NCBI GenBank assembly: GCA_030248225.1
Contig: JASANE010003392.1
Coordinates: forward strand, 1 to 64,000
DNA: 64,000 nt
Reading direction: 5' to 3'
Source of the DNA: Trileptium ribeirensis
Taxonomy: Eukaryota > Nematoda > Enoplea > Enoplida > Thoracostomopsidae
Positions within the stretch are counted from its first letter, which is position 1, and each line of letters starts with the position of its first letter. Position numbers and translations under genes: made by a program. Shown here in pieces: positions 1 to 64,000 of the stretch. The notes beneath the pieces are model-generated. The model saw only the letters and a list, made by a program, of their open reading frames with translations. It did not search any database and was not told where the DNA came from.

Positions 1-790
1 TCATCTTTTACGTGCAGGTACAATCCAACTAACTTTGTATGTGTCACATATTAAAAGTTACGGCTACAATTGTGCACTGCCTGTGTCTCTAGTGCGAGAT
101 AGCATCGTTTGAGCAGCGAGCGAACGTAAATTTTTGAAAATTAATTTTTTGACCAGGTTCTCAGCTAGAATGGAGGATCCTTACAGTTAGTAGCGGCTAT
201 TATTACGTTTTCCACATAAACATCTCATATGTGAACGGCATTTAATTTCATATTATAATCAGTCATCAGGAGGTTTTTGGAGAGCATGACTATTAGTGAA
301 TATAACATGTTATATACTGGATATTAAATCAAGCCAGCTAGAAGCAGAGGGTTTTGAATTAAAATCCGCAATTAAATCGGCATCGCAGACAAACAGTTCG
401 GGTATTTTTGGCAATACCCGGACACGGATCTCGAAAAATAAAATATATAACCGCACACAAAATTTTTTGAAAACCAATATCCGGACCCGGAAATTTTCGT
501 TAGAAATACCCGGAATACACAAACCCGGATACAACTCTACTTTTCATACGCCCGCTTTACACCACATGCTGCTGATGCCTGATTGCAATAGACTCGCAAC
601 TGAGACGTTTTTTAACAAAAATTACCACAGTTTCACAAAATTATTAGCTGCGTCGGCCGAGTTCCGTTATGATATTCCCCAACTTTGAACAACACTCACG
701 CTGTTTTGCAATAATAATGCGGCCGGTTATAACGTACCCATAAGATCCATAGGGTACGAGATCATTTGCTCGGCGGTAATAGACGAATCG
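1..790. other. Intergenic, no gene recognised
   Basis: No gene can be supported here. Between about 400 and 535 there are several close copies of the string ACCCGGA in both orientations (for example ATACCCGGACACGG and TATCCGGACCCGG). This resembles the GC-rich ends of the hAT-like repeats found elsewhere in this window. The open frames crossing this stretch on both strands have no recognisable protein character. Confidence 0.4.
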
Positions 791-798
791 TCTTCAAC

Positions 799-1644
799 TT
801 AAGCGTCATTCATCTCGTCCCAGTGGATTCCATTTTGCCTCGCAAAGGCAATGCTTGTTGACGTTGAAATAAATGAGAAAAAATGATTAGTCAAAGAACG
901 TGCTGTTATGCAGACGATGCTTGAATGACGATAATGAGGTGGCACCAATAACATCATTTGGTAGGGAGTTCTCCAGGCCCGAATGGTTCTATGGCTGAAG
1001 AAATGTTGCCGTACATTCAATCTAGGAATGTCAAAAGTTTGAAGTTTCCAAGGGTGACCAAGCGTACCGTTGAAGCCCGTTGTAAAGTATATGTTTATAT
1101 AAAATGTCGACGAGATTATGAACGATTTTATATAGTAAATTCATGTCAGATCTTTGTCGTCTTGTTTCGAGCGATTGGATGCCAAGGAATGCTAAGCGTT
1201 GGTCGTAAGACCAGTTTCTTATCAAGGGGATCAGTTTGGTAGCATGTCGCTGGACTTTCTCGACAATTTGTATGTCCCGTTGACAGTAGGGACACCATGC
1301 GCTCACGGCATATTCGACGTGCGGTCGAACGAGACTTCTGTAAAGTTTAAGCCAAATGTCTTTGTTCCAGAATTTGATTGTTCGGCGCAATATATTGATG
1401 ATTTTTCTGCAGCTCTTGCAATCTTTGCGCAGTGTTTAGACATCTTGAGATTGTTTTGCATGATGATCCCGAGATCCTTTTCACATTCGGCAACTTTGAG
1501 AGTACGATTGTTCAAATTGTATTCATGGCATGGATTGCCTTCTCCACAGTGCATCACGCCACATTTGGCGAAGTTGGGATACAGATGATAGTTAAGGCAA
1601 AAATCTGTCACACCGTCAAGATCTAATTGATTATTGATAAACAC
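799..1644 (-). pseudogene. Decayed non-LTR retrotransposon, 3' part of reverse transcriptase
   Basis: Read on the minus strand, three overlapping open segments (1644-1303, 1390-1031, 1020-799) keep the order of the C-terminal reverse transcriptase region of CR1/Jockey-type LINE elements. The first carries the KCGVMHCG and EKDLGI motifs that follow the RT palm. The second carries LYRSLVRPHVEYAVSAW, then KVQRHATKLIP and YDQRLAFLGIQSLETRR. The third carries FFSHRTIRAW, the usual 'FFS.R....WN.LP' tail. The reading frame shifts near 1385 and again near 980, so no functional enzyme is encoded. The upstream RT and endonuclease domains are missing, as in a 5'-truncated LINE copy. Family assignment rests on motif recognition. 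Confidence 0.85.
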
Positions 1645-2255
1645 CGACTATAGTTCCTCTAGCAGGGTAATGCAGCAAGGTCATAAACGACATCAAGAAA
1701 GAGATCAATAAACCAAACCACAAAAATCTATTATTAATCAGTTTTGTTTGTTTGTCCCTTATCTGTTCAAAGTAAATAATTAGAAATATGCTGAAAGCGA
1801 AAATCAAAACGAAAATTTCACGGCGGCAGAATTCGACTGAAAGTGAAAAAGAAAAACTACATTTCATTGTCAATTACAGCTAATTAGCTTTGACTGGTAT
1901 TTTGAAAGCAAATTTTAAAACTATAATAATGATAATAATGCATTATGAATGGCGATTTACGACCGGGGACCCTACGCATAATACGGCCGGAGCCGGGCTG
2001 AATTGTACTACCATACGCTGCCACCAAACGATAAATAGAATTAGTATATGTTCGGAATGAATGACCTAAGTTGATGCCTGTCGCCTAATTCAGAGGTATT
2101 TTGGTTGCAAAATAATCCTCACATAATGGTAACGGGAGTAACTGATCAGTTTCTTTTCGATATTTTGAGCCGGGGGGAGGGCTTACGCAGCTGTGTACTT
2201 GTAAATCCGGCCCTGTGTATCAGGCATCATTAGTGCAATTGTGCTGGAAATACGT
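1645..2255. other. Intergenic, no gene recognised
   Basis: AT-rich DNA after the 5' end of the LINE fragment. I see no coding potential, and no repeat that recurs elsewhere in the window. Confidence 0.4.
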
Positions 2256-3500
2256 AGGTAGGGTTGGTGATTCTTTTTATTATGACGGCTATCGCCATTA
2301 AAGAGGGAAGGGATTCGTCACCGGAGATTGTGGGAACGAGGTGTGGCCAGAAGAATGCCGGTAGGGATGCTCGGATGGCAAGCGTTCTTGCTTTCCGTGA
2401 TCAGTGTCTATGCCCTATATTTTGTATCTCGGCGTGAGGGTGCTCTAGTCACTCTTGCTTCTAATATTTCGGCACCAAAGACGTAGCACGAATGTTTATT
2501 AACTAAGTTATACAAAATATTAAAGTACACAACTGCTTGAGCATTCGTTAACTCAAGTCGCGGTACTATTATTTAGTATCATTCTTCTCAGATCACTCTT
2601 ATAACTGACTCGGCCACTTAATCGTATTCCTCACGCTCGTCCCTATTTCTATCAGCGTTTAGGATAGGTTATGTACTATATACTTTATTACTCCTCTTAT
2701 GAGGTTGATACAACCGCCCCCGAATGGCTGACAGTTGTACGTGTAATTATGTAAGTATATACCTGAACCTAGATCATTAAATTTACGCTAGTACTGTTCC
2801 TAATTTAATAAAATTGCCTCCGTCTGGCTGAAAATTGCGTTAAGATTTGAGTGACAACGAGTTAGGTTTAGACTAGCTTTACTTTGATAAGGCTCTTTTG
2901 AGTTGATACAACCGCACCCGACTGGCTGACGACTGTACGATTAGTTGATTAGCTTAGCCTGGTCCTTAGAATTACGCTATTACGTGCCGGTTGTATTGCT
3001 GTAATCGCCCCAGACTGGCTCGCAGGCTACTTATAATAAAACTGTACTGCCTAGTAGCGGTCGACTACTAGTCAGTTAGTTTTTGTTCAATCCCTAGGCC
3101 CCCGAGTGGCTGGCAAGGTGGTAGATTATGAGACAACAGGGTCACGAGGTGGTTACTCGAATCCGCGCCCCTTACTCGCCCCTAGTCTTACTCACGAACA
3201 GCGCTTCCTGCTTAGCTGCCCCCGACTGGCTGACAACCCCAAAAACTCGCCCTACTAACCGCTGAACCCACCTGATACTACTCTCCATGGAGTACTCACT
3301 GGACACTTTAGGCCTATGATTTAAACTATTACTAAGAGTTAATTAACTAATACGTTGTCGCTCCTAATAAGTATTATGTGCCATTAAGTTTTATAAGGAA
3401 CGATAATAGTATTAGAATTATTTAGTACCGTGGTTTATAATACATATTTTTGAAGCCATTAATACTGATTAGCTCCTTCTTTAATCATAACCGTAAACTC
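2256..3500 (+). repeat. Dispersed non-coding repeat, family R1, copy 1 (six GC-rich boxes)
   Basis: The segment begins with a block (about 2285-2400) shared with 3580-3700 and 39505-39610: a GGCTATCG stretch, GGATTCGTCACCG, then GAGGTGTGGCCAG and GAATGCCGG. Further on it carries six copies of a box close to GCCCCCGACTGGCTGAC, at about 2716, 2816, 2914, 3007, 3098 and 3218. The spacings are 100, 98, 93, 91 and 120 bp. The first and third boxes also share the preceding GTTGATACAACCGC. No ORF of note is present. The element could be a transposon with subterminal protein-binding sites or an LTR-like regulatory segment; I cannot choose between these. Confidence 0.6.
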
Positions 3501-3569
3501 GCAATCAAAAATAACGATCTCGTATATACCTGTTATTTTATTTTGTTTTCTTACCGGTAGTTGTTGGAT

Positions 3570-4870
3570 GGAGAGATTCCCTTACGTCGGCTATCGGAAT
3601 TAAACGGGGACGGATTCGTCACCGAAAGATTGTGTGGTTAGAGGTGTGGCCAGTGGAATGCCGGTGGAACGCTTGGTATGGGGCGCGTCTTTCTTTTCGT
3701 GAGCGGTACTAGTGCCTTATATTTTGCGATGTGGCGTGATCCTTGCTCGGCTCTTCGTGATCGAGTTCCAGATATTGTGGCAACGAACACGGATATAGAA
3801 GGTTTATTTCAACGCACGTAAAATATTAGAATACTGTTATTACGCCCGTAGATCACTTGCGGCGCTACTTGGATAACCGTAGTAGAATAACGTGCTCTTC
3901 TCAGTACCCGTTCAAAAAACCTCGGCACTATTCTATAGTCCCGTATTGAAGTATAGTCTCTATTTAGCTCACACGGGCTTCGCACTAGTTTTTCAGTAAC
4001 AACTAATTGAGCTCTCGTAATCAACACGGCGGTACTTTCTTTCGTTTCAGCTCACGTTTTTACTCCACCGGACTATGTTGCACAGTCTGACGTTTACTTT
4101 CACTATACACTTCGGCCACCGATTTCGGTATTCTCAACGATCCTTATCTATTACTTTAACCGTTAAGTTAAGTTAGAGCTACCTAGTACTTGATATCGTC
4201 CTTATCCCTAGTTTATCAAAGCTATTGTTTAAAGGTTACACTTGAGCGATAGTGGTTAGGGTTTATTTTATCTGTTACGTTACTAGCGTTATGGTTTTAA
4301 CACAACACACTCGCGGACGGAAAGTGCACCATGCGATTATGTAATTACCTCATCCTAAGCCTTAGAGTTACGCTAATAATGCCACTTATATGAAACAGGC
4401 CGTCCCCGGACGGAAGCCAGACCACGTTATTAAACCTGTACAGAGGTGGTCGACTTCTATGCCATTGAAGTTTGCTCAGCGTATATATGCCCCCGGACGG
4501 ATGACGATACTGGTATTTAGGTAAGGTGCTCAAGTTATGGTCGTCCGAGCCAATCCCCTTACTCACCGGTCTTCTCAAGAATAATGATTCCACGCCGACG
4601 AGCCCGGACGGATGCAAGACGACGCAGCCACACTACTAATATTTTCAAGTCCCACCTGTACTCTCGTCCTGGTTACCGCTTACTCGACATAAGAAGGGTC
4701 GAAATTTTTAAAGTATTACTAACCTAATACGTTTTTATTAACCTATCCCTCCTAGGTACTAAGTTTTATTGCCACTGTTCACTGTTTTTCTCTATGCGAT
4801 GCCCTTTTGCACTCTAATCCATAGAAATTAAACAATACTGCGCATTCTTTGCGCACCAATAAACAAACAA
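3570..4870 (+). repeat. Dispersed non-coding repeat, family R1, copy 2 (four GC-rich boxes)
   Basis: This copy is colinear with copy 1: the same GGATTCGTCACCG and GAGGTGTGGCCAG block at about 3610-3665, a region of weak similarity, then four boxes. Here the box core reads CCCCCGGACGGATGAC rather than the copy-1 core. The cores lie at about 4314, 4407, 4494 and 4605, with spacings of 93, 87 and 111 bp that match the last four boxes of copy 1. The end of the family is marked by a small hairpin near 4840-4860 (TGCGCA..TTTGCGCA), which is also seen at the end of copy 3. Confidence 0.6.
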
Positions 4871-4888
4871 TAAACAAGATTGACAATT

Positions 4889-5082
4889 TCGGAAACGCGA
4901 GTATAGGCGTTTGCTTCCAGTATAAGCGCTGAGGAAGCCGAGTATAATTCTCCCTTCTCTAAAGTCTAAATAATGCCGCTAGGAACCCGAGTATAGGCGT
5001 TCCTTGAAATTTAGCAACCAATAGAAGGGCCGAGTATAAGCTCCTTCTTTTAAAATAGCGCTTGATAATCCCTGGTATAAGA
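4889..5082 (+). repeat. Row of short stem-loops with a shared GAGTATA loop
   Basis: Four copies of (C)GAGTATA and two variants (CAGTATA, TGGTATA) occur within 190 bp. Three are enclosed by different, self-complementary stems: AAACGC/GCGTTT at 4893-4898 and 4907-4912; AGGAAC/GTTCCT at 4981-4986 and 4999-5004; AGAAGG/CCTTCT at 5023-5028 and 5043-5048. A fourth, with an imperfect GAGGAAG/CTTCTC stem, lies at 4931-4956. The loop stays the same while the stem changes on both sides, as expected if the fold rather than the stem sequence is selected. No known RNA family is recognised. Confidence 0.5.
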
Positions 5083-6470
5083 TAACAGCACACAATGCTT
5101 TACGTCAATAATTTCACCCAAACTAATCTAACAAGCCAACAGATTATCCAATAGTAGATTGCTTGAGCCTCTGTATCGCTGACAATTAACATAAAAGTAT
5201 AAGCGGAATATATCGCTGACGTAATAAACCTCCAACGCTTAGCTATATAATCCATGTCGAAACTAATGCAATATAAAAACTAATAAACTGAAACAACAGA
5301 TCTTGTGTCGATACTTCCAACAAGGCTGAAGCACGATCGATCATAAAATAAAATTGAACATAAAGTAGAACCTAGCTAGTGGGTGAAACAAAAGCGTTTT
5401 ATGCAAATTAGGTTAGTGGAAGAAATTAAATTTTATAAATTTTAAAATTTTCGAAAACTAAACACTTGGGGGGAAACATATAGTAAAATATTTAGTGACA
5501 AAGAGAAAAATTGGGATTTTAGCCCCGGGAACCCTCTGGTAGCCTATGGGACCCCCAACAATACCTATGCACCACCATGCAATTTCTTTGGGCTATAACA
5601 CTTTTGCTACTCTAAACCCGAATCGAACCAAAACTGAATAATGATGAAAATAGAAACTAAATACATGCTAGCTAAAAAAGAAGTTAGTGCAAAAATATAT
5701 ATAAAAATTATTTCAAAAGCAATTTAACAAAATCAATAAAATTTTGATTTTGGACCTCGTGGGGTGCGGATTAGTAAAATACTGAAAACCCCGGATTTTT
5801 GGTTTTGGGTTGAATTTTGGGTTATTTTTGGATAGTTGGGTGGGTTTGAGCTCGCGAACTCACTTTTCAGCCTGGGAAACCATGAACAATTACGAAACGC
5901 TAAAATTAAATTAAAGTCAATTTACGGTACGATAATAGCTAAGTAGTTAGGACGAATATTAGTGAAACTTTTCAAAGCTTTAAACTTCATAATTATCAAA
6001 CGTACAAATGTATATCGATATAACCATAATTATTAATTAAATTACGTTCAGCAACTCTCAAAAGAGGCGGTGCCGCTCCCGAAACATTAAGGAGTGCAGC
6101 TTTCGCTGGAGTTGATTCTCAAAAACTAAGGAGACCACCCGACCCCGTGCTACCCTCAGTATAAATATTAAAAATCAAAACCAAACAATACATGTTTAAG
6201 CTACACGATCGTAGCGATACGTTAATATAATATTAGCGGTGCCAATCACGGAAGCACCACGATGTAAATAATATCATCAAAGCTGAAGGTAGTAGTGGTG
6301 GCACCAGTTACCGGAGCACCGCGGTGTTAATATAAAAGATGAGAGATGTTTAAAGCTGCAGATATTCTTTAGAATTAAAGTGTTTCACTGAAACACATGA
6401 CATGTATAAATAACCAATGCTGAGTAGTTTAGTTATTCGTATTCATGTTGTTAATATCAAGTTATATCAC
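5083..6470 (+). repeat. Continuation of the R1 region, with an LTR-like end
   Basis: Parts of this stretch recur in the copy at 39.5-40.9 kb (for example a GGGACCC segment near 5546 and TTTGGACC near 5750). Two related boxes lie at about 6234-6335 (GCGGTGCCAATCACGG and TGGCACCAGTTACCGG, each followed by AGCACC). A TATA-like TGTATAAATA lies near 6400. The stretch TATATCACAG is followed near 6472 by TGGCAGCGAGC, which would suit a tRNA primer-binding site next to an LTR. No second LTR and no gag or pol were found, so an LTR interpretation is only suggestive. Confidence 0.3.
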
Positions 6471-6479
6471 AGTGGCAGC

Positions 6480-9145
6480 GAGCAATGGTAATATGTTAAC
6501 TTATTAATTTGATGCTTTGATCAAGTTCGATGAAATTTCAAACACGGTGTCAGGTTGTTAATTTCAAAGGATTTGATAAAGGAAATGTGTTTTAATAGTG
6601 TGCCATACGGTTGTTATATTCAATTTGAGCGAGGGTCTAGCACAAACTAGAACAGCGGGTATTTAAGATTATTAAGGCAAACTGTATACTTAAGTGATAA
6701 AGCAAACACGCGCTGTGCACTACTGTTCCCAGTTAACAACGTCATGAAACAGAGCCATCATCAGGGAAGTGTAAATAAACCCATAATATAATGAAACATT
6801 TGAAAATATTCATTTATTTGTGAATTATTACAACGATTTTTTACTATAAATGAAAATTTTATTTGCATATCGTTGCTGCGTTCTGCTGCGGGACACTCAT
6901 CAATTCTGAAATTCGCACACGCCTAAATCACACACATTTTATTTCAACCATTTGCTCACAAAATAATCTAACGGAGCTGCATGTATGATGAAGAACAGTT
7001 GTTTGTTGAGACTAGAAGTACGTTGTCTCAAAACCTCAAATGTGGCGTAAATCCAGCTATTATCGATACGAGATTATTTTTATTTCCTAAAACATCTAAA
7101 TTATAACGTAAATTATAAATAATCATTACCATGCACGATCAATTGTTTAAAGTCCGACGTCGCAGGAAGCAGCCTAGCCCTCTTGAAAAGGGTGAGCCTT
7201 CGGTCTGGCAGGAGGGATCTAAGCCGGTCGACGTGAGGGTCACCTCTCAAGGTTGTCGGTGCGTCGTGCCTGAATGACGAGGGTGTGCGGTGCATCAGGG
7301 TTTGGTAATCCCATACCCACGCTTGCGAGTGTATATTCGCCGATAGTGTGAGGTCGAGTCAAACATATTGACGAATGATTTATTGCAAGATATGGACGAT
7401 TTTTATATACACAGACTAACTCGGATAATTGCACATGCTAATTTATATACACTGGCTAATTTGCATACTGCATCAGAAATGCTTCTTCAGATACCATAAT
7501 CGGTCTTCACACGTTCGATCAGCTGAGTGACGGTCGCCACATGTGTAACATTTTTATTACCTATAGCACAGTTGCGGAAAAGTTGTAGTTATACATTTCA
7601 GCTTTTGACTTGAGCCTATATTTATTATGTTTTTAAGTTTATGATTTGTATCTAGATACATGTCCTGTTCCCACTGATGTGGTGGCCAGAACATTTGTGA
7701 TTCATGATCTCCATTAAACACTTTCTACTGTGTGCTTAACCACGATCTTCATCGCCTCTCCCCGCCAGCGAATTCATGGGATGCTTATGAGCAACGGCTC
7801 CATCACCTTCACCACTGCGTGCTTTCAGGGAGTAGAAGCTCGCTTTCTTGATCTTATCGAGTTCGTTTGTGTCAGCTAATATCCTTATCCATCCTTTCAG
7901 TATCGTGTAGTAAGCCGGGGATCTTTGCAGCCGCGCATGCGGTCTATTATTCTATCGCAAATGTTTTACTGCAATTTTTGACGTAATAGATTTTTCTGTA
8001 GGCTAAGTCATACAGAGAGTAGTTTGAACTGTGCCTACGCATCGTGACGCCCGGTATGCGCAGGCAATTAATTACGTTTAACGGTGTTTACGGTAACAAC
8101 GCGTTTAGTGTCTTGTTTCTGACATTTTTTGTTGCGCAACTATCCTAACGTATACCCTACTTCACAGAATTGATGCTCTAATTCTCACAAAACCAACGCC
8201 AATTTGACAAGTTGCGCTAAATTTGATTGTAATTGGCACCAACACACGGTTATGGTTACTATGTTATGTTATATCAGATCCAAATACTCGATATCACGAC
8301 GAAAAACACTATTATTAAACGTTAAAACTTTGTTGAATCTTTTTTAACGAACTAGTCATTTTGATGCTATAAGTGCTCGAAATTGAACACAACCAGGCCA
8401 GTGAAATTTCGGAAATATGACAAAACGACTTGACCTAATTTGAGAGTTGACATATTGTCCTAAGTTGTTCCACCCATCTATAAATATGATGGTAGCAAAA
8501 TTTTGAGCCTACTTTTCGTATTTGATTACATCTCTGGACCTTTCATTGTGCTGCAAATATCAATTTCGTAATTCAAAATAAACTAAATTTTTCCATTTCT
8601 AAATTTATTTGCAGGAAAAAGTAATAATGAACGAATAGGTTTTGTGGATTGTTGAATATACTAAAAGCAAAGATTATCACAATATGCCCAATATTTCAGC
8701 AATCTGAGAAAGCTCTAAATTTCAGTTTTAATAGTTATTGCTATGTATCGTTAGTTCCCGCCTTTTTAGTAATGCAAGGTCAGAGATAAATTCCTCATTA
8801 TCCGAAGAGCAAACAGCCTTAAAATAGGCCAATAGCTATCAAATTGCACTATTTGTTGATATGATTTGTGGGAATTTACACAGTAACCGCCGACTTTCAA
8901 TTTTATATCGGATTGCGGCAATTTTAGACTGTAATTCATTTACCTTGCATTTCTGCATATTTAGCTTACGTAAGCCAATAATACTCACCAAATGCTGTCG
9001 TCAAAGGTTGGGCAGCATTATTTCTATCAGCGTTATCAGGCAACTTGCTGTCCTATTCAGCGGCGTAACAGGCCTCGCCATTATTTTTATCTTCTGAACT
9101 CTTTGACAGCGTGTCATCGGTGTAAGGAAGTGGTGTTGCAACTTA
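6480..9145. other. Intergenic, no gene recognised
   Basis: No supported gene. A more GC-rich island at about 7140-7370 has overlapping minus-strand frames that I do not recognise. The rest is ordinary AT-rich DNA with no repeat shared with other parts of the window. Confidence 0.35.
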
Positions 9146-9149
9146 CACG

Positions 9150-9240
9150 ATGTTAACAACGTTTGCAGTGCCAGGTATTATTGCAGTTGTGCTATTCGCA
9201 GCTGAGGTCACAGCTGACCCGCTTGTGTCTATTTGGACAG
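9150..9240 (+). CDS. Candidate first exon encoding a signal peptide
   Basis: An ATG at 9150 opens a 30-codon segment: a short N-terminus, a hydrophobic run (VPGIIAVVLFAA), then EVTADPLV, which offers a plausible signal-peptidase site after VTA. The segment ends in ACAG directly followed by GTAACG, a fair splice donor, leaving phase 1. Phase 1 is the usual phase at the end of signal-peptide exons of secreted or modular extracellular proteins. No downstream exon could be matched, and a stop follows soon if the donor is not used. This may be a real first exon of an unrecognised gene or a chance match. Confidence 0.3.
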
Positions 9241-9742
9241 GTAACGAATAGCAATAAGGAATGACATATCCTTGGTTATTGATATAGTCACAGCGCAATG
9301 TAAAATTTTTTTATCGTTCTGATAAGCGGGGTACTCAGCACCGGTTTGCGGGATTTCGGTGGCGGCGATACTATCCATAGCTGTATGGTGACAGTAATCA
9401 CTCGATGGTGTTCTTATGTCAGCTTCATAAACGAGAAAACATGGATTTTAATATATATTCATGAAAAGATGTTGATATATAATACAACTTTAATTAATGC
9501 ATATTAAATACAATTAAAACGAAACGTATTTTTTATAAAGGTACATTTTCATCTTACCATAGCTAATAACTTTATTTAGCTTAAGCTACAAATATGCTAA
9601 ATACAGCATCTCTAAAGACCTTTAATTCAACTAAAACTGTAAATTTAATGAAAACCACGCATAGTTAACCAAAAATTGTAATAACTGAACGAAAGAGGGA
9701 CTTCAAACAACAAGAAGTTTAAAACTTCTAATTTGTGGTATG

Positions 9743-9798
9743 ATGAGTGGATGGGTATCCACGTCTCGGTAACCTACAGTAGGACACGGACCACTCAT
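9743..9798. other. Compound inverted repeat / potential hairpin
   Basis: ATGAGTGG at 9743-9750 pairs with CCACTCAT at 9791-9798. Inside, GTGGAT/ATCCAC forms a second hairpin with a GGGT loop that competes for part of the same bases. The layout recalls small structured elements, but it lacks the conserved core of a hammerhead ribozyme and the arms of a tRNA. Confidence 0.35.
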
Positions 9799-9829
9799 GA
9801 ATCTAAAAATATGTGCTTCATTGCCGTGC

Positions 9830-10560
9830 TGACTTGATTTTCACAACAGTTTCTTTATATGATCAAAAGAGATGCGGAGTCCGCATTTCTGTGTTTAAAA
9901 CGTCGTTCTCGGAGCAATCAGAAACAGTTACAGTGGTGTCTAGGAAGCAGACGTATATTTCCCAAGGTTCCATCGTCACAAAAGACGTGGGAAATAACGT
10001 GATAGCAGCACGACGGCACCTTTGTTTTGTCGTACATGCCTTTTAGACCCACACGAAAGCAGTGCTTATGTAGCAAATCGATTGTCGCTTGAAATTTAGC
10101 TTTTGACTCAGCTAGCAGAGCAATGTAAACCGTGCAACCGGGGTAGCTTATAACGGCTGGGACCAACGCCGCTGTAAATGTGATGCCTGTCGAGCTTCCT
10201 TATTGGTAGTATTCAGCCCCTAGTCAACTGTGTAAGTGAGCAACACTCGTGACATCACTGATCATTATCGCACGCCTGTTTTGATTCTAAATTGGGCACT
10301 TTGGAATTTCACGGCTCTGCCAGGTTGCGCAATAGACCTGTTTTATCGTATATGTCAAACAGGTGTCAGGCAACATCGTCGCTTTCAGCAACGTTGTAAA
10401 GATTGCTTCTGCCTACTGAGTCAAACACTACTTTAAAATCAACAAACGTTGCAATAATAAACCGTCTGAACTGGTGTCGGAGTTGTAGTAGCGCTCGCAG
10501 CGCCGCTATTCGGTTTATGCTTTTATACAGCCCTTTACTTGGTCTGAAGACCGCTTAATG
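9830..10560 (-). pseudogene. Decayed non-LTR retrotransposon, reverse transcriptase palm region
   Basis: On the minus strand, the segment near 10490-10400 reads RIAALRALLQ and then FVDFKVVFDSVGR, matching the 'FiDF.kAFDsv.R' motif of LINE reverse transcriptases. Further along (10166-9990) it reads LLAESKAKFQATIDLLHKHC and KTKV, matching the stretch just after the YADD box; the YADD box itself is degraded. Stops and frame changes interrupt the sequence. It may belong to the same lineage as the endonuclease remnant at 61.1-62.6 kb, but that is inference. Confidence 0.75.
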
Positions 10561-11862
10561 CTTTCTTGTCCAACTGTTCACGCATGACAACTGTTTCTAT
10601 CAATTAGAAGCCAATGCGTAAAAAGTGATACACCACGGTAATTTTCTAGTCCGTGCGGTGGTCTTTTTTGAACAACCTCTTCCCTAAATTTTGTTTTGTT
10701 TCCATATTGTTGCAAAAAGTTGGTGCAATTGCTCACACCGACGGACTTCGTGTGACACTACGAAACCTACACTGCACTTCCTAGAGTGATCGCGTAAATA
10801 GCTGCCATAATGTAGTTGTCGGTACGGTTCCCCAACACAAACCGGATTCGGAACATAAACACCACAGGTTTCACAAACGTTAGCAAACTTGCATTTCGCA
10901 AACCGGACAACATAAACACCATAGTTTAACCTACGACTGGAGACTTTTTCTCTTGGCTTGCCAAAGACAAAGGTTGTGTAGATTTAGCGATTACCACCAA
11001 TACATTTCTGGTGTTTGGTACAACCTTGAGGTGAACGACTCATAGCAAATGATGACCATCGTTGTTGTTGTTTTAACCGTAATGCACATATGCACCATTC
11101 CCCTGCTGTGTATCGAGATACAACGTGCTGCACCGTGAATTATTTTGTTAAATACAGCTCAAACCAAAGAATGGGTACCGACAATAAAACGCCGGTTCTG
11201 CCGCATGCACAACACACGTTCTCATCACTGCACCACTGGGTATTGACCTGCTTGCAGCGGTTGATAATTTATGATGTTTTCAATCTAGCGAATTATACAG
11301 CTTAACCGGAAGTTATTTTTTTTAGCATTGGTCTCTGCATATTCAAAGTAGAACAATTTCATTGTCCCGTCTACCGCACATAGGTGCCGAAGGTCCGTCG
11401 GCTAGGTGGGTGGAGGGTATGGAAATGTTCGGCGGTGCTGGCTCGTTGGGTGGTGAGGCGCTCTGGGGGATTGGATTAGGTTTGGCGCTGGAAAACATAA
11501 ATTTTTAAGTATCCTAAATTTTTGTCAATTTGTGCCACTTTGCGATACTTTTACGTTCGCCTATTTTAGCTAATTTTATAATGGTTTTTGCAAATTTTTA
11601 CTATCTGTCGCTAAAACTTTCCTCGGTCTTTGCCGCATGGCGGGGCCATTGGGAGGGAACAAAGCTTTCAGGGGTACCTTCAGGGCGGAACCTTATTGTT
11701 TTGCTAAACGCCCCTTACCCCCTCACCGAACAGACACCTATGACTTTATTTAAAACAACAAACTACCAAATACAATTTTACAATAGTGTGGTGTTACAAA
11801 CTCATGCATTGACTACAACCACCGTTAGTGAACACACGGATAGCAGGTTGAGATTTTAAAGG
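10561..11862. other. Intergenic, no gene recognised
   Basis: No supported gene. Parts may be further decayed LINE sequence next to the RT remnant, but no motif allows a call. Confidence 0.3.
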
Positions 11863-11863
11863 T

Positions 11864-12240
11864 CTGGTGCCGTATAGTATTTTACCCTTATAGAATTCCT
11901 CACCCTTCAACTTTTAGCATTTATCTTCCGTAGAATTTCTTCCCCACTAATATATAGCGTTTTATCTCGCGTACAACTATATCTTAAAAAATTATAATTT
12001 AGAATATCCCAAAGAATTACGAATTTTCAACACTTTCAACCCGCCTACCATTCACACCTTCAACACCTGAAAATTCCGAAAATTCTTTGAAATATTCATT
12101 GGAAATTATAATTTTCTAAGCTATAGCTCTACAGAACATAAAATGCTATATGTTAGTGGGGAACGAAATTCTACGGGAGACAAATACTACAAGTTGAAGG
12201 ACAAAATTTTATGGGGAATAAAATACTGTACGACACCAGC
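11864..12240. repeat. Long inverted repeat (foldback structure)
   Basis: The left arm (about 11864-12029) is an imperfect reverse complement of the right arm (about 12068-12240), with a spacer of roughly 40 bp. Matching landmarks include CTGGTG..GTA opposite TAC..CACCAG, TTCCCCACTAATATATAGC opposite its complement near 12145-12163, and CCTTCAACTT opposite AAGTTGAAGG. The right arm is the first unit of the tandem array that follows. Foldback-type transposons are known to have long inverted repeats built from tandem units, which fits this layout. No transposase is present. Confidence 0.75.
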
Positions 12241-13770
12241 TCATAAGAATTAGTTTATTAGACCCAATTTCGAGAAAGTTGACGACTTTATTAATATATC
12301 GACCCATACAGTTTCCTGTACTCATGATATGTTAGTGGGGAACGAAATTCTACGGGAGACAAATACTACAAGTTGAAGGAGAAAATTTTATGGGGAATAA
12401 AATACTGTACGACACCAGCTCATAAGAATTACTTTATTAGGCACAATTTCGAGAAAGTTGACGAATTTATTAATATATCGACCCATACAGTTTCCTGTAC
12501 TCATGATATGTTAGTGGGGAACGAAATTCTACGGGAGACAAATACTACAAGTTGAAGGAGAAAATTTTATGGGGAATGAAATACTGTACGACACCAGCTC
12601 ATAAGAATTAGTTTATTAGGCCCAATTTCGAGAAAGTTGACGACTTTATTAATATATCGCGACCCATACAGGTTCCTGTACTCATGATATGTTAGTGGGG
12701 AACGAAATTCTACGGGAGACAAATACTACAAGTTGAAGGAGAAAATTTTATGGGGAATAAAATACTGTACGACACCAGCTCATAAGAATTAGTTTATTAG
12801 GCACAATTTCGAGAAATTTGACGAATTTATTAATATATCGACCCATACAGTTTCCTGTACTCATGATATGTTAGTGGGGAACGAAATTCTACGGGAGACA
12901 AATACTACAAGTTGAAGGAGAAAATTTTATGGGGAATTAAATACTGTACGACACCAGCTCATAAGAATTAGTTTATTAGGCCCAATTTCGAGAAAGTTGA
13001 CGACTTTATTAATATATCGCGACCCATACAGTTTCCTGTACTCATGATATGTTAGTGGGGAACGAAATTCTACGGGAGACAAATACTACAAGTTGAAGGA
13101 GAAAATTTTATGGGGAATTAAATACTGTACGACACCAGCTCATAAGAATTAGTTTATTAGGCCCAATTTCGAGAAAGTTGACGACTTTATTAATATATCG
13201 CGACCCATACAGGTTCCTGTACTCATGATATGTTAGTGGGGAACGAAATTCTACGGGAGACAAATACTACAAGTTGAAGGAGAAAATTTTATGGGGAATA
13301 AAATACTGTACGACACCAGCTCATAAGAATTAGTTTATTAGGCCCAATTTCGAGAAAGTTGACGACTTTATTAATATATCGCGACCCATACAGGTTCCTG
13401 TACTCATGATATGTTAGTGGGGAACGAAATTCTACGGGAGACAAATACTACAAGTTGAAGGAGAAAATTTTATGGGGAATAAAATACTGTACGACACCAG
13501 CTCATAAGAATTACTTTATTAGGCACAATTTCGAGAAAGTTGACGAATTTATTAATATATCGACCCATACAGGTTCCTGTACTCATGATATGTTAGTGGG
13601 GAACGAAATTCTACGGGAGACAAATACTACAAGTTGAAGGAGAAAATTTTATGGGGAATAAAATACTGTACGACACCAGCTCATAAGAATTAGTTTATTA
13701 GGCCCCATTTCGAGAAAGTTGACGACTTTATTAATATATCGCGACCCATACAGTTTCCTGTACTCATGAT
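12129..13770 (+). repeat. Satellite array, 179/181-bp unit, nine copies
   Basis: Units begin at about 12151, 12330, 12509, 12690, 12869, 13050, 13231, 13412 and 13591, counted at TGTTAGTGGGG. Two variants alternate irregularly. A 179-bp form has ATATCGACCC and usually a cluster of linked differences; a 181-bp form has ATATCGCGACCC. Neighbouring units are nearly identical, so amplification was recent. The short open frames in the units end at the same stop each time, and two 60-codon frames at 12373 and 13455 differ by one residue. I treat these as non-coding. Confidence 0.95.
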
Positions 13771-13827
13771 CGTTTAAACAAACCGCCGTTGCAAACTCAT
13801 GATCGTTTAAACAAACCGCCGTTGCAA
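13762..13827 (+). repeat. 33-bp direct duplication at the satellite edge
   Basis: The segment starting ACTCATGATCGTTTAAACAA is present twice, head to tail, at 13762-13794 and 13795-13827, with no differences seen. It overlaps the last bases of the satellite (ACTCATGAT), so the duplication includes the array-flank junction. Confidence 0.9.
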
Positions 13828-13829
13828 CA

Positions 13830-16800
13830 GCGGGTTTTGCTGCAAGGTTTATCGCTCCGCTCAGCTAACATAATGAAATTCAACAGTGAATATATAAACG
13901 TTACAACAACGTTTTTCATTGTTTGCATAATGGTGTAGCGTTTCATCCGGCTTTAACAGGTTCCTGTGTTTACTTTTTGCGACAACAACGCTGTTGTGGC
14001 ATAGTTTGTTAGAGTTTTGGGACAAATTTATGAAATTATATATTATTTATTTAATTGACATTGTATTTGAGTGTATTTATAGTATACAACAAAGAAACAA
14101 CCTTGTGGTTCTGTTTAAGGCTCTGCTTTTACTGTGACGACGACGTTTCCTGGTGGACAGATTTATAAACAAGATTACTAGGTGCTACGCTGAGAGCGTT
14201 AATGGGACTGTTGACGTAATAACGTGGTTTACCAGTTCACAGCCAGCGCTGATTTTTGAACGTTTAATAGCATTCGCATAAACTGAAAAATACCTAACAA
14301 TTCTCCAGCAGGATCAGATGTTTTCGATACTATAGTGAGTTAGTTAGTTAGAAAGCTACGGTCCAAACATTCTGATGTTAGAATGAAATAGGGCGCAGCG
14401 TAGGCCGTGTATGCGGGGACAGTGCATAAGACAGGGGTTATACATGTAATGGTTTCGAGGGTGGGTCGAGCCACCTGCCAGATGATCTAACGCCTCAGAG
14501 TGGATAATACCTTTATCCCAATATGAACATCTATGCGTAGAAATTATTAGACTTAATGCTGTATTCATCTCTATTCGTAAAAGCGAAATTTGTAATATCG
14601 CCGATACATCTTAGGACTATAGTCCAAAGTAACTCTGCGGGGCGTAAACAATGTACAGGCCATGTCGTTCTCAATTTACTAAAACCTAAAGCCTTAGCCT
14701 TTATTAAGCCTAAACTTATATATATCAAGTTTAAAATGCAGCGAGCGAGCGAAAATGAACTTACTATCAAATAACTTGTTCTAGGCTTTAATTTTTTGAC
14801 ATATATACACTGTGATCGCTTACTGTGATTGGATTTATTATGTGGCATCGTCATTGACAGGGTTTGTAATTATTTCCAAATCCAATATTTTCGTATTATA
14901 TATACTCACCGTATAGCAAAATATTTTGCTTTCGTCTTTGGGTTATATATTAATGTCAAATATTTCAACTTTGAAACTGAAAAAGCCTGGATGATCACCA
15001 AAATACCAGTATATTCTAATATCAATCCTTCTCAGCGATGCTGTGCTCGCCCTATCAGATGTGATAAAATTTATAGCTCCACGTTATGATTTCTGTTATT
15101 GCAAAGAGTCAGGACAATTACTGCTATATATAATTACCTACATTATAGTTGATCCCTATAACTCCTGCAATTGTTCGACAACAACTAACATTAAGCTTGA
15201 ACGTGCATGTACTAAACTGAATTAGGCGAATATTAGATTATTATACACGCGTTTTGCCCGGTCACTTTGCGAGAAGCCTTAAGGATCTGAGCAATAGCTC
15301 CAACACAGCTCAATAATTAGTAAACATGAGTTTCGCTCTATCGTTAGGGTTTGACACCATGCGGAGACCAATAATTGTTCATCGATACTTGAAATCTAAA
15401 TTAATTTAATAACGTATTAAATGGATTAAATCAAAATTTAGTATACTACATGTCTAATATAATGTGCAGTATAATTGTGATTTTAATCGATTATTTGAAA
15501 CGCTAAGATTGCGAAAGTCTTCAACATGACCTGGATAACGTTTTAGTTTTAAAAGTTTCGTCAAGGTTTTCAGCCTTGTATTTTACACGCCGTGTCTGCG
15601 AGTAATTCTTATAAAATATGGATATGACTTTCTGGCATTTTCAAAAAGATTAAAAACGCCATTTTAGATATAAAAATATGATGCTAGCGCTTTCGATGTG
15701 GAAATTGTCACTGATATGAATCTTAACCATGACTTTAGAGTAACAAAGAACCCTTGCATTGTCTGTGGGTCAGTAAACATTATCTGTAGTTTTAGTCACT
15801 GTAGAACAATGCCAGATCAATGCTTTGTGTCTCCGTTTTTTTAACTGAAATCAGTCGCATCCGATTTTAGTTATGGTGCATCACGTTATCAGATTTGCTA
15901 TCAATTATATTATTAAGTAGAAGGATAGAGTATTATTTGAATTGAGTAGTTGCATTTTGTTTGTTACATTTAGGGTCATAAGCCAGCGCAACTGTTAGGC
16001 CTGGAGTTACTGTATGGGACCATTACCCGTGGTCATAAAAGCTAAAAGTTTTTAGCAAAATTCAAAAAACCTCGACGACGACGATTTTCTGTAACAGCCT
16101 ATGGTTCTCTTAACCGTAGGCTGTACTTTTGTAGTTATGGTCTCATTCAGTTTAATTTACAGTCACAATGCTAAAATAATCGATCTCCATTTGTAACAAT
16201 TTGTGGTATTAATTTGTCGATCAACAACTGAGTGAATAAATGCAATCTCTTGCGCTTCAGGTTCAAGCCGTCCCACGAAGCTCCGCTCTAAGCTGTTCTT
16301 TTTCCTAACGTTATAATGTCCGGCCCCATAATATAATGATATGAGACGAGTATTTTATTTTCGATGATGCAATTAAAAAAGCAAAATTAGACTGTGCGTG
16401 TTCCAAATCTTGCTGCAAAAATTGCGAATGCCATTTTTTCGCGACTTGATCTCTTCTCTAGACATGCATCTCTGAAACAATTTCATAAAGCTATACACCA
16501 TATTTTTATAATCAATACGAGAAGTCGAGATCCATTTTGAGTTCTAGTAAAGAGCAGGCTAAAGGCATATACGCAAAAAATGGGTTTGGAGAAGCAGGCA
16601 TATTTCCGGGCAAGACAGAGACCTAGCAATGCGAAATCTAAAAAAATTTTTTAATAAAAAAATCCCGGCTCTGCGAATATTTGCTTGGGAGCAAGTAAAA
16701 ACAAAAAGCCAGCCCCATTAGGCTATGTCGTGTGGGAACAAGACGTGACTTCCTTCGGCCTTCGTATGTATCGGCAGCTTGTAACATTGTTTTCGCATTA

Positions 16801-17510
16801 ATATCTCATCGTAAATTAACGCTTTAAAAAGATTGAAAATACAAAATTTTTGCTTAACTACGCTCACTGGAGTAGTCTGATAATGTAGTTAGGGCATCAG
16901 ATTTTATCCTTCTTCTGGCGACCAAGTAGAACAAGCAGTTATGTCCATGCTTCTAAATCTTAAAACCATCAAACATTCTATCAGGGACCCACTAGGCTAG
17001 TCTGAAGTGAGGGAACCTGCTCAATAGTGATGCGGCGACAGGGCAAAATTGCAGGGACCGCCTTGCTTTGCAATTGCTTCCCGCAGTGGATTGATCAAAC
17101 CAGAAGTCCATGTTGTTTTCGTTTATAGCAAATATTGTTTTTGAAAGACAATGAGTGCAGTTGAGGGTGGACTTTTGGTATTTTTCGGTAATTGCTTTAT
17201 GAAAATCTCACTAAAGCAATTTTAAAACAATCAAAATCCGGAAAATAATTATGTTTTTAAGCAACCCAGCCAGACGATTTGTGCAGTCAGGAAATTTATG
17301 AACTCGGAGAGCGAATTTTGAAACGAAAAGGCTGTCAAATTTGCACGAAAACTTTGGCTTGGCCCAAATTGATTAAACTAGCGACACTAGTTTATATTCA
17401 AAAAAAATTTTTAATCCAAGCGTGTGTTCTGACCAACTACAGATTAGAATATTGTTTTATTCAATTTAACATCTTGAATTATCCAATAAATCGTAATATC
17501 AACTTGCAAA
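13830..17510. other. Upstream region of the EF-hand gene; few features
   Basis: No gene is supported. Two partial copies of the MITE seen whole at 33067-33280 can be recognised: about 14640-14730 (CCATGTCGTTCTC, then AGCCTTAGCCT) and about 16285-16330 (TAAGCTGTTCTTTTT, CTAACGTTATAA). A strong hairpin lies at 16094-16124. No clear promoter element for the gene starting at 17511 was recognised. Confidence 0.4.
16094..16124. other. 13-bp perfect-type hairpin
   Basis: ACAGCCTATGGTT (16094-16106) pairs with AACCGTAGGCTGT (16112-16124) over 13 pairs, with a single T-G wobble and a 5-base loop. It is not a histone 3' stem-loop. Function unknown. Confidence 0.6.
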
Positions 17511-17544
17511 ATGGCATCTCAAGAAGAACTAAAGTCACAGATCG
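17511..17544 (+). CDS. EF-hand protein gene, exon 1 (start codon)
   Basis: ATG at 17511 (context AAAATGGC) opens MASQEELKSQI and breaks after the first base of the next codon at a consensus donor (ATCG|GTAAGT). Exon 2 begins with the two bases that complete a glutamate codon, so the join is in frame (phase 1). The N-terminus MASQEEL is typical of small cytosolic EF-hand proteins. The upstream minus-1 frame is open for a long way, but the splice donor and the fit to exon 2 support this start. The gene runs to about 36403 on the plus strand. Confidence 0.7.
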
Positions 17545-18339
17545 GTAAGTTTTAAAACGCTCGGCTTTCTGATTTAGTCAATCATGCTTAATAAGAAGGG
17601 AGAGGGTAAGAGGCTACCTCTCTGAAGCTCGTAGCCCCCCGCGGGGCGAAGAGCTGATCTTTCTGCAGCCAATCCTAGCCCACGAGTTGGTCCCCGGAAG
17701 TTCAAAGGCCTCTCCCCCTTCCCTCGGGCCTCGGACCTTGAGCATGTATGGATTTAGTGGAATATGTTGCTCTTAGCGCAGATATAAAATGTGAAAGACG
17801 GATGACAGTTGAATTTCCAGGTTTGGTCATGGATTCCTCATACCTACAACTATTTATCATAGTGGAAGACTTGCTACTATACCACCAGCTATATTTCTAG
17901 TCTATGTTATTAGGATAGGACAATATCACTCATAGCCAGTTTATATTGTTATTTTCTGCAGAAACTGTTTAAAACGAAGTTTGCCAGTGCTAAATGGTGC
18001 GAGATATCAATTCAGTTATTCTAAATTACGAAACATTTGGTTAAAAGCAATGATATTCGATATTAATAATTGTAGCTTTTTGCGATCCAAAAATTCACCA
18101 CCTCTTTTCATTCAGTCATGTGCCGTAGAAGACACACTAGTGAAATACAACAGCTATATTTGTTTAATTGAACAAAAAGAAAATATGCCCAACGTATAAT
18201 TTTATTGATTGAAGAGATCCGCGAGTAATCTTCACGACAGACCAAATGGTATTAAATTCCACACCTTTAGTTTAAAAGACAACCGCGTTAAAACTACAAC
18301 AAAGATATCGTTCAATTCATATTAGAGCAACTCTGCCAA

Positions 18340-21300
18340 GTGTACTATTACTAACATAGCGGGACGTTACACAATATCTGAACCCACTAATATTTAGCGG
18401 AGAATGGAGGAAATCTTAGCCAAAACCAAATACTATTACTAGCATAGTGGGACGTTACACAATATCTGAACCCACTAATATTTAGCGGAGAATGGAGGAA
18501 ATCTTAGCCAAAACCAAATACTATTACTAGCATAGTGGGACGTTACACAATATCTGAACCCACTAATATTTAGCGGAGAATGGACGAAATCTTAGCCAAA
18601 ACCAAATACTATTACTAGCATAGTGGGACGTTACACAATATCTGAACCCACTAATATTTAGCGGAGAATGGACGAAATCTTAGCCAAAACCAAATACTAT
18701 TACTAGCATAGTGGGACGTTACACAATATCTGAACAACTAACATTTAGCGGAGAATGGACGAAATCTTAGCCAAAACCAAATACTATTACTAGCATAGTG
18801 GGACGTTGCACAATATCTGAACAACTAATATTTAGCGGAGAATGGACGAAATCTTAGCCAGAACCAAATACTATTACTAGCATAGTGGGACGTTACACAA
18901 TATCTGAACCCACTAATATTTAGCGGAGAATGGACGAAATCTTAGCTAAAACCGAATACTATTACTAGCATAGTGGGACGTTACACAATATCTGAACAAC
19001 TAATATTTAGCGGAGAATGGACGAAATCTTAGCCAAAACCGAACACTATTACTAGCATAGTGGGACGTTGCACAATATCTGAACCAACTAATATTTAGCG
19101 GAGAATGGACGAAATCTTAGCCAAAACCAAATACTATTACTAGCATAGTGGGACGTTACACAATATCTGAACAACTAATATTTAGCGGAGAATGGACGAA
19201 ATCTTAGCCAAAACCAAATACTATTACTAGCATAGTGGGACGTTACACAATATCTGAACCCACTAATATTTAGCGGAGAATGGACGAAATCTTAGCCAAA
19301 ACCAAATACTATTACTAGCATAGTGGGACGTTACACAATATCTGAACAACTAATATTTAGCGGAGAATGGACGAAATCTTAGCCATAACCAAATACAATT
19401 ACTAGCATAGTGGGACGTTACACAATATCTGAACCAACTAATATTTAGCGGAGAATGGAGGAAATCTTAGCCAGAACCAAATACTATTACTAGCATAGTG
19501 GGACGTTACACAATATCTGAACCAACTAATATTTAGCGGAGAATGGAGGAAATCTTAGCCAGAACCAAATACTATTACTAGCATAGTGGGACGTTACACA
19601 ATATCTGAACCCACTAATATTTAGCGGAGAATGGACAAAATCTTAGCCAAAACCAAATACTATTACTAGCATAGTGGGACGTTACACAATATCTGAACAA
19701 CTAATATTTAGCGGAGAATGGAGGAAATCTTAGCCAGAACCAAATACTATTACTAGCATAGCGGGACGTTACACAATATCTGAACCAACTAATATTTAGC
19801 AGAGAATGGACGAAATCTTAGCCAAAACCAAATACTATTACTAGCATAGTGGGACGTTACACAATATCTGAACCCACTAATATTTAGCGGAGAATGGAGG
19901 AAATCTTAGCCAAAACCAAATACTATTACTAGCATAGTGGGACGTTACACAATATCTGAACAACTAATATTTAGCGGAGAATGGACGAAATCTTAGCCAT
20001 AACCAAATACTATTACTAGCATAGTGGGACGTTACACAATATCTGAACCAACTAATATTTAGCGGAGAATGGAGGAAATCTTAGCCAGAACCAAATACTA
20101 TTACTAGCATAGTGGGACGTTACACAATATCTGAACCAACTTATATTTAGCGGAGAATGGAGGAAATCTTATCCAGAACCAAATACTATTACTAGTATAG
20201 TGGGACGTTACACAATATCTGAACCAACTAATATTTAGCGGAGAATGGAGGAAATCTTAGCCAGAACCAAATACTATTACTAGCATAGTGGGACGTTACA
20301 CAATATCTGAACCAACTAATATTTACCGGAGAATAGAGGAAACCTTAGCCAAAACAAAATACTATTACTAGCATAGTGGGACGTTACACAATATCTGAAC
20401 CAAATAATATTTAGCGGAGAATGGAGGAAATCTTAGCCAGAACCAAATACTATTACTAGCATAGTGGGACGTTACACAATATCTGAACCAACTAATATTT
20501 AGCGGAGAATGGAGGTAATCTTAGCGAAAACCAAATACTATTACTAGCATAGTAGGACGTTACACAATATCTGAACCAACTAATATTTAACGGAGAATGG
20601 AGGAAATCTTAACCAGAACCAAATATTATTACTAGCATAGTGGGACGTTACACAATATCTGAGCCAACTAATATTTAGCGGAGAATGGAGGAAATCTTAG
20701 CCAGAACCAAATACTATTACTAGCATAGTGGGACGTTACATAATATCTGAACCAACTAATATTTAGCGGAGAATGGAGGAAATCTTAGCCAGAACCAAAT
20801 ACTATTACTAGCATAGTGGGACGTTACACAATATCTGAACCAACTAATATTTAGCGGAGAATGGAGGAAATCTTAGCCAGAACCAAATACTATTACTAGC
20901 ATAGTGGAAGGTTACACAATATCTGAACCAAATAATATTTAGCGGAGAATGGAGGAAATCTTAGCCAGAACCAAATACTATTACTAGCATAGTGGGACGT
21001 TACACAATATCTGAACCAACTAATATTTAGCGGAGAATGGAGGAAATCTTAGCCAAAACCAAATACTATTACTAGCATAGTGGGACGTTGCACAATATCT
21101 GAACCAACTAATATTTAGCGGAGAATGGAGGAAATCTTAGCCAAAACCAAATACTATTACTAGCATAGTGGGACGTTGCACAATATCTGAACCAACTAAT
21201 ATTTAGCGGAGAATGGAGGAAATCTTAGCCAAAACCAAATACTATTACTAGCATAGTGGGACGTTACACAATATCTGAACCAACTAATATTTAGCGGAGA

Positions 21301-21592
21301 ATGGGCGAAATCTTAGCCAAAACCGAAGACTATTACTAGCATAGTGGGACGTTACACAATATCTGAACCAACTAATATTTAGCGGAGAATGGACGAAATC
21401 TTAGCCAAAACTGAATACTATTACTAGCATAGTGGGACGTTACACAATATCTGAACAACTAATATTTAGCGGAGAATGGACGACATCTTAGCCAAAACCA
21501 AATACTATTACTAGCATAGTGGGACGTTACACAATATCTGAACAACTAATATTTAGCGGAGAATGGAGGAAATCTTAGCCAAAACCAAATCC
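18340..21592 (+). repeat. Satellite array, 87/88-bp unit, about 37 copies, inside intron 1
   Basis: The repeated unit contains CTATTACTAGCATAGTGGGA, ATATCTGAACC and TTTAGCGGAGAATGG. The interval between successive GGGACG strings is 87 or 88 bp; the 87-bp form has GAACAACTAAT where the 88-bp form has GAACCCACTAAT or GAACCAACTAAT. Point variants such as GGACGAAAT versus GGAGGAAAT cluster by position: the CGAAAT type is commoner at the ends, and the GGAAAT type in the middle. The array fills much of the 6.5-kb first intron of the EF-hand gene. Confidence 0.95.
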
Positions 21593-22195
21593 TGAACGGA
21601 AAAAACATAAAACAAAAAACAAACTAGCATGAACTCGTTGAAGTGTAGCTGAGGAACGATCGCTATATTATGCCGTCTTTCAACATACCGTCTTACAACC
21701 TAAATCTTGGCCTTTAGCTAAGGTGTTATGAGCCTTCTAATACCAATCCGTAGGGCATTCGTGCATGGAACCACTGAGATTACTATAGCTGTTCTTTTTT
21801 AATGATATAAAATTACGGCTATCAGCTTGACTTGGGCTTTGTTTGAGTCTATTTGGCTAAATATATTTGACATTTGGTCAAAAAATTTCACACTTATTTA
21901 AAGCATGCGCTGCACTGCAATATCATTGAGCGGAATAACTAATCCCCAGATTTGTCTGTTTTTCGAACTAGATCTCAACTCACTGATACTAGTTCCGTAG
22001 GAAATGGATCAATAATCGTAGACTGCATTTCAGAGAGCTGAATACTGTTTTACTAACCCCACAATTGGCGTTGCATCGCATTTGAATTGCTTTGCATTTG
22101 CAATTGTGTGATTATTGATAAAATTACGCCTCTCAGCTTGACTTTGCGCCATCGATACAGGACTTACTAACGTCCTGGACATCTGTGCAGCAAAC
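21593..22195. other. Intron 1 sequence between two satellites
   Basis: Nothing recognisable beyond AT-rich intron sequence. Confidence 0.4.
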
Positions 22196-23396
22196 ACTAC
22201 GCAGCTCTTTGTGTTCAATATGAAAGTCACATAAATATTTTCGATATCGAACAATGCTTCATTTAACAGGTTGTTTTGTTAAAATTTCATCGAGATGATC
22301 AGTTTCTGCTAAAAACTCGTCAATGAAATTTTTTTCGGACAAACTAACCATGTCGAGCGTAAGTGAAATGTACGCTATGCCTTTCTCGATATATACACTA
22401 CGCAGCTCTTTGTGTTCAATATGAAAGTCACATAAATATTTTCGATATCGAACAATGCTTAATTTACTGGTTGTTTTGTTAAAATTTCATCGAGATGATC
22501 AGTTTCTGCTAAAAACTCTTCAATGAAATTTTTTTCGGACAAACTAACCCTGTCGAGCGTAAGTGAAATGTACGCTATGCCTTTCTCGATATATACACTA
22601 CGCAGCTCTTTGTGTTCAATATGAAAGTCACATAAATATTTTCGATATCGAACAATGCTTCATTTAACAGGTTGTTTTGTTAAAATTTCATCGAGATGAT
22701 CAGTTTCTGCTAAAAACTCTTCAATGAAATTTTTTTCGGACAAACTAACCCTGTCGAGCGTAAGTGAAATGTACGCTATGCCTTTCTCGATATATACACT
22801 ACGCAGCTCTTTGTGTTCAATATGAAAGTCACATAAATATTTTCGATATCGAACAATGCTTAATTTACTGGTTGTTTTGTTAAAATTTTATCGAGATGAT
22901 CAGTTTCTGCTAAAACTCTTCAATGAAATTTTTTTCGGACAAACTAACCCTGTCGAGCGTAAGTGAAATGTACGCTATGCCTTTCTCGATATATACACTA
23001 CGCAGCTCTTTGTGTTCAATATGAAAGTCACATAAATATTTTCGATATCGAACAATGCTTAATTTACTGGTTGTTTTGTTAAAATTTTATCGAGATGATC
23101 AGTTTCTGCTAAAAACTCTTCAATGAAATTTTTTTCGGACAAACTAACCCTGTCGAGCGTAAGTGAAATGTACGCTATGCCTTTCTCGATATATACACTA
23201 CGCAGCTCTTTGTGTTCAATATGAAAGTCACATAAATATTTTCGATATCGAACAATGCTTAATTTACTGGTTGTTTTGTTAAAATTTTATCGAGATGATC
23301 AGTTTCTGCTAAAAACTCTTCAATGAAATTTTTTTCGGACAAACTAACCCTGTCGAGCGTAAGTGAAATGTACGCTATGCCTTTCTCGATATATAC
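22196..23396 (+). repeat. Satellite array, about 200-bp unit, six copies, inside intron 1
   Basis: Six units start at about 22201, 22402, 22602, 22803, 23002 and 23202, counted at GCAGCTCTTTGTG. Units are almost identical and differ at a few sites (CTTCATTTAACAGG versus CTTAATTTACTGG, and ATTTCATCGAG versus ATTTTATCGAG). The reverse strand of each unit has a short open frame that always stops at the same place. The unit length is not a multiple of three, so a repeat-coded protein is unlikely. Confidence 0.93.
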
Positions 23397-24046
23397 TCGT
23401 AAGGCATTTACGTTAATAGTGGAAATCTTAGATGCTTGTATGAGCATTAAATATAATTCATAGAGTTGATTATGGGCCTTTTAAGAAGTCACTCATGCCA
23501 TACTACTTTATATATGTAGTATGGAACGACCCAGACCCATTTTCTGTTAGTTGTCCCTGTTTTTCAGGAGGCGGGTGAGAACAAGTGTCTAACTTTAGTC
23601 CTGCACCCACTATTTTCTGACCCCCCAACTCTTCTCCTGCCTTCCCAATTTTGGTTCTATTCCCAACTGTTGCTCCAAATTCAAACAAAATTTATAAAAA
23701 TGCATTTTTGTTCAAATACGGAATAAAAGTTACGGGAGGGGGGGTGGGAACGGTGGAACCAACTTACGGATGGACCGCGACATTCCACAACGAGTATAAT
23801 ATAGTGTGGTTTGAGTGTCACACTCTTCTTTAAGGGTTCATCATGACCTCATGATAATACCAAGCGCGGGTTGCATCTGCACCAGTAATCCGTTCCACAA
23901 TAGCTGCTTCTTTTTTCATAGTTATCTCTGAGATACGTATGCTTTGGACTCATGTTGAAAAATTTCACTCATCTTTTTTATCATTTATTTATTTTTAATT
24001 TATTATAAATCATATATATTACACACAAAACATACCTTCATTTCAG
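23397..24046. other. End of intron 1
   Basis: AT-rich intron sequence with a G-rich patch (about 23720-23750). The last bases (ACCTTCATTTCAG) form a good polypyrimidine tract and 3' splice site for exon 2. Confidence 0.5.
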
Positions 24047-24147
24047 AAGAAGAAATAGCTCATGCCGGCGAAATATTCCGAGGTTTGGACAAAGACGGTG
24101 ATGGGGTTTGCAAGCAAGAATTGGCGAGCGGCATCAAAGAACGAAAG
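24047..24147 (+). CDS. EF-hand protein gene, exon 2 (first EF-hand)
   Basis: After TTTCAG the exon completes a Glu codon and reads EEEIAHAGEIFRGL, then the calcium-binding loop DKDGDGVCKQEL and a following helix ASGIKERK. The loop has acidic residues at positions 1, 3 and 5 and Gly at 6, as in functional EF-hands. The usual acidic residue at position 12 is shifted to 11, so metal affinity may be weakened. The donor is AAAG|GTTATAAG, which is not a strong match, and leaves phase 0. The exon is 101 nt long, and reading on would meet a stop soon after. Confidence 0.8.
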
Positions 24148-26573
24148 GTTATAAGTTTATCGAAAACAAGCAAGTCAAGCCTTTGAAAACAATGCCAGTT
24201 ATTTTTAAAATTTTAGATAATATACATAGCTATGTTCAATAAAGGAAGGGCGCAACGATGAACATTTAGTACCGGTGTTTCATAGAAATAAGTTCACTGA
24301 AATGATGAAAAACGTTGAATTCTTCATTTCTTCTGAAAGAGTTAACTCGGAAAAACCGTTGAAGTAAACGCCGTTTTATGAAAAATTAAAACAACTTCTT
24401 TTCGCGAATACATACAAGCTGATGCGCTTTTCAGTCAAAAAATTAGCAGAATTTTTAGTCAACATGGTTCTGAGTCAGGGCCAGTAACCAGGAGCCGAAA
24501 AGTGGAGATGGGAGGTTCTGAACTGCATTATAAATTTACCACTAGAGGAAAAGTGGCTGAGGGGGGGGGGCGGTGTGGCTTGAGGCATAGTATAAATGTG
24601 CAAAAGAAACGTGTAAAAATGAGGGTTCTAGTATTTTGACGAACCACATGGGCTAAAAATTTGAAGATGGGTCCCGTACGTACGAACGTTGCACACTGTG
24701 TGTTTTGAGTGAATACAGTCAATTAGATTGAACCAGCTAGAAAATTTGCTGATTCTTGCTATGTGAGGGTTACCCTTGTCTATAACCTAGAAAACCATGT
24801 GGATGAGGTTCATACTTGTGTTTCGGGACTGTTGAAACCTTCGATTTGGGCTAATTAATGCTTGGGATGGTAATAATTTTTATCAATACAGAAAAGCGTT
24901 AAATTTGATGTCCTTAAAACAATGTGCATGGAACAGCGATGTGTAACTGTTGCAACTACTGAGAGATGCATTTTGCGTTGACACGACGTATTAGTGTATT
25001 TTGCTACTTTGAGTTTCTCGGATCGTCGCAAAAGGCAATTGACTAGAACAGGAGAATTACCAACACATATTATTTATAATTTATATCACATAGTCGTAAA
25101 TAATAAACCTCACCAATTTTAAATTGTTTTCTTTGTCGCTGCAGTAAATTCAAAAGAATATGCGAATTTTGTATTATTTGAAACAGGGACATCGTAAAGG
25201 GAAGGCCTCCCTACACTTTTTACTGAGAAATGTGAAAAAAATTATGGGGTTATAATAACTTGAATGTAACCGATCGCCCTAAATTTGAAGTCCTTGCGAC
25301 GCGCCTAATCTGAAATGACAACTACGTTCATAGTTGAGCGGGTCTTAGCTGTTTTACACAAATTTAACATTTAGCGTTTTCCTACTGCCGTTTGGGCCTT
25401 AAACACGAAAAAATATGTAAAAAAAAACTTTTATATCAAATCCACAGCTTTATAGAAAAGAACAATAAGCCATAATATCATTTTATAGCAATGGATATGG
25501 TACTGTATAGTTGTGCCTTTTACTACTTTTGGCTATGTCCAATGTGAAGTTTTCGACGCTGAGGGTCGATACGAATTTTACCACTGAATTATGTCATGTG
25601 TTCGTTAATATATTATATTATAGTTTCTAGTACGTATCTAGGTTTGTTTTTTCAAATAGTTAAAAAAGCCCAATGTTCCGAGTAGTTAACAAGGAACCGG
25701 TGACGATTGGGCGTTTAGAGTTTTTTTAATCTTCGTGGAATACATGATTGAAAAATTATACCTAATTATATGAACGTAGCATAATTAATCAAACTTGCAG
25801 TTAAATATATTTGGATTGTAAATATAATGTTAAATATAAAAATAATTGAATTTCATAGACTTTTAGACAGAAGTGAACTGACCACAAATAAAGCGTTGTC
25901 AAGTTTTTGACATTAGGTTCAATAATGGGTTCAGATCAAATTATTGACATTGCCAACCCGACCTAGACAGAAGCAATGATCATTTGCGTAATCCTACTGC
26001 TAACAGCAAAAAAAACCTGATTATGTAAATATATTGTCAAATTCTAAAAATAAACCATTACCACGGGTTTTCGAGTTCTATAATCGTCCATTTTATTTAC
26101 AGGCTGCTGAGATGTATTCGTGTGGACAAAATTTTGGCCAAGAGGGAGATGTTTACATAATAGCGAAACAGTATTCATTAACCCTTTCATGCCCGAATTA
26201 ATTTGTGTATCCTGCAATGTTTGACAAACTCAAGCCTGCGCCAGGGATCGAACCCGAAACTCCACGGGTGAAACTTGTGTACGCAAACCACTGGGCTATC
26301 TGAGAGCTGTTGCTCGGTTCCTTAAGGAACCTCACTATGCGAGCGAATAACAACGCACGTTCAAACGTACGATATACGACAAACTCAGTAAACACCACGA
26401 GTCGCAATGTGTGTTGGGTCCATTTGGGCCTAGTAGGCATGAGAGGGTTAAGGCTATATATTATAATGTAATATATCATATGATTTTGGCTTGAAGAATT
26501 CTTGCGACGCTAGCAACGTTTTGGTCATAGCCATTAGTAGATGACGAGTGAATAGCTATAAAAAGTATTTTAG
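24148..26573. other. Intron 2 with a possible alternative exon at 26103-26170
   Basis: Mostly AT-rich intron. At 26102 a strong acceptor (ATTTTATTTACAG) precedes an open segment containing QNFGQEGDVYII, which looks like a degenerate EF-loop. It could end at a donor AAACA|GTATTC (phase 2). That phase fits an internal acceptor in the next exon (TTTCTATAG at about 26632) and not the main one at 26573. I therefore regard it as a possible alternative exon or a chance match. A poly-G tract lies near 24561-24570. Confidence 0.35.
26205..26450 (-). mobile_element. tRNA-derived SINE, copy 1
   Basis: On the minus strand the element contains a box A-like GATAGCCCAGTGG (near 26300-26288) and a box B-like GGGTTCGATCCC (near 26255-26244), at the spacing of an RNA polymerase III tRNA promoter. 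About 110 bp before the tRNA-like part is shared with copy 2. A 16-bp perfect palindrome GGTTCCTTAAGGAACC lies at 26316-26331. The head could be an ancestral leader or part of a composite element. Confidence 0.75.
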
Positions 26574-26682
26574 ACACTTCATGAATCTGATGGCAAAGAT
26601 CAGTTAGTCAATTTCTATAGCGAAGTTCTCAACCATTTTGACGCGGCCGATAAATCCGATGATGACAAGTTGAGTTTTGTAG
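26574..26682 (+). CDS. EF-hand protein gene, exon 3 (second EF-hand)
   Basis: After ATTTTAG the only open frame reads TLHESDGKDQLVNFYSEVL, then NHFDAA and the loop DKSDDDKLSFV. A single base (G) is left before a consensus donor (GTAG|GTGAGT). The first codon fits the phase-0 end of exon 2. The leftover G plus the first bases of the next exon give Glu, the expected position-12 ligand. From the first Asp of EF-loop 1 to that of EF-loop 2 there are 45 residues, longer than in calmodulin (36-37). By my recollection it is like the linker EF-pairs of calbindin-D28k and calretinin, whose 'L..YT..IL..FD.N.DGKL' helix also resembles this exon. Calbindin-type assignment is inference. Confidence 0.75.
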
Positions 26683-26834
26683 GTGAGTTTTCGCTTCAAC
26701 ATCGGTATTAATGCATCTTATTGGTTCTGACAAGGTTTCATGAAACAAACAATGTTTAATGCTATTGTTTAAATTTAAAGTAAGCTTTTTCAGTATTACT
26801 TATGCTTGTTTCGTAAAATATTTAAGCAAAGTTT

Positions 26835-27015
26835 AACCAAATCGACGCTTTGAACCTGGATCGTTTGACTCCGAGCCTAGTACGTTAGCCCCTAGGCTAT
26901 CTAAGAGCTGTTGCTCGGTTTCTCACACGGCGAGCGAATAGCAACGCAAGCGCAAACGCGAGCCGCACGACAAACTCGATTAATGCGTAGCGTGGCAATG
27001 GACCCTGTTACAAAT
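26835..27015 (-). mobile_element. tRNA-derived SINE, copy 2 (decayed)
   Basis: It shares with the copy at 26205-26450 the segment around GAGCAACAGCTCT, GATAGCC, and the flanking GCTATTCGCTCGC and GAGTTTGTCG. The box B region is damaged (GATCCAGGTTCAAAG instead of the canonical form). Same orientation as copy 1, about 0.6 kb away. Confidence 0.65.
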
Positions 27016-27292
27016 ATGTGACTGTATGCGGGAAAAAGGTTGATATGTCATCAAAATAAGGCGTGTATTATGAAAATTGAAGCAAAATCTGTCGAGTCAT
27101 TGTCAAACTATAGACGATAGCACAACGTTCGCCCTTAACTGGAGCTAAAACCCGCACAATGTATTTATATTTACTATGAGAGCAGCTCATTGAACGAAAT
27201 TTCCTCTTGACATAGATGCACGAGGTTCGAAGTATCAGGGGAATATTGGGTGTTACGGGACGGCATGTCGTGAGCAAAGAATAAATTTTCGA

Positions 27293-27911
27293 AATTGTTT
27301 GAGACTCAAAAATTTTCTTAATTTTTGACAATTTTGCGTCGGTTCTGTTAATTTTCGCTTAATTTTTCGAAATAGTTTGAGACTCAAAAATTTTCTTAAT
27401 TTTTGACAATTTTGCGTCGGTTCTGTTAATTTTCGCTTAATTTTTCGAAATTGTTTGAGACTCAAAAATTTTCTTAATTTTTGACAATTTTGCGTCGGTT
27501 CTGTTAATTTTCGCTTAATTTTTCGAAATTGTTTGAGACTCAAAAATTTTCTTAATTTTTGACAATTTTGCGTCGGTTCTGTTAATTTTCGCTTAATTTT
27601 TCGAAATTGTTTGAGACTCAAAAATTTTCTTAAATTTTGACAATTTTGCGTCGGTTCTGTTAATTTTCGCTTAATTTTTCGAAATCGTTTGAGACTCAAA
27701 AATTTTCTTAAGTTTTGACAATTTTGCGTCGGTTCTGTTAATTTTCGCTTAATTTTTCGAAATTGTTTGAGACTCAAAAATTTTCTTAATTTTTGACAAT
27801 TTTGCGTCGGTTCTGTTAATTTTCGCTTAATTTTTCGAAATTGTTTGAGACTCAAAAATTTTCTTAATTTTTGACAATTTTGCGTCGCTTCTGTTAATTT
27901 TCGCTTAATTT
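27293..27911 (-). repeat. 78-bp tandem repeat, eight copies, open on the minus strand
   Basis: Eight head-to-tail units of 78 bp. Because 78 is 26 codons, one minus-strand frame stays open through all eight (225 codons, 27930-27253), giving a Lys/Leu-rich 26-residue repeat with the core KRKLTEPTQNCQKLRKFLSL. Variants are few, and some change the residue (QKL versus QNL, LKQF versus LKRF). No splice sites, promoter or homologous domain were recognised. The open frame can be explained by unit length alone, so I do not call it a gene. Confidence 0.9.
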
Positions 27912-29423
27912 TTCCCTCCAATCTTTGCATATTCCAAAATTTTTGACGCGCTTTCGGTGCGCGAGGGAGCGGGGAGCTGCGCAGCTTAGGGCAGGATCAG
28001 GCTACTTTCCAGGGGGGTTTACGACGCCAAAAGGGGTGGCCCTATGTATGAAGGAGGTTGATCCTCACTCCCCGCTATGAGCATATATGGCCTAGGTATC
28101 AGATGTTCATCGCGAAATTCGTATATCGCGACTTTTGGCAAAGGCAAAAATTCCTCAATCTCCATCACAACGATACGAATCGGAGCAAGGCGTTGTTACA
28201 CAACCTGATGAAATTCGTACTTATATTTTCATTTAAATATTTATTTTTCAACCGTGCCCTCTTACACATAAAAGTACAGAGCATGATGAATTTTTTCTCG
28301 TTTAAAAATTGCTGGTATTTTATTCCGACCGTGAATGCGTAACCAAAAACACAGAATACCGCATAACATTTTTACCCAAAATTCAAAATAAAATAAAATA
28401 TTGTGAAACGTTCATAATCTTGTAGTCTGACAAGAAATTGGGACATCGTAATGTACCAGTATTTCCGGATAAACCTATACCCAATATTTTATCAAAGCCT
28501 GAGCGAAATTATAGCTAGAACTATTAACAAACATATAGTTTGATTACCCGTTAAGTTGACAAAGTACAGCTTACCGCCGCTAAAATGCTAATAAAGCTAA
28601 ATATTTCCATCAGTAACACGAATTGTTTGGCTGTACAAATAGAAATGGTTAACATGGATTTTGTACCTTTACTTCTAAATCTACCAAAGTACCACGTAAA
28701 TTAATCGTAATAGATACTCCAACCAAATGTTCTTTAAAATAATTTTGGATAAAACTGTGACACTCTGTCATAATAATCCGCTGAAGCTTATATATGTTGA
28801 TGATGCGGTCGTTTTTTGGCTTAGCTCAATGACTACAGGGGCTACCTCTCAAAGGTTCTCCAGGGGTTCTCTAAAATTCACCAATAATAACTAAGGAGCG
28901 TAGAGCAGAAGTAGCAATCACCGGTGGCTCCCGCTGTTGTTTTTAGTACAATTTGTTCTTGTGAACCTTAATGGCTGGTACTGCCGTGGAATCTTGGGAG
29001 TGGGTGTCCGATACCGGTAGAGAACCTTTCGTGTACACTTGCAATCCCTTAGAGGTGGCAGTTTATTTAATGGTGATGTACGGATCCGAATTAAACAAAT
29101 TGTTGAATTAATATGTCAAAATTTAGAGTTTGGGTGCAAAAATTATTTATCTAATAGCAATAATTATACTTTCTTCTATGCCCTTTTAGAGAACGAATGT
29201 GTATTATGCCGCGCTACAATAATAGAAAAATTAGTCTAAAAATAGATTATTTCTAGTCTATAGATTGACATGTAACTCAAGTTTAAATCTATTATATCGA
29301 GGGTAATAATTTTTTATATATTTTAATTCCGGTCAACTGTGTTTTAAAATAATATGCAATTATTTTAGGTTCTTCCACGGCATCTAGTCCATTCCTACAG
29401 CAATATTTTGTTACAAATTTCAG

Positions 29424-29457
29424 AATTTATCCTGTTTTTTGATCGCGTCAAGCAGAA
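29424..29457 (+). CDS. EF-hand protein gene, exon 4 (short)
   Basis: After AAATTTCAG the first two bases AA complete the Glu left open by exon 3. The exon then reads FILFFDRVKQ, an exiting helix that starts with the classical 'EF' pair after the loop. A donor may lie at CAGAA|GTATTG (leaving phase 2); an alternative is GATCGC|GTCAAG (phase 0). The join to exon 3 is convincing: acidic residue at loop position 12 followed by Phe. The 3' boundary is uncertain, and the last exon starts in phase 0, so another small exon probably lies between this one and 36293. Confidence 0.55.
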
Positions 29458-29459
29458 GT

Positions 29460-31486
29460 ATTGTTAGCATCCTATGTCATCAATCTCGATTTTGAAGGAA
29501 ACCCATAAATGCATGATAAACTAGATGCTTCTCTTGAGAGCGTTGGGTGTAGCGCCTTTACTTTTAAATATTGATTAGCCTGATAAAACAAGAAGATTGC
29601 CCTATTCTGGTCCGGAAAATATTTTCATCCACCCCTTTAATTAATAGACATATGTCAAACCCTGAGATGAAATTTTCAGTGCACTTCTACCGCAGGAATA
29701 GGATAAGCACAACAAAACTTTAGCCAAATAGAACCAATTATTTCAAAACCATTATAACAGTGAAGCGAGTTTGGGTCTAAAATTATGCTTTTGAAAGTGG
29801 GCTATCTCTTTTGTAGTTTGGAGGGTAGATCCAGGCCATATACAGACTTTATGTCAAAATTTAAGCGTAATAACGCTAATCATATTCAAGCTATGTAACA
29901 ACAGCGCTATGGATTATTCGAAACTTGTTATTTTAGCTATGCGATTCCGTTGCTAAAGAAGTTGTTAAATAGATATAATGTCTGCAGTTGCAATACCTGA
30001 GGTAAATTAGAATGTGATAACTTCTCATGAAATCACCTTAACGGTTACCAGGTTATGTACGGAAACAGCAAACTTGGACTTAATTTGAGTCTAAAACTGA
30101 GGGTTGATGGCACGTTGCTCATGGAAAAGGAGACCTACAGATAAATAATTACCCTAATATGTGCTGATGGTTAACCATAATATATGATAAGTGATTAGGG
30201 ATATCAGTCTATCAGTTGATGAGCTGTAGTCATCGATGTAATTAAAATCTTTATCAATAAAGCAACCAAGACACAGAATGATACATCTTTTGCAGAAAAA
30301 TATACAACTATTGGTTGCTAATGTGTTACTTCGTATGGTGTATCTTATTCGAAGTAGTATCAGTCGCAGTCTCTTTCGTGATTCCTAGGTTACGGTTAGC
30401 CTTGCCTACAACTAGTAAGAAAGCGTGAATGCTTCTGTCGTCGAGTTCAGTAACTAGAGGATCAAACCTGCCTTTTTCGATTTAATATTTGGTATTAGGG
30501 TAAACCCACCGGTAATTATTTGCAGAATTATATAATAGGATTCATAAATATATATGTAAGCATATATTTAATCGAAAATGTATAAAAAATTATGTGCAAG
30601 TGAATTAAAAGTGATTCAACAAATCATTCTGTTTTGTAAAAAAAATAATGCAGAGCCGGAAACCCAATCTAGAGGAAATACTAAGCTTAATTAGGGTTTT
30701 CTTAACTGAATATTGCCACTCGGTAAAGAGCACCAGACATTACATTATGTGTTCCAACAGAGATTTGACGATCTCTAGTTTATTGCCTCAAAAGCAAATT
30801 GCAGATGCCTATAAATAAAATTGGAATATGGATTTGCATTTGTTTTTGAACAAACTTAGAGCCAGGTCTAGAACACCGGACCTCTGGCATGCGCAGAATA
30901 CGTGTTACCGCTGTAAAGTAGTTTTACTGATATGGTTGGTAATTAATTAGTGATGTTATTTCTACCAACGTATTGACTCCACACTTCAGACATTTGTACG
31001 CACTGTTGTGCTGATTAAGAAATCATTCTGTCATAATCATTGGATTGTCAACGTGGGTATGCCCAGCCGTGAGTTCAACTAACTGAATACTTGGCAAATA
31101 CAGCATTTTAGTACAATCAAACAGCTAAATCCTCAACCGTATGTTATTAGACTATGGCAGATTACTTTGTAGAGTAGATGGGATCGGAAATCAAAACTCA
31201 TTAACCCACTATTGGAGTGTTTATAAAATTTTAGTAGCTACTCATCAATATGTTACGAGCTCTCCACAATTAAACCATTCACTGAAGTAAAGTTATATCA
31301 TTTTTAGGAAAATTTTCTCAATAATAAACGCCCATATGTAGTTGAAAAATGACCAGATATTAGTATCCAGCAATGGTGTTAATCCTTCAAATGTAATTTT
31401 CTGCGTTTCAATCGTTCATGACATCGAGGCCTTATTGTCTCTACGAGTCCGCGCATTTTTGGTCCAGTTTTGTTCTGACATACTGC
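29460..31486. other. Intron of the EF-hand gene, nothing recognised
   Basis: AT-rich sequence without a repeat or ORF of note. An undetected small exon may lie here or further downstream. One weak candidate follows the acceptor ATTTTTAG near 31308, but its phases do not lead to the last exon. Confidence 0.35.
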
Positions 31487-31912
31487 GTGAGTCCACTTTA
31501 TGTGAGCCCTCCACTTTATGTGAGCCCACTGTGCGCGTGGGATGTTCTTTTGTAACGTAAGTTCACCATCGGAACAACGATGAACCCAAACAAATCACAA
31601 TTTCCTCTTATGTACGCGCATACGATTTGAGATGCAGCAACTCGAAGGCGCTGTTCGCAGTCACTATTTAGCGATTTAGCATGGCATTCGAGCTGACCGC
31701 GTACAAGTGAAAACACGATTACCAATCGTGTTTTTTCTCCTACACTATAATGCATAAATAGACCGCACAAATTTGGCTTTTTCGCACTTTTGTCCGCGTT
31801 CACAAAAAATCATAATACCAATGACAAAAATGTGAAAGCGAATTTCTGCGCGAATCAATTCGTGATTTTGACAAAAGAACAACCTTGGTGTACGCACATA
31901 AAGTGGACTCAC
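31487..31912. mobile_element. MITE with GTGAGTCC terminal inverted repeats, 426 bp
   Basis: The left end GTGAGTCCACTTTATGTG (31487-31504) and right end CACATAAAGTGGACTCAC (31895-31912) are exact inverted repeats of 18 bp. Similarity resumes further in (GTTCTTTTGT at 31544-31553 against ACAAAAGAAC at 31871-31880). The left end has an internal duplication of about 18 bp (TCCACTTTATGTGAGCC twice), so the two ends differ in length. The interior is non-coding and contains the hairpin CACGATT/AATCGTG near 31713-31730. No exact target-site duplication is seen next to the ends. Superfamily not assigned. Confidence 0.8.
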
Positions 31913-33066
31913 ACATCATAACATTTGGATGTAAACATTTGTTCATACATTGATCAGCCTTGTAGCCCAAATAATATGATCATATTGAATGTCTAAATAA
32001 GTATATATTTGTCTATGTAGTTTCTGTTGATGTTTTTTGAAGATGTGAGAGAACTTGTGTTTATAGGTAAAATTGAGGCGTTTGGTCGGCACACTTAGCG
32101 TATCACTTATATGCTTAGCGTATGGGTCTCAGGCCTAGGCTACCCATTAAAAGATTCGCCGGCTTTGGCATAAACGAGAAGCGCTTCCATTAAACCTTTA
32201 AAAACATCAATATTTCTAAAAATATAGTGTCATAATGTTTCGTGGCTTTCTATCCAAACCGTGCAATCAGTAAAACTTAATCTTCATTCGATTCGGAAGC
32301 ACGAGGAGCGTAAGGAGTATCTTTGTGTGGCACCTAGCATATAAAAGCTGATTTAGGCAGGGGTTGACAAGGGTATCTTAAGCGATAGACAAAGTCATTA
32401 GTGTCAATCTAAATTTAGATAACTCAGCTAAGCGTGTTTCTAATAAATATTAGGGATTAAAATAAAAAATCACCTTTGTGATAATTACCGACCGAACTCT
32501 TCAGTGCAGCAACTCGTTATGTAAATAAAATGAAGGATTTAAATTCTTCTCCGAATACATTTGTATTTTGCCCTCAACTTTTATGTTGATATTCCTGCCA
32601 TCACTCATTGGGGTCATAGGAAACCAAATTGAAAGTAGCAAGACTAGACCTTAAATCTCCAACCCACTGATTTTGAGAACGATACAAACTTTTCTTTGTG
32701 ATAATTCATTTCAATGGACGACATTTATTCTAAAAGTTAAAAAGCAAATTTTAGGTTAATGGAAAAAAATGTAAATATAAGAAAACCGTCAACTTCACTT
32801 CAATGCCTTTATTATTAATCTCAAACAGAGAGAAAAGTTTGCTATTTTGTCATTTTAACCTCCACTCAGATGCATTATCGCTGAGAAACATTTGTATCGT
32901 TCTCAAAATAAATGGATTGGATATTTATGTCCTGGTCTTGCTACTCATAATTTGGTTTCCAACGACACCAATGAATGATGGTAGGACTATTAACATAAAA
33001 CCTGAGGTCAACATACAAATTTTGACACAAAAAGCAAAACTCTCTGTATGAGATCAATAATTTAGG
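31913..33066. other. Intron sequence, nothing recognised
   Basis: AT-rich sequence. Two related stretches in opposite orientation near 32550-32720 and 32790-32970 (GGAAACCAAATTG...CGATACAAA versus TTTGTATCG...TTTGGTTTCC) suggest a degraded inverted repeat; no gene. Confidence 0.35.
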
Positions 33067-33280
33067 CGGCCCATGTCAACGTTAGGGGCCGACGGATAAT
33101 GCATGCCATGTCGTTCTCGATATACTAAGCCTAAGCCTTAGTCTTAGCCTAAACTAAGCTCCCTATATGAGCCATGTACTAAGCCTAAGCCTAAGTCGGG
33201 GGGCTGCCCCCCCCAACCCCTCTAAGCTGTTCTTTTTTCTAACGTTATAACGTCCGACCCCTAAAATTGACATGGGTCAT
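33067..33280. mobile_element. MITE with CCCATGTCAA ends and CCTAAG-rich interior
   Basis: The left end (GGCCCATGTCAAC..TTAGGGG.CCGACG, about 33067-33095) is an imperfect inverted repeat of the right end (CGTCCGACCCCTAAAATTGACATGGGTC, about 33251-33278; similar over roughly 28 bp). The interior contains runs of CTAAGC/CCTAAG units near 33125-33150 and 33178-33196, and a GC tract near 33197-33222. Partial copies lie at about 14640-14730 and 16285-16330, showing a dispersed family. Confidence 0.7.
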
Positions 33281-33810
33281 TTAGGCAATGAAGTGACGTT
33301 GACAGTTTTCTATTAACTACCCTCGATTTCGCTGATCAACAAGGTCCTGTACTTTTTTCTAGAATATACGTATATTTTAGAGCTGGAAATAAATTTTTGT
33401 CCTGTATTCGCCTTTCTTTAGTAATGATATGCTTATTGTGCTATTGTGATTATTTAATTAGGGTTAGTTTTAATAAAACGGTCTGTTATACTATTATCTC
33501 CAAGAACTCATTTTACACTTTGTGTAGTTTATATAAAAAGCAGTGGATAGCCACACGGGTATCGTAAAGGGGGCGGCCTGCCACTTTCGTGAAAAAAATT
33601 AACTGAAGGGGTTGTAACAAAATTATTTTTAGGCGACCGCCCCACTTTTTCGCCGGACCCCTGGTTTTGAAAAGATTGCGACACCACTGTTTTTGTAAGC
33701 TGATAGGCAAAAATTATATATAGATGCAGGCCACTGTCGTAACATGGTGAAGTTTTTAAATATTATGGTGCCTACCTTAAGATATACTCCACGGTGCGCG
33801 ACTCCATTGC
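33281..33810. other. Intron sequence with a weak dispersed repeat
   Basis: The segment around 33558-33640 (ATCGTAAAGGG..GGCC, GTGAAAAAAATTA, GGGGTTGTAA) resembles 25192-25255 in the second intron. It is probably a short dispersed repeat; no gene. Confidence 0.4.
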
Positions 33811-33823
33811 ATCTTTATCGAGT

Positions 33824-34900
33824 TCAACTGGAGGCTCTGCTCTGATGTCGTATCTGGAGACCTGTTGCTCGTCCTAACCTCTTATATTTTGCGTTTGAAT
33901 ACACTGATTTTTTGCTAGACTCAGAAATAGTCTTTAAACAGTGTCTATTTTGAAATAATCCTGCTCGAATGCAAATGTCTATATATTGTTTCCAGTAAGC
34001 ACCAAATATAAGTGTGTGATATTCCATAATGGCAGCATTCTGACATGCTCGGTGCCACGGCGATATGCCAAGTAGTGATTCCGTCGCCGCTCTGAGGTCT
34101 GTACTTAATCCATCTAAAATGCAAAGTAGCGCCCAGCCTTGAACCTTTAGCAGTTCATAGCTGTAATCTCGTCCGACTACGCCAGCTAACATTCCCATGC
34201 AAGAAGCACTACCATCCTATGCAAAGCGTTGCCTACTAAACAGAACGTCTGTTTCTTCGCAATGCATTTCAATTCACACTCTCGGCGCACGTCTTGAAAC
34301 TTGACATAAAAGCATCTCTACCCTCTTCTTGGTTGCTACCATGTTCCTTCCATAAATCAATATACTGGAAAACCATTCGAGGAAACTTGAGCAGCCAAAT
34401 TTACAGTTCAGTCGTTCAAGTTCACCATTTATAACAGCAATAACAACAGTGACAAATACCTCCTGTGAACAACCTGTGCGAATGCCAATCTTACGCACCT
34501 TGTTCTCATATTGTGCTATCTCTAACCAAGTACCTTAACATATTGTCAACAAAGTCTCTAACAGGCTATTTATTTCCAAAGACAAAGCATGATTAGCGCT
34601 CCATTGATGTCCATAAAAGCTACAATAATAACTTACTGTTTGTGTTAACACTGTTAGATCCCAGATATTGGTAGTTCAGTTTCCATGCTGATAGACATGC
34701 TGCCGCATACTCAGGATACAAGTAACTCGCAAAGCAGCGGAAAAGGCGCGAATGTGGCTACTCTGTGTTTATTGAGCATTTTGGTCCAAATTCAAGCCCG
34801 CTTAAAGTCCCATGATAGCAATAATACACCATCCATAATTCAATGCCAATGCTACGGTAGTTTCAGCTCCATATAACAAAACCGAATATATGTTTATTTC
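33824..34900 (-). pseudogene. Broken coding stretch, unrecognised (possible processed pseudogene)
   Basis: The minus strand shows an unusually protein-like translation across about 1 kb, with two long open pieces (34498-34274 and 34198-33824). These continue upstream, with an occasional stop or frame change, to about 34900. Typical stretches are GCSQEVFVTVVIAVINGEL, GCSSFLEWFSSILIYG and LLKVQGWALLCILDGL, with balanced hydrophobic and charged residues and little of the AT-driven composition of random frames here. No splice sites break it up. I do not recognise the family. A processed pseudogene or the coding part of a dead transposon are both possible. Confidence 0.35.
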
Positions 34901-36292
34901 TTCTTCCAATGACCAAAAAGACTAAAACTTTTGAAATTTATAATTACAAACTTAAGAAAAGTTATAATTTGAAGAGCATTTCACATACTAGTGCTCTATG
35001 ACAGGCTTATTTGATGCAGACCATTCAAATACACTATTGCTTTTATCGTAATTAGCAACCCCGAAACGTCAAATATATGGTGATAAACCAAACGCGGGGC
35101 TAATAGCACCGCCAATATGGTGTTAAAACAATTAAACTAACTTATTTATTGCGGCAAAAGCCTATAATCCCATAATTCACCTCCAACAAACAAGAAACTT
35201 ACCTTATATAAATTTTGAAATTTTCACTTTTGTGATATTTTTAAACTTTGGCTAATAACTCGAAAACTGCAGCTCTGACAAAAATACATAACAGAAAGGT
35301 AGTTCTCGATGCAAGGATTCTGACTGTCCGTTTTTCGGTCGAAACCTCTATTTTGAGATATAGGTTGCGAAAAATGGTCAAAATTCAACAAATATGAATC
35401 TCGACCATTTGGCCCATTTTAACCCGGAAGACGTGTTTGGCGCGTTAAATGTCTAATGAAAGAGCACAAATAGTATGAATTTATAATCGAATAAAAAAGT
35501 TTGTTAAGATCCATGCGTCCAGTGATGAGTTATGATCTACACACAGACAAACAAAATAGCAAATTTTAACGATTTTTGATGCTATCAAAACTATTTATGA
35601 AAACTCCGCACGCTTCATATCAATTATTCCTAGAGTTAAACTCTGTGCACGAAAGAAACTATGCACTCGTGCTTCAACTATTCTAGGGTTAGCAACTGGA
35701 TGCATCCAAATCATACGCGCGTTACTGCGTGTCAACGCATTACTGAGCTTTTACGATAAATTTCATTTCATAGAAATCCATAAGTATATTATATACTTAG
35801 CAGTAAATCCAACAGTTATGTTCGAATGGTTTCATACACTAGATATATCTATCAGCAGTCATGCCATCAACTGCTCATGTTTGCGTCTCAAAAGCAACTG
35901 ATACAGAGACCTAGAACAAATATAAGCAGGCAGTATAATACAAACCTTAAGAAACTATGCGCTTCCATACTTCGGTTCATATTACTCGAACACACGACCG
36001 CAAAATTTAAACGTTTGTGTGATCCATCCATCGCACAAATAGAGTGATTGCAATATATAGCAATTTTGTTTAAAACATAAGCTGTTTATATAATAGCAAC
36101 AAACTTAACTATATAAAGTTCTCAATTAAAACAACCTACAATGCTTTCTATTTCTACATAGTATCTTAACAGTTTATAGTTTTTAACCAATATCATAATT
36201 CTGATTACAATTATATATATGAAGAAAAGTTTCTACTATATTTATGAATTTTTGTGCCAACACCATAAACCATGCTAAAACGACCTGCAAAG
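34901..36292. other. Last intron of the EF-hand gene
   Basis: AT-rich. The stretch 35215-35560 contains CTCGAAAACTGCAGC, GAGATATAG and CGGAAGACG strings like those in other short dispersed repeats; no gene. The 3' splice site used for the last exon (CGACCTGCAAAG) has a poor pyrimidine tract. Confidence 0.35.
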
Positions 36293-36403
36293 CTTTTTAT
36301 TAACGAAGATCAGAATGGGGATTTAAATTATATTGACGCAAAATACATATTTCCTCAGTTTGTACATTTTGTACCAAATGATAAACAAATGTTTTCTGAT
36401 TAG
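36293..36403 (+). CDS. EF-hand protein gene, last exon (third EF-hand and stop)
   Basis: The segment reads LFI, then the loop NEDQNGDLNYID, and DAKYIFPQFVHF, ending VPNDKQMFSD and TAG at 36401-36403. The loop has the EF-hand pattern: Asn 1, Asp 3, Asn 5, Gly 6, Leu 8, Asp 12. The upstream frame is closed by a stop at about 36266-36268, so the exon must start after it; AAAG|CTT at 36293 is the available acceptor (phase 0). Phase 0 does not fit the likely donor of exon 4, so an intervening exon is expected. The final 48 bases are copied again 291 bp downstream. Confidence 0.65.
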   Translation, partial: LFINEDQNGDLNYIDAKYIFPQFVHFVPNDKQMFSD

Positions 36404-36937
36404 AATAACACTAGTAACTCTATCGAGATTGCAGGGAGTAGTAAAGCATAAGTACACCTACTCCTTTTCCTCGATAGCATACGTCGATATGCTATATGTG
36501 GATATCACACAAGTTGGAACAAAACTAACAACGGCCATGAGTTTCCTATGCCCTAAATCCCGCAAGTGCAAGCTATCAGGCTCCCATGACGTCATAATAA
36601 AATTAGGCACTTTGGGTAAAGGAATCATGGGTATGCTATACCCCCGCAGTTTGTACATTTTGTACCAAATGATAAACAAATGTTTTCTGATTAGAATAAC
36701 ACTAGTAACTCTATCGAGATTGCAGGGAGTAGTAAAGCATAAGTACACCTACTCCTTTTCCTCGATAGCATACGTCGATATGCTATATGTGGATATCACA
36801 CAAGTTGGAACAAAACTAACAACGGCCATGAGTTTCCTATGCCCTAAATCCCGCAAGTGCAAGCTATCAGGCTCCCATGACGTCATAATAAAATTAGGCA
36901 CTTTGGGTAAAGGAATCATGGGTATGCTATACCCCCG
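36356..36937 (+). repeat. Tandem duplication, two 291-bp copies, spanning the 3' end of the EF-hand gene
   Basis: Copy 1 (36356-36646) and copy 2 (36647-36937) appear identical. The unit begins inside the last exon (CAGTTTGTACATTTTG), includes the stop codon, and continues into the dispersed repeat that follows the gene. As 291 is 97 codons, a frame crossing both copies stays open (36333-37100), but this is a consequence of unit length. Complete identity means a very recent duplication or an assembly artefact. Confidence 0.9.
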
Positions 36938-37455
36938 TACCCATGGGTCGCAGAACAAAGCCACCACCGGCAAAGAGTTTCCCGTGCCCGAAAACCCCCA
37001 AGCGAAACTTTTCAGCACCCCAAGACGTCAGAACAAGCTTTCGAATTTTGAGACGAGGGACCACGATGGTGCCATACCAATTCCAAAATCAGAGCCTTAA
37101 TCAAGACAAAAATAAAAATGAGGCATCGGCATTTATCATTTAACTATGAAATAAAACTAACCAGAAAAAATCGAAAGTTAAGATAAAAATAATCATGCTT
37201 CCGTGAAGGGTACTAAAATGTAAAATGGGGTAAAAATCCATTATTTTGATCCCTGAACCAGACCGCAAATCAAAAAACGCTCTCGAGGATGTCAACGGTA
37301 AATCGGTGCCAGTTCGAATGAGCCCAAGATCATGAAAATCAGTTAACTCATTCCCGAGTTATGGCTGATCACACACACAAACAGACGGAATTTAAAAGAT
37401 TTTACCGCTGCAGCACACAATCTCTGCTACGTTACACTACGCTCTGATTATATAT
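36408..37455 (+). repeat. Dispersed repeat family R2, copy 1, behind the EF-hand stop codon
   Basis: It starts at about ACTAGTAACTCTATCGAGAT, four bases after the stop codon, and ends near CACACAATCTCTGCTACGTT. It contains internal subrepeats of roughly 140 bp, each with a TTTCC.ATGCCC.AAA.CCC core followed by GACGTCA.AA (three here because of the 291-bp duplication). A GATCACACACACAAACAGAC stretch lies at about 37369-37388. Reverse-oriented copies lie at 51170-51960 and 58830-59830, and a tail fragment at 49265-49345. An AATAAA at about 37149 could serve the EF-hand gene. No transposase seen. Confidence 0.75.
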
Positions 37456-38371
37456 AACTAGTCACTGAATACTTTTATGGAGCTCAGCTTCGCATGATAG
37501 ATGTTCAATCAGTAAATAAAAGTCAAAAAGACATAAATTTTGGATACCTTAAAAACCTATATTCAGTTGTAAGAAGCCCTTCACAAGGAATTTCTACAAT
37601 TATTGAAAACCATGCAATGATCTAATTTAAGGCTATGAGTTTCCATGGTTCCCCTTGACATATTTTAAACGCGATGTATAATTTGCAGGTTCGAGGTTAC
37701 AGTTACAATGAGAATTAACTGCACATAGAACGCAGACGACATCAAACAATATTGCAATATAATAATACAATATCTTTTAGACGAAATACGTTAAATTAAA
37801 TGCACATAATTTTAATCGCAAACATTTTTTATTTTAATGCGTTCGAACTTCATTAAATTTAATTTTCATTTAAACTAGACCGATGGAACTCGAACTAAAC
37901 TTCGATTTTTATGGCTTCACCAGAGTCCGGTGGCAGCATGACAGCTTTGGGGCCCCTGGCAAATTTTTTTTGCTTCCCCAGTCCCTCATGTGACATAAAA
38001 ACATGACAAAAAAATTTTACAAATAATCGACTTGTGAAGTAAAAAAATTAAATAAAATTGTATTAGCCTTAATATATCAGAAGTCGTTTATTAGCAGTAT
38101 TAGCGTTTTTCGCTGAAAATTATTAAATTTTCAGATTTCGAAAACGGGGTGCCCGTTGGTCAAATTCGGGAGACATTAGTTTATGTGCCCCTGCAAAATC
38201 CGGCGACACCCAGCTGCGTGCCACAGGTTCATGCCCATGACAAAATTTTTAGTGAATGGAGAAGCCAGTTTTTGAGCACTTAAGTGTGATAGTAACCATA
38301 ACTCTGGCAAAGGTTAGTACATATCGCTAAACATCTCTTATCATATCGAAGTCTATTAAATATCCTTGTGG
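37456..38371. other. Intergenic, nothing recognised
   Basis: AT-rich; no gene supported. Near 37940-38215 are GGGGCCCCTGG and GTGCCCCTGC stretches that may be a decayed repeat. Confidence 0.35.
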
Positions 38372-39488
38372 CAGGGAATAACCGGAACCGTCCATTTAAA
38401 CCGGATCCGGAACATGGTGATCGAAACTTATATATAGCAAAACAGAAGAAGGAAGAAATGAAGGTATAGTGGATTCAAAATGCATTAAAAATAACTTTTA
38501 CATTAAACTTAACGTATTGCGATGGCATTATTGCTTTTCTGAAACTTTAAAGAGACAGAGGAAGCTAATAATGTTTATCTATCGATCAATATATATGTCG
38601 GTTTTTGGATACCCAGAGCAAAGAAATGCCTTCCACTATAACCCTTGTGTATATTGTGTCAAACTGAATATGCTTACAACGCAAGGACTGTAGAATAAAC
38701 ACTTTCGCTCTGTCTCCAGGCGCCTCCCTTTACTACACATACGTTTGTTGCATGTTCTTCTGTAGGAAACTTAAAATTATTGGTTTATATGATTCTAAGA
38801 GAAGATAATAAATAGATAGAAGGTAATTTTCTGATCAGTGGTCAGCGACACTGTTTAGGCTAGCGTTGGACAAATCGTGCCCGTCAGTTAGATCATAATG
38901 ATGATAGGTAACTTTCTAATCAGAATGCTATAAATGAGACACACTGTGATGCTGCTCGCACAGTTTCAATAAATACAGTTCATTGCCAAGAAAGCAGTTT
39001 TTAGCTGCGTTGCAGATAACGTTAGTTTACTTCAATTTAGACTGATTTATCAAGTTTACAAGCGCACTGACGGGTGCTTGACGCAATTTATGTTAGCCAA
39101 GCATACCCTAAGTACTTCTGCGTGAGCCATACTCTGTTACCGAGTTGGACCGGTTTAATTCTAACGTATCCGACAGACTTCTGGATGTGTAAAATAGCTG
39201 CTACAAGCATCGACCTGGTTTTGATTTAACAAACTCCTGCTGGTTATTATGAAAAATTCCTGTTCACATTATGTACCCTACTTACGTTTCACACGGCAAA
39301 TTGGTTAGTTAATCTTTTCTTTTGCTTGGTTGTATTGGAGCTTGATCATTGTATAATATATTACATATGTTTGGATTACAGGATGAAGCAAAAAACGTGG
39401 AAAATTTCCAGCAAAATTTTTAAACCGGAATTCCGGTTCCGGTATGGTTTTTGCCCTTTGCCGGAACCGGAATTCCGGTTACTCCCTG
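38372..39488. mobile_element. hAT-like non-autonomous element, copy A (1117 bp)
   Basis: It begins CAGGGAATAACCGGAACC and ends GGTTACTCCCTG, so the outer 12 bases are near-perfect inverted repeats, and both ends carry CCGGAA/TTCCGG repeats. CAGGG-type ends are common in hAT transposons. The whole interior is colinear with copy B at 44702-45882 (for example TTTTACATTAAACTTA and TTCATTGCCAAGAAAGCAG). No transposase ORF is present. No clear target duplication was found; the right end abuts R1 copy 3. Confidence 0.8.
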
Positions 39489-39494
39489 GGTTGG

Positions 39495-40400
39495 AGGTAT
39501 AATTTTTATGTCGGCTATCGGTATATAAATGGAGAAGGGATTCGTCACGGAAGATAGTGTGGTCTAAGGTGTGGCCAGTAGAATGCCGGAGGGAAAACGA
39601 GTAGCGGCACGCGTTCTTTTTAGTGCACTTATCTCTGGCGAGGCTGCGTGACTACGGTTAAGCACTCAGGTTTCATGCCACTCGGCACCCAAAGGCACGA
39701 GATAAAATGTTTATGATTCTCACGATCGTAAAACAACTTAGTTGAACTTTTTCTACTCGTCCCCAACACCCGGTCGGAATGCAGACAGGAATCTTTGAGG
39801 AATAATTGAAAGACCTTAAAACGGGTCGTCCTAATGCCGTTCACTACTTACTCACCCCGGATGCACAGGAATTTTTCCTTGATTCTACTAAACTCGCTCA
39901 GTCTCGTTCCGCGGGGCTAACTCGGCAAACAAGAATACAGCAGCAAACTCGAAAACACAAAACACGGAACTGATCAGGAGGCGACTAATTTCCTAACACC
40001 GCACGCAATTCTTTGCGTGTATAAATTAAAACAAGAAACTAATATGAAATCCGGACAAGCCACTACCTACATGGTCGATTCTGGCTAACAACCAGCTAAA
40101 CTAAAGCAACAAATCAAAAAATCAAATAATTAGGCAAAAGAAGCATTAATCACGTGACCAATGATTCACGCTTCTGGCATGTTCTAGAAAAAACTGAAAA
40201 AGGGGTTGGGGTACCAGATTTTTTCATGGACGTAACACGGGAGAACACGCCAAACTAAATTTTCTGGGGGCTTAGGGACCCAAAATATCCTGAAAATAAG
40301 GATTGGAGTGGTTTTGGACCTATAACCCCTCTACTTAGCTTAGGGGGCCCCTACAATGCCGTTATAACACACATAGGTGAAAAATTATATATATTACTGC
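39495..40400 (+). repeat. Dispersed non-coding repeat, family R1, copy 3
   Basis: It shares GTCGGCTATCGG, GGATTCGTCACGG, AAGGTGTGGCCAGTAGAATG and, near 40000, the hairpin CACGCA..TTGCGTG with the two copies at 2.2-4.9 kb. The following GGGGGCTTAGGGACCC and TTTTGGACC stretches match 5517-5780. The GC boxes are reduced to remnants (CACCCGGTCGGAATGC near 39768, CCCCGGATGC near 39856). Confidence 0.6.
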
Positions 40401-41155
40401 ACCATATACATCGCTAGCTAAGTCACCACTTGCATTTTTAACTAATCATTCCTCATTTACTGAAACACAAACTATTCCCATATTATTTTGATTACCATTT
40501 AACGAAAGATTGTGACGGCAGTTTTGTTAAACCGCTGAAAGAGCAATAACTTATAACCAGGGCAATTTCCTCTTCACAAGCAAACTTTACATTTTACGCC
40601 TATAAGGCTATTAATACGATCCGCATACTTATTGGCTTTGGTTTTAGCATTTTAGGAACAAATACATCACATGTATATATTATAACATAAATTTAATGGT
40701 GAAAACAGTATATACTAGCAAACATAATAAATTATAAATGTGAGCATAACAGTAGCCAGAGTATTTTATTTATGAATACTTGTATTTCAACTAGATATTT
40801 AATAATTTATAATGTGTCACGTTTTATGTCAAATCCGCCTTACAAAAACCTAGCTAGCTAAAAAATTAGCTAAATAATTGAAAATATCAAGAAATTAGCT
40901 ATTTATTCAACTAGTTAGCACCGACTATAAAATTATAGAGCCTTAAAAGTCGCATATTTTTGCTCAGTGACATCGAAAAACCGCGAGCGCTAAAATAAAT
41001 ATTGGTCTGATTTTAAAATTTGCAAATAATTACCTAATTAGCTAACTAATTAATTAGTACTTAGCATACGAATGAATGAATGAATTAATGACAATAGGAG
41101 TAATTAATGTCATATGGTTGGACCCTAGGTCCGTTTCAGCACACCACCTCTGTTT
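40401..41155. other. Intergenic, AT-rich, with TTAGCTAA-type repeats
   Basis: The stretch 40850-41100 has many AGCTA/TTAGC and GAATGAATGAATTAATG simple repeats. No gene. Confidence 0.4.
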
Positions 41156-41159
41156 TAAG

Positions 41160-42180
41160 GATCTAAAGCCTAATCCAGTTCCAGAAACCTTGTAATTTAG
41201 TCAATTTTAGTTCATAGCCTTGAGAGCTATTTAAAATTCCATACCCAAAGAATTTCAATCTTAAATCTCTTAATTTACTGCAATGGAAAGTCACGTGTTT
41301 TGCAGTTTACAAATCTTTACCACACCTTCTACATTTATCATTATCTCCAATCTTCAGATTTTTCAAATGTTTCATAAAATTGCCGTGCCCGGTAAGAAAT
41401 TGCACTCCAATGTCTTTATTCAATTTTCATATTAAAATGGATACCGTTTATCAATTTCTCTAAAGAAACACCTAGTCTGCACGCGGTTATTTTTATCACA
41501 CCACATTTACTGATGGCTCAATATGAGAAATCTTTTAAGAAAGTCTTAATTGTTGTAGTACTTATCAGAATGCAATGTTCGCCCCACAAAAGCAGTGTCC
41601 GATCGTTTCTTAGCCAGCCAATCGGCCACTTCGTTCCCAAACAAAGCAGAATGTCCTCTAAAATGTACTCAAAACCACTGCATGGTTCTTTGCAGCAATC
41701 AACCCACGTACAGGTTATAAAGAGAGTCGTAAACAATACACTCTCCCTGTATGTATAGTAGCTATAAATGCACAACTGATATGTATTGAGGAGCGCTGCC
41801 AATCTAGTTTGTTGTAAACATGATCACCACGAAAGCATGGCGATCTTACGACAAGATCAATCCTAATTTAGCTGCATTGTGGAATTACACTTTGGAATAC
41901 AGTTGAAAAAGCATTCTTTCTTTATATCTTGTGGTCAACCGCTCCATTTTTAGCATTTATGCAAGAGACTCTCTTACCAAGAGTAAACTTTATATGCGCC
42001 CCAACCATCTTCTTTCGACACCATGTACAAAACCTTGTTAGAAAACTCGGATTTCAATAGCCGTATCCGATTTAGCATTTTGTGTTTCATAACGCCATTA
42101 GCGAATGCTATTCGGTTCCTGTACTTCAACAGCAATGTGTTCGCGCACATTTTCAAATTTAATGCATGAAATATCAAAAA
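41160..42180 (-). pseudogene. Decayed non-LTR retrotransposon 3' end: RNase H and CCHC-like tail
   Basis: On the minus strand, the sequence near 41670-41580 reads HFRGHSALFGNEVADWLAK, matching the 'W..GH....GNE.AD.LA' motif of LINE-encoded RNase H. Further on, near 41410-41270, comes LPGT/GHGNFMKHLKNLKI-like sequence followed by DKCRRCGK and a KHVTFHC-like stretch, the usual 'CR.C.....E...H....C' tail. Frame shifts and stops are frequent. A frame at 42177-41974 may be the preceding RT thumb. Elements with RNase H belong to Jockey/I/LOA-like groups, so this copy is probably not the same family as the 0.8-kb fragment. Confidence 0.7.
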
Positions 42181-44701
42181 CGGACTAATTTCTGTTCTTT
42201 AATGCAGAAATGAAATTTGTGTTCAGTGAACGACTGAATGACAATCGTTTTTGACAAAAGAGAACATTAAGGGGTGCAGCTTAAGTTTATTCACCCATTA
42301 AATTCTAGCTTTCTATGATTTAGCTACAGTTAGTTTGCGAATTAGGCTGATAGGGAATCTGTTGCGCACGCTATGACCCTTTAATTTACTGGAGGTATCA
42401 ACTATACACAGATCCTTATTGGGAAACTCGAATTAACGTTTAAGCCAACCTGCAAAGTAATAAACACACATGAAATATGTTTTACACAATTCTCTTGTCA
42501 GATGGCCTACGGTCTTTCTGCACGCAAATAACGCACACACTGATCACGGCGAAACTCATAATCAGCCTTCATTTGTTATAACCACATTTGCAGTGGGCGT
42601 ACATTGGTCGCAATAATGCATACACCAGAAGCAGGCGTGGATTTGTCGCAACCATATTTACAGTGAAAACACATTGATACCTACAGGCTTTGCCGTTGCG
42701 TGCTTTGATAGCTGCAAACAACTAAGGAACGGATACAACCACATACACTCGTGGTTGATGCATTCTTTGTGAAAAGACTGTCTTACTTCGCGCTTTTCGT
42801 GCCCGTGTAGCTTGCATTAGCGAAAAAATATTTGTGACATGGGGGTTGCTGTGGGTTGGCACTGGAAGCGGCCGGGTCACTCAGCTTTGCGTCGTTCGTC
42901 CAACTTCACTACTGCAAAAAATTTATTATCTTGATACTGTCTGTACGGTTCATTGCATTTGTTTGACTCCCACAACGCGTGGGTGCATCCCCAGGTGTTA
43001 GTTTTCAAGTGATGCTACTGATTTGTAGAAAACGTATTTAACAAGGAATGTAGATGAATTGGCTGTATATCAAAAATTGGCTGCTGGGTGACGTTTAAGA
43101 CAGTCTCGATAGTTTCTGAGCTACTGGCTTTGTTTTGTTATCTATCTTTTAGTATAACCATTGTGATTGCTTCCGAAAATACAACAAGAAACACTTTAAA
43201 ACACTTCCATACTTGCCCATAGAAGCAAGATTTTTTACCAAATGAGGTGCGGTCTCTCCCACCACACCACCCGCCCTTCTTTTGCGGTGAAGAGAGGTCT
43301 TCTGACAGGTCGGCCGAAGTTCCTCACGAAGTCCCCAGGATTCCACCCGATAGACCCCGATCACTCCTGGTAGGCCGAACAGAAATCCTCCATTATAGTA
43401 TTAGGTAACGCCGCCACCACCCCACTCCCCAACCCCAGGGAACATCGGAACTTGAGCAGATATGCGCTTCGCTGTGCGCGTCAATGTTTGATGTCGGAAT
43501 TAATTTAAGTTTTCTTTGCGACTTCACTGTTTACAGATAACTAGCATCGTTAGCCTTGCGTAGATGAACTGATTTTATAAATGAAAAAATTTTTATAAGT
43601 TGAATATTTCAGCCTATCACATAGCTTTGCGGTTTAATCTATTAGTAAATTACGTAGTTAACAGTTATTGTTAACAGCTTCCCTTGAGCTTATGCTGCGA
43701 ACTAGGTATAGCCAGCTTTGCTTTTTAGTAGATATGGTGTAAGTCTCATATTCGTCAAAGTTATACAATACCCTATTTTAAATAGATTTCCGGGAAAGGG
43801 TAAAAGGATAATTTTAAATAATTTAAATTTCACATTCTTTCTCGGGAATCTAACTTTCATCTCATGTCTTACACGGCCACTTCCTCAGGTTCTATGATTG
43901 TTATCTTAAATATTTGAATTGATTACGTGAATTTACATTATGAATCGTATTGTAAAATTGTATATTCTTGATGGCTTGCAAACAGCGATTGTTTATTTGT
44001 GATACAGTTTGGATTTTGGGGCTAAATTTATGCCAGGCACGTAGCCATAGTGACGACACCCCTTTAAGATGGTGTTTGTCTCGTGAAAAAGTGCCTAAAA
44101 GATATCAATTTCATGTTAAAATGCGGAGTGGTCTTTTATTTGCCACCAAAAACTATAACTAGGATAATGAATGTCTTTCCTCTGCCTGAGGCTTAGTTGT
44201 CTGTATAGTTTTTCACTTCTACAAGGTCGTGTAAATTTCAGGAATATTTTAGGTATAAATATAAAGTTACATATATTTTGAAATTGGCTTGCCCGTGTGA
44301 AATCGCCTTGCACCTCTAACATCCCAACTACGTGCCTGGTTTATGCTTACCAAGACTACGTGCTGTCGTAATTGAACTACATCACATATCCCATTTTATT
44401 GATGCTTTTATCCTGAGATCTGGAGTTTCTGTATGATTTTGTGAATTGGTTATATCTAGACACACGTGCAGTTCTTGTTCCGTGACATTGATTGCAAAAA
44501 CCTGCGGAATCGGATTTAGCAGCATAATATAAGGATATTTGTATGCGTATATGTTTATATCTTGCCTGTGCAAGGGCTTCGCCAATAAATGTGAACTTGG
44601 GAGCACCCACTCATTGTTGGCGTCAACTTAAGTGGTGTCCTGACCATAGCATGCGAAAATATTTATTGCAGCCGTAAACTGGCAGGGGGTTGTATGCAGT
44701 T
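42181..44701. other. Intergenic, no gene recognised
   Basis: No supported gene. A GC-rich patch at 43240-43440 has several short frames without recognisable features. Confidence 0.35.
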
Positions 44702-45882
44702 CAGGGAATAACCGGAACCAAAATTTACCGGAACCGGAACCAGCAACCGGAACCGTCCATTTAAACCGGTTCCGGAACCGGAACCTGGTCTTCGAAAATT
44801 TATATATAGTAAAACAGATGCTGGAAGAAATGAAGGTATAGTGAATTTATAATGCATTAAAAATAACTTTTACATTAAACTTATTGTTTTGCGATGGTAT
44901 TATTGCCTTTCTGAAACTTTAAAGAGACTGATGAAGCTAATAATGTTTATTTATCGATCAAATATGTCGATTTTTGGACACCCAGAGCAAAAATGCCTTC
45001 CACTATACACCATTGCATATACTGCGTCAAATCGAATATGCTTACAAAGCTTGGAGCGTAGAATACACACTTTCGCTCTGTCTCCAGTCGCCTCCCTTTA
45101 CTACACATACGTTCGTTGTATGTTCTTCTGTAGGAAACTTAAAATTATTGGTTTATATGATTCTAAAAGAAAATGATAGAAGTTAATTTTCTGATCAGTG
45201 GTCAGAGACACTGTTTAGGCTAGCGTTGAACAAACAGTGCCCGTCAGTTAGATCATAATGATGATAACTTTCTAATCAGAATGCTATAAGTGAGACACAC
45301 TGTTGATGCTGCTCGCACAGTTTCAATAAATACAGTTCATTGCCAAGAAAGCAGTTTCTAGCTGCGTTGCAGATAACGCTATTTTACTTCAAGTTAAACT
45401 GATTAACCAAGTTTACAAGGGCACTTGCGGGTGCCTGACGCAATTTATGTTAGCCAAGCATACCCTAAGTACTTCTGCGTAAGCCATACTCTGTTGCCGA
45501 GTTGGACCGGTTTAATTCAAACGTATCCAACAGACTTCTGGATGTGTAAAATAGCTGCTACAACCATTGACCTGGCTTTGATTTAACAAACTCCTGCAGG
45601 TTATTATGAAAAATTCCTGCTCAAATTTTGTGCCCTACTTACCTTTTACACGGCAAATTGGTTAGTTAATCTTTTCTTTTGCTTGATTGTATTGGAGCTT
45701 GATCATTGTATAATATATATTACATATGTTTGGATTGCAGGATAAAGCAAAAAACGTGGATAATTTCAAACAAAATTTTTAAACCGGAATTCCGGTTCCG
45801 GTATGGTTTTTGCCCTTTGCCGGAACCGGAACCGGAACACGATTTTCGCCGGAACCGGAACCGGAATTCCGGTTACTCCCTG
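44702..45882. mobile_element. hAT-like non-autonomous element, copy B (1181 bp)
   Basis: It begins CAGGGAATAACCGGAACC at 44702 and ends CCGGTTACTCCCTG at 45882. Both ends contain blocks of CCGGAACC repeats, more of them than in copy A. The element is flanked on each side by GCAGTT (44696-44701 and 45883-45888), which looks like a target-site duplication, although hAT duplications are normally 8 bp. Copy B keeps the same non-coding interior as copy A with a few percent differences. No transposase is present, so mobilisation would need a partner elsewhere. Confidence 0.85.
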
Positions 45883-47028
45883 GCAGTTGCGTTAAGGGTC
45901 CCCCACTGCCTCTCCCGGTGGTGATGTCCTTGTGCCTATGGTATTGATTTCAGGAAAGCCATACAATAAATTGAATGTAATGTCCGAGCCACATCGCAGG
46001 TCGCGCGCATCTTTGCGTTTAAGCGCAAACATGTTTTCACCACGCAACGCGAAGTCAAGCAAAGTACATGACAAAAAGTAAGGGTGTAATGTAATTCGCT
46101 CTATATAGTATGTAGATATGTACATGTCTGTGCGGTGCCGAACCTCGTTACCCGAGATCGTAGGTCATGTATAGTGGCTGCGGAATGATTGGCCTCTACA
46201 GTGGTTCAGTGGGGGCCCCACTTTTAAAATCCTTCCATGCTCGTGAGATGTTCCACCATGTCCGTCCCCCAATCGGCCGAAACCTTTCTGTTCAACTAAA
46301 TCCAAAAATTTATGTTTTATGTTTGCAAATTGTTTTTTAACATTTAACAACAAATTATAATTAACACAATTTATAATGCTGAAACAGTAAAATATGTGCG
46401 TTTTATAGGTTTAAAATACATTCACGGCAGGAAAAATACATGACAATATGGGAATATTTAGTATTTTTAAGCAAAATTTATATATCCACCTCACTTTGAA
46501 ATTTCCCTCGGGAATGAACATGAAGCTCCCCGAAGTTCCCCCAGTTTTTGGAGGGCTGTGGACAGGCCAGAATGACTGAAGATTTGTTCTGTGTGAAAAC
46601 TCAGTACACACAGGAGTATAACGGGCTCCCACATCACCTGGTTTCTTATAAACCACAGAACCGATCGGTCATGTTTCACACAATAGTACGCACAGAATTT
46701 AAGCTCTAGGCTCTGGTTAGCTCGGACCTAGAGCCTATCCGAGCCGACTATGTTGTATGGAGAGCCGAGCTAGAGCCTAACATTTGTCTATGAGAGCCAA
46801 GACTAGCCTAGCACAGTGTGTTTGGAAAAGATGTAGTCGGATATTAACAGCTTTTTTTTAAAAAAACGAGCATAATTGTAACAACGGATGCATTTTTTAA
46901 TTATGAACGCAATTATCAAACTGCTGCATAGTACAATAGCCAGCGACAAGCAAAAACAGTTGAGATAACCTCTGCTCGGTTCTTAAAAGCTCTAAAGCAA
47001 ATATATACAGTTCGAATTTTGTTTTGAG
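45883..47028. other. Intergenic with a short dispersed repeat (46.19-46.38 kb)
   Basis: The segment about 46185-46385 is similar to 48045-48215: GTGGGG..CCCCACTTT, GTGAGAT.TT.C.CCATGTCCGT, and AAATTTATGTTTT.TGTTTGC. At 46700-46810 there is a cluster of about eight GAGCC/GGCTC words (CTAGAGCC, CCGAGCC). No gene. Confidence 0.45.
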
Positions 47029-47480
47029 CGGAGCGAGGCGAAGCCGAGCGAAGTGTTTTTATTTTCTGTCTTGGAGTAAAAAGGTCGATGTCCGTCTGTT
47101 CCTTCGTTCGGTCCGACGGATCTCAAGAACCACTGAACCGAATTTAAAAACTTTTTTTGTTTGAAAGCCTATCATGTCAGAGTGTGCACCTGATATTTGG
47201 GATTAAAAAATTTTTAATGGTTAATTAGTAATTAGCTAATTAGTTAAGCTTATGCAGCTAAAATAGAGAATTTTGCAATATTTGTGTTATTGATTGAAAT
47301 AGAATCGTTTCGATCAAACTATTATAGGTTTTTGGGTCGAAGAATTCACATATAATATTTTTACCAATGATAAACCCTATGCCCTATGCAATGTAGTTAC
47401 AAGAACATAAAATTGAGTACATTCGTAATGCCACAGCCCAAGCTCCGCTCACAAATGTAGTTCCACTACCGACTAGTAAT
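47029..47480 (+). mobile_element. MITE family M3, copy 1
   Basis: It starts GAGCGGAGCGAGGCGAAGC and ends near CTCCGCTCACAAATGTAGTT. It contains GATGTCCGTCTGTTCC, ATCTCAAGAACCACTGAACC and GTTTGAAAGC, all found in reverse complement at 48460-49030. Both ends carry GAGCG..GCG / CGCTC words, giving short inverted termini. No coding region. Confidence 0.65.
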
Positions 47481-47569
47481 TATATGTTCTCTCTAAGGTT
47501 ATTGAATAGCAAAATTGTATTATTAGGAGGTTAAGGACAATGCCCAGCCTAACTTTCCATCGGAAGAGC

Positions 47570-47735
47570 CCAGTCGAGTCCCGGACATAGTTTATGAAGA
47601 GTCGAGCGAGAGCCTGAAAGTCAGACACTTTCTCAGCTCTACAGCGGAGATCACTGGAAGCAACGTGGCGAGTGAAAGGCCTTGGCTCAAGGTAGTTTAA
47701 CTGCCTAACCGCTTGGCCACACGGGCGTATGTTTT
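47570..47735 (-). mobile_element. tRNA-like SINE fragment
   Basis: On the minus strand a tRNA-Leu/Ser-like start GTGTGGCCAAGCGGTTAGGC (near 47725-47706) is a good box A match. A box B-like GGACTCGACTGGGC is seen only much further along (about 47585), so the tRNA-like unit is expanded or rearranged. No complete tRNA cloverleaf can be drawn, so this is not called as a tRNA gene. Confidence 0.5.
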
Positions 47736-48044
47736 TTATATATATACGAGATATATGATCGAATCTACATCCGCGAGTAAAAGTCGCCGCGCGGTTATTC
47801 ATCTTCCTTGGTTAATTCACATATCTGCATTTACTATTTATTTACAAGTGCTACTTACTTATCGGCAATGAATTTACAAGTGGTCAGATTTTTGTGATTT
47901 TCATATTCAAAGTTTAGTACTATACTAGAATGTGCATTGATCTTTTTTGTTTTTAGCGACTGAATGAAATTTAAGCGTGTTGCATAGCGGATTAACAGAT
48001 GAATGAGTAAAACAGATTACATGAAATTTTACGACTCTTGGAGT

Positions 48045-48430
48045 ACTGGCCTGTCCATAGTGGGGTGGGCGCGGGGAACCCCACTTTCCAAACCGCCCAT
48101 AATCGTGAGATTTTCCCCCATGTCCGTGAGGTTTACCCCCACGTCTGAAAATTTATGTTTTTTTGTTTGCAAATTGTTTTTTACACATTAATTACCTCTA
48201 TTTGTAATGCTAAAACGTGGTTTTATACAGGGTGTCCGCGCCCTTGAAAAACCTTGAAAGTCCTTGAATTGAAAAAGTTACCCTTGAAAACTTTTGAATT
48301 TGACTAAAACCCTTGAAAACTCTTGAATTTGGGTCTGAAGGCAGCTCCATGTTTTTGTCTTTGAATTTTTTGTTAGAGATTTTGAAAAAAGATGCTAAAA
48401 AATTTTGGCGCTTCGCACCGTTTTGATGTT
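48045..48430 (+). repeat. Two adjoining dispersed repeats
   Basis: 48045-48215 matches the repeat at 46.19-46.38 kb. Directly after it, from CAGGGTGTCCGCGCCCTTG at 48230, is a run of CCTTGAAAA-type words (at least five within 90 bp). Similar words recur at 52165-52225. The CAGGG start and internal CTTGAA repeats suggest another hAT-like end, but no partner end was found. Confidence 0.5.
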
Positions 48431-48454
48431 CAATCCATTTTTACATTACCAGTC

Positions 48455-49030
48455 GTAGTGGAACTACATTTTTGAGCGAAGCGACGGAATTAGTAACATG
48501 AACGTACGTACTCAATGTCTTGGGAATATATTATTACCTAGACAACAATGAGTAAATGAAAGAATAGTTTTATTCCGTTCGAACGAAAAGCAAGACAAAG
48601 GAAGTCACGTGGCCTATACAGCGTGGTGATGAATGGTAATCGAAGCACAGCAATGAAATCATAAGACACGGAGTCTGAAAATAATTTTGCCTATAACATT
48701 CGTACTATACTATTCCTGTATGTAGGATGCATCTATTTTCTTATTTCCCCATGGAAAACTCAACGTATATGCCGTTAAAACGACTCTACGACAAATAATT
48801 AAGTTGTTATGAGCTTAATTATGGTGTTAATTAGCTTAATCAATGATAAAATTGGCAAGTTGCCAAACTTCTAAAATATCAGGTGAAAATCCTCACATGA
48901 TAAGCTTTCAAACAAAAAAAGTTTTTTGAAATAGGTCCAGTGGTTCTTGAGATCCATGAAAGACTAACGGACGAACGGACATCAACTTTTTGCTCCCAGA
49001 CAGAAAATAACGCTTCGCTCAATAAATTTC
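48455..49030 (-). mobile_element. MITE family M3, copy 2 (inverted relative to copy 1)
   Basis: Reverse-complement similarity to 47029-47480: GTGGAACTACATTTTTGAGC at one end; the middle contains GAAAGCTTATC, CAAAAAAAGTTTTTTG and GGTTCTTGAGATCC; the other end has AACGCTTCGCTCA. The two copies face each other about 1 kb apart, so the interval could form a large inverted structure. Confidence 0.6.
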
Positions 49031-49188
49031 TTTTGTAAAATTTACTTCCAGGTTGGCTGCTCGTTCTCGAGTAGTGATTATGAAACACATACAACGATAA
49101 TCAGCATCACGATTCATACCACAGACTGTCCGTAGTGCTATGAAACATTGGAAAAATAATAATATTAATCTAATAATTGTGAAACAGG

Positions 49189-49261
49189 AAAAACCTAGCA
49201 GGACAAGGTGATTATATACATCAATATGATGTATATAACCACATTGTCCTGCCAGGTTTTT
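49189..49261. repeat. 35-bp hairpin, loop of 3 bases
   Basis: 49189-49223 and 49227-49261 are reverse complements over 35 positions with three mismatches, separated by ATA. The arms start AAAAACCT and carry GCAGGACAA and TTATATACATCA. The loop is too tight for a usual microRNA precursor; a relic palindromic MITE is more likely. Confidence 0.85.
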
Positions 49262-49264
49262 TGC

Positions 49265-49345
49265 TTCAGGTTTTATAATAAACCCTGATATGTAATCAGA
49301 ACGTAGTGTAACATAGTGGAGATTGTGTGTGTGACCGGCCGTGAC
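49265..49345 (-). repeat. Tail fragment of repeat family R2
   Basis: In reverse complement it matches the end of the R2 copy at 36.4-37.5 kb: CACACAATCTC, ACGTTACACTACG-like and CTGATTA.ATAT. It is limited to the terminal part. Confidence 0.55.
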
Positions 49346-51169
49346 AACTATGCTTAACCTATAGTCGCTATACGTATCTATGCCACAATTAGTTATGGAC
49401 AGGGACGAATATTTTTGGTATCAAGAAGATCTGAATGAGATGCCAAAGAATCGCTAGAACCCATTGAAAACTAGATAAGTGAGATTGGCAGATTGCCAGT
49501 TCGCAAGCTATATATAAAACAACTGGGGCTAGATAACTAATTTCGGGCAGAAAGTGAAAGCTTGTGGCATCTGATATTGGTTATTTGGATTTAGAAATTT
49601 TCAGGAAAATGTCACGGTCGAACCTTGATGACTTGACATTGCGTGCAAATCATCTAATTTGCATAATAGACGGGCGTTTGTGCAACGAACTTTAGCAAGT
49701 ACTTTAACGCGTGTAGTTGCTGTGGTCCAACTTCGTACAATAAAAAAGCGTATAAACTTAGTTCGTTGCGTAGCGTACGTTTGGCTGCGTATTGCTATTC
49801 AATCGCATTGTAAGGAGTATCAAGGATCCGAGCAACAATATCGTAGTGGTAGCAAGCGCAACTCTAACGCACACGGCTCGGGTATGGCAACAGTTTGTTC
49901 AACAATGGCCGAAATGAAATTAATTTATGAAGCAACGACTTAACCCCGCCAAAATAGTATATACCGGTGCGATCAAAAACATTGTAGGTTATATTGAGAT
50001 TGATGCCATGAGCACATTTATTACCGTAGGACATGCTCTGAATTTTTCCTTATTCAAAGTACTATTCTAAATTAGAACCTGCAACATCAAAGGTTGGTTT
50101 CAAAAATATGGATAATTCAAAAATGAGCTGATAATGAAAAAGCAAAAACCAGCGGCTCTTAAAAGAGTGTAAATCCGAAAAATGTTAAATTTCGACGATT
50201 TTTTCTGTAACTCGACTCATATCAAAATTCCACAAAACATGACTTGTGCCCTTACCTGCGACCTTGCTGCTGTCACTATGAAACAGTCTGTGGTTGAATA
50301 AAATGTTTCATAAAACACCATAAATATTTCCAGAAACCAGTGTGACATAACTAAATACTTTAACGTATATGGCTGAGTAATCAAAAGCAGTTATGTTATA
50401 GCTGCCTAAGCCTTCTCCAACTTCTTGCTTCGCAAATACCCTTACCGTTACGCCCCCTTAACTTCGGTTAAGTTATCTTGGCTTCAACCCTACTTGTTTT
50501 AAGACAAAACCATCACTATTGCTTCAAAGAAACATATAAGATGTTAGATATCGATAAATTTTGAAAACGTTTACATAGATTTATCCTAAGGCCGCCAGAA
50601 AATCTTGTCTGCATTAGAAAACTCGGACAACTTTTGAGAAATGGTAATGCTACCGCTGGTAGAACGATACATGTATTGGTGGCTCCTTATTTTTCTTAGT
50701 TACGAACTCGCGACTTATTTCAACATCGAACTAGCATTGTGATCTAAATATTCTCAACGTTAGGGTGGCTCCTTTCTACCTCATACCCAGCTGCCACCAT
50801 GTGATGGTCATTCATAGGCTTGAAGGCCCATTGAAAACTCACAATCAATACAGTTTTGAAAACGAAGTATTTTGAGTTTCCAACTGACCAGTAATTTGAG
50901 ATGATCAAATGCAGTGTCTTCGTTTCCATGTCCTAAGGGAAATATAATATATATATTATATATATATACTAAAATTGACCGTCTAAAGCTAAAATATATT
51001 GATATAGCGATAAAAACCTCATTTCGATGGTTTTGTCGTTCTCTACCAGTAAAATTTTGCACCTGGCAATGAAATGCAATGTTAGGATATCCGGATTATC
51101 CCGACATGGCGGACAATATCCGGATATGAAATATCCTTTATCCTTACCCATCACTATACATATATAATA
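49346..51169. other. Intergenic, no gene recognised
   Basis: No supported gene. A somewhat GC-richer open frame at 49659-49943 has no recognisable domain or splice context. Near 51080-51140, repeated ATCCGGATA words resemble another transposon end. Confidence 0.35.
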
Positions 51170-51960
51170 TACATTTTTGTACCGCTGCGAAAAGCAGCCT
51201 CGTGAACTTGTAATGAATACATTTAATAGCAATGTTAATAATAAATTCTGTGTGTGTGATCGGCCATTATTCGGGAACGACTTAACCGATTTTCGTGCTC
51301 TTGAGCTCATTCGAACCACCATGGTCGTTTTACCGTGTACATCTCCGAGTGTTTTTGATTTGGGGTCTGGTTCAGGGGTCACAATGTGGGTTTTTTGCCC
51401 CATTTTAGTACCCTTAACGGAAGCACGGTTAATTTTTATCTTAGCTTTCGAATTTTTTCTCTAATTGGTTTTGTTTCATAGTAAAATGATAAATGCGGAT
51501 GCGAATATTTTTGTTTTGCAGTTAAGGCAGGTTCTGGAGTTATGGTACGGGGTATGGCGCTTCCTTGGTTCCCCGACCCAAAATTCGAAAAATTTTTTCT
51601 GACGTCCTGGGCGGCTGAAAAGTTTCACCTGGGGGTTTTCGGGCATGGGAAAATCATTGCCTGTGTTGGTTTTGCTCTGTGACTCATGGTTCCCTGTGTA
51701 CGGGAGCGTGGCGCTTCTATGGTATCTCGACGCAAAATTCCTAATTTTATTGTGACGTCCTAAGAGGCTGATAGTTTGCACTTGGGTTTTCGGACATGGG
51801 AAACTTGTTGCCGGTGTTACTTTTGTTCTAACTTGTGCGGTATTGTGTAATATCCACACATGGCATATCGACGACCGACGTATGCTATTGAGAGCTGATT
51901 GACTGTGCACGCAAAAGGCGTGGGTGTATCTATGCTCCGCTAATCTCGTTAGAGTTACTA
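51170..51960 (-). repeat. Dispersed repeat family R2, copy 2
   Basis: Full-length reverse-oriented copy: GTGTGTGTGATCGGCC and GGGAACGACTTAACCGATTT at one end, two roughly 140-bp subrepeats with GGGTTTTCGG.CATGGGAAA in the middle, and GCTCCGCTAATCTCGTTAGA at the other. Compared with the copy at 36.4 kb it has more divergence between its own subrepeats. Confidence 0.75.
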
Positions 51961-53436
51961 ATTGTTATAATTGTACCATAACTTCTTCATTCCAGGCGGT
52001 TTGGATGGATTGCAAATTGTATCCTAATTTGGCTGAACCATATTTGTAGATGGCCTGCAAGACTGAGTACTGGTTTGTTTTAGTTAACAGTAGTTTTAGT
52101 ACCGCGTTGAGCAAATGCAATTTCAAGTAGTTCCTTGAAATTTTTGTAACAAAAAATATCAATAACGACCCTTGAAAACTTATATTTTGACCCAAATTAC
52201 GTTTTAAAACCCTTGAATTTGACAGCGTAGAGGCCGTGGATTGGAATTGGGGCCCAAATTTTTTTCTAATTTTTCTCAATTTCCCCCCATTTTTGCCAAT
52301 GTATCCCCGATTCGCACCCGCTTCCCCGAATTCTCTTATTTTCCTTCGATTATTGCCGAAAGTTTCTCAGGGCCTTCGGCGCGGGGGCGTGGAAGTGTGT
52401 GCGAGCATCAGGGGTCATGAAGGATTGTCGAAAAACTTTCACATGTGTCCTTTTAAGTTCCGATATACATGTGACAATTTTGATTCTATATTTTTACAAA
52501 CTGACGGACACTTACCTTATGGGCTGGGAATTTTGAAAACGTTTTGGTTTCATGGTGCAATGTCTGCAGTTATATGCAGTAGAATTTTTCTCTAATCATG
52601 TAAGAATTGTTAGTCTTAACGTTATATTAGCAAAACAACTCTAGGTGAAAAAATTCGAAATTTATAACGTTCAAGAAAATTTGAATTTTAATAGGCATTT
52701 TTAGTTTGTAGTGCCAGTGGACTTGCTGAATTGCTACTATTCACATAGCATAATTGCATTTATCGTATTTAGCTACTCAAAAATCCATAGCTCAATATAT
52801 TTAACCATCAAGGCAAAACCGAATATTGCAAAATGTCAAAATTTCAAAATTTTGTAAGAATTTAGCATTTACAGCCCATGCAGCACCTCAAGGGGTAACG
52901 ACATGTTCAACGTAAAACAACAAAACCAGGCGGTTGACACGTCTGTATGCCCATCAGTCTCTATCTAATAAACAATAGGATTATAAATACTTCGTTTTAT
53001 TGTACTTTATTGATACACCATGTTCCGGTTCCGGCAAAATTTGCAGTCCCGGCTCCGGTTGCTCCGCGCTTCTCAGATATCTATAATTACAGTCAGTCGG
53101 TATGTTACGTACAATTGCTGTTTTCTGACTGTCACAATACTTTGTGATCCACCAATACGACTGATGGACCATTAAATGACCTTGTGGGAAACGCCCCAGT
53201 TACTTTCAGTTCCTCTTTCTTTTAGAAAAAAATAAAACTTAGAAATTTTTAAAGATATTTATATTCTAAGTTCGAATTGTGAGACACTAGGTATAAATCT
53301 GGACATAACTCTCGTGTAATTTCGGTAGTTTGGAGAAGTCAAGAATAATATATACTATATATTATGTTAAATTATATAACCGAGGAACTCGGATTAAATA
53401 CCATATTGCTAGTTCTTTATTTTTTATGGATTTCAG
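51961..53436. other. Intergenic or intron sequence upstream of the second gene's exon
   Basis: Contains the CCTTGAAAA words at 52165-52225, a T- and C-rich stretch at 52240-52340, and a fragment of the CCGGTTCCGG-type hAT end at 53020-53065. No gene. The stretch ends in TTTTTTATGGATTTCAG, the acceptor of the exon at 53437. Confidence 0.4.
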
Positions 53437-53569
53437 GTTTGAAGTTTCGTTGCCGCGGATTGATATTTCGCAGTTTGGATATCCGTCTTGTACAGCAATG
53501 AATATGACGACGATGCAGCTTCAAGAAGTGGACGACCAGCAGGAACTTCGCCAACGACATTTAGATCAG
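53437..53569 (+). CDS. Second gene, internal exon (function unknown)
   Basis: This 133-nt segment is bounded by a strong acceptor (ATGGATTTCAG) and a consensus donor (GATCAG|GTCAGT). The open frame reads FEVSLPRIDISQFGYPS, then CTAMNMTTMQLQEVDD and QQELRQRHLDQ. It enters in phase 2 and leaves in phase 0. Composition and codon use are unlike the AT-rich surroundings, with many G/C third positions. The second half is Gln/Glu-rich and probably helical. The exon at 60613 continues in phase 0. I do not recognise the family, and no upstream exon could be tied to it. Confidence 0.65.
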
Positions 53570-55931
53570 GTCAGTATACACCGGGAATGGTTAGCGGAAA
53601 TAGACTACATCCACTCCACTGATATCGTTGTGATAAGTTATCCTATAGTTTTTAGCAGCAGTTTAATCTCTTAGATTTGACGTTGGATTGCATTGAATTC
53701 AAAATACTTCGTAAAAATTCAAATCATACACACGTACAGACATTGTATATATCATTATACTGACTTTCCTAAATTGCCTTCAAAGTACCTGGGGAGTTGG
53801 GGACCCGTGGGAGTGAGAAATTCGGTTTCCCCAGGTCTAACCGAGGGGACTGAATAACGCGAAAGTGTCATAAATTGACTACTCACAGTAAATAACAATA
53901 ATAATGCTCATTAGAGAAACCTTATAGATTGACAGTGATTATAATAGTTTTATTAGCCCCATAGGCAAAATTTAACTATTTTTTTACTTCCGTAAGGAAA
54001 AATTGGCATATTTTTTGCCTCGAAGAAAAAAACTGGCCTATTTTTATTCGTATAGAAAAATGCTTGGGGCTGAACTGGAGGGAAGCCAAAAATACCTGGG
54101 GGAGGCCGAAATATATACCTGGGCACTAACGAAACATCTAGTGAAACCTATATTACACAGATATAGTCAAGAGAAATATATATGTTATGTACTTGCACAC
54201 CGTAAGTCGATAAATACGCAATAAGCGGGTATATATCCTCAGCTATTCAGCCAATATGGCTGATACTCAGCCCATTTCGTAAGTTGGTGCTCAATAGAGC
54301 TGTCTCTAAAGTCATATTATGTTAAATAAACTTTGCTAAGTTCACGTGAATATAGCCAATCTATCTAAATTGCATATTCAGCACTGAGAATTCTGCACAT
54401 TTTTCATGAGACAAGCAACTAGTTATTCATTAATGGATTTTAAATACTTATATAGATTTGAGAATTTTATTAAAAGTTTCTGTTTTTCGGGGAGACTGGG
54501 TGATTTGTATCCCCTTCTCCTGAAAGCATTTTTGCGAAAAACGTTTTTTGCAATAGTACATCGTATCTGGCTCGTTAGGGAAGTTCAGTCAATTATGAAG
54601 TACCGAAATTATTTTGTCAGGTCACCTCGTTTTCGTAACTATAGTTTAACCTTATTTTTCAAAATTAATTTTTATGGACGTAGACAAGCTTTACAGTTTT
54701 TTAGCGCTATTACTCCAAAGTATGGAACTTTGCATGGCACAATATTGCAAATCATTAGGTTTTACCGAGCACCCACCATTGACTACCAACTTGCATCTCA
54801 TAATTTTACTACCGATAATCAATTTTGTTTTGTCAAACAAGTACATCAAAACTTTGTGACCGGACACTTTGCGGAAAATTTTAGTTCATTAAGTAATTAG
54901 TCCTCGGGGCGTTAATGGGGGCAGGCCTAACTTTCACGTCATCTAATGCTCTATTGGTTTTATAGTGACAGCGCTTGATTTCATAACTCATACAGCCGAA
55001 GCAGTACACGGCTTTGAAATATTGACAGCAGATATATCACACGAACAAAGCTAGGCCAAAAAATATCAAGCTGCCAAGTACAGGAAAAGTGTGGAGCGTT
55101 AAACGGATTGCAAACAATCGGGGAAGCATCATGGGAATACATCGGATTATTGGAGTCGCTCCAGCCCAAACATGTGGAAAATTGGTTTTGTATAGCAACG
55201 AAGGCCTACACTATGCGACCGCTGTCGTAGAAAATAGTTGTCGTGGTGTTTTTTCAGTTCCTAATACCAAAAGATCACGTTGCTTCAAGCACAAACTGTT
55301 TACCGTGTTCAGATTTGGCGCACTTTATGCTGTTGGGACAGCTGTATTACCGGGGCGACGTGGTCTGCAGCTATAGAATCGACTTTCAAGTTTGATTTTC
55401 GTCTTCCTGTAGAGGTTTCTATAGACTACCAAACCTGTCGAATTAGCAGTCACATCTGTCGCGTCCCATACTGTAGTTCGGACTGTGGGGAAAGCCATAG
55501 CAACTATTTACTACAGCAAATGGCATGTTGCTCCCGTTATGCGCCGTCTGAATTCATCAATGTATATACAATTTTTCCAGTGAACAAATATGCCCGCATA
55601 TAAGCCTACTTATCGTCCTGGTGAGGAGAATGTGTTGAGATAAAGCATTGTGATATCACATTAATGAATGTTGAACGCTTAGCTTGCGGTGCCGGTCGGT
55701 ACTTAAACCAGACCGATAACGAGTTGGGTACTGCACATGACTTATTTGTGCAACGCGAAAAAGGGACTCAGTAATGGGCTCCTTTTCAAAGTAATGCGAG
55801 GCTATGCAACGTTGTTGAGAGTATCGACTGGTGTATTGGTATGGTGCGGGGGAGAGCGCTTTTTGGCGTCCAAAAACGCTCATTTTTTACAGTTTTCCAC
55901 ATATTATTCGTCCACCCACTGGTTTTTTGTT
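53570..55931. other. Intron of the second gene, 5' part
   Basis: AT-rich. The open frame at 54406-54900 (164 codons) has no domain and no codon signal beyond base composition. Between 55089 and 55603, two overlapping frames of about 100 codons are GC-richer than the surroundings but unrecognised; they may be the remains of a mobile element. Confidence 0.35.
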
Positions 55932-55935
55932 CCCC

Positions 55936-56068
55936 TGTCACGTAATATTTTGCCCCCCGTGAAAAAATGCCCTCCCGGGCAAATACTCACGTGAAAAATT
56001 GCCCGACCGGGCAAAATTTAACGATCCGAGTGCTGTGAAATTATGCCCGCGTCATGAGATTTTGCCCC
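55936..56068 (+). repeat. Left terminal inverted repeat of the Ginger element
   Basis: Starts TGTCACGTAATATTTTGCCC. Within the repeat the half-site TTTTGCCC/GGGCAAA recurs several times in both orientations (for example CCCGGGCAAA twice), giving a dense set of palindromic sites that transposase could bind. Confidence 0.85.
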
Positions 56069-56154
56069 CACCCCCAAAAGTTAAATCGTATAACCATATG
56101 CATGCACCAGGTACATATCTTTATTTTATATCGTTTTCAGATTTCTAAGTCACA

Positions 56155-57975
56155 ATGCGTAACTATGCATGTATTATCTATCGTTTACAAAATGACAAAT
56201 ATCCTACGCACTTATGGGCTGAGGAAGGAATTGATCCTGAAAACTTTGATGCCATGAAGCGTGAACTCCGTCGGCAGTGCAAATGCTTTAAACTTATAAA
56301 GGGCGTTCTACATTATACCAGTAAGGGTAATCCACAGCGGGTCATTCAGGACCAGGCAGAGCAGCAACGTATTCTGAAAGATGCTCATGACAATCGCGGC
56401 CACCAAGGCATCAATAGCGTTCGAAATTATCTAGCCGATAGTATGGTTTATTGGGATGCCATGGGCGAAGACGCAAAGACGTATGTCAAATCTTGCCATG
56501 ACTGTCAAGTTGTTAACCCTCATGGCTTTGACAAACAGAAGAGAGATTTACATCCGATTCCGGTATCCGAGACTTGGAACCATGTCGAAATAGATCTCAT
56601 TACAATGCCTACCAGCACTAGTTCAAACTGTTATATCCTAACGGTGATTGATTTGTTCAGCAAGTGGGCCAAAGCAGTGCCTATCTCCACTAAATCTGCC
56701 TCTACAATTGCTGCTGCTCTACTGGACATATTTTTGGACATTGGATTTCCGCCGATAATTTCGTCAGACCAAGGCCGAGAATTCGTCAACGGAACTTTGA
56801 CGGAATTGTCTAAGATTAACATGGTAGAGCGACGCGTATCTTCCGCCTATCATCCGCAGACACAGGGCCTTGTTGAACGATTCAACCAAACGTTGCAGCG
56901 AATGATTTTGAAGATGCTGGGAACGCAGGACCATAGCAATTGGGATAGCTACGTCAGATTCGCCACATATGCCTACAATACTGCTGTGCAAGCTTCTACA
57001 AAATACAAACCATTTAAGGTTATGTTTGGCAGGGAGCCTTATCAGGGCAATAAAGAGGGCGATGCTGAGATTTCCGAGGCAGAAACTGTCGAGCGCCTTC
57101 AAAAAACCAGAGAATTGGTTCACGACAAAGTTAAACGGAACATCGAACATGCGCAGGAAGTTCAGAAGGATCAGTACGCCCGAAAAAGATCGTTGAAAAT
57201 ATCGTTCACCCTTGGAAGCATAGTGCTTATGTATAACGCAAAAAAGGCTGGAAGAGCTGGTTCGAAGCTCGAGAAGACATGGCGAGGTCCCTACGTGATA
57301 CACGAAGCGCTGCCAAAGAATCTTTACAAGTTGAAGGATGAAGAAACCGGTTGCATTTTGAATAAAATGGTCAATGCGACGTTGCTAAAACCGTATGTTG
57401 AAAGAAGTGAGTGTGAAACTCTGGGCGAGGTAAAAATTAATCAACCAAGAGCATTTGAACCTCTTAACCCTCAGCAGCTTCGTGCGATTGCACGACAGAT
57501 GGGCATCAAAGGGCCAATTCAGCCACCCCGATTCTATACTTCGTCAAAACTCAGTCGTCCGTTAAAGGTGAAACAGATTGCCGGGGACGGAAACTGTTAC
57601 TTTCGTGCCATATCATACTGTTTGACGGGAAAGGAATCGCATCACGAAATCGTGCGTGATTATATTGTGAAGAACATGGCTTCATACGTGGTTTCGCGTC
57701 AGCTGAGGGATTATTTGACGAAAAACACTGATGATTATTTGAATGATTCAAAAATGGACGTGGTGGGCACCGGGGCAACCGATGCCGAAATTTTTGCCAC
57801 TGCTAGCATTATTGGATTTAACATTGAGGTTTTTTCTGAATTTGGTGGTTCACTTTATTGGCAGTGCTTCAGAAAAGATATGAAGAAGTCGGCTGGTAAA
57901 AAAAGCCTGGGGTCTATTTACCTCGATAACAGTAGCGGAGATCATTTCAACGTAGTGCTCTCTGTTGAGGTGTGA
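56155..57975 (+). CDS. Ginger1 transposase: Gypsy-type integrase fused to OTU cysteine protease
   Basis: Uninterrupted 606-residue ORF. The zinc-binding N-terminus has His78, His83, Cys114 and Cys117 (HHCC). The DDE core has Asp147 (VEIDLIT), Asp205 (SSDQGREF) and Glu241 (GLVERFNQ); Asp205 and Glu241 are exactly 35 residues apart. A GPY/F-type module follows, with WRGPYVI at 376-382. The C-terminal part (about 468-606) is OTU-like, with GDGNCYFRA carrying Asp478 and Cys481, and SGDHFNV carrying His597, the expected catalytic set. Predicted role: nuclear cut-and-paste of the element by binding its terminal repeats; the OTU part would cleave ubiquitin or a ubiquitin-like protein, or cleave the transposase itself, which is inference. 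The ATG at 56155 gives the longest frame; a stop lies just upstream. No disabling mutation is seen. Confidence 0.92.
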   Translation: MRNYACIIYRLQNDKYPTHLWAEEGIDPENFDAMKRELRRQCKCFKLIKGVLHYTSKGNPQRVIQDQAEQQRILKDAHDNRGHQGINSVRNYLADSMVYWDAMGEDAKTYVKSCHDCQVVNPHGFDKQKRDLHPIPVSETWNHVEIDLITMPTSTSSNCYILTVIDLFSKWAKAVPISTKSASTIAAALLDIFLDIGFPPIISSDQGREFVNGTLTELSKINMVERRVSSAYHPQTQGLVERFNQTLQRMILKMLGTQDHSNWDSYVRFATYAYNTAVQASTKYKPFKVMFGREPYQGNKEGDAEISEAETVERLQKTRELVHDKVKRNIEHAQEVQKDQYARKRSLKISFTLGSIVLMYNAKKAGRAGSKLEKTWRGPYVIHEALPKNLYKLKDEETGCILNKMVNATLLKPYVERSECETLGEVKINQPRAFEPLNPQQLRAIARQMGIKGPIQPPRFYTSSKLSRPLKVKQIAGDGNCYFRAISYCLTGKESHHEIVRDYIVKNMASYVVSRQLRDYLTKNTDDYLNDSKMDVVGTGATDAEIFATASIIGFNIEVFSEFGGSLYWQCFRKDMKKSAGKKSLGSIYLDNSSGDHFNVVLSVEV

Positions 57976-58098
57976 AGAAAGAAAGAAGATAAACGAACTG
58001 TGAATAGAACATGTACAAAAGTAACAAAACAATTAATTAAAACAGTTGGAAGGAGATAAAATAACCTGAAAACCTTATAAACCTTTATTCAGTAGAAT

Positions 58099-58230
58099 GG
58101 GGCAAAAATTTACGAACCCGGACACTTTTTTACAGCTGGATATCGTAATTTTTTGCCCGGGGGGGCACTTTCTTACGTGATATTTTGCCCGGGGGACATA
58201 TTCTTACGGGGGGCAAAATCTCACGGGACA
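58099..58230 (-). repeat. Right terminal inverted repeat of the Ginger element
   Basis: In reverse complement it begins TGTCCCGTGAGATTTTGCCC and ends in GTAAATTTTTGCCCC. Its order of GCCC/GGGC blocks is the same as in the left repeat, with substitutions and small gaps. Confidence 0.85.
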
Positions 58231-58234
58231 CCCC

Positions 58235-58830
58235 CACTTTTCAGAAGAGGAATCTCATTATATGAGGGTCCGTGGATTGCAGATCTATCATAGGTTAATT
58301 TTTAGCTTTTTCTACTAAGACTGTGAGGCATCCTTGTTTAAGTTTTATGTTCGCCTTAGTTTATAAGAAATTCACTAAATTATGTTTGTTGCAAAATTTC
58401 AGCTTTACGCTATGTATTTTCTGTTAGTACCTTGTGGCGTCCTCCATGCCACTAAGTGATTTCAGGGCACTGGCTTCTCCAAATTATCAAAATCGAACCG
58501 GAGGGCTTCCCCAGTTCGGAAGTGTGGAGGACGGAAAATACGTGGGGGGGCAAATTCGCCAGTTCACCCGGAGGCCCCATTTAAACTGTAGGGACTATAA
58601 CCGCCAGAAAATACCTAAAGTGACTAATTTGGCAACTGGTTATAATTATGCATTCCTAAAAGGCTAAATTTTTGTTATTTTTAACTTCGAGGGGAAGATT
58701 TAGGGCATTTTTTAGCCAAAATGTGGAAAAATTCGCGTATTTTTAGCCTATCAGGCAAAAATTAGGTTATTAGAATGTGTAACGTAGTTAATATTGTGTG
58801 TTGCCGGGGTGAGATCCTAAATTATATCTG
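58235..58830. other. Intron of the second gene
   Basis: No gene; AT-rich with a GC-rich stretch at 58490-58580. Confidence 0.35.
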
Positions 58831-59830
58831 TGTGTGTGATCGGCCATAAGTCGGGAACGACTTAACCAATTTTTTTGATCTTGGACTCATTCGAACCGGC
58901 ATATTCTATTTACCGTGTACATTTCCGAGCGTTTTTGATTGGAGGTAGTTTTTTTATTTGAGGTCTGGTTCCGTGGTCAAAGGTCAGAATGAGGGTTTTT
59001 ACCCCATTTTAGTACCTTTCCCGGAAGCAAGGTTATTTTTATCTTAACTTTCGAATTTTTTCTCTGGTTGGTTTTATTTCATAGTAAAATGATAAATGCC
59101 AATGCCTCTTTTTCGTTTTTCGGTTAAGGCTCCGGTTCTGGGTTATGGTGTTTGAGGTACGGGGGTATGGCGCCCCCATGGTTCCGCGATCCAAAATTTG
59201 AAAATTTATTCGGAGGTCCTGGGCGGCTGAAAAGTTTCACCTAGAGGCTTTCGGGCATGGCAAACTCATTGCCGGTGTTGGTTTTGCTCTGCCATGGATA
59301 CAGGGTATGACGCCCCATGTGTATGGGTCAGGGTATGGGACAAAATAAGGATTATTTACCATGCTAGTACCCTTCATGGAAGCAAAGTTATTTTTGTCTT
59401 GATTTTCGAATTTTTTTCTCTCTGGTTGGTTTTATTTCATAGTAAAATGATAAATGCCGATGCCTCTTTTTTGTTTTTCGATTAAGACTCCGTTCTGGAG
59501 TTATAAGGTTTGAAGTATGGCAACCTCGTGGTTCCTCGACACAAAATTCGAAAATTTGTTCTGACGTCTTAGGCGGCTGAAAGCTTCGCTTGGAGGTTTT
59601 CGGGCATGGGAAACTCATTGCCGGTGTTGGTTTTGATCTATGACCCATAGTTCCATGGGTACAGGGGCATGGCGCCCCATGGTTCCTCGACCCAAAATTC
59701 CAAATTTTATTATGACGTCCTGTGATGTTGATAGCCCGCTCTTGGAGCTTTTGGGCAATCGGAAGTTATTGTTAGTGTTAGTTTGTATGCTTCTCTACGC
59801 TCTGCAATCTCGAAGGAGTTACTAGTTTTA
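58831..59830 (-). repeat. Dispersed repeat family R2, copy 3, internally duplicated
   Basis: Same elements as the 51.2-kb copy: GTGTGTGTGATCGGCC at 58830, then TTTCTCT.GTTGGTTTTATTT and AGTAAAATGATAAATGCC. The latter pair occurs twice (about 59055-59100 and 59415-59460), followed each time by GGGCATGG.AAACTCATTGCC. This shows an internal duplication of about 360 bp. The element ends around CGAAGGAGTTACTAG. Confidence 0.75.
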
Positions 59831-60612
59831 GTGGAGCATGAAAGTTCCTCGGAGGCATGCACTTGGGGAGAGGCAAAATTTACCAGTTACGCATGAACTG
59901 GGGGTGGTCGAAATACCTGGAAATGGACTACCCCTTTCCACTATTTGGAGAAGTCAGGTGCGTTGAATTGGTTCCAGCAACTTAAGCCCCTATCATATCT
60001 AAATTTTAATCATAAAAATATATCAACTGCAGTCAAAGCTTTTACAAGGACAATTTTTTCTATTACTAAACTAAAACTATAATTTTAAGCTTTTGTGAGG
60101 CCAGGCGTCCTCAATTCTTGTTTGTCGAAGCGTTTTTAGATCCTGAATTAAGCATTGTAGCATGATGGGACCTCAATAACGACTTAATTGTACTTTATTA
60201 TATATTTAGTGTTAATTAGTGGCACTAAGCCAACAGCCCAATTATCGGAAGGGAGCTACAGATTAAGTACATATTGCGCTTTTTACATGAAAAAGTTCTA
60301 AAACATATAGTATTTTTCAAAAATTTCGGTATCTGTGAGAAAGCTTCTGCGGCAAATAGGTTTCTGGTATTACTTTTATTTATGGCTTCAAAATCAGTAC
60401 ATGCCTTTTTGAAATGGCCCATATATATATAAATCAAATAACGGTTCTCCGGTTATATATAATAAAAACTTTGTTCATCCGACATTCGAAAACTGGTGTG
60501 TTGCAATGCAACATGTGGCACGTCATAACTGGCTAGCTAGAAAAGTAATCAATACATTTTATCAGTTCACCCCGTTAGTCATGCTATAAATATATGTAAT
60601 GTTTAATTACAG
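59831..60612. other. Intron of the second gene, 3' end
   Basis: AT-rich; ends in GTTTAATTACAG, the acceptor of the next exon. Nothing else recognised. Confidence 0.4.
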
Positions 60613-60668
60613 GTCACGAACAGGCAACTATTTGGTAGCCCATCAACATCTCGAAGTGCTATAACTAA
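60613..60668 (+). CDS. Second gene, following exon (function unknown)
   Basis: The exon lies between TTTAATTACAG and AACTAA|GTATGTGAG. It reads VTNRQLFGSPSTSRSAIT in the frame that continues directly from the exon at 53569 (phase 0) and leaves phase 2. The Ser/Thr-rich sequence looks like a disordered segment. The next exon was not identified: candidate acceptors at about 61281, 62989 and 63821 give early stops. The two exons are 7 kb apart with the Ginger element and an R2 copy between them. Confidence 0.5.
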
Positions 60669-61100
60669 GTATGTGAGCTTGTCAGTTTAAGTGATATGAT
60701 GTTATACATTTATTGAGATTAATCATCGCCAAACTGAAGTGAGAAATAATCTGGCAGTATATGCAATAATAGCGTTTGGTGTGAGATCGGTCTGTTCTAA
60801 ATTGAATGGAAATGTCCTTTAATATTAGTTTAATATCTCGCGCGCTGATATTTTTCAACTTAAATATATTACATTAATCTAAACTAAATATATACCTGTG
60901 TAACAATATATCATGAGTGTCCATAGAATGTAAAACCCTTAGGGATCGACCCCAACTCCACCCGGAAATTATAGCAACTATTGTAATAATTACAAAACTT
61001 TCGAGGAAAAGGAGGAAATATATATGAGTAAAACTTTGGCTTCATGGGGAAATTTTTGGGTTCCCCTGGACTACCCGCACCCGCCGAGTGTAAAGACCTT
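60669..61100. other. Intergenic or intron sequence
   Basis: AT-rich; nothing recognised. Confidence 0.35.
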
Positions 61101-62620
61101 GGGCACCTAAGACATATATTTACCCGACACTGCGATTGCAGCGTGCCTCCGTATTGATGATTGATTTTCACTCATCTCTGTTCATAACGCCTCGTACCAT
61201 GACATACGACGAATGTTGTAGCCATCGTCGACATGATATTCTTTGAAATTGCTGTTCCACATATATGATTTGCTGTTTTCAGGTCGTCATAGAACGGCTA
61301 CATTGACACATACATTCTTTCGAGCCAGAGTCAGTAGTAGTCATCGTGGCCATTGTGGAGCCATGCGGAACGCGTGAACAGCAAGATGTAGCCATGACAC
61401 ATAAAGAGCAGTGTTGTAGATGTTAAGCTTTATTTAAGCAGCCTTGCCGGAGTCGCCTTAAGCCGTACAATACAGTTCGAGCCATTACTACCTAATTTGA
61501 CACGCGTTCGCTCTCTCGGCGGCAGCCACTGCAGCTGTGATGAGTCTGCAACGCTATCGGTGTAAAATGCATAACGGAAGGGCTCCCCAAGTTTAACGGT
61601 ATCGAATGGAACCCTGCCTCACAGTAGATTTGAATTCAAACTGAAACTTTTTGTGTATCATGTACAGCAGCCGCTTTTAGTAATTCAGATGCGATGTCGT
61701 CGATAAACATGCTTATCCTCTTTGCTGTTTTCGATAAGGAGTGGTCCCTTCTCCCCTATTGTATGTTAGTGCTGGAGACATTAGTTCCACCACAATGACT
61801 GTTAAATCACTAACCCATTGCGCTCCTTTTGCACACTTCGCGAAAATATATACCTCATCAACAACCGCCATTGTGATAGTCTTTGGAGAGCTCCATCGTT
61901 CTCTGACGGGTGCCTTTCCCAATAACGGTGCAAATTAATTAGACAGTGCAGCACGGAATTCTTCGTGATCTTCAGGGTCACGAGGAGCAGCAAAATCCGA
62001 CCGGCGTTTACTGCGTTAGAAATGGGTACGGCTGAGTATGTGCCTAAATTTGGCAACAACCGTGTCTTGTCCTGTAGGTAGCGTGTTGCCCCCAAAACGT
62101 GCGAGAATGGACAGTAGCTGCGAACTGACCAGGACATAGTGCAACTGAAAAAAGCCGGATATTTTCGCGTTTCTCAGTGGCACTATTTGTGCCTGCAGTT
62201 ACTATTTACCACTCGAATATTAAGAAACTGCGCCGCGGAGATAAGGCTTGTACCGTTTTTTTTCTGCAAGTCTCGTTTCAATCAGGGCGTTGAATTAGCT
62301 ACATACGATGAGGCTATTATACTTTTACATAGGAAAGTGCACTATCGTAGATATACGTCGAAATTGTCTTCTTCAGTAGGTGTACACAGAAATTCCAACT
62401 CTAGCGTTACCGGAGGTCTTTGGTCTTGGGATAATCTTGTAACAGGCAGACAGGTTTCGGATATGGCTGCAATGTCGGTGTTTCGTTTTGTTAAATAACA
62501 GTTCATCGTATTCAACGCGCAACAGTATTCGAACCCTATATGATGAAATTCATTGTCCTGGGGCCATTCTTTGCATATTTTTACGCGAGTGTGCCTTCCC
62601 AGTACGGGAGAAACCAATAG
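61100..62620 (-). pseudogene. Decayed non-LTR retrotransposon, endonuclease region
   Basis: Minus-strand reading gives NTDIAAISETCLP (near 62445-62405), the 'DI.al.ET.l' motif of apurinic-type LINE endonucleases. Further on come ISNAVNAGRILLLLVTLKITKN (near 62020-61960; only the 'G.LLL....L.ITN' pattern is meaningful) and RWSSPKTITMAVVDEV..QWVSDL (near 61900-61800), which fits the 'W..l...i..aa.e..G....WFd' stretch between endonuclease and RT. Frame shifts and stops break the sequence. The order of motifs is right for one element. Individual matches are weak but together convincing. Confidence 0.6.
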
Positions 62621-64000
62621 TAGCTGACTTTTTATCGTAGTTTGTCACCCACTATCTAAATGAAGCCAGTTCTGGGGCCCCCAGCATTTGCCCTTTCGCG
62701 TTCCAGCTTGCCACATGGCGTAACCTGGCATTTTGTACATGGAAAGGCATGGGAGCTCCGGCGTGATTCTCTAGTTGTAGTGGAGTCGTTATGCACAGAC
62801 CCTCAGTTTTAGGCGGTAGCTCGGACCCCGACCAAGCTTTGTAAGGGGTAGGTCTGACCTCCCTCCGGTTTTGAGAGGGATTCGGTTAAACCATCAAAAC
62901 GTCTGCGTCATCAAACACGGGTTAACATATGAATGCAGAAGTGTCATACTCTTCTCTAATGCACTCTTGATATTAATAATGTTCATTTCAGTGCAACATA
63001 CCTATCGTTTACCTGTATCAGGCAAGAACCTTAGCCACAGTTTTTGTGAATTTTTTGCAATTTTGTAAGCTTGTATATGTAGCAAAGTCGCAACTCTCGA
63101 TTAGATTATTCCTAATTTGACTTGAAAAGGGGAAATTTACAATGTTTGTGGTTTTCGTCGGTTTTGTGATAATTAGGACGGGCAATCATGTATGAAGCAA
63201 CGCAACACAAAGATATGTGTGCAGTTAGGTTTTTTCGAGCCCAATAAAAATATCAATCAGAAATGGGATTTGCGTGATACAGGCAATTTTTTTTGCACGG
63301 GCGACCGCTATTTTATAGCCTTTTTGTACGGCCAAATTAGTGCCTGGTAGCCTTCAGTTAGGAGCCTCCTGCTCCAACCCGTTAGGAGTTGGGGGTGGGG
63401 GTCGGGCCAGCAATACGTTGGGGAAATTTTTCTAGGTTAGTTGAGGGTTGAACTATGCCACCAGGTTAACTGGTGGGTATCATAATAGCGTTTTATCATG
63501 TCTTCCAAGAACTTACAGCATATGTATGTCTGTTTTGAGCTATAATTAATGAAAATATGTATTTAAGTACACTGCGATTCATTTTACTTAAGAATTTATC
63601 ATGAATAATTGAAGAAATAATAGTTTTGTTTTTGCTAAGCCATTTTTTATGTCACCTCAAAATCCTGCAGGGCGTTGGGAGGGAGCCAAACTTTACATAG
63701 GGCATGATCTGTGATGGCCGCCTAAAACATGATGAGTTCGGGATTCCTGCCTGCCCCTCTGCGACGAGGCCAGATTTGAGGAAACTCTGCTTCAATTATT
63801 GCTCGCCTTTCTATGTGGTTTCAGCCGCTAACTTGATTTTCTACATTTTTCTTATTAGTTATTGCGTCCTGCCGGCTCTATGTCTGTCACATCATCATTC
63901 GAATTCAGCTCTACAAGCAGGCATATGTCATATAAATGTTAAATTTTTTGACTTTGATCTAGAGAAAGCTTTGTCTCTGTGCAACGTAAGGCGAATTTTG
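62621..64000. other. Right edge of the window, no gene recognised
   Basis: No supported gene. A GC-rich, repeat-like stretch lies at 63340-63430. A good 3' splice site lies near 63821 (TATGTGGTTTCAG), but the following frame closes immediately for the phase needed. Confidence 0.35.

Follow-up and report, generated by a model that had tools for sequence, protein, structure and literature searches.

Ginger1 DNA transposons, as characterized by Bao et al. (2010, PMC2836005), carry terminal inverted repeats (TIRs) of about 40-270 nt with TGTNR ends and 4-nt CCGG or CCGT duplications, and their protein combines H2C2, DDE, GPY/F and YPYY parts with a C-terminal OTU or Ulp1 domain (PMC2836005). Integrase-OTU Ginger1 elements were described in 2010 in Hydra, Aplysia and aphid in the same paper (PMC2836005), so the integrase-OTU fusion itself is not new. 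For comparison, later papers deal with Imagin (PMC12863088) and IS481EU (PMC10045372), and one further later paper (PMC6431247) was also considered. Here, we analysed a window of 64,000 nt from the nematode Trileptium ribeirensis (contig JASANE010003392.1, positions 1 to 64,000), in which an initial annotation had placed an intact Ginger1 transposon with an integrase-OTU fusion. The element occupies 55936-58230 of the window (2295 bp, TGT..ACA ends), and its sequence and copies argue that it is very probably an intact Ginger1 DNA transposon of a recently mobile family. Its features are as follows.

55932..55935, unstranded: left 4-nt target site duplication, CCCC (read in the sequence; boundaries match other family copies)
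55936..56068, plus strand: 5′ terminal inverted repeat, 133 nt, start TGTCACG
56155..57975, plus strand: transposase ORF, 606 aa, single exon, stop included
56350..56520, plus strand: HHCC (H2C2) zinc-binding domain, residues 66-122 (Pfam PF17921)
56581..56856, plus strand: integrase catalytic core (rve), Pfam match residues 143-234 (Pfam PF00665)
57220..57396, plus strand: GPY/F region, residues ~356-414, strands in the model (sequence and structure model)
57583..57924, plus strand: OTU cysteine protease domain, Pfam match residues 477-590 (Pfam PF02338; structure model)
58099..58230, minus strand: 3′ terminal inverted repeat, 132 nt, ends CGGGACA
58231..58234, unstranded: right 4-nt target site duplication, CCCC (read in the sequence)

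The two TIR arms aligned with 100 identical positions in 136 columns, 7 of which were gap columns, and their local score was 119, whereas 500 shuffles reached at most 43, which bears out the TGT-starting repeats of about 133 bp in the initial annotation. At 133 and 132 nt, both arms lie within the 40-270 nt of Ginger1; the 5′ end reads TGTCA and fits TGTNR, and the 3′ end, TGTCC, has a C in place of R. Over ungapped columns, the arms agree at just 77.5% of positions. However, 13 of the 15 family places have a 5′ arm that is 99-100% identical as far as it is present, indicating that the asymmetry is a family trait and not decay of the window copy. The matching flank that had been annotated was found as CCCC on both sides, with ends that agree with those of other family copies. 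These flanks lie in C-rich surroundings, off the published Ginger1 preference and two positions away from CCGG; taken on its own, the CCCC duplication is weak evidence, and the boundaries are fixed, as far as sequence goes, by the other family copies.

The 606-aa ORF contains no internal stop and corresponds, in its size and its H2C2, DDE and GPY/F parts, to the one transposase of some 500-800 aa that characterizes Ginger1. All the parts ascribed to it beforehand, HHCC, DD35E, GPY/F and the OTU Asp, Cys and His, were located by Pfam, residue positions and structure models. The Integrase_H2C2 match (1e-12, above the family cut-off) is accompanied by the HHCC residues H78, H83, C114 and C117. 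The rve match (1.2e-12, above the family cut-off) includes D147 and D205, with E241 just past its end, and 35 residues separate D205 and E241 (DD35E). The GPY/F motif reads WRGPY at residues 376-380. Near the N-terminus, before the zinc finger, Tyr-Pro at 16-17 is followed by aromatics, as in aligned relatives, a candidate counterpart of the published YPYY.

The closest solved relatives were the Ty3 and foamy virus integrases, which the structure model also matches, a likeness that speaks for a fragment of a Gypsy-type LTR retroelement. We nevertheless regard such a fragment as extremely improbable, since the searches alongside it gave no RT, RNase H, gag or LTR, the terminal repeats are inverted and not direct, and an OTU domain stands at the C-terminus. 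Pfam scans for RT or gag neighbours returned no family in six open frames at 49.0-54.9 kb, and from the element to the end of the window there is no other frame of at least 130 codons. When LTRs were sought, no direct repeat around the element in 54500-59800 was longer than a 23-nt pair. Thus, the RT, gag and direct LTRs of Gypsy were not found in these searches, in agreement with the lack of retroelement machinery claimed at the outset. Moreover, a tree of 37 integrase rows, with midpoint root, several long branches and the published Hydra sequences left out, separated 9 Gypsy-type rows from the 28 others, the window's included, with support of 100/99. Six of the Gypsy-type rows carry PF00078, two carry other retroelement domains, and P0061 was assigned by name only; it is against these nine rows that the window integrase clusters apart from Gypsy.

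We then consider the copies of the element in its own assembly (687,459,628 bases in 20,229 contigs), where 62 matches to the element were obtained. Copies with the same ends, which an intact transposon would lead one to expect, were present: the window family, picked by high identity, comprises 15 places including the window. Twelve of them are near full length with 96-100% identity, two (C18698 and C6250) have internal deletions, and C9809 holds an end piece only; six of the 15 lie at contig ends. Both flanks are visible in nine places, and the 4-nt flanks match in eight of these, being CCGG in six, CCGC in one and CCCC in one (the window), so the target duplication anticipated in the initial annotation is upheld. 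The exception, the copy at C15267:34545, has unmatched flanks (GCGG/ACGG), and the final letters of the copy at C9249:50533, which lie past the BLAST edge, were read by eye. At the family level, the duplications correspond to the CCGG or CCGT/ACGG of Ginger1, the window copy itself having CCCC.

Pairwise differences among 14 compared copies ranged from 0.31% to 4.95%, nine of the copies being all less than 1% apart in a star-like pattern around the C12109 copy. The full 606-aa frame was retained in 3 of the 15 places (window, C12109 and C16781), which differ pairwise by 5 to 8 coding changes; these are mostly nonsynonymous, as is the expectation for copies soon after insertion. Given that nine copies are less than 1% apart and three ORFs are intact, we infer that the family moved recently, in line with the recent or current activity that had been read from the intact copy. 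A genome search with the 5′ TIR found no short non-coding copies (MITEs), the 24 matches among the best candidates all being ends of known copies. Two contigs, C15267 and C9249 (L011, L019, L014, L017), each carry two family copies that share their 3′ flank, the second copy standing at the end of the contig, and these pairs may represent local duplication or an assembly artefact.

Empty sites were sought by joining the flanks of 16 elements with a single copy of the duplication and comparing them with the collected sequence. Matches across the joined junction were obtained for two elements, the C16781 copy and L054. The joined flanks of the C16781 copy match the window repeats 39290-39488 and 45648-45842 at about 76%, through the junction and with a single CCGG; we read these repeats as empty sites of the C16781 copy within the same repeat family, which reveal its ends and its 4-nt duplication. 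The joined flanks of L054 matched solely its own repeated flanks. For the window copy, a 70%-identical paralogue on C11690 has both flanks near each other and no element between them; at its junction, 155 nt of the joined window flanks face 88 nt without alignment. These results bear on whether the ORF could be a captured host gene derived from Ginger1 and no longer mobile, as Gin-1, Gin-2 and Imagin are, such domestications being known (PMC2836005; PMC12863088). The near-identical copies, the TIRs, the target duplications at different sites and the intact DDE residues all oppose this, and for the window family the copies and empty sites already refute it, leaving a captured gene with next to no probability.

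The genome also contains more distant relatives. A transposase protein search gave at least 80 matches, many at 31-60% identity, with 72 of the 5019 first-look candidates scored. Ends were sought in 14 further loci, and convincing TGT..ACA ends were found in ten of these, but not at L035, L036, L041 (contig start) or L047 (near a contig end). Together with L054, 11 sister elements have ends, and matching 4-nt flanks occur in 10 of the 11 (CCGG in nine, GCGG in one), counts that are not independent of the choice of ends because the score favours arm likeness and matching flanks together; in the remaining element, L042, the flanks differ (CTGG/CCGG). Three protein pairs are close (L049/L051, 97%; L035/L044, 96% over 236 codons; L040/L041, 97%), and with each pair counted as one family there are about ten Ginger1 families besides the window's. 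A search for viral-contig relatives gave 11 stretches that fit the pattern, none of them confirmed.

L054 is complete at 2382 bp, is flanked by CCGG and has ends of the same type; no OTU match was found in it. Its C-terminus gave neither a Pfam Ulp1 match nor a PDB sequence match, and over 170 residues it shares 30% identity with the Ephydatia protein P0010, which has a PF02902 record; by this likeness the C-terminus appears Ulp1-like, and L054 appears to be of the Ulp1-bearing Ginger1 kind. In a tree built from 403 integrase columns, L054 grouped with the OTU-bearing L048 and L051 with support of 100/100. Since it groups with OTU-bearing kin, one protease seems to have replaced the other within this group, in either direction. 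A third protease class on such an integrase was seen in P0008 from Strongylocentrotus purpuratus, which joins a Ginger1-like integrase to a UCH ubiquitin hydrolase domain.

Of the two C-terminal domains of Ginger1, OTU and Ulp1, the window element carries OTU. The Pfam match (3.2e-07, above the family cut-off) includes C481 and D478, the Asp of the DGNC motif, which we take to be the catalytic Asp, and H597 lies just past its end. The matches listed for the full-length model were integrases only, and the OTU part was therefore folded separately; folded alone, it gave a pLDDT of 93 with OTUD3, OTUD1 and DUBA as the best structural matches. Sequence and model thus give the domain an OTU fold with Asp, Cys and His. 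In an alignment of 13 rows, neither Cys481 nor His597 varies, and in a separate alignment of 14 rows all three residues are invariant. A pattern that required Asn-Cys found the OTU motif in 14 of 16 own-genome loci, with Asp in 11, Glu in one (L034, where the OTU Asp is expected) and Gly in two. Across seven between-family pairs, with synonymous sites saturated, dN was 0.50-0.68 in the OTU part versus 0.44-0.68 in the rest of the protein, and the OTU value was the higher in five. Given that OTU dN is about that of the rest of the protein across families, the domain has been kept over long times.

A different picture was obtained in the L040 family, where Gly replaces the OTU catalytic Asp in all seven copies examined. 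Four of the seven also have in common a 1-nt deletion in a run of A before the OTU part. These four frameshifted copies are found on different contigs, differ in their flanks and diverge by 0.54-1.18%, and no substitution sets them apart among the seven examined copies; the deletion may be a recurrent event or a sequencing error. Programmed frameshifting at the A run was considered and dropped, as no supporting sign was found. The sequences of this family indicate that it multiplied despite the lost Asp, so full OTU activity in cis may be dispensable, or the copies may have been moved in trans. Together with the Glu of L034, the L040 copies would suit an OTU domain that is a passenger, useful in some hosts or once, with no part in present transposition. 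We hold this to be unlikely, however, because Cys and His are invariant in both alignments above and Asp in that of 14 rows, the OTU and integrase parts evolve at about the same slow rate, and L054, which lacks OTU, bears a Ulp1-like protease at the same place.

The TIRs themselves have an internal order. With a family matrix, the 5′ TIR was resolved into seven CGTgAgATTTTGCCC-like boxes, each about 15 nt long, in the order > > < > < > >, and the 3′ TIR into seven boxes in the mirror order; a fixed seed recovered 13 of the 14 boxes of the window element. A loose box pattern gave six matches in the window versus 6.0 expected; at this chance level, a pattern of that sort does not pick out the box. 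Eleven elements, the window's and 10 sisters with ends, L054 being left out, were compared. The self-match of their terminal 200 nt peaked at a lag of 32 nt (mean z 4.7), and 32 nt is about three turns of B-DNA. At lag 31-33, z exceeded 3 in 7 of the 11 elements versus none of 44 interior pieces of the same elements; the window element reached 2.9, and L042, L044 and L052 were lower. The best 15-letter word was more frequent than the shuffle maximum in 7 of the 11, the window count being 13, whereas 60 shuffles gave at most 9. Identity at lag 31-33 averaged 0.49 within an element; the same place compared across elements gave 0.38, and other lags gave 0.26. The close kin L049 and L051 are counted twice in these averages, and the sequences hint that boxes homogenise within a family. 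Taken together, we read the TIRs as arrays whose boxes are specific to each family; a period of close to 32 nt marks 7 of the 11 elements and is less pronounced in the window element.

Slippage or gene conversion could also leave reiterated boxes, as by-products that bind no protein. The box sequence does vary between families, C and A runs favour slippage, the window is among the four elements not above z 3, and in four elements (L038, L042, L044 and L049) the box count is at or below the shuffle maximum. On the other hand, the 31-33-nt lag recurs despite differing boxes and is missing from the interior pieces, the window is among the elements whose box count exceeds the shuffle maximum, and the first two boxes share an orientation and lie 16-18 nt apart in 17 of 22 arms, a count that is descriptive because family matrices chose the boxes, with a held-out test equally weak. 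By-products of this kind therefore seem to us rather improbable as the source of the arrays, and we retain protein-binding boxes as the working reading.

Several other repeats were noticed in the window. Two CGTGAGATTTTCCCCC-like boxes at 48104-48145 resemble, by eye, the ends of the L050 Ginger1 family and are perhaps a remnant. In the stretches 11871-12236 and 12148-13770, two inverted ends with iterated boxes of Ginger-like appearance (CTGGTGYCGTA..., by eye) can be made out, and the right one seems to have given rise, by amplification, to a 181-nt satellite present in 9 copies. Large satellite arrays, 96-98% alike, occupy 18343-21590 (88 nt x 37), 22194-23396 (200 nt x 6) and 27282-27914 (78 nt x 8). 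An open frame on the minus strand at 1031-1435 looks by eye like the end of a LINE reverse transcriptase, with no Pfam family above the cut-off.

We propose that the N-terminal and GPY/F parts of the transposase would bind the reiterated boxes in both TIRs, that several protomers would draw the element ends together, and that the DDE core would then excise the element and insert it with a 4-nt stagger into GC-rich targets, mostly CCGG. The OTU domain might, quite possibly, remove ubiquitin or a similar modifier from the transposase complex, or else from repair and chromatin proteins at the site, and would thereby most likely shield the complex from degradation; this role of the OTU domain is the least certain step of the scheme. 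More tentatively, and as a reading that we would sooner doubt than rely on, Ginger1 ends may be arrays of transposase-binding boxes, with palindromic units of about 32 nt (three turns) behind a direct tip pair and many protomers per end, and, separately, removal of a ubiquitin-like modifier may be a true transposition step. The first part would follow from boxes that diverge between families and keep their spacing, on which many protomers would assemble per end; the second would follow from a protease that is exchangeable (OTU, Ulp1, perhaps UCH) but usually kept. Mu and Tn7 likewise combine an rve-type DDE transposase with ends that hold several binding sites; they are bacterial and multi-protein, and their likeness to the window element would be one of layout only.

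Because the window family is young, with some copies intact, its ends exact and its targets known, it offers a workable start for biochemical tests of Ginger1 transposition, and the same material could address why a transposase carries a deubiquitinase-like domain. For the protease question, the sister families, one protease-swapped and one OTU-crippled, are natural comparisons. Ginger1 integrases further bear on the origin of retrotransposon integrases and of the domesticated genes Gin-1 and Imagin. To judge from the sequences, the box arrays, the protease swap and the OTU-crippled L040 family are the parts that a specialist may not expect. A search of the text of PMC2836005 for six terms denoting iterated or subterminal repeats found none of them.

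Compared with known systems, the window element has the integrase fold and GPY/F of Gypsy/Ty3 LTR integrases, but no RT, gag or LTR was found with it. It has H2C2, DDE and TGTNR ends in common with Ginger2/Tdd, which in PMC2836005 is described without GPY/F and YPYY and as targeting AT-rich sites (RTATAY), whereas GPY is present here and the targets are GC-rich. The Ulp1-bearing Ginger1 elements of Hydra (Ginger1-4 to -10 and -12; PMC2836005) have the same integrase part, the window element having OTU instead. The closest match is with the OTU-bearing Ginger1 elements (Ginger1-1, -2, -3 and -11_HM of Hydra; Ginger1-1_AC; Ginger1-1 and -2-AP) described there (PMC2836005), with which it shares H2C2, DDE, GPY/F and a C-terminal OTU, as well as TIRs of 40-270 nt, TGT ends and 4-nt GC-rich duplications. 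It differs from the published elements in that paper (PMC2836005) in being shorter (2295 bp versus about 2.6-7 kb), in having no intron versus one to four in the OTU-bearing families of its Table 1, and in the CCCC flanks of the window copy versus CCGG/CCGT. Overall, by its H2C2, DDE and GPY/F parts, its OTU domain, its TIRs, its duplications and its clustering, the window element fits Ginger1.
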